64,000 nt of DNA from Roseofilum reptotaenium CS-1145 (GTDB taxonomy: Bacteria > Cyanobacteriota > Cyanobacteriia > Cyanobacteriales > Desertifilaceae): the NCBI RefSeq assembly GCF_028330985.1, contig NZ_JAQMUE010000080.1, positions 62,001-126,000 on the forward strand, in the 5' to 3' direction. Under the pieces are notes generated by a model. The model was not told where the DNA came from and did not search any database. It saw only the letters and a list, made by a program, of their open reading frames with translations. Shown here piece by piece: positions 1 to 64,000 of the stretch (the stretch's first letter is position 1; each line of letters starts with the position of its first letter). The position numbers and the translations under genes are program-made.

Positions 1-48
1 TCTCCCCGTGTCTCCGCGTCCCCGCGTCCACCTGTCAGGAGCATCTTA

Positions 49-1557
49 CTAATTGACAGTAGGATTCAGGACACTGCTGTCTACGATGCGGACGATATCG
101 CCTTCGCTGATAAATCCTGCACCGAGGACGACGATACGATCGCCTAAATTCAGACCTTGTCTAATTTCCACATTGGTAGAATCTCCCCCTAGGGGGGAAC
201 CCACTTCTACCGTGCGGGCGATCGCCCGATCGTTTTCATCAACTTGATAAATCAGGGCGCTGCCATCAGCTTGGGGTTGAACCGCTTGTGCGGGAACCAC
301 TAGTCCTTGCAACGTTTGCGCGGTAATACTTGCTTGTAAAAACATCCCCGGTCTCAAAAGGGTAGACGAGGGAAGGTCAATCTTCACCGTTGCTTGGCGG
401 GTATTGGCATCAACCAGGGGAGCCACTTCTCTAATCGTTCCCTTGATATTGATCCGACTATCAGCATCCGAGGTTAAGGTGACTGGGGCCCCGATATTCA
501 CCTGACTCAGTTGGGTTTCGGGAATTTTTAGTTCTAGTTCTAGAGTGCCTTGGTTGATAATCCGAAAGAGGGGCATCTCTGGATTAGCCAAATCTCCTAT
601 CCGTGCGCTACGTTCGCTGACTCTACCACTTGATGGTGCGGTAACCTGGGTTTGGGCAAGATAGGTTTTCTGTTGTTCTACCCTCGCTTGTTGGCTTTGC
701 AGTTGGGCTAAAGCGGTATTGACATTCGCGGTCATACTACCGATAGTGGCTTGGGCGCTATTCACATTGGCGGTTGCACTACTGATTCTGGCTTCAGCGC
801 TATTTACATTTGCCTTAGCCACTTGCACTGCTTCCCTAGCATTCTTAGCCCTTGTGCGGCTTAAATCCACTTCTTGGGTGCTAATGGCTCCTTCTGCGGC
901 TAGGGTTTCTGATCGCTGCAAATCCCGTTCTGTCTGTTCGAGTTCTGCTTGGGCTTGGGCTAAAGAGGCGATCGCCTGTTGCTTGCCCGCTTGAGCTTCT
1001 GCTTTCGCTGCCAATGCTCCCTGTAGAGCTGATTTGGCTTGTTCCACTGCCGCTTGTCGCTCTTGTACCACAGCGCGACTTGCTTCTACATCTGCCTGGA
1101 CTTGGCGGATTTGGGTTTGCAAAACCGAATCATCTAATACCACCATCAATTGCCCTTTTTCCACCCAATCCCCTTCATCGACTAAAACTTGAAGGATTTG
1201 CAAGTCCAGCACTTGCGGTAGTACGGGCAATAGATCATACGCACCTACTGTCCCAGTTGCCGTGAATGTGCTGGGTATTTTCGCCAATTCCACCGTGGCT
1301 AGGGTAACTGTTTGTACGGGATCTGCTGCTGCTTGAGAAGCGGTAACGGGTTGGACGGGACTCGGTTCAGAGCGGTTCAGGCTATTGAAGGCATAGGTGG
1401 CAAATGCACCGACTGCTAGGCCAATGCCTAAACCCAAAAGCAATCCAGGCTTGCTCTCCCTACTTGTTTGAGGATCTATGTTTTCAGTCACTAGAGTATC
1501 TTGGGGTTCAGTTGGTGTGGATGAATTTTCTATCTCACTGACTGGGTTTTCGCTCAT
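49..1557 (-). CDS. RND efflux periplasmic adaptor (HlyD/MFP family)
   Basis: Membrane fusion protein of about 502 residues that would link an inner-membrane RND pump to an outer-membrane channel. A variable N-terminus is followed by one membrane segment (about residues 38-60, Leu/Gly/Ala rich), a first half of the lipoyl-like domain (VDEGDWVEKGQ), a long Ala/Gln-rich coiled-coil hairpin (about 150-300), the second lipoyl half (APSSGRVSERSARIGD) and beta-barrel domains (LRPGMFLQASI). The longer reading begins with TTG; I prefer the ATG six bases downstream (MSENP). The RND permease at 4135 is on the other strand with three genes between, so pairing is possible but not shown. The hairpin is longer than in AcrA-type adaptors. 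Family certain, substrate unknown. Confidence 0.9.
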   Translation of the reverse strand: MSENPVSEIENSSTPTEPQDTLVTENIDPQTSRESKPGLLLGLGIGLAVGAFATYAFNSLNRSEPSPVQPVTASQAAADPVQTVTLATVELAKIPSTFTATGTVGAYDLLPVLPQVLDLQILQVLVDEGDWVEKGQLMVVLDDSVLQTQIRQVQADVEASRAVVQERQAAVEQAKSALQGALAAKAEAQAGKQQAIASLAQAQAELEQTERDLQRSETLAAEGAISTQEVDLSRTRAKNAREAVQVAKANVNSAEARISSATANVNSAQATIGSMTANVNTALAQLQSQQARVEQQKTYLAQTQVTAPSSGRVSERSARIGDLANPEMPLFRIINQGTLELELKIPETQLSQVNIGAPVTLTSDADSRINIKGTIREVAPLVDANTRQATVKIDLPSSTLLRPGMFLQASITAQTLQGLVVPAQAVQPQADGSALIYQVDENDRAIARTVEVGSPLGGDSTNVEIRQGLNLGDRIVVLGAGFISEGDIVRIVDSSVLNPTVN

Positions 1558-1671
1558 GATCAACCTCGGATATGGACGCTGCTTTAGGTCTAGGCCTTGG
1601 CTGTGCCTAGGGTCGAGTAATCTTTATCTCTCCTTTATATTATTACGCATTGTTAAGCATGTGGGGCAACT

Positions 1672-1724
1672 CTATCTCTATCCCCCTATCTCCCTATCCC
1701 CCTATCTCCCCATTCCCTATCCAT
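1672..1724. repeat. C-rich heptamer-like tandem tract (CCCTATCTC units)
   Basis: Imperfect tandem units of the type CCCCCTATCTCC and CCCTATC, lying 40 bp before the ABC permease start. It is one of many related tracts in this window (also 19830-19868, 31626-31655, 35588-35625, 41797-41830, 60128-60157 and inside cobN). They resemble the short tandemly repeated heptamers described in filamentous cyanobacteria. No role can be read from the sequence. Confidence 0.7.
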
Positions 1725-1761
1725 GGCACAATAGGGAATCCAAAGGTGAAGAGGTACAGCC

Positions 1762-2832
1762 GTGGATTGGTGGCAGAAACTACGCAAAAATCCCCTCGCT
1801 CAGGTGGGAGCGGTGATTCTGATAATATTCTATATCGTGGTGATTGGTGCGGGTTTTTTTGCCCCCTACAGTCCCTACAGTTCCCAGCTTGATGGCTCTC
1901 TATTACCACCTACGCCCATTGAGTGGTTGAATGAGCAAGGACAATTCTCACCGCGTGTCTATCCGGTAACCCAGGGAGCTACGGATTTAGATACAGGCGA
2001 TCGCCCTCTGATTATAGACCGGAGTCGTCCCTCACCTCTACGTCTGTTTGTCCAGGGAGATGACTATAAACTCTTGGGTATCATTCCCGCGACTCTCCAT
2101 CTTTTTGGCACACAAGGAGAAGGACGGCTCAATCTCTTGGGCACAGATCGGCAAGCGAGAGACCAGTTCAGTCGTCTTCTGTACGGCGGTCAGATTAGCC
2201 TCAGTATCGGTTTAGTAGGAATTTTGATTTCTTTTCCCCTGGGGATGCTTGTGGGCGGTATATCGGGCTATTTTGGCGGTTGGACAGATGCGATTTTGAT
2301 GCGACTGGTGGAGGTGTTAATGACCATTCCCGGTATTTATCTATTGGTTGCTCTTGCTGCGGTGATTCCGCCCCAACTCACTAGCGCTCAACGGTTTCTC
2401 CTGATTGTCATTATTACTTCTTTTATCAGTTGGTCGGGATTAGCACGGGTGATTCGAGGTCAAGTACTATCGATTAAAGAGCAACAATTTGTACAAGCGG
2501 CGAAAGCGATGGGAGCTAATCCGGTTTATATTATTGTTCGCCATGTCTTGCCCCAAACGGCGACCTATGTGATTATTTCCGCAACTCTTGCTATTCCTGG
2601 GTTTATTGTAGCTGAATCGGTTTTAAGTCTGATTGGTTTAGGGATTCAAGAACCCGATCCCTCTTGGGGGAATTTATTATCTGCGGGAACGAATGCCTCG
2701 ATTTTAGTCTTACAACCTTGGTTAGTTTGGCCTCCTGCGATCTTGATTATTTTAACAGTTCTCTCGTTTAATCTTTTGGGGGATGGATTGCGCGATGCCC
2801 TCGATCCGAGGAGTTTACGGGAATTTAATTAA
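1762..2832 (+). CDS. ABC transporter permease, oligopeptide/dipeptide type (DppC/OppC-like)
   Basis: Inner-membrane permease of 356 residues. The N-terminal helix (about 15-38) and a long extracytoplasmic loop precede a five-helix core starting near residue 145. The cytoplasmic EAA loop that docks on the ATPase is clear (QAAKAMGANPVYIIVRHVLP), and the C-terminal signature (IGLGIQEPDPSWGNLL, FNLLGDGLRDALDPR) is typical of DppC/OppC. GTG start with a good ribosome site (GAAGAGG) 8 bases upstream. No ATPase, binding protein or partner permease lies next to it, so the transporter is encoded elsewhere in part; such scattering is common in cyanobacteria. Substrate (peptide, nickel or other) cannot be decided. 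Confidence 0.88.
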   Translation: MDWWQKLRKNPLAQVGAVILIIFYIVVIGAGFFAPYSPYSSQLDGSLLPPTPIEWLNEQGQFSPRVYPVTQGATDLDTGDRPLIIDRSRPSPLRLFVQGDDYKLLGIIPATLHLFGTQGEGRLNLLGTDRQARDQFSRLLYGGQISLSIGLVGILISFPLGMLVGGISGYFGGWTDAILMRLVEVLMTIPGIYLLVALAAVIPPQLTSAQRFLLIVIITSFISWSGLARVIRGQVLSIKEQQFVQAAKAMGANPVYIIVRHVLPQTATYVIISATLAIPGFIVAESVLSLIGLGIQEPDPSWGNLLSAGTNASILVLQPWLVWPPAILIILTVLSFNLLGDGLRDALDPRSLREFN

Positions 2833-2888
2833 TGGAGAATAGGGAATAGGGAATGGGGAAACCAGATTTCTAATCGTCCCGATCGCCG

Positions 2889-3632
2889 TTAGGTATTCTT
2901 ATAGAGTTGAATCACGATCTCAGAGAGAATGGGCAATGATTTCAGCGATCCGTGAATGAGGTTCATGGCATTCAGGGGATGTTTGAGCATTTGTAGGGCA
3001 AGGGGAATGGGGGCAAGTTGACCTTGGGCGTTTATGGCATCATTGAGATTAGGCAGGTCTTGATTGTGGAGATCGCCAATTACCCGCACCATTCCCACAG
3101 CAATGCCTGCGCTCTGTAAGGTTTTTAAAATCGCAAATCCTTCCATATCGACAACCGAAGCCTGGTAGGTTTGACCGAGGTTCTGTTTTTTAGTTGCTTG
3201 AGTAATAATATGACTGCTGGTTAAGCCAGTTACGGGTTGGGTATGGGGATTGAGTCGATCGCTCAGGAATTGAGTTAAGGCGCGATCGCACTCTAGACTC
3301 TGTAAAGGGAATTCTGGAGCTAAATTACAGCATTGTTGATACACAACCACATCACCCACCTGGTGTTGAGCAGATAAACTGCCGGCTAATCCCAGGACAA
3401 CAAGAGTTGGGCGATCGGGTATAATTTCTGTAATCCACTGTTGTAAATACTTGCTGACGGGTTCACTTCCCATGGGAATGGGATAGACACGTGGCAACTG
3501 AGAGGATAAAGGCAAAGCACCCATACCTCGACGAACAGCATGATATTCAGCCCCTTGAGGGACTAAAATTACATTCGGTGATGAGAATTTAGGGCTGGCG
3601 ATCCGATCCAAGGTATCTATTCTCAGTTGCAA
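2889..3632 (-). CDS. Nucleoside phosphorylase/MTA-SAH nucleosidase-like protein
   Basis: 247-residue protein with the phosphorylase/nucleosidase fold: a Gly-rich segment (LVVLGLAGSLS, about 87-97), the strand-loop VGDVVVYQ, and the purine/ribose-binding motif VVDMEGFAI (about 161-169), where Met-Glu holds the ribose. The family cleaves or phosphorolyses purine nucleosides; cyanobacterial members of this size are usually annotated only as phosphorylase-like, and a hopanoid-type HpnG role is possible. The start is TTG and may be wrong, because there is no strong ribosome site and no early ATG. Stands alone between an ABC permease and a small secreted protein. Exact substrate unknown. Confidence 0.7.
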   Translation of the reverse strand: MQLRIDTLDRIASPKFSSPNVILVPQGAEYHAVRRGMGALPLSSQLPRVYPIPMGSEPVSKYLQQWITEIIPDRPTLVVLGLAGSLSAQHQVGDVVVYQQCCNLAPEFPLQSLECDRALTQFLSDRLNPHTQPVTGLTSSHIITQATKKQNLGQTYQASVVDMEGFAILKTLQSAGIAVGMVRVIGDLHNQDLPNLNDAINAQGQLAPIPLALQMLKHPLNAMNLIHGSLKSLPILSEIVIQLYKNT

Positions 3633-3728
3633 CGGCGGAAATGGCGATCGATGGGGAACTTAGAGCATGTCCCAAACTTCGATACTGCCCAGCTATTTTA
3701 ATTGATTGAGGATTCAAGGAAAAGAGTA

Positions 3729-4064
3729 ATGATGGATTCATGGAAAAAGGGGTTAGCAACCCTGATCGGTTTAGGATGTTTAGGGATAACTCCCCTCACC
3801 AGAGCGCAGTCAACTCCAACCCCAACGCCTCATGTCTATCCCGAAGACGCAGTAAATGAGATTCTAAAGAACTGTCGTGAAGAAACTGAGACGTTTTTAC
3901 CCCCCGATTTAATTGAACCTTTATGTGAATGCGTACTCACTGAGTTTCAAGCTCAATTCAGTCATAGTGAGTATCAAAAGCTGATTGCTGAAGCGGAGAA
4001 AAAAAGAGAAGATCCTCTCCAATTCCTAGAAATTGGGCAACAGTGTGCCGTTCAATTATTTTAA
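3729..4064 (+). CDS. Small exported protein of unknown function
   Basis: About 111 residues from the double ATG at 3729/3732 (the longer TTG reading lacks a good start). It has a clear signal peptide (MDSWKKG, then ATLIGLGCLGIT, cleavage near RAQS), then a Thr/Pro stretch and a helical acidic domain with a CxC pair (LCECVL) plus two further cysteines (NCREE, QQCAV), suggesting one or two disulfides in the periplasm. I do not recognise a named family. It ends 30 bp before a strong intrinsic terminator, so it is probably a single-gene transcript. Confidence 0.7.
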   Translation: MMDSWKKGLATLIGLGCLGITPLTRAQSTPTPTPHVYPEDAVNEILKNCREETETFLPPDLIEPLCECVLTEFQAQFSHSEYQKLIAEAEKKREDPLQFLEIGQQCAVQLF

Positions 4065-4094
4065 GATAAGGTTTGAGTCTTTTTAATGTTAGCG

Positions 4095-4117
4095 TCCCCA
4101 TTATTTGGGGATTTTTT
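4095..4117 (+). terminator. Rho-independent terminator
   Basis: Stem TCCCCA/TGGGGA (6 bp) around a 5-base loop, followed directly by six T. It closes the small exported protein gene and lies across the far-upstream TTG start of the RND pump reading frame, which argues that the pump starts at the ATG at 4135. Confidence 0.8.
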
Positions 4118-4134
4118 ATGGGCACTTCAGGGGT

Positions 4135-6867
4135 ATGGCTGTGAATGAAGGGAAAGGAAGATCGGCAAAAGGGACAAAACGCCAGCAGAAATGGCGGGAG
4201 CGGTTAAATATTTCTCGCTGGGCGATCGCCACCCCCCGCATCACGCTGGGATTTTGGATCGCGGTAATGGTAGCGGGGATTTTTGCGTTTAGTTCCCTCA
4301 AGTATGCTCTTTTTCCGGATATTACGTTTCCGGTGGTGGTGGTTCATGCTTCTGCTCCTTTATCTACCCCTTTAGATATAGAAGCTGAACTAACGGAACC
4401 GATTGAAACTCAACTGCAAGATCTCCCTGGATTAAATCATAGCCGCTCTTTAGTTTATCCCGGACAAACGGTGGTGAATGGCATTTTTGAAGTGGGGGTG
4501 AATTTGGAGGCGATCGCGCCCCAATTGCAAATCGATTTAAACCAATTGTCCCTACCCCACCAGACAAAAGTTGAGGTCATTCCTCTCAATTTAAATGAGT
4601 CGAGCGTAATTAGTTATGCTATCCTCAGCCAAACCCTTTCTTTGGAAGAGTTGCGTGAAATCGCGGTCTCATCTTTTGTTCCAGAATTATCAGCCGTCGA
4701 GGGGGTATTACGAGTAGATATATGGGGAGATGGTTTAGATCGCAACCGGGAAACCCTACCCGATCCTCAATTAGAAGAGGTTTTGGCAACCCAAAATCCC
4801 CCAACGTTAGTACGATTTAATGGAGAAAATGCTCTGGCGTTGAGTGTGGTAAAGCGCCGCAATGCGAATACGTTGGATGTGGTGAATCGCATTGAGGATG
4901 AAGTTGCCCAATTACAGGGGAATCACACGGATTTACAGTTGATTTTAGCTGATACAGATGCAGAATATATTCAAGAAGCGACACAATCAACCATTGATGC
5001 GTTATTTTTGGCGATCGCCTTAGCGGTATTGGTAATTTTTGCCTTTCTCTGGAATATCCCCGCCACGCTGATCGCCGCTTTAGCCATCCCCATTTCCCTG
5101 TTAGCAACGTTTATTGTGATGGCGCTTTATGGGTTTAATCTGGAAACGATTACCCTGTTGGCGTTAGCCTTAGTGATTGGGATTATTGTCGATGATGCCA
5201 TTGTCGAGATTGAAAATATTGCTCGCCATGTAGAATTAGGAAAATCTCCGTTAAAAGCGGCGATCGCGGCTACGAATGAAATTGGTTTAACGGTAGCTGC
5301 CTCTACCCTTACCATTGTCGCCGTTTTTCTCCCGGTTGCCTTTATGGGGGGTACAGTTGGACAGTTTTTCAAACCCTTTGGCTTAACGATTTCCGCAGCC
5401 GTGATCGCCTCTTTGTTCGTGGCTCGCACTCTCACGCCAATTTTAGCTGTAGATTGGCTCAAACGAGAAAAAACGTTTAAACAAAAGCCCGTGCGCCGAT
5501 ATGGGGTTTCTCGCGCCTATGGTCGGCTCTTGGGATGGTGTTTACACCATCGATGGATAGTGGTGGCTATTGCCCTGTTCAGTTTCATCGCGGGTATTGC
5601 CCTAATTCCTTTTATTCCCAAGGGTTTTATCCCCCAACTCGATCGCGGAGAGTTTAACATCGTCTATACCTCAGAACTGCCGAAATTTAGCGCTCCTCCC
5701 CCCACGGAAACGCCCGAAGATCGGGGATCGTTCAGTTGGTTAGCGAGTCTTGTTCAATCTCCCGAACCGATTCTTTTACGCAAGTCTCGCAACGTGGCGG
5801 AAGAGTTGGAGGAAGTGGTGCTGAGTCTTCCGGATGTGGAAAGAGTCTATACCATCATGGGGTTGCGGGGAGAAGCAAATAAGGGACAAATGCGGGTGAT
5901 GTTGAAGGGCGATCGCCAGTTAAGCACGTTAGAAATGCAGCAACACCTGCGGGAAAAACTCCCGAAAATCCCTAGAGTTACCCTCAGCGTGGAAGATATC
6001 CAATTTGTAGATACGGTGGATCAAAAGCCCGTGCAAGTGATGTTAGCCGGAGAGGATTTAGTTGAGCTGAATCAAGCCGCGCAAGGATTTCAAGAGCGTT
6101 TAGCGCAACTGACTGGATTGGCCGATTTAGAGGTTACCGAAACCGGAGTCCATCAATCTGGCGATATTCCTGGGCGCATTGATCGCTACCAGGGAGAGCG
6201 GGTGATGATCTTCAGTGCCAATTTAACCGATGGGGCGGCGATCGGCAATATTAGCGATGAAATCACCCAAATTGCTGATACTATGCTCCCGGAAAATATC
6301 CGCCTCATTATTGGTGGAGAAGGGGCATCCAGTAGCGAAGTATTTGGCAGTTTTGGCACAACCTTAACGTTTTCAATTCTCTCCATGCTCTTGCTCCTGT
6401 GGCTCTTATTTGGTCGTCTAGAAGAACCGATTGTTGTCGGTTTATGTCTCCCTTTATCCATTGTTGGAGCGATGTTAGCCTTACTCATTACCCAAAGTGA
6501 TTTTGGCATGATTTCCCTTTTGGGTTTAATCTTCCTTCTGGGACTGTTAGATAAAAATGCTCTACTTTTAATGGACTATGCCAACCAATTACGCCAGAAA
6601 GGAGTTGATCGCTATACAGCTTTATTAGAAACCGGAAAAGTGCGCCTCAGACCGATTTTAATGACGACTGGCTCGACTTTGTTAGGAATGCTCCCCATTG
6701 CCCTTGGATTTGGTGCAGGCGCAGAATTACGCCAACCCATGGCAGTTGCAATTATGGGGGGATTAATTACGTCTACTTTATTAAGTTTAATTGTTGTCCC
6801 TGTTTTGTATACGTTGCTCGAAGATGCTTGGAAATGGATGATTCAGAAATTAACACTTAACACTTAA
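4135..6867 (+). CDS. RND-family efflux permease (AcrB/MexB-like)
   Basis: Proton-driven inner-membrane exporter, 910 residues from the ATG at 4135 (an upstream TTG at 4105 lies in a terminator). The usual 2 x 6 helix layout is visible: a first helix, a periplasmic loop, helices 2-6 with the proton-relay motif (LVIGIIVDDAIVEIEN, two adjacent Asp), then the second half ending with GLIFLLGLLDKNALLL and GGLITSTLLSLIVVPVLY. It is about 130 residues shorter than AcrB; both periplasmic loops are about 240 residues instead of about 300, so docking may differ from classical pumps. No adaptor is adjacent; the one at 49-1557 is a candidate. Substrate unknown. Confidence 0.9.
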   Translation: MAVNEGKGRSAKGTKRQQKWRERLNISRWAIATPRITLGFWIAVMVAGIFAFSSLKYALFPDITFPVVVVHASAPLSTPLDIEAELTEPIETQLQDLPGLNHSRSLVYPGQTVVNGIFEVGVNLEAIAPQLQIDLNQLSLPHQTKVEVIPLNLNESSVISYAILSQTLSLEELREIAVSSFVPELSAVEGVLRVDIWGDGLDRNRETLPDPQLEEVLATQNPPTLVRFNGENALALSVVKRRNANTLDVVNRIEDEVAQLQGNHTDLQLILADTDAEYIQEATQSTIDALFLAIALAVLVIFAFLWNIPATLIAALAIPISLLATFIVMALYGFNLETITLLALALVIGIIVDDAIVEIENIARHVELGKSPLKAAIAATNEIGLTVAASTLTIVAVFLPVAFMGGTVGQFFKPFGLTISAAVIASLFVARTLTPILAVDWLKREKTFKQKPVRRYGVSRAYGRLLGWCLHHRWIVVAIALFSFIAGIALIPFIPKGFIPQLDRGEFNIVYTSELPKFSAPPPTETPEDRGSFSWLASLVQSPEPILLRKSRNVAEELEEVVLSLPDVERVYTIMGLRGEANKGQMRVMLKGDRQLSTLEMQQHLREKLPKIPRVTLSVEDIQFVDTVDQKPVQVMLAGEDLVELNQAAQGFQERLAQLTGLADLEVTETGVHQSGDIPGRIDRYQGERVMIFSANLTDGAAIGNISDEITQIADTMLPENIRLIIGGEGASSSEVFGSFGTTLTFSILSMLLLLWLLFGRLEEPIVVGLCLPLSIVGAMLALLITQSDFGMISLLGLIFLLGLLDKNALLLMDYANQLRQKGVDRYTALLETGKVRLRPILMTTGSTLLGMLPIALGFGAGAELRQPMAVAIMGGLITSTLLSLIVVPVLYTLLEDAWKWMIQKLTLNT

Positions 6868-7015
6868 CAAATATTACTGTAGTTTGAGCCAATCCCAATC
6901 TCATAAATACTGGAAATCAATTAAAGCTGTCACCGCCAAAATCATTGTAAATTCACATGAGCATAGCCTTAGGGATCGCCAATTTGGCGGCGATCGCACT
7001 TTACAATCCGAGTGC

Positions 7016-7045
7016 TATTGCCTATTCCCTGACTTCTGCAAGAAC
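7016..7045. repeat. Fragment of the AGACTTCTTGCA miniature element
   Basis: About 30 bp ending in CTGACTTCTGCAAGAA just after the DUF2079 stop codon. It matches the end of the elements at 25270-25367 and 60067-60176 (read in inverse orientation), so it is probably a truncated third copy. Confidence 0.5.
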
Positions 7046-7049
7046 TCCA

Positions 7050-8738
7050 TTAACCTCGCTCTTGATTTAAAACGGGTTGAATGGATTGTTCATACGCTTG
7101 CCATTGCTGCAATTTTTCCGGCACAGAATTCACGTCTTTTTCCATTAAAACCACTCCATTGATAAATTCGGTAATCCCATACTGGGAGGTAGTGAGCAGA
7201 TGATTAATTAAACCCACATGGATGTTCAGGGATTCTCTATCCTCACCAAATGCGGGTTGATAGCGCACTAAACGCCATAAATCAACCACCACATAATCGA
7301 CGGTTTCTACTTGCCCATTATCATCTTTAATAAATACGAAGGGGGAACGAATAATTTCGCGGCGACTGGACAGATGGGGAATGATATAGGTGGGTGCTGC
7401 AACACTGGCATCTTCGGGAATTCGACCGATAATATTATGGATTTCCTGACTTCTTTGCCATTGTTGTAGGGGAGAGACATAAACCCATGGCTCTACAGAA
7501 TCGGGCACAATAAAGTATAAGGTGCGATTGGGATTAGCGGCGATCGCCAAAAAAATAGAAATACTCAGACATACGGCCCACACCCGTTTCGAGACACGAC
7601 TCAGAGCGCGAGGTTGACGTGGCTTATTCGGCTGAAAAAAGTTATTGAACCCTTCTCCAGACCACCATAAAATAGCCCCATAACAGAGTCCTGGAACCAC
7701 AGCTATGGCATAACGCACATTAACCGAGAGCAGCGAAGTGGTCTGACCTGAAAATAATTTGAGCAAGGGAAAACCCGTAATGATCCAGGCAGTTGGTGCG
7801 ACAACAGGGACAAAGGCAAACGGCAACCATTGAGCAATAATATACCTGAGAGTGAGCGAAAATGGGGTGACTAATTCGATCGCCAATTTCCCAGGACTCA
7901 TTAACATCCCCTTAATAATATCCAGGGTTGAGGCTTCCTGGGCATCCGTAAATTGGCCAAACTGCTCCAACATAAAGCGCTTGGAAATATCATCGGAAAA
8001 CAGGGGCATGATTAGATTAGTCAAGGCTAAAATATACCCGAAACTCAGCACACAAACCATTGCCCCAATCCGAGGAAACCGGCGGCTCAAAATCATGTAC
8101 ATGCCTACTCCAAACAGAGCAATCCCTGTATCCTCACGAATTGCTAAAATCAAAGGACACATGAGCGCAAACAGCCACCACCACCGTTTTTCCATCGCCA
8201 GCAGCAGGGTAAACATAAATAGGGGCAACTGAAAATTATCGTGAAAATTACATAAAGTCGGCCCAATGACCGCATGGGCCCCATAATAGCTACAAGTAAT
8301 CCAGCGAGCCGGAATCGGTTCGAGATATTGCCGGGCTAGCACGTATAGCACCATCCCTGCCGCAGAAATCACGGTCACCAATAATACGGATAAGGTCGCA
8401 GCTTGGGGAAACCAGGAATAGAACGGCAACCACAGGAGCAAAGCCGGAGTAAAATGTTGTCCCAAACGGTGATAACTAACATCAGGCATTTCCCCAGCGT
8501 GAACCACATTGGTAGAAAGTTGAGAAGACAGGCTACTTTGGAAGAAGTTTCCTTGAGTGCCATTCCACATCACCTGATTAAAAATGCCCTGATCGTAGGA
8601 CGAATAAAAGGTGAAATGGCGATGCAATACCAACGCCATACAGACCGTAAAAAAAAATCCCCCCACCATCAGCAGTGGTTTCCATTCATTCGCTTGCAGG
8701 GGAGTTATGTTTCTCCCTTGCTCTATATTCGCAGTCAT
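7050..8738 (-). CDS. DUF2079 multi-pass membrane protein
   Basis: About 562 residues from the ATG at 8738 (MTANIEQ); the longer reading adds 13 residues that run into a repeat. Many hydrophobic segments (for example LLMVGGFFFTVCMALVL, LLWLPFYSW, GMYMILSRR) and the early motif YSSYDQGIFNQVMWN are typical of DUF2079, a family related to membrane glycosyltransferases of the GT-C kind with an Asp in the first periplasmic loop. The C-terminal 130 residues form a soluble, probably periplasmic domain. It follows gloA by 40 bp on the same strand and may be cotranscribed. A glycosyl transfer role is family inference only. Confidence 0.8.
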   Translation of the reverse strand: MTANIEQGRNITPLQANEWKPLLMVGGFFFTVCMALVLHRHFTFYSSYDQGIFNQVMWNGTQGNFFQSSLSSQLSTNVVHAGEMPDVSYHRLGQHFTPALLLWLPFYSWFPQAATLSVLLVTVISAAGMVLYVLARQYLEPIPARWITCSYYGAHAVIGPTLCNFHDNFQLPLFMFTLLLAMEKRWWWLFALMCPLILAIREDTGIALFGVGMYMILSRRFPRIGAMVCVLSFGYILALTNLIMPLFSDDISKRFMLEQFGQFTDAQEASTLDIIKGMLMSPGKLAIELVTPFSLTLRYIIAQWLPFAFVPVVAPTAWIITGFPLLKLFSGQTTSLLSVNVRYAIAVVPGLCYGAILWWSGEGFNNFFQPNKPRQPRALSRVSKRVWAVCLSISIFLAIAANPNRTLYFIVPDSVEPWVYVSPLQQWQRSQEIHNIIGRIPEDASVAAPTYIIPHLSSRREIIRSPFVFIKDDNGQVETVDYVVVDLWRLVRYQPAFGEDRESLNIHVGLINHLLTTSQYGITEFINGVVLMEKDVNSVPEKLQQWQAYEQSIQPVLNQERG

Positions 8739-8778
8739 ATAACTCTTGCCTATTGCCCCTTGCCTAGCGCGAAGCACT

Positions 8779-9165
8779 CTAAGACTTCGTTTGAATCAGT
8801 TCTACTTTATAGCCATTGGGGTCTTCTACAAAAGCAATTACCGTAGATCCATGCTTCATCGGCCCGGGTTCGCGCACCACCTTACCGCCTTTATCCTTAA
8901 TTTGGTCGCAGGTTTGATAGATATCTTCTACTCCTAGGGCAATGTGACCGTAGGCATCTCCGAGATCGTACTGGTCTTGACCCCAGTTATAGGTGAGTTC
9001 TAGAACTGTATGATCGGACTCTTCCCCATACCCGACAAAGGCCAAGGTAAACTCTCCCCCTGGATAGTCCTTTTGACGCAGCAGTTTCATTCCTAAAACG
9101 TCGCAATAAAACGTTAGAGACTCTTCTAAGTTTTTCACTCGTAACATGGTGTGTAGAAATCGCAT
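8779..9165 (-). CDS. gloA: Lactoylglutathione lyase (glyoxalase I)
   Basis: 128 residues, the usual size for bacterial glyoxalase I. It converts the methylglyoxal-glutathione hemithioacetal to S-lactoylglutathione in the cytoplasm. Two beta-alpha-beta-beta-beta modules are visible: [20 protein letters not shown] with metal ligand His5 and [10 protein letters not shown] with a Glu ligand, then AYGHIALGV with the second His and NGYKVELIQ with the last Glu. All four metal ligands are present. The ATG start fits the family. The gene lies 113 bp from divergent enolase, so both are linked to glycolytic flux by position, though this may be chance. Confidence 0.95.
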
Positions 9166-9263
9166 GGTTTAATCTCCGAGTTTCAATCCCAAATACTTTC
9201 CAAAATTCAAGGCGGATCGGCGATCCATGGCGTATTCTAACAAACGTTCCCTATATACAATAA

Positions 9264-10571
<1,308 letters not shown>

Positions 10572-10793
10572 GGAAATGGGGAATGGGGGAACACTCCAGA
10601 GACAGGGAGGGAGATTCCCTATTCCCTAACACAAAACGCTATATATTAAAAAATATTAAGAATTCTTGCATTAAAACCATAATTACTCATTAAATTTTCT
10701 CGATCTACCTTTCTACAGGATTGGCCCAAAGTCTGATATATAGTAAATAGTTAAGGAATGTAAGTTTTTCTAAGATTCGGGAGATATATCAAG

Positions 10794-11558
10794 GTGGCAA
10801 TTCCTTTATTAAACTACTCTCCAAAAACACAAAATGAGCGTGTTTCCGGCTATGAAAAAGGCTCAGAAGAGCAGCCCATCATTTATTCCACGGAAAATCT
10901 GCCCGCTGGCAGTGACATGGATGAAGTAATCTGGGCTGGTTATCGCCAGGTTTATAGCGAACACCAAATTCTCAAGCAAAATAAACAAACCTTCCTAGAG
11001 TCTCAACTCCGGTATGGTCAAATCACAGTTCGGGATTTCATTAAAGGTTTAGTGACCTCCGATCCCTTCCTGCGGCTGAATTACGAAACCAATAACAACT
11101 ACCGCTTTGTCGAAATCTGCGTTCAGCGCTTGTTAGGGCGCGATGTATACAGCGAGCGGGAAAAAATTGCTTGGTCCATTGTGATCGCGACTAAAGGGGT
11201 AATGGGATTTGTCGATCAACTCTTAGAGAGCGATGAATACCTAGAAAACTTTGGGTATGACACGGTTCCCTACCAGCGTCGTCGGTCTATTCCCCAACGG
11301 CCAACTGGAGATACCCCATTTAATCTCAAGACTCCTCGGTATGAAGCCTATCACCGTTCTCAGTTGGGCTTCCCTCAATTGGTTTGGCAAAACCAAATCC
11401 GCAAGTTTACTCCCCAAGAGAAAGTACCAGGCGCTGGCAGCCCTTCCTATTTCTTGGATATGGCTAAGTCCATTGGTAGCGCTCGGCCCGGAGGAGCAGG
11501 ACGGGTTTCAACTGCGAATCTTCCGATCGCGGCTCCTTACCGTAAGTCAAAGTCCTAA
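10794..11558 (+). CDS. cpcG: Phycobilisome rod-core linker polypeptide
   Basis: 254 residues from GTG ([17 protein letters not shown], the classic CpcG N-terminus). It attaches phycocyanin rods to the allophycocyanin core of the light-harvesting phycobilisome on the thylakoid surface. The Pfam linker domain spans about residues 20-150 ([55 protein letters not shown]). The C-terminal part (about 190-254) is the polar core-binding tail, without the hydrophobic helix seen in CpcL-type linkers, so it is a CpcG1/2-type core linker. No cpcBA operon is next to it. It converges with the pseudouridine synthase, overlapping it by 12 bp at the stop codons. Confidence 0.95.
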
Positions 11559-12491
11559 TCTTTGTCTAAGCACTTGTAAAAGTTTATTAAATTCTGGGGG
11601 TGGTGGAGCAATAGCTTCTATCCACTCCTTTTTTACTGGATGTTCCAGGCGCAGTCGCCAAGCGTGGAGGGCTTGCCCAGAGAGGTTAACGCCTACGGAG
11701 CGGTTGCGACTATAGGTGGCATCTCCCACGAGGGGATGACCGATAAAGGCACTATGGACGCGGATTTGATGGGTACGGCCGGTTTCAAGTTGGAAGTGCA
11801 TGAGGGTATAGTTACCAAGGCTCTCTTGAACCTGCCAATGGGTGATGGAGGGACGACCGCCTTTTTCTGGGGGGATGATCGCCATTTTTTGGCGATCGCC
11901 AGGATGTCGCCCAATGGGTTGGTTAACGGTTCCGCTGTCGGTGCTGAGAGAACCATGGACAATACCGAGATAGTCGCGACGGGCAGTTTTTTCTTTCAGT
12001 TGAGCTTGGAGATGATAAAGGGCAGTTTCAGTTTTGGCGATCGCCAGAGCGCCAGTGGTATCCTTATCGAGTCGATGGACAATTCCCGGTCTCTGCTCGC
12101 CACCAATGCCTTTTAAGTCAGGACAATGGGCTAAAATGCCATGGACTAATGTCCCCGTTTCATGACCAACTGAGGGATGTACCACTAAGCCAGCCGGTTT
12201 ATTAACAATCAAAATTTGATCGTCTTCATAGAGAATATCCAGGGGGATGTCTTCTGGGATCAGGTCAACCGGTTGCACGGGAGGCAACTCTAAGATGATG
12301 CGATCGCCCGGTTGCAGAGTCATTTTCTTCAGTTGACATACCCGATCATTGACTTTCACTTGACCGCGATCGATCAATTTCTGGAGCCGGGAGCGAGAAA
12401 AATCCGGTAACTGATCCGAGAGATAGCGATCTAGGCGATCGGCCTTCTGTTTAACCTGAAGATTAATTATTTCTGATAAATTTACAATCAC
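11547..12491 (-). CDS. RluA/RluD-family 23S rRNA pseudouridine synthase
   Basis: 314 residues. An N-terminal S4 RNA-binding domain ([20 protein letters not shown], about 18-80) is joined to the catalytic domain with the motif [12 protein letters not shown], whose Asp attacks the uridine. The later motifs [19 protein letters not shown] and [11 protein letters not shown] complete the RluD pattern. It probably modifies helix 69 of 23S rRNA, but the exact uridines cannot be told. Start GTG. The tail overlaps the convergent cpcG tail by 12 bp, an arrangement that leaves no room for separate terminators. Confidence 0.9.
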
Positions 12492-12639
12492 AACTATAGC
12501 CCTACATGCTGTTCATGGGTAATGGGTAAAACCAATCGATTGAATCATTACTTTAAAATAAGTGGTTTTCCCCCCTAGGTCACTTGATAAAAAAAGCGGT
12601 AAAGTAAAGATATTAAGAGTTCAAGGGTGCATAGACACA

Positions 12640-12807
12640 ATGAATTATCTACCGAAATTGCTTCAGATCCTTTTGATGATCGTGGCTATCCAGAGTTTTG
12701 GCTGTTCCCAGCAAAACCCAAACCTCATGAAACAGAACTTAGCCATTGATTGCTGCCAATGCTGTGATGACGATGGAAATAATTGTAAATGCTGTTTATG
12801 TGGATGA
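12640..12807 (+). CDS. Tiny cysteine-rich lipoprotein
   Basis: 55 residues from the ATG at 12640; an upstream extension to 12562 is possible but reads through a low-complexity stretch. The N-terminus is a lipoprotein-type signal (NYLPKLLQILLMIVAIQSFG then Cys22). The mature part is only about 34 residues and ends in two clusters, CCQCC and CKCCLC, separated by an acidic DDDGNN, eight cysteines in all. That density suggests a metal (Zn, Cu, Cd) or Fe-S site or a disulfide-knotted anchor at the membrane surface. I do not recognise the family. A long spacer follows. The reading frame is supported by the coherent signal-mature architecture, not by known homologs. Confidence 0.6.
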   Translation: MNYLPKLLQILLMIVAIQSFGCSQQNPNLMKQNLAIDCCQCCDDDGNNCKCCLCG

Positions 12808-13209
12808 CCTCTTGATCGCCTAAAAATTAGTGCTGATTCTTTAGCTATTACCCCACGAGTCATTTCCCTGACTCTATTTTTATAAGTCATTAAATACACT
12901 GAATAAACAACCGTTTTAAACGACTATTATGCAGTATAATTAGTCAGTAAATATCTAGCGCATTTCTCGCATAAGCTAACCAGCTTCGTATTACTTCACT
13001 GCTGCCACAATTATATCTTTTATGGAGGGGTAATCCATCAATTGCCCCTCCGTCAGTGTTCATCACTGTCCACTCTCAACTCTAAGCTATCCAATCAACT
13101 GATGATAGCAGGGGTACACTAGAAATAAGGTCAAAATGGAGTCAACCGTCCATAGAGCCTCAAGAGAAACCTGATGGTGGGAAAAGTCCTTAATTGATAG
13201 ATTGAAGGG
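12808..13209. other. Spacer of about 400 bp with one strong hairpin
   Basis: No convincing gene. At 13024-13051 there is a perfect 7-bp stem GGAGGGG/CCCCTCC with a 14-base loop (extended by AA/TT pairing) but no T run on either strand, so it is not a standard terminator. It could be an RNA structure upstream of the CHASE2 kinase or part of a repeat. Confidence 0.5.
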
Positions 13210-15948
13210 ATGTGGGCAACGTTGAGCAGTATAATCAAGCGATGGGGTAAAGTCTGGCTCACTGCTACTAGCATGACTGTAGCGATCGTTGGTGTGCGGC
13301 TTACAGGACTATTACAACCTTTAGAGCTAGCGGCATTCGATCAAGGGTTTCGCTTGCGTCCAGTAGAAGCTAGAGATGATCGCATTATCATTGTTGGCAT
13401 TAATGAGACAGATCTGCAAAGTGTGGGAACTTGGCCAGTTTCGGATGCCATCTTAACAAAATTATTACAAAAAGTAAAAGCTCAAAATCCTAGCGTTATT
13501 GGGTTAAATTTATACCGTAACTTGCCCGTTGAGCCAGGTTATGAGGATTTAACCGCTCTATTTCGAGAGACTTCCAACTTAATTGGGATTGAAAAAGTAG
13601 TGGGAGAAAGTGATGGGTTGGCGATCGCCCCCCCTCCTGTCCTCGCTGAACTCAGTCAAATTAGTGCCAATGACTTACCCTGGGATGTGGATGGTAAAAT
13701 TCGCCGAGGGTTCCTCTATCTTGATGATGCTCAAGGTAATACAATCTTGAGTTTGGGCTTTCGTTTGGCCATATTATACTTAGAAACCCAGGATATTTCT
13801 CCTACAATTACCGAAGACTTTCAGATTACCCTGGGTGAAGCAAGCTTTTACCCCTTTTCCAGCAATGATGGGGCCTATATTCGCAGCAATGATGCCGGTT
13901 ACCAGATTATCTTAAATTATCGGGGTAAACCGGGCAGCTTTACCACAGTTTCCTTGATGGATGTCCTAGAAGATCGAATTCCCGAAGATTTAATGCGCGA
14001 TCGCATTATTTTAATTGGTTCAACCGCTAAAAGCTTAAAAGAATCGGTCTTAACTCCCTATAGTAATGAGATTCGAGGGATTCCTCAAGCCATGGCAGGA
14101 GTAGAAGTAAATGCTAATTTAATCAGTCAGATCATCAGTGAGGCCATGAACGGCCGGTTATCCATAAAAATTTTACCCGAAATCTGGGAATATCTGTGGA
14201 TTTTTTCTTGGTCAATCATCGGCGCACAATGTATTAGTCAATGGCGGTTCATTGACGGTATTGCTAAACTTTATATTTGGCGAACTATCCTTTATTTTAT
14301 CATCAGTGCTGCCAGTATTATTGGCATCAGCTATCTTCTGTTTCTCTATGGCTGGTGGATACCGATGATTCCCTCTGTTTTAGGCTTAACTAGCTCGGCA
14401 CTGCTGGAAACAAGCTATACCCTCTGGAGTAATCTGAGAAAATCTCAACAACAACTGCAAGACTATTTACACACTTTAGAATTAAAAGTTGCCGAACGTA
14501 CCCAAGAATTACAAGCCGCTAAATTAGCAGCAGATGATGCCAATAAAGCCAAAAGTGAATTCCTCACCAACATGAGTCATGAACTGCGCACCCCCTTAAA
14601 TGGCATTCTCGGTTATAGTCAGATTTTAAGTCGAGATTCCAGCTTGAATTCTCAGCAGATTAATAACATCAAGATCATTAATCAATGTGGCACACATTTA
14701 CTCAATTTAATCAATGATATTCTTGATTTAGCCAAAATTGAAGCCCGCAAAATGGACTTAAATCCCATGGATGTTCATTTTCAATCTTTTTTACTTGGAG
14801 TCGCTGAGATTTGCCGTATTAAGGCAGAACAAAAGAATATTGAGTTTATCTATAAAATTGATGATGAATTACCAGAAAATCTATTTTTTGATGAAAAACG
14901 ACTCAGGCAAGTTTTAATTAATTTAATTGGTAATGCTATTAAGTTTACCCATCAAGGGGGAGTGATTTTCCATGTTTATCGCCGGAACCCCCTAATTAAT
15001 TTAGATTATAATTCTACAATTCACCCCCTAGCTTTTACCATTGAAGATACTGGAGTGGGAATGAATCCCGATCAATTGAATACTATTTTTTTGCCCTTTG
15101 AGCAAGTGGGGAGTAAAAGTCAGAATGCAGAAGGAACGGGTTTAGGTTTGGCAATTACACAGCAAATTATTGATTTAATGGGAGGGGAAATAACAGTAAC
15201 CAGCAAGCTGGGACAAGGGAGTAAATTTCAGCTTCATATCGACTTAAAAAGCCACAATAAGTTTAGTCATAAAACTAAATATTTCCGAGACAATCCTATT
15301 CATGTTAAAGGAAAATCACCTCGTATTTTAATTGTTGATAACCGCTGGCAAAATCGTGGAATTATCTGTGAAATATTATCGCCTTTGGGATTTGAATTTG
15401 CTGAGGCAGAAAATGGTCAACAAGGTTTAGATATGGCAGAAAAATTGAATCCAGAATTAATTATTAGTGATGTGGGAATGCCGGTAATGGATGGATTAGA
15501 GATGATTCGTCATTTACGACAATCGCCCCAATTTGAAAAGACGATTATTTTAATTTCATCGGTGCGAGCATTTGCATCCGATCAAGATCAATTTTTACAG
15601 TCAGGGGCTAATGATATTTTGTCTAAACCGGTTCAAATTGACGAATTGTTAGATAAATTGGAACATTATTTGCAGCTAGAATGGATTTATGAAACTCATG
15701 ATACAGAAACTGAGGTACATAATTCTGCTGATTGTACGATGATTACGGAACAAAAAACACCGGAATCTACTGAATTAAAACAATTACACTATGCGGCTAA
15801 AATTGGCGATATTGAAGGAATAAAAGTAGAACTAGACCGAATTCGAGAACTCGATTCAAGTTATCAAAGTTTTATTAAGAACTTAGAAGAGATGGCGGCG
15901 AATTTTGATGTGGAAAGTATTGAAGATATTTTGCAAAAGTATGTATAG
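13210..15948 (+). CDS. CHASE2-domain hybrid sensor histidine kinase with receiver
   Basis: 912 residues. After an N-terminal membrane helix, an extracytoplasmic CHASE2 domain (about 40-300; [35 protein letters not shown]) is followed by about three membrane helices (about 325-405), a coiled coil, HisKA with His457 ([20 protein letters not shown]) and an HATPase ([24 protein letters not shown]). The receiver (about 700-825) keeps phospho-acceptor Asp754 ([10 protein letters not shown]) and Lys (SKP), but its N-terminal acidic pair reads VDN instead of VDD. About 70 helical residues follow, a tail common in cyanobacterial hybrid kinases. The signal and partner regulator are unknown. Converges with purQ. 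Confidence 0.92.
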
Positions 15949-15965
15949 TATGGGTAATATTGTCA

Positions 15966-15982
15966 GGTGGGAAGTGCCCACC
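15966..15982. terminator. Hairpin between convergent genes
   Basis: Perfect 6-bp stem GGTGGG/CCCACC with a 5-base loop, located between the kinase stop and the purQ stop. Only weakly T-rich sequence follows, so it is a candidate bidirectional terminator. Confidence 0.4.
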
Positions 15983-16006
15983 CCACCTCTATCTTCATTG
16001 TTAATT

Positions 16007-16675
16007 TTAACTATTCATTGTCTCCAAAAGTCCCTTAAACAGAGCTAATCCATCGGTTCCTCCTAAAACTGGATCGCTGGCACGCTCGGGGTGGGGCATC
16101 ATACCCATTACATTGCCGTTCTGATTGCAAATTCCAGCAATATTATTGAGGGAACCATTGGGATTTTCTCCGACATAGCGGAAGAGAACTTGCTGATTAT
16201 CTTCGAGTTGGTTAAGCGTTTCGGAATCGGCATAATAGCGCCCTTCGCCATGGGCAATGGGGAGGGTAACGTTCCGATCTTTAAGGTATAAATGGGTAAA
16301 GGGGGTTTGATTGTTTTCTACTTTCAAGGTGATGCGATCGCACACAAAGTGAAGTCCTTGATTGCGTGTTAAGGCTCCCGGTAATAATCCCACCTCGGTT
16401 AACACCTGAAACCCATTGCAGATACCAAAGACGAGCTTACCTTGGTTGGCCTGTTCGACGATCGCCCCCATAATGGGAGAAAATCGGGCGATCGCCCCGC
16501 AGCGCAAATAATCTCCATAGCTAAATCCCCCCGGTAGTACCACCACATCCACATCATCTAATGTCGTTTCTTGATGCCAAATTAACCGAGTTGGGCAACC
16601 TAACACATCGCGCAATACATACACCATATCGCGATCGCAGTTAGAACCGGGAAAAACCACCACCCCAAACTTCAC
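16007..16675 (-). CDS. purQ: Phosphoribosylformylglycinamidine synthase subunit I (glutaminase)
   Basis: 222 residues, GTG start ([16 protein letters not shown]). Glutaminase subunit of the fourth step of purine synthesis; it supplies ammonia to PurL in the PurLQS complex. The class I amidotransferase nucleophile elbow is [10 protein letters not shown] with the catalytic Cys, and the His-x-Glu pair appears in MMPHPERAS. Separated from upstream purS by a few bases, forming a purS-purQ operon; purL is not in the window. Confidence 0.97.
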
Positions 16676-16687
16676 GATCTTTCCCCC

Positions 16688-16945
16688 CTACTCTGGAATT
16701 AAATCAAAACGATAATTTTCAATCACGGGATTGGCTAACAGGCGATCGCACATTTGATCGAGTTGCTCCTGAGCCTCCTGTTCTCCCTCCGCTTGCAGTT
16801 GTAAATCAATATATTTACCAATTCTCACCCCTTCTACGGTTTCATATCCCAACTCTTTTAAGCCCGACTCCACTGCAACCCCCGCTGGATCGAGAACGGA
16901 AGGGCGCAGGGTGACAAAAATTTTCGCACGATAGGTTTGAGCCAC
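16688..16945 (-). CDS. purS: Phosphoribosylformylglycinamidine synthase subunit PurS
   Basis: 85 residues if it starts at the GTG at 16945 (reads AQTYRAKIFVTLRPS, which matches the usual PurS N-terminus); another GTG at 16972 would add nine residues. PurS is the small structural subunit that bridges PurL and PurQ. Motifs LRPSVLDPAGVAVESGLKEL and VRIGKYIDL are diagnostic. Twelve bases separate it from purQ, so the two are coupled. Divergent from the peroxiredoxin gene at 17051. Confidence 0.93.
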   Translation of the reverse strand: MAQTYRAKIFVTLRPSVLDPAGVAVESGLKELGYETVEGVRIGKYIDLQLQAEGEQEAQEQLDQMCDRLLANPVIENYRFDLIPE

Positions 16946-17050
16946 GATTGACTTGCCTTTAGGGTACACCACTTTTAAGAGTACACCCCCTGTCCTCAGA
17001 AAGAAACTGCTACAGTGTGCAATTGAACTCCTAATTCAATATACATCCCC

Positions 17051-17605
17051 ATGAATCCATTGAATCGGCGATCGCTCTTCCGCCTGATCCTCACCAGTTT
17101 CCTCCTTCTGGCGCTCTCCCTACCCTTCGGAGCGCCCACCTTCGCCCTAGGAGGTAAACTCCCCGAAATCGGGCAACCTGCCCCCTCCTTCCAACTGCCC
17201 ACCAATACCGGAGAGGGGGAAATTTCCCTTTCTGATTATCAAGGACAATGGATCGTGGTTTACTTCTACCCTGCTGACTTTACCCCAGGTTGTACACTAG
17301 AAGCGCGGCGCTTTCAACAAGATTTACCTGAATACTTAGAGCGTAATACCCAAATTTTAGGCATTAGTGCTGATGATATTAAATCCCATGCTGATTTTTG
17401 CGACAGTGAAGGCTTAAAATTTCCCTTACTTGCCGATACCACCGGGGCAGTGAGCAAAGCCTATGGTTCTTGGTTACGATTTATCTCCATGCGCCATACG
17501 TTTATTGTTGATCCTGATGGCATTCTCCGCGCCACATTTACCGGCGTTCGTCCTGCAATTCACTCCCAAGAAGTTCTCACCCGTTTGGACGAGCTGCAAG
17601 CATAA
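17051..17605 (+). CDS. Exported peroxiredoxin (PrxQ/BCP type)
   Basis: 184 residues. An N-terminal signal (RRSLFRLILTSFLLLALSL, cleavage near PTFA) directs it to the thylakoid lumen or periplasm. The thioredoxin-fold domain begins near residue 40 (IGQPAPSFQLP), with the peroxidatic Cys81 in FTPGCTLEARRF. The PrxQ resolving Cys five residues later is missing (Arg/Phe there), but Cys117 (ADFCDSEGL) sits in the next helix and may resolve, giving an atypical 2-Cys or a 1-Cys enzyme. It reduces H2O2 and organic peroxides with thioredoxin-like donors. A double arginine is present, but the motif is not a clean Tat signal. Confidence 0.88.
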   Translation: MNPLNRRSLFRLILTSFLLLALSLPFGAPTFALGGKLPEIGQPAPSFQLPTNTGEGEISLSDYQGQWIVVYFYPADFTPGCTLEARRFQQDLPEYLERNTQILGISADDIKSHADFCDSEGLKFPLLADTTGAVSKAYGSWLRFISMRHTFIVDPDGILRATFTGVRPAIHSQEVLTRLDELQA

Positions 17606-17643
17606 TTACAGCAGTTTTCTTTCTCTGTGCCCTGCATTTCGAT

Positions 17644-17705
17644 CCCCCCAACCCTCCTTAAAAAGGGGGACTTTTACTGCCCCCCTTGGGAAGGGGGATT
17701 TATAT
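17644..17705. terminator. Double C/G-run hairpin, probable terminator
   Basis: Two adjacent hairpins after the peroxiredoxin gene: CCCTCCTT/AAGGGGG and a perfect CCCCCTT-GGG-AAGGGGG (17681-17697) followed by ATTTATAT. This palindrome type is frequent in cyanobacterial spacers and may be both a repeat and a terminator. Confidence 0.55.
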
Positions 17706-17806
17706 CAAATCCCCAAAGTCATGCTACACATCAAATCTCCGTGTCCGGAGTGTCCGGAGTGTCTGGAGTGTCAATCATCTGTAGCAAACATCTAAGGATT
17801 TGATAT
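17702..17806. mobile_element. Miniature inverted-repeat element, ATATCAAATCC family, copy 1
   Basis: 105 bp bounded by a perfect 11-bp inverted repeat (ATATCAAATCC at 17702-17712, GGATTTGATAT at 17796-17806), with an inner inverted pair TGCTACA/TGTAGCA. The centre has three tandem nonamers GTGTC(C/T)GGA (17741-17767). No coding capacity. The same ends bound 59233-59370, which makes this a two-copy MITE-like family in the window. The rest of the 17606-17957 spacer holds no gene. Confidence 0.6.
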
Positions 17807-17957
17807 TAGGAGGAGCTTGTGGACTGTACCTCATAAAGCAAGCCAAGTGCTGTAACTGTTTGATTACAGATAATTATGCACAGTATCAACCGATAAGGAT
17901 AGGATTTGGGCGATCGTAGCGCTACTACATCTTTTGTATCGATAGGTTAGATAAAGT

Positions 17958-19199
17958 ATGGCTCGAAACAAAGCTAAAGAGAACGTCTACTCTGTTATTT
18001 TATTTCTCCTCCTTTACGGAGTGACAGAAGCGATCGCTTCTGCTGGACTCTATTACCTGGGAGAAAAACGTAACGTATTCTACCAACCTGCGGACACTTT
18101 ATCAGAAAAACATCAAGAGAAAATCACCGAACTCATAGAAGGTAAAACTCAATACTATCAATGGAGTTCAACATTGGGATGGACGATTCAACCGAATGGT
18201 TCATCAAGGTTATTCCAAGCTAACAGTGCTGGCTTTAGGGGCGATCGCAACTACCCACTTAAACCACCCGATAATATCTTAAGAATTACGTCATTTGGGG
18301 ACTCATTTACCCATGGAGCTGAGGTCAAAAACCATGAAACTTGGCAAGCAACTATGGAAAAGTCTAGTGGCTATGAAGTCTTGAATTTTGGAGTAGGTGC
18401 TTTTGGTCTAGATCAAGCCTACCTACGCTATCAAAAAGACGGAAAACAGTACGAATCTCAAGTGGTACTCATTGGTTTTATGGTAGAAAATATTTATCGC
18501 CATATCAATACATTTCGCCCGTTTTATTTTCCACAGACAGGTTTTCCATTAGGCAAACCTAGATTTATTCTTGAAGGGGGTGAGTTATTGGAGATTCCCA
18601 ATGCACTCCCCACTCAGGCACACTATCAGAAGTTATTACAGCGACCCCAATCCGTTTTAGCTGAAGTTGGCGCACACGATCGCTACTACAATCGTCGGTA
18701 TAAATCCAGTCTCATAGATTGGTCCCCGACAGTGAGATTGGTGAGAATTTTAATTCAAGAGTTTTCTGATGGCGATCGCCAGACCTGGGTCAGTCTAAAT
18801 CAAATCTATCATCCTGAATCAGAAGCCTTCCAGGTAACTACGGCGATTTTCGATCGCTTTTACCAAGAAGTCCAAGACAACGGTAGTATTCCGATTATTA
18901 TTATTTTTCCCAGATGGCATGATGTTCAAGACTATAGAACAACAGACAATAGATCCTATCAACCGCTACTCGATCGCTTTGCAGCTCAAGGGTATCGGTA
19001 TATCGATCTGATGGATCTTTTTGCTGACGAAGAACTAGACTTGAGCAAGATATTTCTGACTGAATATGGCCATAATTCTGCCTTGGGTAACCAGATGATT
19101 GCTGAGAGGATTCTCGATTATCTGAAGGATCTTCAAGAGGCTGAAACCCTTGAATTATCGCTCAATCGTTCCCCTAGACCGTCCATACCGCTAGGATAG
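17958..19199 (+). CDS. SGNH/GDSL-type hydrolase-like membrane-anchored protein
   Basis: 413 residues. One N-terminal membrane segment (about 10-33, VILFLLLYGVTEAIASAG) anchors an extracytoplasmic SGNH domain. Block I is SFGDSFTHG with Ser116 as nucleophile; an Asn-Gly block (NFGVGAFGLDQAYLRY) follows. The C-terminal His372 lies in LTEYGHNSALG, where the usual Asp three residues before the His is Glu369. The fold is used by esterases and by O-acyl transferases of surface glycans. No partner gene adjoins it. Start ATG. Function within the superfamily is undecided. Confidence 0.75.
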   Translation: MARNKAKENVYSVILFLLLYGVTEAIASAGLYYLGEKRNVFYQPADTLSEKHQEKITELIEGKTQYYQWSSTLGWTIQPNGSSRLFQANSAGFRGDRNYPLKPPDNILRITSFGDSFTHGAEVKNHETWQATMEKSSGYEVLNFGVGAFGLDQAYLRYQKDGKQYESQVVLIGFMVENIYRHINTFRPFYFPQTGFPLGKPRFILEGGELLEIPNALPTQAHYQKLLQRPQSVLAEVGAHDRYYNRRYKSSLIDWSPTVRLVRILIQEFSDGDRQTWVSLNQIYHPESEAFQVTTAIFDRFYQEVQDNGSIPIIIIFPRWHDVQDYRTTDNRSYQPLLDRFAAQGYRYIDLMDLFADEELDLSKIFLTEYGHNSALGNQMIAERILDYLKDLQEAETLELSLNRSPRPSIPLG

Positions 19200-19247
19200 G
19201 AAGCTAGGGAAATCAAACCCTAATTTTTAATTGTTCATTAACTTACC

Positions 19248-19796
19248 ATGGCCTTTCAACCGGAACCCGCAGAAAAAATCCAACAACGCTTCTTCTACCA
19301 AGGACGTAAATTCAGCTTCGAGGGCGCAACCCTGCGCCTTCCCAATGGTGTTGTCGGTGACTGGGAATGCATCTATCATCCTGGAGGCGCTCTTGCTGTA
19401 CCCGTCACCCCAGAAGGAAAATTAGTCCTGGTGCGTCAATACCGCTTTGCAGCACAGGGACGACTGCTTGAATTTCCGGCTGGAACCGTAGAAGTGCATG
19501 AAGATCCCGCCGAAACCATTAAACGGGAAATTGAAGAAGAAACCGGATATCGGAGTCATAAATGGCGTAAACTGGGTGAATTTTTTCTGGCTCCTGGCTA
19601 TTCCGATGAAATTATTTATGCCTTTTTAGCCGAAGATCTCGAACTCTTGCCCAACCCTCCCCAGCAAGACGAAGATGAAGATATAGAAACGGTGTTAATG
19701 ACTCCACAAGAATTAGAACAAGCCATTGTAGACGGGGAACAAATCGATGCCAAATCCATTTCCGCCTTCGTTTTAGCCCGTCCCTTCCTCCGCTAA
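19248..19796 (+). CDS. Nudix hydrolase, ADP-ribose pyrophosphatase-like
   Basis: 182 residues from ATG. The Nudix box is complete at about residues 79-101: GTVEVHEDPAETIKREIEEE followed by TGY, matching GX5EX7REUXEEXGU with the Mg-binding glutamates. The preceding LVLVRQYRFA and LLEFPAG are the ADP-ribose-type context, and APGYSDEIIYAFLAEDL follows it as in NudF proteins. It likely hydrolyses ADP-ribose or related nucleotide sugars in the cytoplasm. The downstream ABC exporter starts 92 bp later, after a CCCATTA tract and an AGCGCT palindrome. Confidence 0.88.
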   Translation: MAFQPEPAEKIQQRFFYQGRKFSFEGATLRLPNGVVGDWECIYHPGGALAVPVTPEGKLVLVRQYRFAAQGRLLEFPAGTVEVHEDPAETIKREIEEETGYRSHKWRKLGEFFLAPGYSDEIIYAFLAEDLELLPNPPQQDEDEDIETVLMTPQELEQAIVDGEQIDAKSISAFVLARPFLR

Positions 19797-19887
19797 GTAG
19801 GTAGGCTAAAGTATCTGTAAAATAGCCAGCACCATCCCATTACCCATTACCCCCATTACCCATTACCCGGGTGAAGCGCTATAACCT

Positions 19888-21768
19888 ATGACTTCTCCTC
19901 CCCCTTCCCTAGAGAAACCCCGCCGCAAACAAAATGACTGGCAGCTTTTAATGCGACTGGCTCCCTATGCTCGTCGCCATGGAAAATTGCTGACAGCATC
20001 CTTAATCCTTTTATTGCCTCTGTCGTTGGCTGGCGCAGTTCAGCCTTTGATGATTGGACAAGCGGTTTCTAAACTTAAGAGCGAACCCACTTGGGCGATT
20101 TTAGATTCCTTATCGGTGTCTACCAGTATTAATCTCTTAGGGGGTTTGCTTCTGGTTACGATTCTCTTTCGCCTCCTATTTGCTGGCGTACAAGGGTTTA
20201 TGATTCAAAAGGTCGGACAACAGTTAACCGCAGATATTCGCGATGATTTATTTGACCATGTTACTGCCTTAGCCGTTAAATTTTTTGACCGAACCCCCGT
20301 CGGTAGTTTGATTACCCGGTTAACCAATGACGTGGAAGCCCTCGGAGAGGTCTTTTCCACGGGAGCGATCGGCATTATCAATGATATTGTCTCCATTATG
20401 GTCATTGGTGTAGTCATGTTTCGCCAGCAATGGCAACTGGCGCTTCTGTTAATTGGTTTACTGATTCCTGTCACCTTACTGATTATTTACTTTCAACAGC
20501 AATATCGAGCTGCCAACTATATCGCTAGGGAAGAATTATCCAAGCTCAACGCCCAATTTCAAGAAAATATTATCGGCATCGATGTCGTCCAACTCTTTCG
20601 CCGTGAGCGGTTTAATCAAGAACTCTTTCGTAAAAACAATCAACGGTTTATTGAAGCTATTGATAAAACCATCTTCTATGATTCCGGAGTTTCTGCGACC
20701 TTAGAATGGATTGCCCTCGTCGCCGTTGCTGGCGTTCTCGGTTTAGGCGGAATGCTCATTCTACAAGATCAACTTACGTTTGGTATCCTCTCTGAATTTA
20801 TCCTCTTTGCACCTCGTTTTTTCGACCCCCTGCGGCGGTTCGCGGAAAAATTCACCATGTTTCAATCGGGATTTACTGCCATTGAACGGATTAATGAACT
20901 CATGAGTCAACCCATTGATATTCGCGATCCAGAAGTCGAAAAACGCCAAAATCTACAAATAGGGGTAGCTTCACCCAGATCTGCATTGGAAAAGGAAAAA
21001 TTGGATCAATCCACCGCTACAGAACTATCAGAGCCAAAAATAGGTGAAATTCGCTTTGAAGAGGTTTGGTTTGCCTACAAAAAAGATGAATTTGTGATTA
21101 AAAATCTAGATTTTACTATTCGCCCGGGTGAAAAAATTGCCCTTGTGGGACCAACGGGAGCTGGTAAAAGTTCGGTGATTCGCTTGTTGTGTCGCCTCTA
21201 TGAACCCACCTATGGGAGGATTTTAGTTGATGGTATTGATATTCGCCATTTACCCCAACAAGAGTTGCGCCGTCATTTAGGCGTGATTTTACAAGATGGA
21301 TTTCTATTTTCTGGAGATGTGAAAAGTAATATTTCCCTGGGTGAATCCTATCCGTTATCTCAAATTCAAGCAGCAGCAAAACTGACCAATATTGACCGCT
21401 TTATTGAAGAGTTACCCCAAGGATATGACACCCAATTACGGGAAAGAGGTACAAATTTATCCAGCGGACAAAAACAGTTATTAGCTTTTGCGCGAGTCGC
21501 GATTCGCAATCCGAATATCTTAGTTTTGGATGAAGCAACATCGAGTTTAGATGTGGGCACAGAAGCCTTAGTCCAAGAGGCCCTCGATCAGCTTTTAATC
21601 AATCGCACCGCCATTATTATCGCCCATCGTCTATCCACCATTCGCAATGTAGACCGAATTTTTGTCTTAAAACAGGGGGCTTTAGTGGAAACAGGAACCC
21701 ATGAATCCTTATTAACTCAAAAGGGATTATATGCGAGTTTGTATCAGTTGCAAATGTTGGGGACTTGA
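19888..21768 (+). CDS. ABC exporter, fused membrane and ATPase domains (MsbA/MDR-like)
   Basis: 626-residue half-transporter working as a dimer. Six helices form the type IV exporter domain (about 30-330; FFDRTPVGSLITRLTNDVEAL is the conserved intracellular loop). The ATPase has Walker A GPTGAGKSS, signature LSSGQKQ, Walker B NILVLDEATSSLD and the H-loop IIAHRLSTI. An acidic-basic insert of about 30 residues (about 350-380) separates the two domains. Similar proteins export lipids, peptides or drugs; the substrate cannot be told. Confidence 0.92.
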   Translation: MTSPPPSLEKPRRKQNDWQLLMRLAPYARRHGKLLTASLILLLPLSLAGAVQPLMIGQAVSKLKSEPTWAILDSLSVSTSINLLGGLLLVTILFRLLFAGVQGFMIQKVGQQLTADIRDDLFDHVTALAVKFFDRTPVGSLITRLTNDVEALGEVFSTGAIGIINDIVSIMVIGVVMFRQQWQLALLLIGLLIPVTLLIIYFQQQYRAANYIAREELSKLNAQFQENIIGIDVVQLFRRERFNQELFRKNNQRFIEAIDKTIFYDSGVSATLEWIALVAVAGVLGLGGMLILQDQLTFGILSEFILFAPRFFDPLRRFAEKFTMFQSGFTAIERINELMSQPIDIRDPEVEKRQNLQIGVASPRSALEKEKLDQSTATELSEPKIGEIRFEEVWFAYKKDEFVIKNLDFTIRPGEKIALVGPTGAGKSSVIRLLCRLYEPTYGRILVDGIDIRHLPQQELRRHLGVILQDGFLFSGDVKSNISLGESYPLSQIQAAAKLTNIDRFIEELPQGYDTQLRERGTNLSSGQKQLLAFARVAIRNPNILVLDEATSSLDVGTEALVQEALDQLLINRTAIIIAHRLSTIRNVDRIFVLKQGALVETGTHESLLTQKGLYASLYQLQMLGT

Positions 21769-21839
21769 AGATAGACTTTAGCTATAATTTATGAAAATGG
21801 TAGAATACGAACTCTTAATTTAGATTCATTAATGGTTAC

Positions 21840-21940
21840 TATAGCGTTTCGCGCTAGGCAATAGGCTTGCTTTGCAATAGCTTGTATGGCTTAGGTTCTA
21901 AGGCTTAAAGCTGTACCTCATAGAAGAGAGAAACGCTATA
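21840..21940. mobile_element. Miniature inverted-repeat element, TATAGCGTTTC ends
   Basis: 101 bp with perfect 11-bp terminal inverted repeats (TATAGCGTTTC and GAAACGCTATA). The interior holds CGCGCTAGGCAATAGGC, which links it to the AGCGCGAAGCGCT palindrome family of other spacers, and the phrase CTGTACCTCATA, which recurs at 17825-17836. No ORF. The rest of the 21769-22079 spacer shows nothing else of note. Confidence 0.55.
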
Positions 21941-22079
21941 ATGCTCCAGATTCTAGGAAATCTCTGCTTTTCTCAATGGCTGAAATAACAATATTTTCTA
22001 AGTGACTCGACAGCGCAAAGCGCCATAACGTCTTGAGAGTGGAGGAGAGAGAAAACCCTCTCTCCTCGTAGGGGGGAAA

Positions 22080-25000
22080 TCAACCCGTGTTTCGCATTCC
22101 CGCAGCAATACCGTTAATGGTGAGTAGAGCGCCTCGCAGTAATTCGCCCTTACTATAGCGAGAAATCACGCCCGATGAACCACCGGTATTATGTTGACGT
22201 AGGCGGCTTAAGAGGGAGACTTGTAACATGCCTAATGGAATGATGGTACGATTGCGTAACTGAACCGATCGCTGAAGCATGGGGTCTCCATCCAAAAGTC
22301 TCTCATGATTCGTAATAGCTAGAATCACTTCACGAGTGCGATAGAACTCCTCTTTGATTTGGTCAAACACCAGTTCGAGTCTCCCTAACTCCTCCTGGGG
22401 ACAAAGTTTTTCCAGGTAGTGCCTGGAAATATGCAAATCTACCTTAGAAAGGGTCATTTCTACTTTCGAGACCACCATCTTGAAGAACGGCCACTTAGCA
22501 TAGAAATATTGCAGCAGTTTCAGATGTTGTTGGGGTTCTTGATCGATAAATTCCTGTAGAGCTGTCCCTACTCCATACCAACTCGGCAGTAAATACCGAG
22601 CCTGAGTCCAGCTAAACACCCAAGGAATGGCTCGCAGTCCCGAAAGACCCTTCTTTTTACCTCCACGACGAGCAGGACGGGAGCTAATTTGCAGTTGACT
22701 AATTTCCTGGATGGGGGTGGCGTAGTGGAAGAAGTCGAGAAAATCGGGTTGTTCGTAGATCAGAGAACGATAGTGCGATCGCGCCTTAATCGCCAATTCT
22801 TCCATAATCTCATTCCAGGGGTCAATATCATCAAACCCACTGCCGAGGACTCCCGCTTGCACCACTGCGGAGGTAATCGTTTCCAGGTTATACAGGGCCA
22901 ACTCCGGTAAAGAATATTTAGAGGCTAACACCTCTCCCTGTTCGGTTATTTTAATCCGTCCATTAATACTACGGCTCGGTTGGGCTAAAATCGCTTCATA
23001 GGCTGGCCCGCCCCCTCGACCGACAGAACCCCCGCGACCATGGAAAATCCGTAATTCTACTCCAAATGGAGTGCCGACTTGCTCTAGTGCTTTCTGGGCC
23101 TTATGAATTTCCCAGTTACTACTTAAGAAACCCGAATCTTTATTGCTATCGGAATAACCAAGCATGATTTCTTGTAATGCTGGTTTTTGCTCTTTTAAGG
23201 CTTCATATCCACCAGAAATGGAAGCTCGATAGGGGAGTAATTCAAACAGTGCTTGCATCACTATTGGCGCTCGTTTGAGGTCTTCGACGGTCTCAAAGAG
23301 GGGAACTACTTGTATCGTACTCACACCAGTGGCTGGATCATAAAGTCCGGCTTCTTTGGCTAACAGCAGTACTTCGAGAATATCGCTGACATCATTGCTC
23401 ATGCTGATGATGTAAGTTTGACAGATTTCCCGGCCAAATTCCTGTTGCAGTTGACGCACCATGCGTAGGGTTTCGATGGTTTCACAGGTTATTTCCGAAA
23501 ACGGTAATTCTCCTGGAATCAAGGGTCGCAAGGTTTGCAGCTCTGTCGCTAACCATTCAACCCGTTCTTCTTCGCTCAGGTCGTCATAGGATTGGGGTAG
23601 AATCCGCAAGTATTGGATAATTTCGTTAATGGCGCTGCTATGGCGAGAACTTTCTTGACGGATGTCTAAATGGGCAAGTTTAAACCCGTAAATTTCGACT
23701 TGGCAAATGAGATCTTCAAGTTCCCGACAATAAAAACCGGTTTCGGTTAGGGAGCGATGAATCAGTTGCAGTTCTTTCAGGAAGTCTTCACTCGAGGAAT
23801 AACTGTGCGTGGTAAGGTTACTTTCGGGAAACTTGGGTCTACCGTCTTGGCCAATTAGGGGCCGATGGGTGACTTGAATTTCGGATTGCAAGTTGCGATC
23901 GCGGGTTTCTTCTAATCGTTTTAGAATATACGACAACTTTAGACGATAGGGTTCCTGACGATAGCGAATTGACAGTTGCTCATAAACTACGGGAAGCTGT
24001 TGCTGGTCTTGCTCTAACGATTCTAATAGCTCAGGTAGCACATCGCTCCAGTGCAAGGATAGACTCAGGATATCCGTTAAGTATTTAATCGAAGTAATAT
24101 ACTTTTCTAACACCAGGTTTCGTTGATAGCAAGCGGTTTGCCACGTCACTGAAGGGGTGACAGATGGGTTGCCATCTCGATCCGATCCGACCCAAGACCC
24201 GAAGGTACAAAATTTATATTGAGGAGGAGTTAAGTTGGGGAATGTGCCCTTGAGAGCCTGCTTAAACCTCTGATAGAGTTTGGGAATGGCATCAAACAGA
24301 ACTTCCCCAAAGTAGTGGAGAGTATAATCAACTTCATCTAAGACCCGAGGCTTAAATTGATGCAATTCATCGGTACGCCACCAGAGGCGAATTTCTTGGC
24401 GTAGTTGTTCCGTTTTTTCATTAATTTTGTTGGCTACAGCCGAGGGAATAGAGGCAGAATTGCCCTTAGTCGCCACTAATCCTTCTTCCCATTGATCCAG
24501 TTGTTGCAGCAATTTCGCAATCCGCCGTTGCTTATCCCGAATGGTATGGCGAACAATTTCCGTTGGGTGAGCGGTAAAGACTAAGCGCACATCGAGTTGA
24601 TTAATCAACGTTTGAATCTGTCCGGGGGGCACATTCAGTTCTTTTAGTTTGGGAAATAGAGAATGAAATGTACCTAAGTCACGACGGATTTTACTGAGAT
24701 TGCCACTCCAAGGTTTGGGTTGAAAATGTTCTGGAGGCGAAAGTTCTTCTGGTTCACTTGAGTCTAAAGAAGGGTTAGCGGATGTAGGGGAATCCCAATA
24801 TTGCTGTTGTTGGCCCCTTTGCTCATAATGCTGTTCAACGATATTAATAAGTTGGAAATAGAGGGCAAACGCCCGAGTTGCCCGGATGGAGGCGTTCAAA
24901 TCTAAGTTTTCAATTAAGGCTTGGGTTTGGGTGTTGACCACATTAGGGGCTTGACCTTCTGGGGAGCAGAGGGTACGCATTTCCCTGATTAAGGTGATTA

Positions 25001-25178
25001 GCTCACTGCCACATTCTTGTTGGAGTACCGACTCCCACAACTGTTCGACTAATTTCAGACGCTGACGCAACAGCAACTCAGAGGTTAGAGTCGCCACGAC
25101 TTCATTGGAGGAGGAGGGCGAACTATTAGCGGATAGGTTACTCAAGCTAGGGTTTGAGGGGTGAAGTGTTGAACTCAT
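22080..25178 (-). CDS. ppc: Phosphoenolpyruvate carboxylase
   Basis: 1032 residues, the cyanobacterial length. It fixes bicarbonate on PEP to give oxaloacetate, the anaplerotic entry to the TCA pathway and nitrogen assimilation. Catalytic blocks are all present: [12 protein letters not shown] (catalytic His), [36 protein letters not shown] (substrate loop) and the mobile loop [14 protein letters not shown]. The C-terminus ends MRNTG, placing the effector-site Asn near the end as usual. The N-terminal 30 residues are Ser/Asn-rich and lack the plant-type phosphorylation motif. Monocistronic by context. Confidence 0.98.
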
Positions 25179-25269
25179 CGAATTCTGATCCAGCTAGTGA
25201 TACTCAACCATTCTAGGGGGTGAAGGTTGCTTTGACGGGAGTGATGATTGATCGGTGAATCGATCAATC

Positions 25270-25367
25270 GACTTCTTGCAGAAGTCAGGCAAGAGACAAT
25301 AGTCATAGAAGAATCTTATGATTACTGCATTACTATTTCGTTTTCTGCCCACTGATGCAAGAGGTCT
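25270..25367. mobile_element. Miniature element, AGACTTCTTGCA family, copy 1
   Basis: 98 bp from GACTTCTTGCA to TGCAAGAGGTCT, the ends forming imperfect terminal inverted repeats. The internal block TGCATTACTATT-(T)CGTTTTCTGCCCA is shared, in reverse orientation, with 60067-60176. It contains no ORF and looks like a non-autonomous transposon remnant between ppc and the small membrane-protein gene. Confidence 0.6.
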
Positions 25368-25468
25368 CAATATTTCGCGGGCGGTTGGTCTGCTTTTGAT
25401 TGTCAAGGGGAGATGGAGAACAAACTGTCCATAATGAACAGTTTTCCCGACAAGAGTGGTTTAGATTT

Positions 25469-25711
25469 CTAGGTTTCTCGATTCGATTCGGATGAGGTAT
25501 GCGGAGGCTCAGTGAGTAAGGGTAGGCGATCGCCGCGAAAAATCTCTTCTGAGTCTCGACCAACTTGCTGCCAGAATTGACTCACATTCTTTAAGGCTAA
25601 GAGGCCAACGACCACAGGTAGGGTCGATAAACTTAAGAGGATAGAGATCCCTCCACTAGAAACGGTAGGGGAAGACTCTCGATCAGATTCAAGGGAGTTA
25701 GAAGGTTGCAT
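25469..25711 (-). CDS. Small single-helix membrane protein, conserved in cyanobacteria
   Basis: 80 residues from the ATG at 25711 (MQPSNSLESDRE); a longer reading adds 17 residues from repeat-like sequence. A Ser/Glu-rich N-terminus precedes one hydrophobic helix (about 23-42, ISILLSLSTLPVVVGLLAL), then a polar segment FWQQVGRDSEEIFRGDRLP and a Pro/Ser tail. The pattern recalls short cyanobacterial hypothetical proteins of unknown function. Lies upstream of ppc on the same strand but 290 bp away with a miniature element between, so cotranscription is unlikely. Confidence 0.6.
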   Translation of the reverse strand: MQPSNSLESDRESSPTVSSGGISILLSLSTLPVVVGLLALKNVSQFWQQVGRDSEEIFRGDRLPLLTEPPHTSSESNRET

Positions 25712-25762
25712 ATTTTTTTTGTAAAGCGATATAAAGTGTCTAGGGAGCAAGCCCAATCCCAT

Positions 25763-26053
25763 GAATTGGATTATGGGGTTTGATCGCCCAACTCATGCCG
25801 TTCCAATGGCATCCAATTCGCTCAGTCTATCCTGAAAAAGTGGCTTTATCAAAGCATAATCCCCTATTCCATCCCATTGTGTAATACCATGCATGGAGAC
25901 TGGTTTGATAGCAACCGCTAAAGCCGTTAGGACAGGTTTGAATCCTGAAACCTAGCTCCCATAATCTGTTGCCTATTGCTAGAGTGCCTATTCCCTACTC
26001 CCTAGCGTTCAACGCTATAACGCTTCCCACTCCCCCTTGATGTCATCTTCCCT
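25763..26053. other. Spacer with palindromic repeat before the DUF1574 gene
   Basis: About 290 bp without a gene. It ends in a CCTATTCCCTACTCCC tract and an AGCGTTCAACGCTATAACGCT palindrome (26004-26024) about 30 bp before the next start. The phrase GAAACCTAGCT-CCA (25954-25968) recurs at 31613-31627. A tRNA-like segment here was examined and rejected. Confidence 0.5.
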
Positions 26054-29000
26054 ATGCCGCCCATGAATTCTACTCACACAATCGGGACTTGGACAAGTTT
26101 ATCCCAATGGGCCCAAGATCGGATTGGGCCAGAGGTGGGAAAAGTGAAAGTCCGAGTACGGGGTAATATTCTCCATATTCTTTGTGAAAGCGCTCCCCAT
26201 TCTCCTTCGCAAGATTGGGTGGAATCAAGTTTAATTGAAGGACTATCCGAGATTTCCCTAGATCGTTTACTGCCAGAGGATCAACCGCCAATTTACCAAA
26301 TCTGGATTTATGGTCGGGTGAGTGGGCCGAATTATCCAGAGTGGACGAAACAAATTGATTTGAATAAGCTGGAGATCGCCTCTGTTCCCAATCCGAGCGA
26401 TTATGGCGATCGCCCGCCAGAAAACGCCCCTCCCCCCCGAGGAGAACGGCCTACCCCAACACCAGAAAACGGACGTTCAGTAGCGGCGGCAGCGGTTGCT
26501 GACCCCATTGAGACTAGCTCTGGAATGGGGATGGTGGTCTCGAATCGTAATTTAGCGGCTGAGGGTAATCCCCATGCGATCGCCCGTTACCTCAGTGAAA
26601 GCCTCAGTCCTCTGGGGATTGGAGTCAAGGTTAAGGTGAAAACCCTGAAGCGCTACAATCAACTGGATACTCCCTTTAAACGGCTCCATGTGGGTATCTA
26701 TAGCAACTATAGTCCCGATTCCAGCTTACTGGGGCCGAAAATTGCCGGGCAATTGCGGGAATTAGAGCTATCCGGATTTCGGGATGCGGCGATCGCCTGT
26801 CAAGTTCATGGCGAACCTTCCCCAGATTGGGTGTTGCTGGTCGATCTGACTCCCCGCTCGGTGATGCTCCGTCAATGGGCACGATGGGGAGATGTCCCTG
26901 CAATTAATCGCCTGATTGACCAAATTTTAGCCCCAGAAACCCAACTACATATCTCCGCTATTCTCAAAGAATCGACCCTACACCTATTTTGTCGGGGGAC
27001 AATAATTCCCCAGCAAGACCTGGTCATCCAAAAGATTCAAAGTTTACTCAAGGCGATCGCTCCCCAAGGTATTCATGCCGCCACAATCTATGGTCACCTG
27101 AATAATAAATCGACCCCGGCTTGGGTAGATTGGCTGGATCTGCCCGCCAAAAGTGACCAGGATTTGCATCCCTCCACCCTAGAATTAGCCCAAAAGGGTT
27201 ATCAAGTCGCCCTACAATTTCTGCTGAATCGACTGCTCAACCCGGAAATTGAGCAACAACTCAGCACTGGAGGAATTCGGATTCAAATTCTGCTCAAGCA
27301 AGACCTCTTGCATGTGATGAGTGATGCTCCGGTTTGCCCCAATCAACGGCAAGTCGCTCCCCTAGTGGCGAAATTCTTGCGTCAACTGAAAATTCCGGGG
27401 ATTGCTGGCGTGCGGGTTTATGGACGTAGAGCGGGTCAAAAACTGCCCCGTTGGAACTATGGGGTTGACTTTAAGTCCAGAAAACGCTTGGTTCCGGAAG
27501 CGCCCCCAGAATTCGCCGCCAGTAGTGCCTATGTAGGCGATCTAATTGCCCTCGATCGCGCTCCCCATCGCTGGGAAGATTCTCCCTCCTCGGTGAATTC
27601 AGATCCTCACCCTTCTTCAGTAGCTGCCCAGGAAACGGAGGATCGATCCGCTTCACCCCAGCAGACAGCTCCAGCTTCTCCCCCTCAACCTTCGATTGCC
27701 CCGAAGAAGCGTCCGAAAATCTCCTTAGTACAACGCTGTCAACAAGCGTTAGTCAGAAGTGGACTTTTGGCTCCTGATGCCCAACCTGCCCCCATTGAAG
27801 GTACGCTTTCCCCCTATTCCCCCACTCCCTATTCCCCACTGCCAACTCCCCAAGCGAATCCGAGTTGGAGGGATCGCCTGACTCCTCAACTGATGATTGC
27901 CCTGGTTTGGTCAGCTCTGGGACTATTGCTAACGTTGGAAATTGATTGGTTATTGGGGTATAAATTAACCCAATTAGCGACTCCAAATCTCTCCAGTGCG
28001 GCGATCGCCCCAGGCTATTTGAATTTAGGTACAGATCCAGCCAATGCCAGTGATGAGAGTGTGTTGGGGAATCAGGAGGCGACATCAGAGGAGTGTGCAG
28101 ATAGTTCCTGTTTAAGTCCCCCGTCTCCCTATCCCACGTTTAATAATCAACTGATTGATGAGCATTTGGGGCGATATCATGCCTTGATGTTAGAATCCGG
28201 TGCACCCGATGTGATGATTATTGGCTCATCCCGTGCCCTACGAGGGATCGATCCGCAGCAACTGCGAGAGGATTTGGCCGATCGAGGCTATACGGATGTG
28301 AGTATTTATAATTTTGGTATCAATGGGGCAACCGCTAAGGTGGTGGATTGGGTGATTCGGGAATTGTTGACTCCCGAACAGTTGCCGAAAGTGATTATTT
28401 GGGCCGATGGTACCAGGGCATTTAATAGCGGACGGGAGGATCTAACCTATGAGGCGATCGCTGCTTCTGAAGGCTATCAGCAGTTGCAAGCGCAAACCCT
28501 AAACCGGCCGGAGTATGGTACACCTTGGTCTGGAAATTCATCACCTCAGACCTCTGAGGATAACGAGCCGGGGTTAGAGCGCTTTTCTATTACCCAGAGC
28601 TACGAACAAGCGAATGATTGGCTAGAAGCCGGTTTGGGGTCGTTGTCTGCGGTGTATGCCCAGCGCGATCGCCTCCATAACCAAATTCAGACAACCCTTT
28701 CTCAGATTTTACCGGAAGATAGCTCACATCTGACCCGGGTAGAAGACCCGGAAATGCTACAACCGGCAATTCTTAATCCGGATGGGTTTCTGCCTTTCAA
28801 AATTGAGTTCGATCCCAATACCTACTATGAGAATCATCCTCAAGTCTCTGGGGCTTACGATCGCGATTATGAGTTCTTTAGTTTAGAAGGCGAACAGGAT
28901 GAAGCTCTTAGAAATACGATGGCTTATACCCAAGACATGGGCGTGAGTTTGATGTTCGTCAATATGCCCTTAACAGATGTGTATTTAGATCCAGCCCGCA

Positions 29001-29212
29001 CAGCCTTTGAATCCCAGTTTCAGGACTATCTTCGCACCCAACAAGCCTTGGGTTTACAGGTTCAGGATTGGATCTTGCTCTGGTTGGGGGGAGAATACGG
29101 TTATTTTTCCGATCCCAGTCATCTGAATCGTTATGGTGCTGAGGCGATCTCCACGGAACTCGCCCAAACTCCTGATATTGACTGGACGAAACAATTAAAA
29201 ATTAAAAATTAA
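26054..29212 (+). CDS. DUF1574-type membrane protein: repeat domain + TM + SGNH acyltransferase-like domain
   Basis: 1052 residues (a second in-frame ATG at 26063 is an equal start). The first about 480 residues hold roughly four copies of an 80-100-residue module, each pairing an LHI-type beta strand (ILHILCES, STLHLFCRG, DLLHVMSDA) with a YGR..G...P.W segment. A Pro/Ser linker (about 500-600) contains the tract YSPTPYSPLPTP encoded by spacer-type repeats. One helix (about 613-635) follows, then a periplasmic SGNH-like domain with GSSRALRG (about 722) and a C-terminal Asp-His pair DPSHLN (about 1020). With the MBOAT gene 60 bp downstream it resembles AlgI + AlgJ/X polysaccharide O-acetylation pairs. 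Confidence 0.75.
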   Translation: MPPMNSTHTIGTWTSLSQWAQDRIGPEVGKVKVRVRGNILHILCESAPHSPSQDWVESSLIEGLSEISLDRLLPEDQPPIYQIWIYGRVSGPNYPEWTKQIDLNKLEIASVPNPSDYGDRPPENAPPPRGERPTPTPENGRSVAAAAVADPIETSSGMGMVVSNRNLAAEGNPHAIARYLSESLSPLGIGVKVKVKTLKRYNQLDTPFKRLHVGIYSNYSPDSSLLGPKIAGQLRELELSGFRDAAIACQVHGEPSPDWVLLVDLTPRSVMLRQWARWGDVPAINRLIDQILAPETQLHISAILKESTLHLFCRGTIIPQQDLVIQKIQSLLKAIAPQGIHAATIYGHLNNKSTPAWVDWLDLPAKSDQDLHPSTLELAQKGYQVALQFLLNRLLNPEIEQQLSTGGIRIQILLKQDLLHVMSDAPVCPNQRQVAPLVAKFLRQLKIPGIAGVRVYGRRAGQKLPRWNYGVDFKSRKRLVPEAPPEFAASSAYVGDLIALDRAPHRWEDSPSSVNSDPHPSSVAAQETEDRSASPQQTAPASPPQPSIAPKKRPKISLVQRCQQALVRSGLLAPDAQPAPIEGTLSPYSPTPYSPLPTPQANPSWRDRLTPQLMIALVWSALGLLLTLEIDWLLGYKLTQLATPNLSSAAIAPGYLNLGTDPANASDESVLGNQEATSEECADSSCLSPPSPYPTFNNQLIDEHLGRYHALMLESGAPDVMIIGSSRALRGIDPQQLREDLADRGYTDVSIYNFGINGATAKVVDWVIRELLTPEQLPKVIIWADGTRAFNSGREDLTYEAIAASEGYQQLQAQTLNRPEYGTPWSGNSSPQTSEDNEPGLERFSITQSYEQANDWLEAGLGSLSAVYAQRDRLHNQIQTTLSQILPEDSSHLTRVEDPEMLQPAILNPDGFLPFKIEFDPNTYYENHPQVSGAYDRDYEFFSLEGEQDEALRNTMAYTQDMGVSLMFVNMPLTDVYLDPARTAFESQFQDYLRTQQALGLQVQDWILLWLGGEYGYFSDPSHLNRYGAEAISTELAQTPDIDWTKQLKIKN

Positions 29213-29239
29213 TAACTAAAAATGATTCTACACCCATTT

Positions 29240-29270
29240 CCCTATTGCCTAGCGCGAAGCGCTATATAAC
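29240..29270. repeat. CCCTATTGCCTAGCGCGAAGCGCTATATAA palindromic unit
   Basis: A C-rich tract joined to the palindrome AGCGCGAAGCGCT and a TATA stretch, directly before the MBOAT start. Equivalent units occur at 8762-8776, 19870-19882, 26004-26024, 31652-31670, 36629-36645 (inverse), 41829-41849 and 60006-60030 (inverse). The stem AGCGC/GCGCT can form a small hairpin. Confidence 0.65.
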
Positions 29271-29272
29271 CG

Positions 29273-30790
29273 ATGAGCTTCACGTCCCTTCTCTATGGTG
29301 TATTTTTATTCAGCGTCTGCATCCTCTATTGGTCAAGTCAATCCGGGAAAACGCGGTTTTTGTTACTGGCGATCGCCTCATTAATCTTTTACGCCTCTTG
29401 GCAACCCCAATATCTGCCCCTACTTTTAGCCATGACTTGGGTTAATTACAGTTTAGCCAAAGTCCTAGTTCCCGATTCCGTCCAAGGTTCCCACGGTCAA
29501 GATTGGCAGTTATCTAACCAAGAATGGCAGTTCGCCCAAGCGGGTTGGAATCAGCGGCGCTTTTTTATTCTCGTCGTTGGAATCATCTTAAATGTCTTTC
29601 TGTTATTCGGCTTTAAGTACATTCCCTTTGTCCTCGGTTCCGTCGGCCAGATCTGGCAAATCCCCACTGCTACGGCTTCTGCCGACTGGGTGAGCGACAA
29701 TGTGATCGCACCCCTGGGGCTGAGTTTCTTCTGTTTTGAGGCGATCGCCTATTTAGTTGATGTCTATCGTGGGGCACCTGCTGCTAAAAGTTTTACCAAA
29801 TTTGCTGCGTATAAACTCTTTTTTCCCAAGCTAATTTCCGGCCCCATTACCCTGTATCAGCAACTCACCACCCAACTGAGAACGCCTCAATTTCCATCTA
29901 TCGAAATGTTCACAGAAGGGTTATGGCTAATTGCATTAGGAGCCACGAAAAAAGCCCTGGTTGCTGACCGTTTGGGCATGATTGTAGACCTCAGTTTTAC
30001 CCACCTCGTCCGCGCCGGAAGTTGGGATTTATGGTTAGCCACCCTTGCCTATGGACTCCAACTCTTTTTAGATTTTAGTGGCTATGTCGATATTGTGCGA
30101 GGCAGTGCCATTCTACTCGGCTTAACTTTACCAGAAAACTTTGAAGACCCCTATTTTACGACCAGCATTGCCGACTTCTGGCGACGTTGGCACATGACCC
30201 TAGGAAATTGGCTGAGAAACTATCTTTATTTTCCTTTGGGAGGCTCCCGTTTAGGATTATTCAGAACGTGTTTCAATCTGCTGATTGTCATGTTTATTGC
30301 TGGAATTTGGCATGGTGCAGCTTGGGGCTTTATTGTTTGGGGTGTTTATCATGGATTAGCCTTAGTTATCCATCGTTTAATGGATAGTTTATCCAAGCAA
30401 AGTCATGCCTTAAAAGCATTTTGGCAAAGTTTACTGGGCACACTATTGGCTTGGGTAATAACCCAATTCATGGTATTTACTGCCTGGATATTTTTCCGTC
30501 TCCCCAACTTAAAAGACTCTTGGTTTGCCATTTCTCATTTATTTGGCAAACAGGCTGACCCCCAATTTACCCAGAAAATTTATCTCGATACTCTGGGTAT
30601 CGATCGCCTACAATTCACCTGGATATTATGCGCTCTAGTCAGCCTTATGACGCTTCTCTTTTTATTGCAGCGACGCTTGAATTTACAGCTCAATTGGCCC
30701 ATCAAGTTAGTCTTAATTCCTGTCAGTTTATATTTGGTGTGGTTACTCGCTCCCCAAGGGGCACTACCCTATATTTATTTTGATTTCTAA
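29273..30790 (+). CDS. MBOAT O-acyltransferase (AlgI-like)
   Basis: 505 residues with about ten hydrophobic segments. It carries the MBOAT signatures DFWRRWHMTLGNWLRNYLYF (catalytic region) and GIWHGAAWGFIVWGVYHG with the conserved His. AlgI-type members move acetyl groups from cytoplasmic acetyl-CoA across the membrane to an SGNH partner, which places them on an exported polysaccharide. The preceding DUF1574 gene supplies a plausible partner; the spacing (60 bp, occupied by a palindromic repeat) is compatible with one transcript. Polymer unknown; no glycan synthesis genes lie nearby. Confidence 0.9.
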   Translation: MSFTSLLYGVFLFSVCILYWSSQSGKTRFLLLAIASLIFYASWQPQYLPLLLAMTWVNYSLAKVLVPDSVQGSHGQDWQLSNQEWQFAQAGWNQRRFFILVVGIILNVFLLFGFKYIPFVLGSVGQIWQIPTATASADWVSDNVIAPLGLSFFCFEAIAYLVDVYRGAPAAKSFTKFAAYKLFFPKLISGPITLYQQLTTQLRTPQFPSIEMFTEGLWLIALGATKKALVADRLGMIVDLSFTHLVRAGSWDLWLATLAYGLQLFLDFSGYVDIVRGSAILLGLTLPENFEDPYFTTSIADFWRRWHMTLGNWLRNYLYFPLGGSRLGLFRTCFNLLIVMFIAGIWHGAAWGFIVWGVYHGLALVIHRLMDSLSKQSHALKAFWQSLLGTLLAWVITQFMVFTAWIFFRLPNLKDSWFAISHLFGKQADPQFTQKIYLDTLGIDRLQFTWILCALVSLMTLLFLLQRRLNLQLNWPIKLVLIPVSLYLVWLLAPQGALPYIYFDF

Positions 30791-30874
30791 ACAGCGTTTA
30801 AGTTGATTTTAGCGATCGGATTCATTATTCTAAAACGACAGTGCAATCGCTTATCTTTTTGAAAAGCTCTAGAT

Positions 30875-31480
30875 CTACTTACCTAATCTCTTTTTATATC
30901 CTTCTAAAAATAATTTCCTATACTTTCCAGTGAAACCCATTAAATTGACAGCACAAACTTCATCAGAACTGTTCAGTTCTAATGCCAGATCTTCTGACAT
31001 CAATATCTGATGACAGATCGGTTCATTAAAGAGTTCAATACGAAGCTCTTCTGATCCTACTTGAATCTGGGGTTTTCCTGGAAAGTCAACAAACTTTTCA
31101 GCTCTGGGAAATGGTAACAGTTCAGCCATTGGGTGGACATCTTTATATTCTTTTGTCCAAATATTAGTATCTATTTTGACAGCCCCAATCCTCGTGGAAA
31201 TGGAGTGAGTTTTATGATTTTCATTTTTTCTTTCCAAAGTTCCATTGTAGACGATAAGTTCAATCATTTCAATTAGACCGCTATAACGGTTTATATCAAA
31301 GTTGATAATATTTTTACCTGCTGGATCGTCTAATCTCCAATATAACTTCCCAAAAGATTCATTCAGATTAGGGTAACCAACTATAATATGTAATGAAAGA
31401 TGAGGTTCAACCCACCATTCTACTTCAACCTCTTCAGCAATAGTCTCTTGGATAAGTAACTTCTTTTTGATTATTGTCAT
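30875..31480 (-). CDS. Hypothetical protein, no recognised family
   Basis: 201 residues from ATG, AT-rich and codon-poor compared with its neighbours. No signal peptide or membrane helix. The sequence is a mix of beta-prone segments (VEVEWWVEPHLSLHIIVGYP, FGKLYWRLDDP) and a Lys-rich C-terminus (GKYRKLFLEGYKKRLGK). It could be a small cytoplasmic accessory protein, for example of an immunity or toxin-related kind, but nothing in the sequence proves that. Sits between the MBOAT gene and the Uma2 pair. Confidence 0.6.
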   Translation of the reverse strand: MTIIKKKLLIQETIAEEVEVEWWVEPHLSLHIIVGYPNLNESFGKLYWRLDDPAGKNIINFDINRYSGLIEMIELIVYNGTLERKNENHKTHSISTRIGAVKIDTNIWTKEYKDVHPMAELLPFPRAEKFVDFPGKPQIQVGSEELRIELFNEPICHQILMSEDLALELNSSDEVCAVNLMGFTGKYRKLFLEGYKKRLGK

Positions 31481-31688
31481 CGCTCAAAATCCTGAAAAAT
31501 CACACCAAATATATTAAGTGTTGATATAATATTGTACTCGGGTTGTATGATAGCCGGATATAATTTGCTTCTATAGCAGAGAAAGAGTTCGTGAGGACAT
31601 GGTTCAAGAGTGAAACCTAGCTACCATCACCTATTCCCTATTCCCTATTCCCTAGCGCGTAGCGCTATAAACTTCTATCGGGTGTGGA

Positions 31689-32243
31689 TTATCCGAGTAT
31701 TTCTTCCACTGTAAACGAAGTATCTGGAAACGATTGAAGCGCAATTTCTCCTGCTTCTAACCGTTGCACTTGCTGATAACCTTCCGGGGTGGGTTGTCGA
31801 TACACTTCTAAACACTGTTCGGGAATATTAACGAGCCAAACTTCCGGTATTTGCGCTTGTGCATAAAGGGGAATTTTGATTTGTTTATCCCCTCGAAGCG
31901 TTGAATCCGCCACTTCTACCAGTAAAAATATATCCTCCGGTTGCGGATGTCCATCCCGATACAAACCAGGACGGCGATGCAACAGGCATAAATCGGGTTG
32001 AGGTTCAGAGGTATCATCTAACTGTACCGGATTTTGTCCTCTCAACCTGACTCTTCCCCATAATTTCGATAGGAATAATTCAGTTAGGCGATCCACGTAA
32101 AAGGAATGAATTGGGCCAATAGGTGACATTTTGATAATTTCTCCTCGAATTAATTCCGTGCGATCGCCCGCAGACAGAATCCCAGCCATACCCATCATAT
32201 GGTACTCTTCGACTGTAAATAACCGCTTCAGTAACAGTGACAT
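31689..32243 (-). CDS. Uma2-family (DUF820) PD-(D/E)XK nuclease-like protein, copy A
   Basis: 184 residues. The Uma2 fold is restriction-endonuclease-like: a Glu in LIRGEIIKMSP, Asp in EPQPDLCLL, and the VEVADSTLRGDKQIKIPLYA strand with catalytic Glu and Lys. The family is greatly expanded in cyanobacteria and its biological role is unclear. The gene lies 31 bp downstream of a paralog and shares a nearly identical stretch with it (about residues 97-165) while the middle (about 50-95) has diverged. Stop followed by an AGCGCGTAGCGCT palindrome. Confidence 0.9.
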   Translation of the reverse strand: MSLLLKRLFTVEEYHMMGMAGILSAGDRTELIRGEIIKMSPIGPIHSFYVDRLTELFLSKLWGRVRLRGQNPVQLDDTSEPQPDLCLLHRRPGLYRDGHPQPEDIFLLVEVADSTLRGDKQIKIPLYAQAQIPEVWLVNIPEQCLEVYRQPTPEGYQQVQRLEAGEIALQSFPDTSFTVEEILG

Positions 32244-32274
32244 CGCTTCCTCCTAAACCTATATGAGGTGTAGA

Positions 32275-32841
32275 TTATCTAAAGATTTCCTCAATTCTAA
32301 ACCGGATATCTGGCAACAACTGAACCGCAATTTCTCCTGCTTCCAACCGTTGCACTTGCTGATAACCTTCTGGGGTGGGTTGTCGATACACTTCTAAACA
32401 CCGTTCGGGAATATTAACGAGCCAAACTTCCGGTATTTGCGCTTGTGCATAAAGGGGAATTTTGATTTGTTTATCCCCTCGAAGCGTTGAATCCGCCACT
32501 TCTACCAGTAAAAATATATCCTCCGGTTGCGGATGTCCTTCCTCATAAAAATCATCACGGGGACGCAGCAGGCATAGATCCGGTTCGGGTTCAGAGGTAT
32601 TATCTAACAGTATCGGACTTTGGACTCTTACCCATGCCTGTTCACCGAATTGGGAAAGCAATAGTCTATTCAATATTCTATTGAGGCGATCCACGTAAGC
32701 TGCATGAACTGGACCCATTGGTGACATTTGAACAATTTCTCCTCGAATTAGTTCTGTGCGATCGCCCGCAGACAGAATCCCAGCCGTACCCATCTTATGG
32801 TACTCTTCGACTGTAAATAACCGCTTCAGCAACAGTGACAT
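32275..32841 (-). CDS. Uma2-family (DUF820) PD-(D/E)XK nuclease-like protein, copy B
   Basis: 188 residues from the ATG at 32841 (MSLLLKRLFTVEEYH, same as copy A); an upstream start would overlap the S4 gene. Catalytic-type residues are kept: RGEIVQ, EPDLCLL and VEVADSTLRGDKQIK. Follows the photosystem II S4 gene by 24 bp and precedes copy A, so the three may share a transcript. Product role unknown, as for copy A. Confidence 0.9.
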   Translation of the reverse strand: MSLLLKRLFTVEEYHKMGTAGILSAGDRTELIRGEIVQMSPMGPVHAAYVDRLNRILNRLLLSQFGEQAWVRVQSPILLDNTSEPEPDLCLLRPRDDFYEEGHPQPEDIFLLVEVADSTLRGDKQIKIPLYAQAQIPEVWLVNIPERCLEVYRQPTPEGYQQVQRLEAGEIAVQLLPDIRFRIEEIFR

Positions 32842-32864
32842 CGCTTCCTCCTCTGCTTCTAACC

Positions 32865-33644
32865 CTAAACCCATCGAACCATCTGCACCCGATAGCGCTC
32901 TTTTTTCGTCATTGCTACATCCTTGACTTCCAAGCGTCCTTTGCCGCGAATGGCGATTAAATCTCCCGGTTTTACCGTATGACTGGCTTGGGTAACCTCT
33001 TTCCAGTTCACCCGCACATCCTTCGTTTCAATCATCTGCACCATTTTACTACGGGAGACACGAAACCCAGCCGAGGCGATCGCATCCAAACGCATCGAAG
33101 CTTCCACCGTCGTCATCTCTTGGCGCTTCGGTTCTCTCACTTTTAACTCCCCAATATCAATCGCTTGGGTTTTCACCGGAACCGAGCGCACCTGAGTTAA
33201 ATTCATCTCTAGAAATTCCACCAATTCCGGAACCACAATAACTTGCGCTCCCCGCTCTCCCAAAACGATCGCATCACCCGTTTTTTCCCGCACAATTCCC
33301 GTACCCAACATCGACCCTAAAAAGTCCCGATGAGTCGCCGTGTCAAACAGAAAATTACCCGCAATTTCCAATACCGCAATCTCCACATTTTCTGGCTCTA
33401 GGGGCACTTCTTCCCGTGCAATACCTAACCGTTTGCGTTCTGCTTGCGGATATCCTCCCCAAGCCACTAAATGAACTTCCGTCAATCCCTTAAACACCGT
33501 TTCGCATTCGGCTAAAATCGCAGGCGATAAAAAGTCCGTGGTGATCACTTCCCAAGTTTTGATCGCTCGTTCTGCCCGATCCAAAATTTGGGCCATTTCT
33601 TCTCGATTTTCAACGCCTTTGAGCAAATCGGCTTTAGGTAGCAT
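32865..33644 (-). CDS. Photosystem II S4-domain protein
   Basis: 259 residues. N-terminal helical region, central domain (VEIAVLEIAGNFLFDTATHRDFLGSML, shortened here for reading) and a C-terminal S4 RNA-binding domain (about 185-245: RLDAIASAGFRVSRSKM, VRVNWKEV, VKPGDLIAIRGKGRLE). This YlmH-like family is conserved in oxygenic phototrophs and is annotated as photosystem II S4 protein; the biochemical role is not settled, RNA or ribosome binding being the natural inference. ATG start; 15 bp from the PH-like membrane protein gene upstream. Confidence 0.88.
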   Translation of the reverse strand: MLPKADLLKGVENREEMAQILDRAERAIKTWEVITTDFLSPAILAECETVFKGLTEVHLVAWGGYPQAERKRLGIAREEVPLEPENVEIAVLEIAGNFLFDTATHRDFLGSMLGTGIVREKTGDAIVLGERGAQVIVVPELVEFLEMNLTQVRSVPVKTQAIDIGELKVREPKRQEMTTVEASMRLDAIASAGFRVSRSKMVQMIETKDVRVNWKEVTQASHTVKPGDLIAIRGKGRLEVKDVAMTKKERYRVQMVRWV

Positions 33645-33658
33645 AACGGGAATTGAGT

Positions 33659-34183
33659 TTAATATTTTAAGTTCGGGAGCGGTTTGCGCCAGGTTCCCAG
33701 ATTCAGACCCAGAAACTGGTGAATTTGGTTAACTGTTTGCATTTGTTCCTGGGAATTGGGCTGAATTCCCAAATTTAAGGGAAACGATTGCCCATTATTT
33801 AAGATTAACATAATTTGGTATCTTTGGGCAGATCTTGCGGACCAACCCAGGGGTTCCAATTGAATATCCCAGATCTCAGCTAAGGAATATTCCTGGATCT
33901 CCGTTCCCAAAATTCCTTTAGAAACAATCGTCAGGCGATCGCGGGTTTTACTAAAGTCGTAGACTTGTGTTTTGCCGTTGGTTAATAACAGACTCACTCC
34001 GGCAATCATCATCGTCAAATAGAAGAGGGGAAGTGCCCAAATATAGAGTATCCAGGAAGCCATAAAACTGGCAAGTGCCATAAAAACCGGAAATCCAAAG
34101 ATTAGCCCCAGAATCATCATCCAAAGTTTGTATGGATGGTAGCGAAATTTGAGTTCAGTTGCTGTGTTTTCTAACATAACCAT
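33659..34183 (-). CDS. Two-helix membrane protein with PH-like C-terminal domain
   Basis: 174 residues from the ATG at 34183; another ATG at 34177 (MLENTATELKF) is as good, and the TTG-started longer reading is unlikely. Two membrane helices form a hairpin (about 20-64, LWMMILGLIFGFPVFMALAS and LPLFYLTMMIAGVSLLL without the full loop shown). The soluble part reads like a bacterial PH/YdbT-like domain (DRLTIVSKGILGTEIQEYSL, QIMLILNNGQSFPLNLG). Unknown function. Same strand as S4, SPFH and NfeD genes. Confidence 0.65.
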   Translation of the reverse strand: MVMLENTATELKFRYHPYKLWMMILGLIFGFPVFMALASFMASWILYIWALPLFYLTMMIAGVSLLLTNGKTQVYDFSKTRDRLTIVSKGILGTEIQEYSLAEIWDIQLEPLGWSARSAQRYQIMLILNNGQSFPLNLGIQPNSQEQMQTVNQIHQFLGLNLGTWRKPLPNLKY

Positions 34184-34251
34184 GATGTTCACCAAATTTG
34201 ATGTGGGATTCAGAAGCCGGGTTGCTTCAACAAACCCAGCTTCTAAGAGGA

Positions 34252-34857
34252 TTACGAATTGCTATATGTGGACTGAAGGGAAGGGTTAACTGATGCGTTG
34301 TTCACCGGTATCGGTTTGAGTGCTTGATGACGTAACTGATCTCCAATTTGGAATTGTCGCAGTTGTACTCTGGTGATTTTAACTCCCCAAGGTTCTGTCG
34401 CCACATCTAATTTTTGCACCAGAGTTTCATTGAGTTCATTTCGTACTGTAAACAGATCGTTCAATTCAATAGTTGCCAGTTCAGTGCGAATGTTGATCTC
34501 GATTAGATCGATTATCGCTTGACGCAAATTCTGGACTTTATAGCAGGATTTTTCCAGATCGAGAATTTGCCAATAGACCACCATATCGAGGGTGACGCTA
34601 ATACGATCGCTGGTCAAGCAGACCAAAGGCTTCGTGTCTAAAGGTTGTTCGCGCAGGGTTTCTTTATAAGCAACTTGTTCAAAAACAGGAACCAAGAATG
34701 TCAGTCCAGGTTCTAGTTTTTTGCCATTATATTTACCCAAGTGTTCAACCAAGGCTTGATCGCCCTGTTTGACTACTTTCAGACTCGCGGCGATAGAGGT
34801 TCCACTTAAAGCAAAGAACAAGAACAAGAACCATTGATATAAGAAAACTTCAATCAT
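34252..34857 (-). CDS. Short SPFH/band 7 domain membrane protein
   Basis: 201 residues from the ATG at 34857 (MIEVFLYQW); the longer TTG reading runs into the NfeD stop. One N-terminal helix, then the SPFH core (GDQALVEHLGKYNGKKLEPG, RVSVTL-type strand DRISVTLDMVVYWQILD, KITRVQLRQFQI). Unlike full paraslipins it stops soon after the core and lacks the long coiled-coil. Paired with an NfeD gene, the classical NfeD-SPFH membrane-microdomain unit. Likely forms a multimeric scaffold in plasma or thylakoid membrane. Confidence 0.88.
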   Translation of the reverse strand: MIEVFLYQWFLFLFFALSGTSIAASLKVVKQGDQALVEHLGKYNGKKLEPGLTFLVPVFEQVAYKETLREQPLDTKPLVCLTSDRISVTLDMVVYWQILDLEKSCYKVQNLRQAIIDLIEINIRTELATIELNDLFTVRNELNETLVQKLDVATEPWGVKITRVQLRQFQIGDQLRHQALKPIPVNNASVNPSLQSTYSNS

Positions 34858-34898
34858 GATTAAATTCCTAAACAAAGTTGACGGGACAAGCAATAGAC

Positions 34899-35402
34899 TT
34901 AAGCATCCAAAAGGTGATTGGGGACAACAATTAAAGTGTTGCCTTCTCGACGGAGAACATAGACTTTCGTGTGGACAGGAATGGCTTGGCGACGGTTTTC
35001 ACAAGAGGCAGACCAAGAATTGCCTTCAAAGCGTACTCGACCCATTTCTCCAGCCGGAATTTCCGTGAGGGTAATCGCTTCAGTCGTTTCAAATAAACTC
35101 GATGTTTTTTTCTGTCTAAATAGGGGTCTGATCCATAAGGTGCAAGCACCAGATAGAGACATCCAATAGAGAATTTGTAAGCTATGGGGAATGCGGTAAA
35201 AGACATTGCTGCGCCAGAGAAGAAAGGCGACAATCAAGGCGCAGATTCCCATAATTAAGGGCATAAATTTAAAGGCTTTAGGCACTGTTTTGGGTAATAA
35301 CAGTTCGCTCGATCCAAGAATCACTCCAACAACGACCCAAATGATGGCAGGATGGAGTGGGGAAACGGTTTGAGTCGCTAATAGAATTTGAATGGTTAGC
35401 AT
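34899..35402 (-). CDS. NfeD-family membrane protein
   Basis: 167 residues. About three or four membrane helices in the first 90 residues (IIWVVVGVILGSSELLL, FMPLIMGICALIVAFLL) are followed by an OB-fold domain (about 105-165: GEMGRVRFEGNSWSASCE, VYVLRREGNTLIVVP). Short NfeD protein without the N-terminal serine protease. It directly precedes the SPFH gene, and the pair likely acts together in membrane organisation. Confidence 0.88.
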   Translation of the reverse strand: MLTIQILLATQTVSPLHPAIIWVVVGVILGSSELLLPKTVPKAFKFMPLIMGICALIVAFLLWRSNVFYRIPHSLQILYWMSLSGACTLWIRPLFRQKKTSSLFETTEAITLTEIPAGEMGRVRFEGNSWSASCENRRQAIPVHTKVYVLRREGNTLIVVPNHLLDA

Positions 35403-35587
35403 GTTGACCTCCCCTTGTGGTTAGGGAGTTATCAGGCGATCGCCCCAAGATACGGCAATTCGTTACAAAACTTCATGATTCCTGCCCCGCCTATCTCCAT
35501 TGACTCCTCACCTGTGCGTGGCACGATATCTTCAAATAGGATAGAGTATCTAAGGGATAAAACAGTTAAGACACAAATGGTATAGCC

Positions 35588-35625
35588 TATTTCCCATTCC
35601 CTATTCCCTATTCCCTATTCCCTTT
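35588..35625. repeat. ATTCCCT heptamer tandem tract
   Basis: Near-perfect tandem copies of CCCTATT immediately before the arsS-like start codon at 35631, in the 5' untranslated position. Same family as the tracts at 1672-1724 and 31626-31655. Confidence 0.75.
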
Positions 35626-35630
35626 TGCCC

Positions 35631-36617
35631 ATGCTTCAGACTAACGTTACCCCCTTTGAGCGTAAACTTCAGGCTCCCCTCACCAAAGAGAAAATTACGG
35701 TATTACAAATTAATTTAGGTAAACGCTGCAACCTTGCCTGTACCCATTGCCACGTCGAAGCAGGGCCTAAACGCACGGAAGAACTCACTCCAAAAATCTG
35801 CAATCAACTGATTGAACTGATTGAAAGATTTCCCCAGATTAAAACGGTCGATCTCACGGGAGGAGCGCCAGAACTGAATTATGGCTTTCGCTCCCTGGTC
35901 GAAGCAGCGAGAAAAGCGGGTAAAGAAGTGATTGTGCGCTCGAATTTAACCATCTTTTTTGTCGAAGGTTATCAAGATTTACCCCAATACTTCGTAGATC
36001 ATCAGGTGCGTGTAGTTGCCTCTTTACCCTGTTATCTGGAAGATAATGTGGATAAAATGCGTGGAAATGGAGTTTATCAAGATTCAATTCGCGCTCTACA
36101 ACAGTTAAATCAACTCGGTTATGGTCGAGATCCACATCTCATTCTAGATTTGGTTTATAATCCGGCAATTCCGAATTCAGAGAAGTTTTCTTTAACGCCG
36201 GATCAACAGAACCTAGAGAGTGCCTATAAACAGTATTTACAGGAACATTTTCGGATCGAGTTTAATTCCTTACTGACGATTACGAACTTACCCATTGGGC
36301 GTACCAAGGTTCATCTTCAAAGGAGAAATATCTATGAACCGTATCTGAATTTCTTGGAAGATAATTTTAATCCTCAGACTATCTCTAGTCTGATGTGCAA
36401 ACCAGAATTATCGGTGGATTATTTAGGGCAAATTTACGATTGTGATTTTAATCAAATGGAAGGTATTCCCGCACGGACTGCCACCGGAGAAACCTTAACC
36501 GTAGCCCAACTGTTAGACTGGGGAACTTTAGATGTAATTCAACAGGTGAGAACCGCTTCCTATTGTTACGGTTGTACAGCAGGAGCGGGTTCAAGTTGTG
36601 GGGGTTCTTTGGTTTAA
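35631..36617 (+). CDS. arsS: Arsenosugar biosynthesis radical SAM protein ArsS-like
   Basis: 328 residues from the ATG at 35631. The radical-SAM cluster motif is CNLACTHC (CxxxCxxC), followed by TVDLTGGAPELN. The C-terminal DUF3641 part has CKPELSVDYLGQIYDCDFNQ (split pair) and CYGCTAGAGSSCGG for auxiliary Fe-S binding. This architecture is that of ArsS, which attaches a 5'-deoxyadenosyl group to dimethylated arsenic to make arsenosugar precursors. No arsM methyltransferase is adjacent, although arsM-arsS pairs are common. Monocistronic in this context. Confidence 0.88.
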   Translation: MLQTNVTPFERKLQAPLTKEKITVLQINLGKRCNLACTHCHVEAGPKRTEELTPKICNQLIELIERFPQIKTVDLTGGAPELNYGFRSLVEAARKAGKEVIVRSNLTIFFVEGYQDLPQYFVDHQVRVVASLPCYLEDNVDKMRGNGVYQDSIRALQQLNQLGYGRDPHLILDLVYNPAIPNSEKFSLTPDQQNLESAYKQYLQEHFRIEFNSLLTITNLPIGRTKVHLQRRNIYEPYLNFLEDNFNPQTISSLMCKPELSVDYLGQIYDCDFNQMEGIPARTATGETLTVAQLLDWGTLDVIQQVRTASYCYGCTAGAGSSCGGSLV

Positions 36618-36836
36618 CGAGGTGGTATGGCGCTTCGCGCTAGGGAATAGGGAATAGGGAATAGGAAAAACCAGATTTTGCTCTTTACGGGTAGCTTAAA
36701 TATCTGCGATCTCTGTTTCTAAGAGAGCATTTAACAGGACCTCTCAATCTCTCCATCTCCCCATCCTCTAGCGTAAAGGCTCTCCGTAGCGGTATGGTAA
36801 TAAGAAGTTGTCCTCTTGCGATCGCGTGTTGCCCTC

Positions 36837-38036
36837 ATGACTTCGACTGCTCCCAAGCACCATAAAGCTAAAGCCCTCAAACCCGGTAGCGTGCCTCCGG
36901 CGAAAGAACTCTGTAGTCAATGTGGGCTGTGCGATACTTACTATATTCACTACGTTAAGGAAGCCTGCGCCTTTATTAATCAGCAAATTCCGGGACTGGA
37001 AACGGAAAGTCATGGTAGAGCGCGTGATTTGGAGAATGAAAATGAACTCTATTTTGGCACTCACCAGCAGATGATGGCAGCTCGGAAACTAGAACCCATT
37101 GAGGGGGCGCAATGGACAGGAATTGTGAGTGCGATCGCCATTGAAATGTTGACTCAGGGCAAGGTAGAAGGGGTTGTATGCGTCCAAAACACCCCGGAGG
37201 ATCGATTTCAACCGATGCCCGTGATTGCCCGTACTCCAGAGGAAATTCTCGCGGCACGGGTGAATAAGCCGACGCTTTCACCGAATTTGTCGATTTTGGA
37301 GCAGGTGGAACAGTCGAGGATGAAGCGTTTGTTGGCGATCGGCGTGGGCTGTCAAATTCAAGCCCTGCGAGCGGTTGAGAAGGAATTAGGGCTAGAGAAA
37401 CTTTATGTGTTGGGAACCCCTTGTGTGGATAATGTGACTCGTGCTGGGTTGCAAAAGTTTTTGGAAACCACCAGCCGATCGCCAGAAACCGTCGTTCACT
37501 ATGAGTTTATGCAGGATTTTCGGGTACATTTCAAACACGAGGATGGCTCTACGGAAACCGTACCCTTTTTCGGACTGAAGACAAATCAACTTAAGGATGT
37601 GTTCGCCCCCTCCTGTATGACCTGCTTTGACTATGTGAACTCCCTTGCCGATTTGGTTGTGGGCTATATGGGCGCACCCTTTGGTTGGCAGTGGATTGTA
37701 GTTCGCAATGATACAGGTCAGGAAATGCTGGATCTGGCCATGGAGCAAATCGAGACGCAGCCAGTGATGTCAAAAGGCGATCGCCGTCAAGCCGTGCAAC
37801 AAAGCATTCCCGCCTACGATCAAGGCGTTACCCTGCCCATGTGGGCTGCCAAGTTAATGGGCGTAGTCATCGAAAAAATCGGCCCCAAAGGGTTAGAATA
37901 CGCCCGCTTTTCCATCGATTCCCACTTTACCCGCAACTATCTGTATATGAAACGCAACTATCCCGAAAAATTAGAGCAGCACGTGCCAGAGTTTGCCAAG
38001 AAAATAGTCGGTCAGTATCAGTTGCCGGAAGATTAG
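36837..38036 (+). CDS. bciB: 3,8-divinyl chlorophyllide a 8-vinyl reductase, F420-hydrogenase-beta type
   Basis: 399 residues from the ATG at 36837; the longer reading starts at TTG. N-terminal cluster motif ELCSQCGLCDTYY and a second in APSCMTCFDYVNS bind Fe-S centres, and the FrhB-like fold carries the flavin (VGCQIQALRAVEKELGL). BciB reduces the 8-vinyl group during chlorophyll synthesis with reduced ferredoxin and is the enzyme of most freshwater cyanobacteria. Monocistronic, preceded by a spacer with an inverse AGCGC palindrome and C-rich tract. Confidence 0.92.
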   Translation: MTSTAPKHHKAKALKPGSVPPAKELCSQCGLCDTYYIHYVKEACAFINQQIPGLETESHGRARDLENENELYFGTHQQMMAARKLEPIEGAQWTGIVSAIAIEMLTQGKVEGVVCVQNTPEDRFQPMPVIARTPEEILAARVNKPTLSPNLSILEQVEQSRMKRLLAIGVGCQIQALRAVEKELGLEKLYVLGTPCVDNVTRAGLQKFLETTSRSPETVVHYEFMQDFRVHFKHEDGSTETVPFFGLKTNQLKDVFAPSCMTCFDYVNSLADLVVGYMGAPFGWQWIVVRNDTGQEMLDLAMEQIETQPVMSKGDRRQAVQQSIPAYDQGVTLPMWAAKLMGVVIEKIGPKGLEYARFSIDSHFTRNYLYMKRNYPEKLEQHVPEFAKKIVGQYQLPED

Positions 38037-38110
38037 TACGTTCTCGTTCTTTGAGGGTGGGAGGATTGGGTTAGTGGCCAATGATTTGTTTCTCACTCAA
38101 TAATTAATGA

Positions 38111-38842
38111 TCAGAATGGTAATCCTGGGACACTCGGAACAGAAACGGGAGGTGCAGGAACTGGAATACCTTGAGCCGTACAGGTAAAGCCTAAATCTCC
38201 AAATAATTGTAGGCAAATCGATCGCAAAGCCCCTTCTACCGTCACCGGCACAGTAAAGCCCTGAAACAGTTCCCCTGCAACAATTTGGGCAAATTCCTCC
38301 GGGGTAATGTCTTGGATTTGGCCTAAAACATTGCCTACGACGGGCAACTTTTGACCAGCGCTTAAAATTATAGGTTCAGCGGCTTCCAAAGCACCTTGGG
38401 GAGTTACCAACACTGTTCCTTCTAAAACCTTGATATTGCCATTATTTTCAGCATCAACTTCTAGGAGGTAGAGCGTTCCTTGGACATTGACTAAAAAACC
38501 GGCAATACAGCCATCGACAGGACCGCTGACCAGAAGTTGACCGTTTTTAACTTCCACACATTGACCGACGGTAACCGAAGAATTGCTGCCCAAACGACCA
38601 ACAGCTCCATTATTAAACTCTAAACCAGCTCTAGCTTCTTGGGTGATCACCGCTTGACCAAAATCCGCTTGATCTTCGACTTTAGCGGGGTTTTCTTCGA
38701 TGAACACTTCTTCGCTGTCTAAAATTTCGTTCACTTCGGCTTGGTTAATTTGGGCTAAAGTCGAGAGGGGAGAATAGAGCATTGCTCCACTCGCGAGTAG
38801 ACTGCTGAGAACAATACGGGAAATTCTGGAGATAGAGTTCAT
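38111..38842 (-). CDS. Exported FecR-like domain protein
   Basis: About 243 residues from the ATG at 38842 (MNSISRISRIVL), or 251 from the ATG at 38866. Signal peptide (VLSSLLASGAMLYSPLSTLA) followed by a FecR-type beta domain (DQADFGQAVITQEARAGLEF, NNGAVGRLGSNSSVTVG, LLEVDAENNGNIKVLEGTV). The C-terminus is Pro/Val-rich (PVPAPPVSVP). Four cysteines suggest disulfides. In contrast to sigma-factor regulators it has no partner sigma factor; it lies head-to-head with a CHAT protease gene. Probably periplasmic or cell-surface. Confidence 0.78.
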   Translation of the reverse strand: MNSISRISRIVLSSLLASGAMLYSPLSTLAQINQAEVNEILDSEEVFIEENPAKVEDQADFGQAVITQEARAGLEFNNGAVGRLGSNSSVTVGQCVEVKNGQLLVSGPVDGCIAGFLVNVQGTLYLLEVDAENNGNIKVLEGTVLVTPQGALEAAEPIILSAGQKLPVVGNVLGQIQDITPEEFAQIVAGELFQGFTVPVTVEGALRSICLQLFGDLGFTCTAQGIPVPAPPVSVPSVPGLPF

Positions 38843-38851
38843 AGTAAAATT

Positions 38852-41575
38852 ATGAGTTTTTTTCATTTAGCCCCAACCCATTTTAGGCTGAGGATCGTTA
38901 GTGCCATCGTCGGGATAGTTTGGGGGGTTGGGGGCGAAATGGTTTTCGTCCCTACTCTGTTTGCTTCTCACGTGCCTCATGCAGAACCCCTAGCCTGGGG
39001 AGTGGAAAGTTCCCCAGAGGCAATGGAGATATTCCGAGAGGGAATGAAACACTATAGCCAAGGAACAGCTAAAGGACTGCGGGAGGCGCTAAAGTCTTGG
39101 GAAGTGGCACTCAAGGTTTCGCAAGAGACTGAAAATACGGCCCAGGAAATCATCATCCTCAATTGGATGGGGTTAGCCTATCGCGAGTTGGGGGAATTTG
39201 ACCAAGCATTTTCCCTTTATAACCAGCTTTTACCGAGAACGGCTAGTCATCCCCAAACGGAAGCCAGCGTCCTGTTGTCTTTGGCACAGGTGCATACGAA
39301 GCTATCTAACTACCAAGAGGCGTTGGATTTGTATAATCAGGCGTTGGGAGTGTGGCGCAGTGTCAATTTTAGAACGGGAGAAGCGGCAACTTTAAATAAT
39401 TTGGGCGTAGTGTATACGGAGTTGGGGGACTATAACCAGGCGCTTACCACCTATAACCGTGCTTTGGAGTTAGTGAAGGATCTGGGTAACCAAAAATCGA
39501 TCGCCGCTACGTTAAATAATATAGGTGGCAGCTATAGTGACTTGGAGCGGTATTCCCAAGCCTTGGTTCATTATCAAGATGCCCTGAAACTGTGGGAAGA
39601 TGAGGAGGATCGCCAGGGACAGGCGAGTACGTTGAATAATATTGGCTTTGTGTATGGGAAGCTGGATAAACCCGATAATGCTTTAGCGACTTATGTGAAT
39701 GCTTTGCCGTTATGGGAAAAATTGGGCGATCGCGCCGGAAAAGCGAGTACCCTGAATAATCTGGGCTATGTTTATGCCCAACAGGGAAATTTAGAGTTAG
39801 CCCTAACCTACTATAATCAGGCTCTAGACTTACGGCGACAGGTGGGAGATCGCCCCAAAGAAGCGCTTACCCTCTATTCCATCGCCCAAGCGCAGCGCCA
39901 ACAAGGGAAGCTTGAACTCGCCCAAACCACTATAGAAAGTGCTCTTACTCTGATTGAGGATCTCAGAACCCGTGTCAGTGTGCAAGACCTCAGAAGTACG
40001 TTTTTCGCCAGTAAGCAGGACTATTATGAGTTTTATATCGATCTGCTCATGGAGCGTCACCGTAATACCCCCGATCGCGGTTATGATACTCAGGCCCTAG
40101 AAGCTAAAGAACGAGCCAGTGGGCGATCGCTCCTAGACCTCCTCACAGAAGCTAAAGTTGACATCCGCACGGGTGTAAATCCGGATCTAGTCCAACAAGA
40201 ACAAACCCTCAGTCAGCAACTAGCTGCCCTAGAAGAGCGCAAACTTAGGCTTTTGCGAGATAACTATCAAGCCGATCGAGCGGCCGAACTCGATCGAGAA
40301 ATTGAAGATTTGCTACTGACCTACCGGGATGTTCAGGCTCGTATCCGCGCTACCAGTCCGAACTATGCTAACCTCACCCAACCCCAACCCCTGAGTGTGA
40401 CTCAGATCCAACAGCAAGTTGTGGATCGGGACACCACTCTAGTGACCTATTCTCTGGGAAAAGAGCGCAGTTATGTGTGGGTAGTGACTTCTGATGGCTT
40501 GCATAGCGCCGAACTGCCCAGTAGAGATACGATCGAAAAAGCCGCCCAAGCGTTCCGAGAAGCCGTGATTTCCCCCAGGCTGAGAATTCGCCGAAGACGG
40601 GCAGAAGGGGCAGCTCATATCCTGAGTACGATGATTTTAGACCCGATCGCTGACCATCTGGAAGGGGAACGGTTAGCCATTATCAGTGATGGGGGCTTAC
40701 AATACATTCCCTGGGCAGCGATCGCCGCTCCTGCTTCCGTGAATACCTATACCCCCCTGATTGTTGATTATGAACTGATCACCCTCCCCAGTGCTTCTAG
40801 TCTCGGCCAACTGAGGCAGGATATTGCCCAACGCCAAGCCGCTCCCAAGACTCTGGCAATCCTCGCCGATCCGGTGTTTAGTCCCCAAGACAACCGTCTT
40901 AATCCTGACATTCAACCACCAGAAAATTTTTTACCACCGGAATTAGAGCGATCGGCTAGAGAAGCGGGACTGATCTTCGATCGCCTCCCCTTTACCCAAC
41001 AAGAAGCCGAAGAAATTCTCGCCCTATTGCCCAAAGGACAAACCATCCAAGGTTTTGGCTTCCAAGCGTCCAAGGCGATCGCGACAAGTCCCGACATCAG
41101 CCAATATCGTATCCTCCACTTTGCTACCCACGGACTGCTCAACAGCATTACGCCCGAACTCTCTGGCTTAGTTCTGTCCCTGCTCAACCCCCAAGGAGAA
41201 GCCATCAACGGCTTTCTCCGTCTCCACGATATCTATAACCTCAATCTTCGTGCTGAACTTGTGGTTCTCAGTGCCTGCGAAACTGGACTTGGAAAAGCCA
41301 TTCGCGGTGAAGGATTAATTGGACTCACCAGAGGCTTTCTCTATGCTGGTGCAGCCCGGACAATTGTTAGTCTGTGGCAAGTTGATGACCGTGCTACCGC
41401 CCAATTAATGATCAATTTGTATCAAAATATGCTGCAAAAAAAACATTCGCCAGCGGCTGCCCTCCGAGCTGCCCAACTCGAACTTTGGAATAGTGAACCA
41501 TACAAACTTCCCTATTTCTGGGCAGCATTTACACTTCAGGGAGAATGGCAACTTTCAGTATTACTTCCCAATTGA
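38852..41575 (+). CDS. TPR-repeat protein with CHAT (caspase-like) peptidase domain
   Basis: 907 residues. Basic-hydrophobic N-terminus (HFRLRIVSAIVGIVWGVGG) looks like a signal or anchor, about eight TPR units follow (about 60-370; QASTLNNIGFVYGKLDKPDN style), a coiled coil (about 445-500), then the CHAT domain (about 560-907). The catalytic pair is intact: His760 in HFATHGLL and Cys809 in VLSACETGLG. CHAT-TPR proteins are caspase-fold proteases abundant in filamentous cyanobacteria. The start codon is 9 bp from the FecR start. A later ATG (38939) with a strong GGGGG ribosome site would remove the signal. Confidence 0.9.
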   Translation: MSFFHLAPTHFRLRIVSAIVGIVWGVGGEMVFVPTLFASHVPHAEPLAWGVESSPEAMEIFREGMKHYSQGTAKGLREALKSWEVALKVSQETENTAQEIIILNWMGLAYRELGEFDQAFSLYNQLLPRTASHPQTEASVLLSLAQVHTKLSNYQEALDLYNQALGVWRSVNFRTGEAATLNNLGVVYTELGDYNQALTTYNRALELVKDLGNQKSIAATLNNIGGSYSDLERYSQALVHYQDALKLWEDEEDRQGQASTLNNIGFVYGKLDKPDNALATYVNALPLWEKLGDRAGKASTLNNLGYVYAQQGNLELALTYYNQALDLRRQVGDRPKEALTLYSIAQAQRQQGKLELAQTTIESALTLIEDLRTRVSVQDLRSTFFASKQDYYEFYIDLLMERHRNTPDRGYDTQALEAKERASGRSLLDLLTEAKVDIRTGVNPDLVQQEQTLSQQLAALEERKLRLLRDNYQADRAAELDREIEDLLLTYRDVQARIRATSPNYANLTQPQPLSVTQIQQQVVDRDTTLVTYSLGKERSYVWVVTSDGLHSAELPSRDTIEKAAQAFREAVISPRLRIRRRRAEGAAHILSTMILDPIADHLEGERLAIISDGGLQYIPWAAIAAPASVNTYTPLIVDYELITLPSASSLGQLRQDIAQRQAAPKTLAILADPVFSPQDNRLNPDIQPPENFLPPELERSAREAGLIFDRLPFTQQEAEEILALLPKGQTIQGFGFQASKAIATSPDISQYRILHFATHGLLNSITPELSGLVLSLLNPQGEAINGFLRLHDIYNLNLRAELVVLSACETGLGKAIRGEGLIGLTRGFLYAGAARTIVSLWQVDDRATAQLMINLYQNMLQKKHSPAAALRAAQLELWNSEPYKLPYFWAAFTLQGEWQLSVLLPN

Positions 41576-41986
41576 TCTACAACCCTCTTCGGTCAATTTT
41601 CAAAAAAGGGGAATGAAATCCTGATTCTTTCGTTGGTGATAATGCTCCGCATCGCTTCGCGATCTCGGGCTGTAATGACAGAAATTTTCGCTTCACGGAC
41701 ATAAAATGTCAGAATTTCCCAGAGTGACAGAAGAGGAATACAGCACTGTGCTTGCGTTATAAAACACAAGCTTGAATCCTCTCTCTCCATGCACCACAAC
41801 CCTATTCCCTTTTCCCTATTCCCTATTCCCCAGCGCAAAGCGCTGTATAAGCCCCGTAACCCCAGAAATATGATAGAACATAACGAATGTCGATACATAG
41901 CAATACGCGCTGATATCGGAGTCAATTTCGGCGATCGCCAAACACTGAAACTTCTTTCCTCAGAGATTTTTCACCTCTGATTACCA
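41576..41986. other. Repeat-rich spacer of about 410 bp
   Basis: No gene supported; the minus-strand frame at 41593-41925 reads through repeats. It contains GAAATCCTGATTCTTTCGTTGG (similar phrase at 56439-56459), a CGCATCGCTTCGCGATCTCGGG palindrome, a CCCTTTTCCCTATTCCC tract and an AGCGCAAAGCGCTGTATAA unit (41831-41849). Confidence 0.5.
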
Positions 41987-43507
41987 ATGACCAGCGCGAT
42001 GCCCGATGTATCGGTAATATACACCTCATACTGGGCCGACATGAGTAGCACGATCGCCAGACTTTGGCAAACGATAGTTAACCTGATCGATCATATTTCA
42101 AATACCTCCATTCTCACCATTGGTAATGAAAAGATCACCATTATTGCCATTATCAATATTCTCTTTTCCTTAGTTATTGTCCTCGTCTTTGCCAGACTAC
42201 TCAAAAACTTCCTCAAATATCGTCTGCTCCAAAAGCTCAAAATTGATGAAGGAAACCGCCAGGCGATCGCCACTATTGTTGGTTACAGCTTTTCCACCAT
42301 TGGTTTTCTAGTTATTTTACAAACCAATGGCTTTGATATTGCTTCTTTAACCGTACTCGCTGGTGGTTTAGGCGTTGGTATTGGTTTAGGTCTGCAAAGT
42401 ATTACGAAAAACTTTACCAGTGGACTTACCCTATTGGTTGAACGCAAACTGCGCATCGGCGATTTTGTCCAATTTGATGGCATGGATGGCTATGTCAAAG
42501 AAATTTCCCTGCGCTCTACTTTAATTCGCACCCGGCGTGGCGGTTCGGTGATTGTTCCGAATAGCCATCTGGTGGAAAATATGATTCTCAATTGGGATTA
42601 TGAATCCCCCACAAACCGGATTCACATTCCTGTTGGTGTGGAATATGGCAGCGATCCAGTTCTGGTAACTGAAGCCCTACTCAAAGCTGCATATATGGAG
42701 CCTTCGGTTAGCTCAGAACCTCCACCCAAGGTCATTTTTATTGGTTTTGGAGCCAGTTCTTTAGATTTTGAACTCTGGGTTTGGGTCTCCCGTATTGATT
42801 TAGAACCTCATATCACCAGTTCCCTGAATTTTTTAATCGAATATCACTTAAGACAATACAATATTACCATTCCCTTTCCTCAGCAAGATTTATGGCTGAG
42901 AAATCCAGAAGTCCTCTATCCAGTCGGACGCAGAAAATCAGAAGTTCAGGAATTTTTAGCAGCTAATCAAAAGCCAGAAATTCAAGACTCTAAGCCGCTG
43001 GCACTCCGGGATTTACTTCCCCAAGTTACCTACTTTAAGAATTTTACCGAACTGGAATTAAGGCAACTCATTGAAGTCGGCTGTCGCAGGCGTTTAAGGG
43101 AATCTGAAGTGCTTTTTCGAGAGGGCGATGCCGGTGATAGTTTTTATATTGTCTTAGCCGGTACAGTTGAGGTTTATGTAGAAAAAATCAATAAGCATTT
43201 AACTAATTTGAGGACAGGCAGTTTTTTTGGTGAACTCTCTTTAATGTTAGGCATTCCTCGTACTGCTTCGGTTCGTGCCGTTGAAGAGACCATTTTATTT
43301 GCCATTAATCATAAGGGCTTTGAAAATTTGTTGCGCGAACACCCAGAACTTTCCGAAGTCATTGTCCAAGAATTTGCCAAACACCAAGACGAACTGTCTG
43401 AACGCCAAAAGCAGTTGCGTGAATTGGGGCTAGTAGATGCTTCAGAAGATGATAAAAATCCGGTGGTTTGGGTGAGAAAACGACTCAAGAATTTGTTTGG
43501 TGTTTGA
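41987..43507 (+). CDS. MscS-type mechanosensitive channel with cyclic nucleotide-binding domain
   Basis: 506 residues. Three to four helices (about 45-145) end in the MscS pore helix (GGLGVGIGLGLQSITKNFTS) followed by the beta domain (VERKLRIGDFVQFDGMDGYV). From about residue 340 there is a cNMP-binding domain with the phosphate-binding cassette FFGELSLMLGIPRTASV (Gly-Glu and Arg-Thr-Ala kept) and a C-terminal helix. Such channels are gated or modulated by cAMP/cGMP; SynCaK-like and MscS-CNB proteins of cyanobacteria are the known relatives. ATG start. Confidence 0.92.
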   Translation: MTSAMPDVSVIYTSYWADMSSTIARLWQTIVNLIDHISNTSILTIGNEKITIIAIINILFSLVIVLVFARLLKNFLKYRLLQKLKIDEGNRQAIATIVGYSFSTIGFLVILQTNGFDIASLTVLAGGLGVGIGLGLQSITKNFTSGLTLLVERKLRIGDFVQFDGMDGYVKEISLRSTLIRTRRGGSVIVPNSHLVENMILNWDYESPTNRIHIPVGVEYGSDPVLVTEALLKAAYMEPSVSSEPPPKVIFIGFGASSLDFELWVWVSRIDLEPHITSSLNFLIEYHLRQYNITIPFPQQDLWLRNPEVLYPVGRRKSEVQEFLAANQKPEIQDSKPLALRDLLPQVTYFKNFTELELRQLIEVGCRRRLRESEVLFREGDAGDSFYIVLAGTVEVYVEKINKHLTNLRTGSFFGELSLMLGIPRTASVRAVEETILFAINHKGFENLLREHPELSEVIVQEFAKHQDELSERQKQLRELGLVDASEDDKNPVVWVRKRLKNLFGV

Positions 43508-43879
43508 TACAGTACTTGGCGCTGTGGTGGGCAATAGAGGAGTGGGGGGAGTGGGCAACAGACTCAATCTAGCAAGTGAGCTATTCTGGCTATTTTTAAA
43601 AACCACCATTGATCCAGGGCATAGCAGAGGCAACTACTGTAATGATCGTTGAGAATTAGCCGCAGTTTTGAACCAGGTTCATGGATAAGGAAACTTTTAG
43701 ACGACTCTTATAGTCTCATCTCCTGCTAACCTAAACTACTCTAGCATTCACTCAACTTAATCTAGAGATCATCTCTAGGAATATTCTTTAATCAAGATCT
43801 ATTCCTAAATTCTGCTGCGTGGCAGTTTACGGGGTGCAATACCAGCAAATCATTGGTATTTAATTTTCCATTACCCAGC
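43508..43879. other. Spacer of about 370 bp, no gene seen
   Basis: AT-rich sequence with no supported ORF. No clear terminator or tract. Confidence 0.5.
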
Positions 43880-44755
43880 ATGACTTCACTGATCTATAGT
43901 CATTTTGTTCCTGAGCGCAAACTCAATCTTCAGGCTCCTTTAACTTTAGCCTGCGATCGAGTTTCTGTGGTTATCCCTGTGAAAAATAATCAACCAGGGA
44001 TTGATCGATTTCTGACCTCTTTTTTTGATTCCCATCTCCCAGAAAACTATCCTCGTGAGATACTTATCGTTGATAATAATTCTTCTATTCCCATTGTCAT
44101 TAGGGAAGATTTTGGTCATTTCAACCTACCGATTAAACGCTTTGAATGTCAAGCGCTCGGTCCAGCTAGTGCGAGAAATTTAGGCATTCAAAAAGCTCAA
44201 GGAGAATGGATTTTATTCACGGATAGTGATTGTATTCCTACAGCCAGCTTTTTAACAGGTTACCAAACTATGCTCAATGGTGCAGTGGGTTATGCAGGCA
44301 ATGTGCAACCCTGGCAACAAGATCAACTCTCTGCTTATTATGGCTCTCAAAAAATTCTGATTCCCCCTTCAGTCCAGGATCAATTTGGGGATCTGCGTCC
44401 CCATTATGTGATTACTGCCAATACTCTAATCTGGAAACCTGCTTTAGAATCAGTGGGTGGATTTGATGACCAAATTCAAATTGCAGCAGGTGAGGATATT
44501 GATTTGGGGTTTCGTCTTTCGGAAGTGGGTCAACTCTCCTATGCTTTGTCTTCCTTAGTTTATCATGATTTTGGTCAAGGTTTATTCTCTTTTATTCGCC
44601 GATTTAAGCGATATGGAAAAGGGAATCAGTTGGTGGGATTGAAGCATGAGGTGGACTTGAAACCACGACCATTTACACCAGCAGAAAAAAATGGTTTGAA
44701 TTGGTTCTTGTCCACTCTTCAATATGGGGCTTTAATGTGGGGATATTGGGATTAA
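43880..44755 (+). CDS. Family 2 glycosyltransferase
   Basis: 291 residues from the ATG at 43880 (MTSLIYSHFVPERKL); the nine-residue longer reading starts at TTG. GT-A fold: SVVIPVKNNQPGIDRFL, then the sugar-binding block GPASARNLGIQKAQGEWILF and the metal-binding TDSDC. GEDIDLGFRLSE matches the ED motif of the acceptor side. It transfers a sugar to a lipid or glycan acceptor, identity unknown. Stands alone, convergent with cobN. Confidence 0.88.
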   Translation: MTSLIYSHFVPERKLNLQAPLTLACDRVSVVIPVKNNQPGIDRFLTSFFDSHLPENYPREILIVDNNSSIPIVIREDFGHFNLPIKRFECQALGPASARNLGIQKAQGEWILFTDSDCIPTASFLTGYQTMLNGAVGYAGNVQPWQQDQLSAYYGSQKILIPPSVQDQFGDLRPHYVITANTLIWKPALESVGGFDDQIQIAAGEDIDLGFRLSEVGQLSYALSSLVYHDFGQGLFSFIRRFKRYGKGNQLVGLKHEVDLKPRPFTPAEKNGLNWFLSTLQYGALMWGYWD

Positions 44756-44780
44756 ACCAGTAGCGAAGCGATCGCCTGTT

Positions 44781-47700
44781 CTACTCAATACTCGCTTCCG
44801 CTTGATGGACAATCGCCCTCAACTCATCGACTCTCTCTGCACTTGCACTTGTCCACAATCCGCGCTGATGTGCCTCTAATAACCGTTCTGCCATATCTCG
44901 GAGCGCCCAAGGATTGTGCTTTTCCACAAACTTCTGTACCTTTGGGTCGAGTAAATAGGCTTCGCTTACGCCCTCATAAATGTGATCGGCAACGCAATGA
45001 GTGGTGGCATCATAGGCAAACAAATAGTCCACCGTTGCCGCCATTTCAAATGCTCCTTTATACCCATGACGCATGACACCGGCAATCCACTTCGGATTGA
45101 CCACTCGCGATCGATAAACCCGGTTAATTTCCTCTTGCAGCGTGCGAATTTTCGGATGATTCATAATGGCATGATCGCCAAAATAAACCGTGGGATTTTT
45201 CCCAGTTAATGACCGTACTGCCGCCGTTAATCCCCCTTGAAACTGATAATAATCATCCGAATCTAATAGATCGTGTTCGCGGTTATCTTGATTGTGAAGA
45301 ACCACCTGTAAATCTTGTAAGCGTTGGGCAAACACTTCCGGTGCAGACTGACCTTCTCCTTGCCCCGTATAGGCATAACTGCTCCAATTGAGATAGGCGC
45401 GGGCTAAATCTTCATCGGTGCGCCAATTTTGGGATTCAATTAAGCCTTGTAAGCCTGCGCCATAGGCTCCTGGTTTCGAGCCAAACATGCGATAATGCGA
45501 TCGCCCCCACGCCTGCTCTTCACTTAACCCTAACTCTTGCCATTTCTGGGTTTCCCCTCTTACCGTCGCCGCTAAAGGGTTGTCCTCTTCCGGTTCATCC
45601 AACGCTGCAACCTTCTCCACCACCTGATTAAACAGATCGATCAAATTCGGGAAACCATCCCGGAAAAACCCCGAAATTCTCAGGGTTACATCCACCCTCG
45701 GCCGTCCCAAAATAGACACCGGAACCACCTCAAAATCCACCACGCGACGAGACGGCCCATCCCAAACCGGTTGTACTCCTAACAACCATAAAGCCTCAGC
45801 CAAATCTTCGCCTCCCGTCCGCATGGCTGAAGTGCCCCACATGGACAATCCCAAGGTTTTTGGATACTCTCCATTTTCCTGGGTATAGCGTTCAATCAGA
45901 GCCTCTGCTGCTTTTCGGGCCATTCCCCAAGCCGTTTCTGTGGGAATCGCCCGAATATCAACCGAGTAAAAATTCCGACCGGTGGGCAGCACTTCCGCCC
46001 GTCCCCGCGTAGGAGCACCCGACGGCCCGCTGGCAACATAGTTGCCTTCTAGTCCCTGCAACAAATTGGTGATTTCTTGGGCGGTTGCTTGTAATTGAGG
46101 ATACAAGGTTTGCTGAATCCAAGTCAGTTCTGTTTGGGTAATGGGTAATGGGTTATGGGCAATTCCCCCATCTCCCCATCCCCCCATCTCCCCATCCCCC
46201 CATCTCCCCATCCCTACCTCTAATAAAAATTGGTCTACATAGTTTGCCGCTAATGTTTCCAATTGCTCCACTACATCGCCCACTTGGTGATAAACCTGAT
46301 CTTCAATGATTACTGGAGGATCTAACTGGGTAGTCGGATCTGTGGTGAGGGGGTCAAACTCTACACCTAAGTCTTCCGCTAAAGCACGAGTAATTCCCTG
46401 GGGACGGGAGCGGGAAATGGCAATGATCAAATCTCGCAGTTGTCGTCCTTGGGGACATTGGCCGAAAATATGCAGACCATCGCGAATTTGGGCTTCTTTG
46501 AGTTCGCACAGATAGCCATCAATGCGGGTGGAGAGTTGGGAGGTGACTTCAGTTAAGTCCTCTGGAGTTAAGCCTAAATCTTGGTCGAGATGTTCTTGAC
46601 GGATCAATTCTGTGATTCGAGATTGGATAGCGGGTAGCCTGGAAGGGTCTAAACTATCGGCTTCATAATATTCATCAACTAGGGTTTCTAGTTGTTGCAG
46701 GGAGCCATAGAGTTCGGCGCGAGTCAGGGGTGGGGTAAGATGGTCTAGGATAACAGCTTGCGATCGCCGTTTGGCTTGCGATCCTTCCCCCGGATCGTTG
46801 ACAATAAACGGGTAAAAGTGTGGCATTGCCCCGAACGCCACTTCCGGATAACAGCACTCAGACAGGGCTAAACTCTTACCGGGTAACCATTCTAAGTTCC
46901 CATGTTTGCCCACATGAATGACTGCATCTGCTTCAAAGATCTCTTTAATCCACTGATAAAAGGCTAGATAATGGGGAGTGGGTTCTAAATCAGGTGCATG
47001 GTAATTTAAGCTGGGGTCTAGATCGTATCCCCGCGACGGTTGGATACCGACAAACACATTCCCCAAATTTAAACCGGCAATGGTAAACCCTGTACACCCC
47101 GATTCTGTAGGGGCGGGTTTACCAATATTTTGCTCTCCCAACCCAGATTTTTGTAAACCCGCCCTTACAATATTCGTATCTACACCAGCAAAACCCCATC
47201 GGTTATTAATGCCTTGTTGCACCTCAACCGGTAACTGCTCAAACTCCCGTTCATAATCATCTTGAGACAGGTATATTCCCCCCATCCCTCTATCCCCCCA
47301 TCTCCCTATCCCATTTACCATCCGTATCTCATTCCCTTCTAAGTCATTCGTCACCCCTGCGGTTAAGCGACTCATGAGATCCTCTGACGTTGCTGGAATA
47401 TCGTGTAACTCATATCCTGCCGTTTTCAGAGCTGCCAGAATTTCTACACAACTGACAGGAGTATCTAAGCCGACACCATTAGCGAGTCGTCCGTCACGGG
47501 TGGGATAATTGGCGAGAATAACAGCAATTTTGCGATCTTGGGCAGGTTTTTGCCGCAGTTTCACCCAATTGGCAGCTAAGTCAGCGACAAAATTAATTCG
47601 GTTGGCAACGGGTTCATATTGCACGACATCGGTTTGCAGTTGCTGATTATAGGTTTGTGCTGCTTTGAAGGAAATGGCGCGGGTGATGATTCTCCCATCT

Positions 47701-48737
47701 ACTTCTGGTAGGGCAATATTCATCGCCACATCTCTGGGTAGGAGTCCTCGGTTGCCGTCTTGCCATTGCTCGACGGTGGAGCTACTGAGGATAACTTGTA
47801 GGGTGGGTACATTGAGGGTGGAGAAAAATGCAGGAGTTGAGTCCTTGCTTTGTAGGGAATGGATCGCGAAGCTGGTAGTATTGAGCAGAACTTGGATGGG
47901 TTGGTTGTCTGGGGGTTGGAAAAGCTGTAGAATTTCCTCTTGACATTGGCGATCGCGCAACGAAGACACAAACACCGGCACTGGCATTAACTGGCGATCT
48001 CTCAAAGCATGACATAGCGCCTCTATTGGAGCCACATTTCCGGCACAATAATGGGCACGATAGAAGAGAATCCCCACTTTTGGCCAATTTTGCCCTAACT
48101 CCTGGTTTAGCGGCAATACGCCCACTTTAGGAATGGGCTTAGGTTCAGCAATCGTCTGATTTTCGCACCGAAATGCTGTAGGGGCGAGTTCACTCATCTT
48201 CTCCTTTTCCCACCGAGATATTGGTGAACCCGCCCCTACGGAACCCTCTCCCACAAAACCCGCTAAACACAACAACCCATTGCGAATATTTTCAACTCCC
48301 CCCTCATTCCAATAGCGCCATAATTGGTTAACCTGTTCCAAAGACACTGTGGAATGGCTCATTAGCTCCACATCGGGGGAATCATCTCCAGGCATCACCA
48401 CCAAAGCAATACCCTGATTTTGGGCTAATTCTTTCACTACTTCCAAACCATAAGACCAATATGCCCTTCCGCCCAACAGACGAACCAGAATCACTTGGGC
48501 GTGCTGCAATACTCGTTCGGCATAGTCATCAATCGACAGTTGCTGTACCAAGTGTAAGAGACTGGCGACCCGAATCTGAGGAAACTGGGCAGGAAGATGG
48601 GGAACCGTTGCGGCTAAGGTTTGAATATCTGTATCTGCTGCGCTGAGAATAACGATAGGGGCTGAAGTTTGTTCGAGGATAACAACCCCTTCGTCTTGGG
48701 GGTTCCATCCTCCGGGAGTTGCGGCGATTCGATGCAT
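44781..48737 (-). CDS. cobN: Cobaltochelatase subunit CobN
   Basis: 1318 residues. Large ATP-dependent chelatase subunit that inserts cobalt in corrin synthesis (ChlH is its magnesium paralog). Signatures: NVFVGIQPSRGYD, VHVGKHGNLEWLPGKSLAL, FIVNDPGEGSQAKRR, LSMWGTSAMRTGGEDLAEAL, VDVTLRISGFFRDGFPNL and MRHGYKGAFEMAATVDYLFA. Four in-frame stretches made of spacer-type repeats interrupt it at about residues 166-187, 474-486, 523-544 and 840-867; flanking conserved blocks continue, so the frame is intact. No cobalamin riboswitch is visible upstream. Start ATG, 223 bp from divergent cikA. Confidence 0.93.
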   Translation of the reverse strand: MHRIAATPGGWNPQDEGVVILEQTSAPIVILSAADTDIQTLAATVPHLPAQFPQIRVASLLHLVQQLSIDDYAERVLQHAQVILVRLLGGRAYWSYGLEVVKELAQNQGIALVVMPGDDSPDVELMSHSTVSLEQVNQLWRYWNEGGVENIRNGLLCLAGFVGEGSVGAGSPISRWEKEKMSELAPTAFRCENQTIAEPKPIPKVGVLPLNQELGQNWPKVGILFYRAHYCAGNVAPIEALCHALRDRQLMPVPVFVSSLRDRQCQEEILQLFQPPDNQPIQVLLNTTSFAIHSLQSKDSTPAFFSTLNVPTLQVILSSSTVEQWQDGNRGLLPRDVAMNIALPEVDGRIITRAISFKAAQTYNQQLQTDVVQYEPVANRINFVADLAANWVKLRQKPAQDRKIAVILANYPTRDGRLANGVGLDTPVSCVEILAALKTAGYELHDIPATSEDLMSRLTAGVTNDLEGNEIRMVNGIGRWGDRGMGGIYLSQDDYEREFEQLPVEVQQGINNRWGFAGVDTNIVRAGLQKSGLGEQNIGKPAPTESGCTGFTIAGLNLGNVFVGIQPSRGYDLDPSLNYHAPDLEPTPHYLAFYQWIKEIFEADAVIHVGKHGNLEWLPGKSLALSECCYPEVAFGAMPHFYPFIVNDPGEGSQAKRRSQAVILDHLTPPLTRAELYGSLQQLETLVDEYYEADSLDPSRLPAIQSRITELIRQEHLDQDLGLTPEDLTEVTSQLSTRIDGYLCELKEAQIRDGLHIFGQCPQGRQLRDLIIAISRSRPQGITRALAEDLGVEFDPLTTDPTTQLDPPVIIEDQVYHQVGDVVEQLETLAANYVDQFLLEVGMGRWGDGEMGGWGDGGIAHNPLPITQTELTWIQQTLYPQLQATAQEITNLLQGLEGNYVASGPSGAPTRGRAEVLPTGRNFYSVDIRAIPTETAWGMARKAAEALIERYTQENGEYPKTLGLSMWGTSAMRTGGEDLAEALWLLGVQPVWDGPSRRVVDFEVVPVSILGRPRVDVTLRISGFFRDGFPNLIDLFNQVVEKVAALDEPEEDNPLAATVRGETQKWQELGLSEEQAWGRSHYRMFGSKPGAYGAGLQGLIESQNWRTDEDLARAYLNWSSYAYTGQGEGQSAPEVFAQRLQDLQVVLHNQDNREHDLLDSDDYYQFQGGLTAAVRSLTGKNPTVYFGDHAIMNHPKIRTLQEEINRVYRSRVVNPKWIAGVMRHGYKGAFEMAATVDYLFAYDATTHCVADHIYEGVSEAYLLDPKVQKFVEKHNPWALRDMAERLLEAHQRGLWTSASAERVDELRAIVHQAEASIE
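46136..46218. repeat. C-rich tandem tract inside cobN (16-mer CATCTCCCCATCCCCC)
   Basis: Two complete and one partial tandem 16-mers (46169-46214), joined to GGGTAATGGGTAATGGG. On the coding strand it reads as a Gly/Trp/Asp-rich insertion (GRWGDGEMGGWGDGG). The same sequence type fills spacers elsewhere. Confidence 0.85.
47106..47169. repeat. 64-bp inverted-repeat element in cobN, copy 1
   Basis: Bounded by TGTAGGGGCGGGTTTAC and its imperfect complement GTAAACCCGCCCTTACA. Encodes an insertion in CobN between VDTN and TGFTIAGLNLGNVFVG. Confidence 0.85.
47278..47315. repeat. C-rich tract inside cobN
   Basis: CCCCCCATCCCTCTATCCCC-type repeat continuing CATCTCCCTATCCC. Encodes the insertion GIGRWGDRGMGG. 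Same tract family as the spacer before the ABC permease (1672-1724). Confidence 0.75.
48177..48240. repeat. 64-bp inverted-repeat element in cobN, copy 2
   Basis: Bounded by TGTAGGGGCGAGTTCAC and GTGAACCCGCCCCTACG. Same length and end type as copy 1 at 47106-47169, about 1 kb away in the same gene; the interior differs. Confidence 0.85.
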
Positions 48738-48960
48738 CGTGAGTCTAAACCTAATATTACGCTAAAGAGTCAAAACCTAAAAGTTTCCCAACGTTTCAGG
48801 GGGGTGGGGATCAAAAACAGAATACGATAAGTAAACCGGAGAATGGCAAGCCCTCTGAGCAAGAGACAGGAGTAGGATTCATTACTTGTGGAGTCCCATA
48901 TTCCTCTGTTATCTGCCGTATCTTCATGTATCCTGAGAACCCTCCTGTCAAGCAATAGTA

Positions 48961-51225
48961 ATGCTACCTCATCGAATTTTAGATTACAAGACCTTTAAGC
49001 AGCTTTATGTCTTGTTACAGGGTAAGGCCGATACTTTGGGAGAGGCTGCGATCTGTATCACTGAGAAGATTTTAGAGCAAACGGAGTCTTCTTGGAATTA
49101 TGGGCGATCGCAGTTTTTAGTTTTAGTGTCTCCAGCATTGAGGGTGCTGTTAATTGGTACGCCCCTAGGTCAATCCTCCGTGCATGAATTGCCTTACCTT
49201 CAAGTTGAGTTGACTTTTGATACTCAACCGATTGCTGTCTTTCTTAAACAATTGGTGCGGGAACTATCCAATCCTTCGTTAGCCACTCAAGCTTTAAAGA
49301 AAGTGATTCGCACGCCTCAAGTTAATTCCGCTTATTTACAAGGGGAGTTGATGCTACAAATTTTAAGCCGCATTGAAGAGTCGGAATCCGGATTCCAAGA
49401 AGGTTTTGCCGGTACTTTTATGCATCCGGCTAGGCAAGAGAGACTTTTTTATCAAATTATTGCCCAAATGCAACAGGGGGTTGAGTTACCGACGATTTTA
49501 TCTACGGCTATGGAGGAATGGCGTAGTTTATTACAAGTCGATCGACTTTTAATTTATCAATTTGATGTCTTTCCCAACACAGAGGAGAGTTCTATTCCGT
49601 TCCCCCAAAATTGGGGATACATCACCTATGAAGCCAAGGGGGGGAACTCCATCACTCCAGTTCTTCATTTAACGGAAGAAAAGTCGTGTTTTGCCCATGG
49701 ATGTCAAGGAAGAGAAAAATATAAGCAAGGATGGATGGCGGTAATTTCAGATGTGGAGATTAGTTATCGAGATTCGCCTTGTTTATTAGATTTATTACGC
49801 CATTATCATGTCCGCGCTAAGTTGGTAATTCCTATTTTGGTGCGTAAACAAATTTGGGGATTAATGATTGCCCATCAGTGCCACTATCCTCGACGCTGGT
49901 TGGAATGGGAAAAACATACTCTGAAACGCTTGGCTGATTATTTGGCGATCGCGATCGATCAATCCCAAACTCAAAAAGATATCAGTCTAATTAGTGTAGA
50001 CTCTGAATCCGTTAGTGAAGAGCCTGAAAAATCTTTATCCGATCTACAGTCCGATCTCTTGAAAAGTCAAATTCAAAATCGGATTAAAAGTGAGTTTTTG
50101 GCAGCTATTAGTCATGAACTGCGAACCCCCTTAACCTATATTATTGGGATGTCTGCGACGTTGTTGAGATTGGCGTTTTCCCCGGATAATGATGGACACA
50201 AATTAAGCATAGGAAAACAAAGGGTCTATTTACAAAAAATTCAGGATAGTGGCAGAAATTTATTAGAATCCATTAATAACTTACTGGATTTATCTCAATT
50301 AGAAGCTGGTAAAACAGTTCTCAACATTCGCAAGTTTTCATTGATAAACTTAGCTCGTAACTGCAAGAAGTCACTCCAAAGTTTGGCTGAAGAAAAGGAG
50401 ATAAACTTGGTCGTTAACATCGATGGATTGGAGGGTGAAGATACGTTTCTTGCCGATCAGTACAGAGTTCAGCAAATTCTACTCAATTTAATGAACAATG
50501 CTCTTAAATTTACGCCAGAAGGAGGAGAGGTTATATTAACGATTTGGCGGGAAGAAGATCGAGCTATTTTCCAAGTCGAAGATACGGGGATTGGGATTAA
50601 CAAAAATGCTTTTTCTTTCTTGTTTGAAAAGTTCCAGCAATTGGAAACTGCCTATGAACGTCAATATCCGGGTATGGGATTAGGATTAGCGCTCACTCGC
50701 CAATTGGTAGAACTTCATGGAGGACTGATTGAAGTCGATTCAACTTTGGGTGTTGGGTCGATATTTACGGTGAGTTTGCCCTCTCAACCCCAAGGTACAG
50801 TGAGCTTAAAGTCTTCTGGATATACGCCATTAAATCCCTGGGCAACTACTATCCCTCTAGGACGCTTGGTTTTAATTCAAGATAATGAACAGATGGCTTG
50901 GGAAATTTGTGATTTACTCACAGCAGCAGGCTATCAAGCAATTTGGTTATTAGATGGCTCAACGGTCACCCAACAAATTGAAGTGTTGCGTCCTTTGGCC
51001 ATTATTACAGAAACTCAATTGCCCGATATGAGTGTTCAAGAATTAATTACGATTTTGCGAAATTCGACAACGACCTATAAAATTAAGGTGATGGCGATCG
51101 CCGATTCCTCTGAACAACAAGAGTTATCTCAAGATCCCCTTACCGAACCTGATGTGTATCTGAATAAACCCTTACAACTTGAAGAACTTCTGCAAACCCT
51201 TAGCCGAATCCTCATGCCAAAGTAA
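48961..51225 (+). CDS. cikA: Circadian input histidine kinase CikA
   Basis: 754 residues, about the length of Synechococcus CikA. Layout: N-terminal domain (1-165), GAF (about 170-340), HisKA with His385 ([17 protein letters not shown]), HATPase (NLMNNALKFTPEGG, DTGIGI, GMGLGLALT) and a C-terminal pseudo-receiver (about 635-754). At the receiver phospho-site the sequence is IITETQLPDM: the Asp is absent, as in CikA, so it would act by binding KaiB or quinone. The GAF keeps Cys274 (DSPCLLDLLRHYHV) where cyanobacteriochromes attach bilin; Leu replaces the usual next His. Overlaps nanE by one base. Confidence 0.85.
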   Translation: MLPHRILDYKTFKQLYVLLQGKADTLGEAAICITEKILEQTESSWNYGRSQFLVLVSPALRVLLIGTPLGQSSVHELPYLQVELTFDTQPIAVFLKQLVRELSNPSLATQALKKVIRTPQVNSAYLQGELMLQILSRIEESESGFQEGFAGTFMHPARQERLFYQIIAQMQQGVELPTILSTAMEEWRSLLQVDRLLIYQFDVFPNTEESSIPFPQNWGYITYEAKGGNSITPVLHLTEEKSCFAHGCQGREKYKQGWMAVISDVEISYRDSPCLLDLLRHYHVRAKLVIPILVRKQIWGLMIAHQCHYPRRWLEWEKHTLKRLADYLAIAIDQSQTQKDISLISVDSESVSEEPEKSLSDLQSDLLKSQIQNRIKSEFLAAISHELRTPLTYIIGMSATLLRLAFSPDNDGHKLSIGKQRVYLQKIQDSGRNLLESINNLLDLSQLEAGKTVLNIRKFSLINLARNCKKSLQSLAEEKEINLVVNIDGLEGEDTFLADQYRVQQILLNLMNNALKFTPEGGEVILTIWREEDRAIFQVEDTGIGINKNAFSFLFEKFQQLETAYERQYPGMGLGLALTRQLVELHGGLIEVDSTLGVGSIFTVSLPSQPQGTVSLKSSGYTPLNPWATTIPLGRLVLIQDNEQMAWEICDLLTAAGYQAIWLLDGSTVTQQIEVLRPLAIITETQLPDMSVQELITILRNSTTTYKIKVMAIADSSEQQELSQDPLTEPDVYLNKPLQLEELLQTLSRILMPK

Positions 51226-51929
51226 TGCAGCCACTCAATAGATTACCCCTACACGGATTAATTGTCTCTTGCCAAGCGCCAGTCTCCTCACCTCTCCATG
51301 ACCCTTCGGCGATCGCCGCTATGGCTAAAGCTGCTCTCAATCAAGGAGCCACCGCAGTTCGTATTGATACCCCTGCTCATATCCAAGCAGTCCGAGAACA
51401 GACAGATGCGCCTATTATTGGGCTGTGGAAGCGCCAATTCCCCGATTCTGAGGTGTATATTACACCCCAGTTTTCCCAAGCCGTAGAACTGGCGCAAGCG
51501 GGTGCAGATTGGATTGCGATAGATGCGACCAACCGACCTCGCCCAGGAAACGAAACGCTACACACCCTGATCGCTCAAATTCATCAGCAGTTAAATAAAC
51601 CCGTGTTCGCAGATGTCGATACACTCGAGTCGGCAAACGTTGCTTTTGATGCCGGAGCCGATCTTCTGGCAACGACTCTCTACGGATATACCTCCGAAAC
51701 CCGTCACCTCACCCCCCCAGGTTACGATCTCTTAGAGCAACTGGTGCAAAACTTCAGTTGTCCCATGGTTTGTGAAGGGGGCATTAGTTCCCCAGAAATG
51801 GCACAGAAAGCGCTAGATTTAGGGGCGATCGCCGTCGTCGTCGGGACAGATATTACAGGAATTGACCAGAAGGTTAAATCTTATCAACAAATTTTGTCTA
51901 CAGCTAAATCCGTGAGATATGCTGAATAA
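51225..51929 (+). CDS. nanE: N-acetylmannosamine-6-phosphate 2-epimerase
   Basis: 234 residues, TIM-barrel. Converts N-acetylmannosamine-6-P to N-acetylglucosamine-6-P, feeding amino sugars into central metabolism or the cell wall. Motifs GLIVSCQAPVSSPLHD, APIIGLWKRQF, FADVDTLESANVAFDAGADL, TTLYGYT and CEGGISSPEMAQKALDLGA fit NanE. Its ATG overlaps the cikA stop (TAATG), implying translational coupling. No other sialic acid gene is near. Confidence 0.93.
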   Translation: MQPLNRLPLHGLIVSCQAPVSSPLHDPSAIAAMAKAALNQGATAVRIDTPAHIQAVREQTDAPIIGLWKRQFPDSEVYITPQFSQAVELAQAGADWIAIDATNRPRPGNETLHTLIAQIHQQLNKPVFADVDTLESANVAFDAGADLLATTLYGYTSETRHLTPPGYDLLEQLVQNFSCPMVCEGGISSPEMAQKALDLGAIAVVVGTDITGIDQKVKSYQQILSTAKSVRYAE

Positions 51930-51953
51930 AGTCGTCAATTGACTTAAAGAATT

Positions 51954-52523
51954 ATGGCCATTTCTCTAGCGAAAGGACAAAAGGTTTCTCTGGAAAAAGC
52001 ATCCCCAGGGATTGAAGCGGCTTTTATTGGCTTAGGATGGGATATTAAAGCCACCGATACGGGTGTGGATTTTGACCTTGATGCCTCAGTTTTTCTCTTA
52101 GGGGAAAATGAAAAGTTGGTTTCCGACAAACATCTGATCTTTTACAATAACAAAAAAAGTTTAGATGGGGCAGTAGAATATATGGGGGATAACCGCACAG
52201 GTGCGGGTGAAGGAGATGATGAAGTCATTATTATTGACTTGCGAAAAATTGCCCCAGAGGTCATGAAATTGGTCTTTACCGTGACCATTTATGAAGCAGA
52301 ACAACGCAAACAAAATTTTGGCCAGGTGAGTAATGCTTATGTTCGCTTGGTCAATGTGAAGACGAAGGAAGAGGCGATACGCTATGACTTAGATGAAGAT
52401 TATTCCATTGAAACGGCGATGATTATCACCGAGTTATATCGCAAAGATGGAGAGTGGCGGATGAATGCCGTAGGTGCGGGCTATGGAGGTGGATTACAAG
52501 CTCTTTTAGACCGCTATAGTTAA
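51954..52523 (+). CDS. terD: TerD-family calcium-binding stress protein
   Basis: 189 residues. TerD domain with Ca-binding acidic loops: TGVDFDLDASVFLLGEN, DNRTGAGEGDDEVIIIDL and the C-terminal MNAVGAGYGGGLQALLDRY. Members belong to the tellurite and general chemical stress response with still unclear chemistry. It starts 24 bp after nanE and is probably in the same transcript, ended by a strong hairpin at 52538-52570. No terC, terB or other ter genes are present, so symbol by family only. Confidence 0.9.
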   Translation: MAISLAKGQKVSLEKASPGIEAAFIGLGWDIKATDTGVDFDLDASVFLLGENEKLVSDKHLIFYNNKKSLDGAVEYMGDNRTGAGEGDDEVIIIDLRKIAPEVMKLVFTVTIYEAEQRKQNFGQVSNAYVRLVNVKTKEEAIRYDLDEDYSIETAMIITELYRKDGEWRMNAVGAGYGGGLQALLDRYS

Positions 52524-52537
52524 TTAGAAAAGGGCTA

Positions 52538-52570
52538 GGGGCAGGTTTGAAACCTGCCCTTATTTATTAC
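52538..52570 (+). terminator. Rho-independent-like terminator after terD
   Basis: Near-perfect 10-bp stem GGGCAGGTTT/AAACCTGCCC with a 2-base centre, followed by TTATTTATTACTTATT. It also resembles the core of the 64-bp cobN elements (GGGCGGGTTT/AAACCCGCCC). Confidence 0.75.
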
Positions 52571-52708
52571 TTATTACTGATTGATCAAGACCTTCGCCAC
52601 AATCAAAAATGGCTGGCTTTCTCACTCTCTGTTCCCTCATCTTCCCATCCCCCATTTTCCCATACCAGGGTAATATGGTGGGTAAAGGATCTCTATTGTC
52701 CTTCCCCT

Positions 52709-55700
52709 ATGGTCTGGAAATTCTGTGGTCGTTTAATCAAGCCGCTGGTTTATCATCTTTCCCTGCGGACGCTACTAACGGTTCCCTTCATTCTGCAATT
52801 GGGAGTAGTGACAGTCGTGATTACAGGATTATCTTTCCGCAGCGGAAAAGAAGCAGTGGATGTTTTGGTCAAGCAATTGGGACGAGAAACGAGCGATCGC
52901 ATTGCCCAAGTTTTGGCAATGGAATTGGCCCAACCCCATTCTGTGTATCAAACGATTCAAGGAGCCATTGACACCGATCAAATTGATATTGAAGATTTTG
53001 AGCAACTACAATGCTATTTTCAACGGTTAGTCAAACAAGATAATGGGGTAGACTATTTACTCTTTGGTCGTCCCACTGGTGAAGTCTTAGCCGTTCAGCA
53101 ACTAGCTAATGGGGAAACCGTGGTTAAAGTGCGGGAAGGGAGTATTCCAGAGCGAAAAACCTATCGCTTAGATCGGATGTGCGATCGCCAAGAACTTTTA
53201 AGCATCCAACCCTATGATACTCGGCTCAAAAATTGGTATAAAACGGCCGTCGAAAAACGAAAGCCCACTTGGAGCGATATTTCTATTTCTTCCTATCCCT
53301 ATCTCAACACAGGGGAATATTTTCTCTATGCTAAACCCGTCACCCCTGTGGCACGACCTACCGGTGAAATTCTAGGCGTATTAGGGGCAGAAATTTCATT
53401 AACCTATATTAATGAATTACTCAAAAGTTTAAAAGTGAGTCCATCTGGAATCGCATTTATTGTCGATCAATCGGGAGCTGTTGTTTCCTCTTCAACGGAC
53501 GAACTCCTGTATCAATTTGACCAAGATAAACCCAAAAGAGTTCAGGCAATTCACAGTAACAATGCTCTGATTAAAGACACCAGTCAGTATCTTCTCCATC
53601 GATTTGACAATTGGCAAAACCTCTCCAGTCAAAAACAGTTACTGTTTGATCGTCATTCTCAAAATCACTTAGTTCATATTGCCCCATTAACCGATAATCA
53701 CGGTTTGGATTGGTTAGTGATTGTTGTGATTCCCATATCGGACTTTATGGGCCCCATTTATACCAATCTATCTCATACACTGATCCTCTGTTTAAGCGCA
53801 TTATTAGTCGCTAGTTTAATCGGCAGTATCACTGCACAGCGTGTAATTAATCCGATTAAGAAACTCAGTGAATCTGCTAAAGCTGTGGCTCAAGGAGAAT
53901 GGTATAACCGGGTAACTTTGCGGCGATTTGATGAGTTGCGAGAATTGGCCGATTCCTTTAATCGAATGGCCGATCAAATTCAACTGTCATTTTCTGATTT
54001 GGAGACCAAAAATCAAGAATTAGAACGGATCGATCGGCTCAAAGATGAATTTTTAGCCAATATATCCTATGAACTCAGAACTCCCTTAAATGGAATGATT
54101 GGTTTGGCCGAATCGATCTTAGAGACCGCATCTGTAAAATTATGCGAACACACTCAGTTTAATTTATCTTTGATTGTTTCTAGTGGTCGTAGACTCGTTA
54201 ATTTAGTCAATAATATTTTAGATTTATCACGGCTGAACTATGATGAATTGACCCTCAACTGTAAGGCGGTTGAGTTACGAGCGATCGCCGAGGTTACTTT
54301 AACCCAATGCTATCCCTTAATTGGGACTAAAAATATTAAAATTAAGAACCAAATCCCCTCCGATCTCCCTTTGGTTAGCGCTGATGAAAAACGACTGGAG
54401 CAAATTTTTTATGAACTCATTAATAATGCAATTAAATTTACTGACTATGGATGTATACTCTTAATTGCTACTCGCGTTGACGATTATTTAGAGATTACAG
54501 TCCAAGATAGTGGTATTGGAATTTCCGAAGATAAAATCGATCGTATCTTCAAGCCTTTTGAACAAGAAAATGAACAGATCGCGCAGATGTATGGTGGTCT
54601 AGGATTAGGTTTAGCGTTAACAAAACGTTTAATTGAATTACATGGGGGAGAGTTACACGTTGTCTCTACCCTAGGATTAGGCTCAAGTTTTATTTTCACT
54701 TTACCTATTACTGACAACGTAAATTTTAAGGAGTCAAAATCTCAAGAGGAAAGAATATCCGACCTCACTCAGGTTTCCTCAATGGCACAAATCTGGCAAC
54801 CCACAGATTGTCAGAATGAAAAGCACAAAATTTTGATCGTTGATGACGAACTGACCGATCTTCAATTCTATACGAGCTATCTAAATTCAGGAGATTATGG
54901 AATTATTTTAGCTCAAAGTGGCGAAGAGGCATTAGATCTTTTAGCCCAAGGATTAATCCCAGATTTAATGGTTGTCGATGTCATGATGCCTCGCATGACT
55001 GGATACGAAGTTACTCGCCAAGTTCGCCTCACTCAAAGTCCCACAGAGTTACCAATTATTTTGTTAAGTACAAACAATCAAGTGGCTGATTTAGTGATGG
55101 GCTTAGAGTTAGGAGCAAATGACTATTTGACTAAACCTGTATCTAAGGATGGATTTTTGGCACGAGTCAAAATGCATTTAAATCTGAAATCTCTAAAGTT
55201 GGAAAATTTGCGGTTAGCCACGGAAGTTGAAATTACCAGTCGCCTGCAAAAAATTCTGTTGCCTAAAACGGAATCTCTCCCTGTGATTGAAGATTTGGAG
55301 ATTGCCGGTTTTATGGAAACAGCCGATGAAGTCGGAGGAGATTATTATGATATTTTCTTACAAGATCAAGGTATCATTGTCAGTATTGGGGATGTGACGG
55401 GACATGGACTCGAAAGCGGTGTTTTAGCGATTATGGTACAAACGGCAATTCGGTGTTTGAGTTATAGCCAGTTTGCCGATATAAAGGATTTTTTCACGAT
55501 TTTAAATCGGACTATTTTAGAGAATATTGAGCGCATGAATTCTGATAAACACTTAACGTTGTCCCTTCTAGAATACAATGAGGGCGTTTTAAGGTTGAGT
55601 GGACAACATGAATCGTTAATTATAGTACGCTCAATGGGTGAAGTAGAATGTATTGACACTCTGGATTTAGGCTTTCCTATTGGGTTAGATCGGAATGTGG

Positions 55701-55975
55701 GGACGTTCTTTCATCAACTGGAATTAGCTCTAAATCCTGGAGATGTGGCGGTTTTGTATACGGATGGAATTACGGAAGCGGAAAATCTCGATAAGGTACA
55801 TTATGGAATCGATCGCCTCTGTACTATGATTAAGAGCGATCGCCATCAGAGCGCCGATGAGATTAAAACCGCTATTATCACTGACCTCAAGCACTACATT
55901 GGTACGCAAAAGATTTATGATGATATCACTCTCGTCATCCTCAAACGCAAAGAGATAGCGCTCTCAGAAGGGTAA
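52709..55975 (+). CDS. Membrane sensor with degenerate kinase, receiver and PP2C (SpoIIE) phosphatase output
   Basis: 1088 residues from the ATG at 52709 (MVWKFCGRLIKPLV); the longer frame starts inside the terD terminator. Membrane helix, dCache-like periplasmic sensor, second helix (about 355-380), HAMP, HisKA, HATPase (ELINNAIKFTD, DSGIGI, GLGLGLALT), receiver (DDE pair, VVDVMMPRMTG, TKP) and C-terminal PP2C (VGGDYYDIF, GDVTGHGLESG, YTDGITEAE). In the kinase H-box the His is Tyr454 ([13 protein letters not shown]), so autophosphorylation there is not expected; the output would be dephosphorylation of an anti-anti-sigma type partner. No partner gene is adjacent. Confidence 0.9.
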   Translation: MVWKFCGRLIKPLVYHLSLRTLLTVPFILQLGVVTVVITGLSFRSGKEAVDVLVKQLGRETSDRIAQVLAMELAQPHSVYQTIQGAIDTDQIDIEDFEQLQCYFQRLVKQDNGVDYLLFGRPTGEVLAVQQLANGETVVKVREGSIPERKTYRLDRMCDRQELLSIQPYDTRLKNWYKTAVEKRKPTWSDISISSYPYLNTGEYFLYAKPVTPVARPTGEILGVLGAEISLTYINELLKSLKVSPSGIAFIVDQSGAVVSSSTDELLYQFDQDKPKRVQAIHSNNALIKDTSQYLLHRFDNWQNLSSQKQLLFDRHSQNHLVHIAPLTDNHGLDWLVIVVIPISDFMGPIYTNLSHTLILCLSALLVASLIGSITAQRVINPIKKLSESAKAVAQGEWYNRVTLRRFDELRELADSFNRMADQIQLSFSDLETKNQELERIDRLKDEFLANISYELRTPLNGMIGLAESILETASVKLCEHTQFNLSLIVSSGRRLVNLVNNILDLSRLNYDELTLNCKAVELRAIAEVTLTQCYPLIGTKNIKIKNQIPSDLPLVSADEKRLEQIFYELINNAIKFTDYGCILLIATRVDDYLEITVQDSGIGISEDKIDRIFKPFEQENEQIAQMYGGLGLGLALTKRLIELHGGELHVVSTLGLGSSFIFTLPITDNVNFKESKSQEERISDLTQVSSMAQIWQPTDCQNEKHKILIVDDELTDLQFYTSYLNSGDYGIILAQSGEEALDLLAQGLIPDLMVVDVMMPRMTGYEVTRQVRLTQSPTELPIILLSTNNQVADLVMGLELGANDYLTKPVSKDGFLARVKMHLNLKSLKLENLRLATEVEITSRLQKILLPKTESLPVIEDLEIAGFMETADEVGGDYYDIFLQDQGIIVSIGDVTGHGLESGVLAIMVQTAIRCLSYSQFADIKDFFTILNRTILENIERMNSDKHLTLSLLEYNEGVLRLSGQHESLIIVRSMGEVECIDTLDLGFPIGLDRNVGTFFHQLELALNPGDVAVLYTDGITEAENLDKVHYGIDRLCTMIKSDRHQSADEIKTAIITDLKHYIGTQKIYDDITLVILKRKEIALSEG

Positions 55976-56015
55976 TGGGTAAATTCATTTATATTAAATT
56001 TCATACATTAAAAGA

Positions 56016-56432
56016 ATGAAAAAAGTAGAGATAATCCCTGATATGCCCCATCATGCTGCCCTAAGCTATCCTTGGACAGCTCGCTATGCCAAGTTTTTGG
56101 CGTTAGTTCTGCTCTATGGCGCAACCGTTCACATAGGCAATATGGCTGGGTTGACAGGGACTCCCTGGTTATCGACTCCCCTACTCTGGCGTGGCATGGA
56201 TGTGGCTCTGTTAAGTTTTGAGATGGTAGCGGCGATCGCCCTCTGGCGAGGTTTAGGCTGGTCAGTGTGGCTCGTATTTTGTGGCATTATCGGACTACAA
56301 TTCTTACCGTATACGATGTGGCGATCGCAGTTTATCCTCCAGCCTGAAGATGCCCAAACCTTGAACGGACTCTTGGGAACTGAAGCCTTCCTCCTGGGGA
56401 TGTTTGCATTGTTACTGTTAATCAAGAAATAG
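56016..56432 (+). CDS. Four-helix membrane protein of unknown function
   Basis: 138 residues with four hydrophobic segments (FLALVLLYGATVHIGNM, VALLSFEMVAAIALW, VWLVFCGIIGLQFLPY, AFLLGMFALLLLIKK). N-terminal 25 residues cytoplasmic and polar. No known motif. It follows the PP2C sensor by 40 bp on the same strand and could be cotranscribed. Function unknown. Confidence 0.72.
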   Translation: MKKVEIIPDMPHHAALSYPWTARYAKFLALVLLYGATVHIGNMAGLTGTPWLSTPLLWRGMDVALLSFEMVAAIALWRGLGWSVWLVFCGIIGLQFLPYTMWRSQFILQPEDAQTLNGLLGTEAFLLGMFALLLLIKK

Positions 56433-56526
56433 GGCGCTGAAACCCTGATTCTTTCCTTAGCGATCGCGGGCGGTTACTCAAAAGTAGGGTAGCATTGCTT
56501 ACTCTAAAAATCTTCGGGGTATATAG

Positions 56527-57111
56527 TCATCTCAGATAACACCATTGGATTGCTAGTCCAATTAGTATTTCTAACTCCAAATCCTGCACAAAGTAAAGAC
56601 CACAAAAAAACTCAGGACTGGTTGCTTCAGGGAGGCAAATATTGTGCGGTTGGTATGAGTTGATGTGCTTCTGGGAAATCACCTCTATCTCGCTTTCATC
56701 ACCTCCAATGCTTCTAACATGAGCCACTTCTGTCCCAGTATTACGATCCCATACTACTCCCCAGATGCCATCATTACAGTCAGCATCTCCTCCATTAAAT
56801 ACAGATCGCAACGGTAAAATCTGGCGATCGCGATCTAATATGTCAAAATCGAACCAGAAATATATGCCAATATCAGCTAAATACTCCTCCTTTGGATCAT
56901 CATAAGAACTAGCGTTGTCCAGATGCCACTCAGGCAGATTGGGACAGTCCATGTACTCATCAGTACGGCATGTACCCAGAAGAGCGACTATCCGCACCGG
57001 AACAAACTCGGTAATGCCATTTTTTTCAAACCCCTCACGGAGGAACTCGGGCAACTCTTCTGACAGAGTATACCCAAATGGCATTAGATTTTCTATACAA
57101 CTTGGCCACAT
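56527..57111 (-). CDS. Hypothetical protein, acidic and Trp-rich
   Basis: 194 residues from ATG. Soluble, no signal peptide; a strongly acidic profile with many Asp/Glu and aromatic residues (LPEWHLDNASSYDDPKEEY, IGIYFWFDFDILDRDRQIL). Not a family I recognise. It could be a SUKH/SMI1-like or cytosolic immunity-type protein, but no motif shows it. Isolated on the minus strand. Confidence 0.6.
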   Translation of the reverse strand: MWPSCIENLMPFGYTLSEELPEFLREGFEKNGITEFVPVRIVALLGTCRTDEYMDCPNLPEWHLDNASSYDDPKEEYLADIGIYFWFDFDILDRDRQILPLRSVFNGGDADCNDGIWGVVWDRNTGTEVAHVRSIGGDESEIEVISQKHINSYQPHNICLPEATSPEFFCGLYFVQDLELEILIGLAIQWCYLR

Positions 57112-57251
57112 ATGACTATCTTAAGAGAAAGCTGGCTATATAAATTATATGGATTTTTTTGTCCCTATATCAAGTGCTATGAACTCTGAATTCAGCCTTT
57201 GATTGTCTGGCGAGTGATTCCACAATTTGTAATTGAACCAGGAGTCTTGAA

Positions 57252-57644
57252 ATGAACGAAATCGAGGCAGCAGTGGGACTGCCAAAAACATCAAACTACC
57301 GTTATGCCAAACAGATCGGGAATCAACTGTATGTGGCAGGTCAAGTTCCCCATGATACAAATGCTCAATTGGTTGGTAAGGACGATCCTTCTGCACAAGC
57401 GACACAATGCTTGCATAATCTTCACACTCTACTGGGTGCTTACAATTTTACTCAAGCCGATATTCAGCAGCTCGTCGTATATGTTGTAGGCGAGCAGGCT
57501 AATCTTCTCGCGGCATGGGGTGCGATCGCAACATGGTTTGCCAATCAAGTCCCTCCAGCTACCCTACTGGGGGTTTGCCGGTTGGGTTATCCAGACCAAC
57601 TGGTTGAAATTGATGCAACCATCATACGAGATACTCAAGTTTGA
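57252..57644 (+). CDS. RidA/YjgF-family deaminase-like protein
   Basis: 130 residues. RidA fold: YRYAKQIGNQLYVAGQVPHD, PSAQATQCLHNLHTLL, and the C-terminal PPATLLGVCRLGYPDQLVEI with the Arg/Glu pocket residues (here CRLG). RidA proteins hydrolyse reactive imine or enamine intermediates from PLP enzymes; distant members have other roles. Followed at 63 bp by a DUF4336 gene on the same strand. Confidence 0.85.
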   Translation: MNEIEAAVGLPKTSNYRYAKQIGNQLYVAGQVPHDTNAQLVGKDDPSAQATQCLHNLHTLLGAYNFTQADIQQLVVYVVGEQANLLAAWGAIATWFANQVPPATLLGVCRLGYPDQLVEIDATIIRDTQV

Positions 57645-57707
57645 GGCGCAGACTGCTAAGACAGCAATGAGAGAGTATAATCTTAACTCATCCTGTGGAG
57701 TTTCCTA

Positions 57708-58415
57708 ATGCTCAAAGAAGTTGACACAGATATTTGGGTTGCCCAACAACCGCTCCGATATCTTGGACTCAGTGTCGGAACAAAAATGACAGTGATTCGA
57801 TTACCCAATCGAGAATTAGTCGTGATTTCTCCAATTCAAACGAGTGAGACACTCATCAATCAGCTTGGCAAACTTGGAGTTGTTAAACACATCATTGCTC
57901 CCAACCTGTATCACTATTTATTTGCCGCTTATTTCAAATCGCGTTATCCTCAAGCGACCTTTTGGGCTGCACCTGGTTTAAGCCTGAAAAAACCAGAATT
58001 GCCGATTGATCGCACTATTCAGGGAGATAGGGGTGAGTTATTCGCTGGGTTAGAGTTCGTCTTTTTCAATGGCTTTAGGATTTTCGGCTTAAACGGAGTT
58101 GATGAACTCAATGAATGTGTCTTTTTTCATGCATCCAGCCGCACTTTAATTTTGACAGATACAGCATTTCACTTTGACGAAAGCTTTCCATTCCTCACAC
58201 AATTTGCAGCTAGAATCCTTGGTGGATATAAACAATTGAGTCCATCTTTACTAGAGCGCATTGCCACCACCAAATTAGAACCAGTTAGAGCATCGGTTAA
58301 ACAAGTTCTAAAATGGGACTTTGAGCGAGTTGTTATGGCTCATGGCAGTATTCTTGAGCGAGATGGCAAAGAAAAGTTTAAGGAAGGTTATGAGCAATTT
58401 TTAAGGGGGTTATAA
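57708..58415 (+). CDS. DUF4336 protein (metallo-beta-lactamase-like fold, unproven function)
   Basis: 235 residues. The family is a degenerate MBL-fold group; visible features are the start MLKEVDTDIWVAQQPLRYLG, a HIIAPNLYHYLFAAYF strand-helix pair, FNGFRIFGLNGVDELNECVF and a C-terminal VVMAHGSILERDG. Some His/Asp ligands (APNLYHY, MAHG) resemble a metal site but the HxHxDH signature is missing. Probably cotranscribed with the RidA gene. Followed directly by a frameshifted transglutaminase remnant (58418). Confidence 0.8.
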   Translation: MLKEVDTDIWVAQQPLRYLGLSVGTKMTVIRLPNRELVVISPIQTSETLINQLGKLGVVKHIIAPNLYHYLFAAYFKSRYPQATFWAAPGLSLKKPELPIDRTIQGDRGELFAGLEFVFFNGFRIFGLNGVDELNECVFFHASSRTLILTDTAFHFDESFPFLTQFAARILGGYKQLSPSLLERIATTKLEPVRASVKQVLKWDFERVVMAHGSILERDGKEKFKEGYEQFLRGL

Positions 58416-58417
58416 AA

Positions 58418-58517
58418 TAGTTGTGATTATCAAATGAATCCTGAACTTGTCATTCTTCTGATGTTCTTAGACACAAAACAGGGTATTGTTATGCTAAGAG
58501 CCATTTACTAGCAGCAC
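58418..58517 (+). repeat. Frameshifted duplicate fragment of the transglutaminase-like gene
   Basis: About 100 bp very similar to 59523-59622 inside the transglutaminase-like gene: shared runs GATTATCAAATGAATCCTG, CACAAAACAGGGTATTG and GCTAAGAGCCATTTACT. One base has been lost relative to the gene, so the frame is broken. It abuts the DUF4336 stop and overlaps the last codons of the HAD pseudogene on the other strand. Confidence 0.85.
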
Positions 58518-59198
58518 TCCCGACTTGACTAACTCGATTAAATTATCGGCTGCCCCCAGTGCAGATGGATGTTTTCCACCTCCTACCAGAATACAATCCA
58601 TTCCTGCTGCCGTTGCTCCCCCTAAATCTCGCCTGATTGAGTCACCAATCATGACTGCATTTTGTGGATTGACCTGCATTTGTTCCAAAACTTTTAAAAA
58701 GGGTAGTGGAGAGGGTTTGACTATTCCCCAGTCTGAAGAAAAGAACACCGCTTCACAAACCGAAAGAATACCACATTATTCTAAGGTCTCAACCCATAAA
58801 ATTTTGGGTGACCAAATGTCAATAACTAATCCCAGTCGAAACTGCTCAGAGAGTTGATTAATCGCTGCCGCATATTCTGTAGGAACAGTTCCTAATTCAT
58901 GGTGTGCAAATGTCTCTACTAACAATTCTACATCTTCTGCTAAAACCGACTCTAGCAGCATGACATTCTCAAAAGCTTCTCTTAAACTAGGAAATGACTC
59001 TCGATATACTGGATCGGGGTAGCGAATATCGAGGTAATCGTAAGCACCTCCAATCAACTGATTTACGCCAGTGGGTTCCATCACTCCACCAAGCTGACGA
59101 TAAATGATTGAGTAATCTTCATTCGGGCTAAAGCGATCGCTATCGAACATGAAGGTTTGATTCATGTCTAATAATATGGTATTGAATTTATCGATCAT
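58494..59198 (-). pseudogene. HAD-family hydrolase interrupted by an in-frame stop
   Basis: Two pieces lie in the same frame: 59198-58776 (motif I NTILLDMNQTFMFD; C-terminus KILWVETLE) and 58775-58494 (SSDWGIVKPSP, AVMIGDSIRRDLGGATAAGM). They are separated by a single TAA at 58778-58776. The residues after the stop (CGILSVCEAVFF) continue the HAD core without a gap, so a nonsense change in a formerly single gene of about 234 codons is the simplest reading. Its 3' end runs into the transglutaminase fragment. Alternatively stop readthrough could give a full protein. Confidence 0.8.
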
Positions 59199-59232
59199 CT
59201 CATCCTCCTCAACTCAATCCTTACCCAAAATA

Positions 59233-59370
59233 ATATCAAATCCAAATAATCTGTTACACTATGTCATTGCGAACCGAACGCAGTGGAGTGAAACAATCTC
59301 TCCCATCTTGCTAGTCTTGGTAATTGCTTCCCTGCGATCGTAATGACAACTGTTTAAGCGGATTTGATAT
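59233..59370. mobile_element. Miniature inverted-repeat element, ATATCAAATCC family, copy 2
   Basis: 138 bp between ATATCAAATCC (59233-59243) and GGATTTGATAT (59360-59370), the same perfect 11-bp ends as the element at 17702. It carries a nested palindrome (59263-59347) and ends 7 bp before the transglutaminase ATG. Confidence 0.65.
59263..59347. repeat. Nested GTCATTGCGA palindromic repeat
   Basis: 85 bp from GTCATTGCGA to TCGTAATGAC with an inner AACAATCTC/GTAATTGCTT pairing. It resembles the widespread GTCATTGCGA...GCAATGAC palindromes of bacterial genomes, here inserted within the ATATCAAATCC element. Confidence 0.6.
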
Positions 59371-59377
59371 AAATACT

Positions 59378-60004
59378 ATGGAAGAATTCTTGCAAGCGAC
59401 TGACGTGATTGACTGGCAAAACCCAGAAGTTATGGACTGTGCCACAAAAATCACCTTAGACTGTAAAACTGTATTAGAAAAAGCTCAAGTTTGTTTCGAG
59501 TGGGTGCGAGATGAAATCTATCATAGTTTTGATTATCAAATGAATCCTGTGACTTGTCGTGCGTCTGATGTTCTGAGGCACAAAACAGGGTATTGCTACG
59601 CTAAGAGCCATTTACTCGCTGCGCTTCTTCGAGCTAATCAAATCCCGGCAGGCTTTTGTTATCAACGATTGAGTATTGATGATCAAGGTGCCCCCTACAG
59701 CTTACATGGTTTCAATGCGATCTACTTACCAGAAACTGGTTGGTATCGGGTAGATCCCAGAGGGAACAAAGAAGGAGTCAATGCTCAATTTTCTCCTCCC
59801 CAGGAGTCTTTAGCATTTAAGATTCAGTTGCCTGAAGAAGCAGATTTTCAGGTCATTCTCCCCGATCCACTGCCTGTTGTTGTAGAAGCTCTACAGTCAC
59901 ACAGAACCTGGGATTCAATGCTGGATAATCTTCCCGATCTTTCGATAGAAATGCTTCCTGATTCCTGTCGAGAGAATCGTAAGCAGTACCAATCGATTCA
60001 ATAG
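59378..60004 (+). CDS. Transglutaminase-like cysteine protease-fold protein
   Basis: 208 residues from the ATG at 59378 (MEEFLQATDVIDW); the longer reading begins in the miniature element. The Cys-His-Asp triad is visible: Cys73 in GYCYAKSHL, His110 in YSLHGFNAIYL and Asp126 in YRVDPRGNK. Bacterial members are usually amidases or isopeptidase-like enzymes, substrate unknown. A 100-bp part of this gene is duplicated at 58418. The promoter region is occupied by the miniature element. Confidence 0.85.
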   Translation: MEEFLQATDVIDWQNPEVMDCATKITLDCKTVLEKAQVCFEWVRDEIYHSFDYQMNPVTCRASDVLRHKTGYCYAKSHLLAALLRANQIPAGFCYQRLSIDDQGAPYSLHGFNAIYLPETGWYRVDPRGNKEGVNAQFSPPQESLAFKIQLPEEADFQVILPDPLPVVVEALQSHRTWDSMLDNLPDLSIEMLPDSCRENRKQYQSIQ

Positions 60005-60066
60005 TCGCTATAATACAGCGCTTTGCGTTGCGATGGGAGGATAGGGAGATAGGGGGGATAGCCAAT

Positions 60067-60176
60067 AGACCTCTTGCATAAATGGGCAGAAAATGAATAG
60101 TAATGCAGGAATCCTGTATTCTAATACCTATTCCCCATTCCCTATTCCCTATTCCCTCACCTTCTGCAAGAAGTCT
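60067..60176. mobile_element. Miniature element, AGACTTCTTGCA family, copy 2
   Basis: 110 bp from AGACCTCTTGCA to TGCAAGAAGTCT (inverted ends). Shares the block TGGGCAGAAAATGAATAGTA with copy 1 (25270-25367) in opposite orientation. It holds a nested CCCTATTCCC tract (60128-60157) that copy 1 lacks. Confidence 0.65.
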
Positions 60177-60199
60177 AATCTCTCCATCCCTCTATCCCA

Positions 60200-61012
60200 C
60201 TACCTTGTCATCTGTTGAATCAAGGTTAACACCGCAGTCCGAGAGAGCTTTTCCTCTCCTGCTTGCAATACGTCTAAGGTTGCATGAGCTAGAGCCAGAG
60301 GAATCTTACAAAACTCCAATGCTGGCCCAGCAGGCAAAGCTTCTGTATACTGATTGGCTAACTCTAAATTACGACGGGCATAGGCTTGCATCTGAGAAAT
60401 TGTCCAATCTTGGGGAAAAAAATCTACTCCACGCTGGCGATCCTCGTGGTGATTGCGGAGAATGTTCACGGCTTGTAACCCTCGTCCAAAGGCGATCGCC
60501 TCAGTCCGATTCGTCTGCGTGCCATCATACCATGCCCACAGATCCGAAAGCATCAAGCCCACAGCCCCAGCGACACTAAAGGTATAACAGTCTAAATCCC
60601 GCTCAGTCACGACATTCCAGTTACACTCAGCCCAAGCAGCCATCCGGTTCGCCATCGCTGCGGTAGCATCCCAAATGCGGGGAGAAATATCTTGGGGTGC
60701 TAAGGTTGCCCACTCATATAATCGCAAACTCACCTCTGGAATCTCGGACTCATACCTGCCCCAATTCAAGCGAGCTTGTGCCAATGTGCCATTATTGACC
60801 CCAGACTGTAATCCCCAACTCATCTGACGCAAAATCTGGCTTTTTACCTCATTGTCCAGAGTTGGATGATCCTCAACCTCATCAATGGCACGCATACATA
60901 AATAGGCAGAAGCCACTGCTTCTTGTAGATTAGGAGGAAGACGGATAATCGGAATATAAAATGTCCGACTCGTTTCTTCCAAAATCTCTAAGGCACTTTT
61001 AAGGGCGCTCAT
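60200..61012 (-). CDS. Squalene/phytoene synthase family protein
   Basis: 270 residues. Two Asp-rich Mg sites are visible: CMRAIDEVEDH (about 39-49) and the second HHEDRQRGVDFFPQD. SRTFYIPIIRLPP is the family start. These enzymes condense two prenyl diphosphates; it could be a phytoene or squalene synthase or a divergent paralog. It is short (about 300 is usual) and stands alone, away from crtI or hopanoid genes, so its product is open. Confidence 0.85.
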   Translation of the reverse strand: MSALKSALEILEETSRTFYIPIIRLPPNLQEAVASAYLCMRAIDEVEDHPTLDNEVKSQILRQMSWGLQSGVNNGTLAQARLNWGRYESEIPEVSLRLYEWATLAPQDISPRIWDATAAMANRMAAWAECNWNVVTERDLDCYTFSVAGAVGLMLSDLWAWYDGTQTNRTEAIAFGRGLQAVNILRNHHEDRQRGVDFFPQDWTISQMQAYARRNLELANQYTEALPAGPALEFCKIPLALAHATLDVLQAGEEKLSRTAVLTLIQQMTR

Positions 61013-61261
61013 CCATTCAACTCCTCACATTTGCTTGTTACTAGCTTATAATTCATCAAGAGCAGACAAGCAAGTTTTTTAGATCGGTTTTAGGGTAAAT
61101 GGGGAGAGCAGAGGATCGGGAGTACCGGTTAACTGATGGGCAAACCGGAGGGCGATCGCCAGCAAGCAGTAAGTCACGATTCTTAACTCCTTTCTTCTCT
61201 GCTATACAACAATCAAAGTGGAGGAGATTACCCCCACTCGATTGAGTTCTTCTACTATGGA

Positions 61262-64000
61262 TTATACGCTCAGGAATAGGTCGGGAGTTAAGGCACTCAC
61301 ATTGGTTTGTTCCACCACTGCTAGGATTTGATTGCCAAATGAAAGAGTAACATTGGCTCCAGTTTGGGTAATTTGTAACTGTTGGACGGTTAACCCTCCA
61401 GCTAACCCAATCCGATCGCCTGTACCAAAATCAGCGATGCGATCGGTTCCACGACCATTCTGTAGCACAAAGACATCACTCCCGACTCCACCGACGAGAC
61501 TATCATTACCGATATCTCCATAGAGGAGATCATCGCCAGTACCACCGAGGAGAGTATCGCTGTCTCGACCTCCACGCAGAGTATCGTTACCCACACCGCC
61601 ATCTAAGTAATCCGCGCCTTGATTGCCCAATAACCGATCGTTACCGGCATCTCCACGTAGACCATCATTACCTAAATTACCGATAAGGATATCGTCATTT
61701 TGACCGCCACGCAGCAGATCGTCCCCTCGTCCACCATAGGCCAAGTCGTTACCCGGCCCTCCATTGAGGTTATCATTACCGCTACCACCAAAGAGTTGGT
61801 CATTACCCCCATTTCCTTGCAACAGGTCGTTACCGCGATCGCCACTTACCAGATCGCCGCCATCACCACCACGGGCAGCATCATCACCTTGACCACCAAA
61901 AATAACATCATTCCCAGCATCACCACTGATAATATCGCGACCTTGATTACCAATTAGCAGATCGGCTCCAGCCTCTCCATTGACGTTATCATCTCCACCA
62001 CCAGCAACAACGATATCCGGGCCCCCTCTAGCATTGAACGTCTCATTCTGGTTGTCTCCCAGAAGAAGATCAAACGTATTGATTCCCGTGATAGTTACGC
62101 TGGCTAAATTGGGCGAGGGGAAAGGAGGAGGATTATCCAAAGCTGCCACTACAGCAGCAACCTGTTCCGCATTCAGACTAATTTCAACCGTTCCATTCCC
62201 AGGAGTCGGGGTTGGCGTTGGGGTGGGAGTCGGCGTAGGAGTCGGCGTTGGCGTTGGTGCAGACGCTCCTAGATTAAGACCAACAATTACGGGGTCGTGA
62301 TCGGAGTTGCGGAAGGGAACTGATCCATCAAAAATACCAGTATTCCGACCAAAGTCCGTATTATAGTCGATCGCATCGGGTTCATCTGCATTGACGTGCC
62401 ACTCCGTCGTTCCAGTCACCTGCGAGAGCAAGCTGGAATTCGCCAGAGCATAGTCTAGGGTTCCCGTTTGTCCGTCGAAGACGAACGAATAGGCATCAGA
62501 GCCGAGAAACTGTTGGGCTAAATCTGTATATCCTGCGTTTTCCAGGTTAGTAATCGCATCTTCTTGAGCATAGGCGTTGAGATCGCCCAAAATCAAGAAA
62601 TCACTATCGCCGCTATTGGTGGGGTCAGTATTGACCCAATTGGCCAGAGCAGTAGCCGCATCAGCACGGGTATCAGACCAAAACCCTTGACCATCCAACT
62701 GGTCAAAATCTGGATTACTGGTATCAGTCAGGCCAGAACTGCCCTTAGACTTGAAGTGATTGACAACAGCGGTAAAGCTTTCCCCAGAAGTGGTTTCGGT
62801 GAAGGTTTGGGCTAAAGCCGCACGGTTGCGGTTCTGTCCAGAATTGTTCGGGTCGAGGAAAGCGGCTGTATTTAAGATGCTGCTATTACCAGAGAGAGAC
62901 ACTTGACTCGGTTTGTAGATGAATCCTACCGCGATCACATCATCCCCCACAAACTGAGTTCCCGGATTCACCCAATCATAGGTTCCGGCACCAACCGAGG
63001 CATTTAACTCATTCACCAGATTTTCAATCGCATTACCGCTACTTCCGGCTTGAAAGTCATTTTCAACCTCCACTAACCCAACAATATCAGCATCTAAAGT
63101 ACTTAACGCTGTAACCAGTTTTTCCGTTTGCCGAGTAAACTCTGTGGCATTATCTGCGCCACGAGGGTTATTACCATTAGCAGTGGTGTTGCTGCCTTCA
63201 TCTAGAGTAGTGAAGTAATTGAGAACATTGAAACCAGCGACTTTTAGGCTGCCACCAACAGCATTAGGCGTTGCCGGCCGGGGGTTAGTCGAGACGAACG
63301 TCGGTGCAACCGTGGGGTGAATGCGGTAGTTTTGGTCTCCAGAACCCCCACTCCCCCGACTAAAGTTGACTACTCCAGTCAAATTGGTTACGGTATCTCC
63401 CATGCGGAAGCCATCAGCAGTAGAGAGGCTACCATCAGGAAAGATAATGGGGTCAGGATTTTGAACCGTTTGACCGTCATCAATAACAATGTTACGCCGG
63501 GCAATATCTTGCTGGTGAGTAGCAAATCCGGCCACATTGGGAGCATTATTTTGCGTAAACTGTTCTAAGCGTCCGCCTTGGGAAACTCTTAGCTCTCCGA
63601 AGCGATCGAGCTGAAACATTTCCGTTACACTCAAGGTATCGGTAAAGCGGACTAACATCCCTTCGTATTGTTCCAGATCGGGGATGAGTTCGCCATCCGC
63701 ATTAGTTACCGTGGAAGCAACGGGAAGGGAGATATCCGTCGCAGTAGGTAAAGTATTTCCAGAAGAAACAACCGTAACGTTGCTGACGTTAGTTAGCTCC
63801 GTCAGACCAAAAAATTCCTCAACTTCTCCAGTCACTTGCACTTTATCGCCCACCTGGACATTAACCGCAGGACTGAAACCGTCAAAGACAAAAATTCCTT
63901 CTGAGGTGACGGCATTTCCATCAGCATCGGCATCTTCTTCTTGGACAAAAAAGCCATTGAGATCGCCATTGGTTCCAGCTCCAGCTCCGTCTTGGAAGTC
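61262..64000 (-). CDS. ExeM/NucH-type secreted endonuclease with RTX calcium-binding repeats (5' end outside window)
   Basis: Open from the right edge, at least 912 residues here. An N-terminal OB-fold region of LTD/nuclease type (VGDKVQVTGEVEEFFGL) leads to an EEP nuclease domain (nt about 63240-62290: FNVLNYFTTLDEG, DIVGLVEVEN, NHFKSKGSSG, LGDLNAY, NSDHDPVIVGL). A (PT)n linker (62203-62258) precedes about 14 RTX-type nonapeptides (GGxGxD, 61970-61450) and a C-terminal secretion region. RTX folding needs Ca2+ and implies export by type I secretion. It likely degrades extracellular DNA. Upstream part not seen. Confidence 0.9.
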   Translation of the reverse strand, partial: DFQDGAGAGTNGDLNGFFVQEEDADADGNAVTSEGIFVFDGFSPAVNVQVGDKVQVTGEVEEFFGLTELTNVSNVTVVSSGNTLPTATDISLPVASTVTNADGELIPDLEQYEGMLVRFTDTLSVTEMFQLDRFGELRVSQGGRLEQFTQNNAPNVAGFATHQQDIARRNIVIDDGQTVQNPDPIIFPDGSLSTADGFRMGDTVTNLTGVVNFSRGSGGSGDQNYRIHPTVAPTFVSTNPRPATPNAVGGSLKVAGFNVLNYFTTLDEGSNTTANGNNPRGADNATEFTRQTEKLVTALSTLDADIVGLVEVENDFQAGSSGNAIENLVNELNASVGAGTYDWVNPGTQFVGDDVIAVGFIYKPSQVSLSGNSSILNTAAFLDPNNSGQNRNRAALAQTFTETTSGESFTAVVNHFKSKGSSGLTDTSNPDFDQLDGQGFWSDTRADAATALANWVNTDPTNSGDSDFLILGDLNAYAQEDAITNLENAGYTDLAQQFLGSDAYSFVFDGQTGTLDYALANSSLLSQVTGTTEWHVNADEPDAIDYNTDFGRNTGIFDGSVPFRNSDHDPVIVGLNLGASAPTPTPTPTPTPTPTPTPTPGNGTVEISLNAEQVAAVVAALDNPPPFPSPNLASVTITGINTFDLLLGDNQNETFNARGGPDIVVAGGGDDNVNGEAGADLLIGNQGRDIISGDAGNDVIFGGQGDDAARGGDGGDLVSGDRGNDLLQGNGGNDQLFGGSGNDNLNGGPGNDLAYGGRGDDLLRGGQNDDILIGNLGNDGLRGDAGNDRLLGNQGADYLDGGVGNDTLRGGRDSDTLLGGTGDDLLYGDIGNDSLVGGVGSDVFVLQNGRGTDRIADFGTGDRIGLAGGLTVQQLQITQTGANVTLSFGNQILAVVEQTNVSALTPDLFLSV

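Follow-up and report, generated by a model that had tools for sequence, protein, structure and literature searches.

Two probably mobile palindromes and two tandem-repeat tracts interrupt the cobN reading frame of Roseofilum reptotaenium in frame

The window analysed here is a stretch of 64,000 nucleotides from Roseofilum reptotaenium CS-1145 (genome G000), and the gene under study is the unbroken reading frame of cobN on its minus strand (Table 1). The product matched the CobN equivalog profile TIGR02257 over its full length (1629.6 bits, where the cut-off is 822; residues 1-1315 aligned with profile positions 1-1226), and it also matched Pfam CobN-Mg_chel and the solved CobN structure 9uk9. 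Judged by these matches, the gene is a genuine cobN, encoding the cobaltochelatase large subunit. An Rfam scan of cobN returned 0 families at E up to 0.1.

Table 1. Features of the cobN locus and a related repeat copy in the window.
Feature	Position	Strand	Remarks
cobN, cobaltochelatase subunit CobN	44781..48737	-	1318 aa; carries all four insertions
62-bp palindrome, copy 1	48178..48239	-	read as VGAGSPISRWEKEKMSELAPT, aa 167-187; CM score 75.1 bits
62-bp palindrome, copy 2	47107..47168	-	read as VRAGLQKSGLGEQNIGKPAPT, aa 524-544; CM score 80.4 bits
C-rich tandem tract, CCCCATCT/CCCTATCC type	47277..47312	-	read as GRWGDRGMGG; TRF score 58
Perfect 16-bp tandem array, 3.1 copies	46165..46214	-	read as GRWGDGEMGGWGDGG; TRF score 100; hypervariable loop 4
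Adjoining second tandem type (GGGTAATGGGTAATGGG)	46136..46164	-	read as AHNPLPITQ
Decayed third palindrome copy (IGVASPRSALEKEKLDQSTAT)	20959..21020	+	frame 0; 39.0 bits

A first-pass annotation of this DNA had described four in-frame insertions of repeat DNA in cobN. All four segments are present, and the conserved CobN blocks flanking each of them remain in frame. The insertions comprise two palindromes of 62 bp and two C-rich tandem-repeat tracts. The palindromes are, as proposed, copies of one element of constant length, but the 64 bp first assigned to it included one flanking base on each side. The segment 46136-46218 had been read as tandem 16-mers throughout; this holds for the perfect array, while the adjoining part is another tandem type (GGGTAATGGGTAAT...). 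The C-rich tract is a shorter second array of the same type as the perfect one. All four insertions lie in or beside segments with pLDDT below 50 between ordered elements, and a CobN carrying such disordered extra loops is predicted to be probably still functional. Separately assembled related species show different in-frame inserts at the four places, which makes a sequencing error an unlikely source of the insertions. The palindromes are beyond chance, since the reversed pattern, used as a control, gave 0 matches in every genome searched and the RNA folds of the two cobN copies had z-scores of -4.3 and -5.3, with 0/200 shuffles equally good.

To compare the insertions with orthologues, CobN was aligned with 87-88 sequences from outside Roseofilum. 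The expectation that other species would lack the four segments was borne out for loops 1 and 2, which are constant in length outside Roseofilum. Loop 1 (palindrome copy 1, residues 166-187) has 51 aa here vs. 24-26 and contained an insert in 0/87 other species; loop 2 (C-rich tract, residues 475-487) has 29 aa vs. 15-17, with an insert in 0/88. Loops 3 and 4, however, carry different repeats in 18-30% of species. Loop 3 (palindrome copy 2) has 40 aa vs. a median of 18.5, and other inserts of at least 15 aa were found in 16/88 orthologues; loop 4 (the 16-bp array and the adjoining tandem) has 45 aa vs. a median of 31, with other inserts in 26/88. The fourfold invasion of one gene had been called unusual, a view contradicted by these other repeats in cyanobacterial CobN and by the presence of the same palindrome in dozens of further Roseofilum ORFs.

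The palindrome has the layout GTAGGGGCGGGTT-N36-AACCCGCCCCTAC with a constant length of 62 nt. In the consensus the terminal arms are perfect over 17 bp, forming terminal inverted repeats, and in its predicted fold GTAG is paired with CTAC. Read in frame 0 it yields V(G/R)AGSP...GEPAPT, a Gly/Pro/Ser-rich, linker-like peptide, in either orientation. The non-zero frames are blocked by the TAG in the GTAG end and by the TGA or TAA in T(G/A)AAC near the far end. In the copies that use frame 0 in long ORFs, the antisense strand is open in frame 0 too (51/51, 32/32 after de-duplication; codon-permutation product 2e-5). Preservation of the host frame had been attributed to a 66-bp insertion, 64 bp plus a 2-bp target duplication. 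That model found no support: steps between orthologues are multiples of 3 nt, the codon step is 62 + 1 = 63 nt or 21 codons, and loop 3 exceeds that of G003, a relative without the insert, by exactly 21 aa. Nor did any orthologue comparison contain a clean target duplication. Stop codons inside the palindrome that close two of the three frames, together with selection on the host gene, account for frame preservation more simply.

We examined all copies with at most 3 mismatches in three Roseofilum genomes, namely G000, G004, and G005 (93 copies, including a few with 4 mismatches in the same stretches). The pattern searches required the exact 62-nt spacing; ORFs rather than annotated genes were counted, their context being read from the sequence stretches. 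Unsupervised clustering of the interiors, which differ by about 27%, gave two clusters. ORFs of at least 390 codons held 53/60 copies of one cluster (C-type) vs. 0/32 of the other (Fisher P = 3e-18), and with near-identical copies removed the copies in ORFs were 31/36 vs. 2/24 (P = 2e-9); both P values are too optimistic because palindrome copies share ancestry. Frame 0 was used by 51 of the 53 C-type copies in long ORFs. At loci L161-L175, which come from the remaining Roseofilum genomes or repeat the loci already seen, nearly all copies likewise lay in long ORFs in frame 0, with two exceptions. Hosts include CobN, hydantoinase, PBP1C, UvrD, QueA, GltB, Cas10/Cmr2, CHAT, NB-ARC, WD40, PKS, and ABC proteins. 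Within the window, the decayed third copy occupies the linker at the membrane-ATPase domain junction of an ABC transporter gene (19888-21765, plus strand). One copy, L198:3078, may lie shortly before the start codon of its gene. In Roseofilum, the C-type subfamily is found mainly inside genes and the other subfamily between genes. The first-pass claim that the inserted DNA lies elsewhere between genes applies to the C-rich tracts, whose kind is mostly intergenic, but not to the palindrome's own subfamily in this genus. In other genera, 0/39 copies were in an ORF of at least 200 codons, and the exact 62-nt form is kept between genes.

Comparison of species at the same loops of UvrD, QueA, GltB, and Hyd1 showed presence and absence of copies, with turnover in multiples of 3 nt. 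Between close species, copies at one site appear, vanish, shorten or are replaced. Searches with blastn flanks and joined protein flanks in orthologues yielded clear presence and absence but no transposition event, clean empty site or target duplication; the exact junctions were not recovered because the orthologous loops are too rearranged. In G004, and only there, Y1/RAYT genes (L239 and L195) are directly flanked by the palindrome's termini. A search of G000 with the flanked L239 transposase gave no match, and the G000 Y1 genes that were inspected (C86 and C82) are not flanked by the palindrome.

We consider it likely that a mobile palindrome with a gene-dwelling Roseofilum subfamily gave rise to two of the four cobN insertions, and that the other two are spacer-type tandem repeats. 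The element is best read as a cyanobacterial palindromic repeat of the RAYT/REP type, with one gene-adapted subfamily. Recombination or a REP-associated (Y1) transposase would spread its copies, and insertions that are out of frame or hit folded parts would be purged. Surviving copies would then gather in a small number of surface loops and there duplicate, shorten or give way to other sequence, in steps of three nucleotides. A similarly permissive loop would have let the short tandem repeats (CCCCATCT type) enter and expand. More tentatively, and with somewhat less than even confidence, we suggest that Roseofilum gave rise to a coding-adapted lineage of a repeat that is intergenic elsewhere in the order. 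The element itself would have been selected to keep one frame free of stops on either strand, with a harmless linker as its product, and so could spread through housekeeping genes either way round.

A neutral account would have the palindrome insert at random, with the excess in genes arising only since old intergenic copies lose the 62-nt spacing by tolerated indels, while genes hold their length. Purifying selection does keep the frame, and our pattern searches were bound to that spacing. An indel-tolerant covariance-model search of the whole G000 genome, however, placed 11/13 matches above 48 bits in long ORFs and 2/13 between genes. It revealed no hidden set of intergenic C-type copies, its low-scoring indel matches being mostly of the other type, and indel loss as the cause of the gene bias was rejected. 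Moreover, these genomes keep the other subfamily, which shares the termini and the fixed length, in good condition between genes, as other genera do with the exact form, and we regard neutral filtering as unlikely.

Still less probable, in our judgement, is that the inserts were recruited and are kept by selection on the host, either as useful linkers or as hairpins with a regulatory role such as slowing translation. The predicted mRNA hairpins are very stable (-28 to -40 kcal/mol) and similar peptides recur where domains join, as in the ABC transporter linker, but the gain, loss, shortening and replacement at one site between close species, the diverged interiors and the unrelated host enzymes argue against it. 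Equally doubtful is the view that the segments are ordinary hypervariable linkers made repetitive by local slippage rather than insertions. Slippage suits the C-rich tandem tracts and the length variation of loops 3 and 4 in other cyanobacteria, yet it cannot place one 62-bp sequence in numerous unrelated genes and also between the genes of other genera. Copies in unrelated genes already refute a slippage origin for the palindrome, and the invariant length of loops 1 and 2 outside Roseofilum also speaks against it.

In-frame palindromes in proteins are best known from Rickettsia, and Roseofilum, whose members live free, shares this habit. As in Rickettsia, short palindromes with a fixed open frame lie in frame in many unrelated genes, and the peptide is tolerated by the host. 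The palindrome works like the Rickettsia palindromic elements, yet it lacks both their CGTC end (PMC3733652) and the length of about 150 bp of RPE-1 and others (PMC10969869). Compared by these features only, it differs in being cyanobacterial, 62 nt long and bounded by GTAG/CTAC. The GTAG-tagged REPs and RAYT REPtrons include cyanobacterial GTAG-12/-15/-16 (PMC3733652), and the palindrome resembles them in its GTAG end, palindromic form, dispersal, and the Y1/RAYT genes that its termini flank in G004. REPs published so far measure 20-40 bp and lie mostly between genes, with GTAG as an unpaired tag at one hairpin end, although intragenic REPs encoding amino acids have already been described for the GTAG-tagged group (PMC3733652). 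Here the unit spans 62 nt, 36 of them interior, and GTAG is paired; the C-type copies, unlike the other subfamily and those of other genera, are not predominantly extragenic. Cyanobacterial MITEs, among them Nezha, and the intragenic RU elements of enterobacteria (PMC10969869, PMC2759123) are likewise small and non-autonomous, have terminal inverted repeats and are sometimes coding; for the palindrome, neither a target duplication nor a parent transposon sharing its ends came to light. No description of the 62-bp palindrome was found in the literature searched, the original Rickettsia and cyanobacterial small-repeat papers lying outside that search.

Close species in which the same loops gain and lose inserts, a sister subfamily that has these ends but lies between genes of the same genomes, and flanked Y1 genes in one species together make it testable whether copies target genes or are filtered, and whether codability on both strands is selected. 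Annotators should also bear in mind that a low-complexity loop of a cyanobacterial enzyme may consist of repeat DNA.

The C-rich tandem tracts of 7-16 bp in and around cobN resemble cyanobacterial short tandemly repeated repetitive (STRR) sequences, in general kind rather than by a match of the exact unit to a published repeat. They differ in that two arrays are translated inside CobN. The tandem at 46136-46164 resembles another at 19836-19868.

A complete CobN protein is encoded on the minus strand by the ORF at 44781-48737, and all four repeat segments that the first-pass annotation had claimed for this gene are present, as two 62-bp palindromes and two C-rich tandem tracts. The span 46136-46218 had been described as tandem 16-mers, which is correct for 46165-46214 but not for 46136-46164, a separate type of tandem. 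Overall, the observation was borne out, while its interpretation was only partly supported. In a predicted CobN structure (28 sequences, mean pLDDT 71.7), each of the four inserts falls within, or next to, a segment with pLDDT <50 that is flanked by ordered elements.

Repeat features and Y1 genes; coordinates are those of the window unless a G004 locus is named
Feature	Position	Details
Palindrome 1, cobN loop 1	48178-48239	62 bp
C-rich tandem tract, cobN loop 2	47277-47312	
Palindrome 2, cobN loop 3	47107-47168	62 bp
C-rich tandem tract, cobN loop 4	46165-46214	16-bp unit, perfect
Tandem of other type, cobN	46136-46164	
Decayed palindrome copy	20959-21020	in ABC transporter gene 19888-21765
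Short form of palindrome	52535-52563	hairpin CTAGGGGCAGGTTTGAAACCTGCCCTTAT
TATAGCGCTTCGCGCTA-type palindrome + CCTATTC heptamers	8742, 10604, 25980, 29227, 31630, 36626, 41808	families D3/I1-I5
Long direct repeat	31668-31967 / 32254-32553	300 nt, 90%
Long direct repeat	32074-32254 / 32672-32852	181 nt, 88%
Y1/RAYT gene, G004	L239 816-1391	GTAGGGGCGGGTT repeats directly on both sides
Y1/RAYT gene, G004	L195 near 3069-3410	GTAGGGGCGGGTT repeats directly on both sides

We aligned 95 CobN sequences and measured loops between conserved anchors; the nearest relatives of the window's genome (G000) are G001-G005, all of the genus Roseofilum. Loop 1 spans 24-26 aa in 87/87 orthologues from other genera, and 29 aa in G003, 51 in G000, 60 in G002 and 95 in both G004 and G005. 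Loop 2 has 15-17 aa in 88 orthologues, 17 in G003 and 29 in G000. Loop 3 measures 19 aa in G003 vs. 40 in G000, a difference of exactly 21 codons (63 nt). Loops 3 and 4 are hypervariable, with at least 15 extra residues in 16/88 and 26/88 species, respectively, often plain repeat DNA (e.g. LSAECKVLSAEWEES in G006, SALSPQPSALSPQ in locus L005). By these lengths, loops 3 and 4 are general landing places for insertions in cyanobacterial CobN, and loops 1 and 2 have taken inserts solely within Roseofilum, G003 excepted. The orthologues thus set the insertions in loops 1 and 2, constant outside the genus, apart from those in loops 3 and 4, where extras also occur elsewhere. A different in-frame repeat, SQKDPPKSPLKRG...PLFKGGWGD, occupies loop 1 in G005 (L106) and G004 (L107); it recurs in loop 4 of L107 and is similar to loop 4 sequence of L066 and L069.

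The palindrome has the form GTAGGGGCGGGTT-N36-AACCCGCCCCTAC, of constant length, and its consensus folds into a single long hairpin (-39.9 kcal/mol, z = -10.4). A genome search showed that the supposed 64-bp element is dispersed: at ≤3 mismatches G000 holds 16 copies, and G001 to G005 hold 20, 44, 17, 46 and 27, with 0 matches to a reversed control pattern in G000-G005. At ≤2 mismatches it was found in 63/293 genomes of the order, in as many as 71 copies. A short form also occurs in the window, as does a third, decayed copy, found by a covariance model and inserted in frame in an ABC transporter gene, where it falls in the linker that joins the membrane domain to the ATPase domain.

The finding extends beyond cobN, and a coding-adapted subfamily of the palindrome is the point of most interest. 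For every copy listed in G000, G004 and G005, the flanking sequence was retrieved and the longest open frame running across the copy was determined. Inside ORFs of at least 390 codons lay 53/93 copies, 51 of them in one frame (frame 0), reading V(G/R)AG(S/L)P...(G)EPAPT; the other two are a single orthologous pair. Clustering of the 36-nt interiors, blind to ORF status, gave one group of 60 copies, 53 of them in ORFs, and another of 32, with 0 in ORFs, plus one outlier (Fisher P = 3e-18). Among loci from a genus-wide search, including G001-G003, all copies except two used frame 0 in long ORFs; in other genera 0/39 copies (a few counted twice) lay in an ORF of ≥200 codons. An indel-tolerant covariance model run over the whole G000 genome yielded additional copies; 11/13 matches above 48 bits were in long ORFs, and lower-scoring matches of changed length were mostly of the intergenic type. 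The claim that the inserted DNA elsewhere lies between genes does not hold for the palindrome's own subfamily in Roseofilum, with 53/60 copies of the larger cluster in ORFs. It is right for the C-rich tracts: across 576 kb of G000, most longer CCCCATCT-type arrays lie outside long ORFs, and besides cobN one is inside an ORF (473 codons).

Frame 1 is closed by the TAG of the GTAG end and frame 2 by TGA or TAA from a conserved T(G/A)AAC. Frame 0 is therefore nearly always the sole open frame, and no other can be retained by selection acting on the host gene. It is more surprising that frame 0 of the opposite strand is likewise open (51/51 copies; 32/32 without near-identical ones). About 56% would be expected to stay open if copies had diverged neutrally from the consensus by the observed 27%; a stricter codon-permutation null gave a product of 2e-5 and a column-independent null 0.83-0.95 per copy, figures weakened by shared ancestry among copies. 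Copies in genes are oriented 22 one way and 29 the other. This pattern is consistent with past residence of the element in genes, in both orientations.

Among the hosts are glutamate synthase, QueA, UvrD helicase, hydantoinase, PBP1C and Cmr2/Cas10, and CHAT, NB-ARC, WD40 and polyketide synthase proteins. Turnover at the host loops is recent: a loop filled in one species is empty in a relative, or holds a 29-nt short form (VGAGLKPAPT), just a fragment, or another copy, and differences come in whole codons. The proposed target duplication gained no support, as neither a clean junction nor a duplication was readable in orthologue comparisons of host loops, and the step in CobN loop 3 is 63 nt.

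Palindromes inserted in frame are already known in Rickettsia (RPE), and REPs that lie inside genes and code for amino acids have been described (PMC3733652, PMC10969869). Cyanobacterial GTAG repeats have also been described, and REPs generally lie mostly between genes (PMC3733652). The Roseofilum palindrome is related in kind to both and is classed in neither; it differs in its paired GTAG/CTAC ends, fixed 62-nt length and gene-dwelling subfamily. Y1 transposase genes are present in the genus, and two in G004 have the layout of the REPtron described for GTAG REPs (PMC3733652). A RAYT is a plausible mover, a role we infer since the L239 protein has no match in G000.

Also dispersed in the window, at seven or more places, is a TATAGCGCTTCGCGCTA-type palindrome with adjoining CCTATTC heptamer tandems. 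A segment of about 590 bp may have been duplicated in tandem, to judge from the long direct repeats at 31668-32852.
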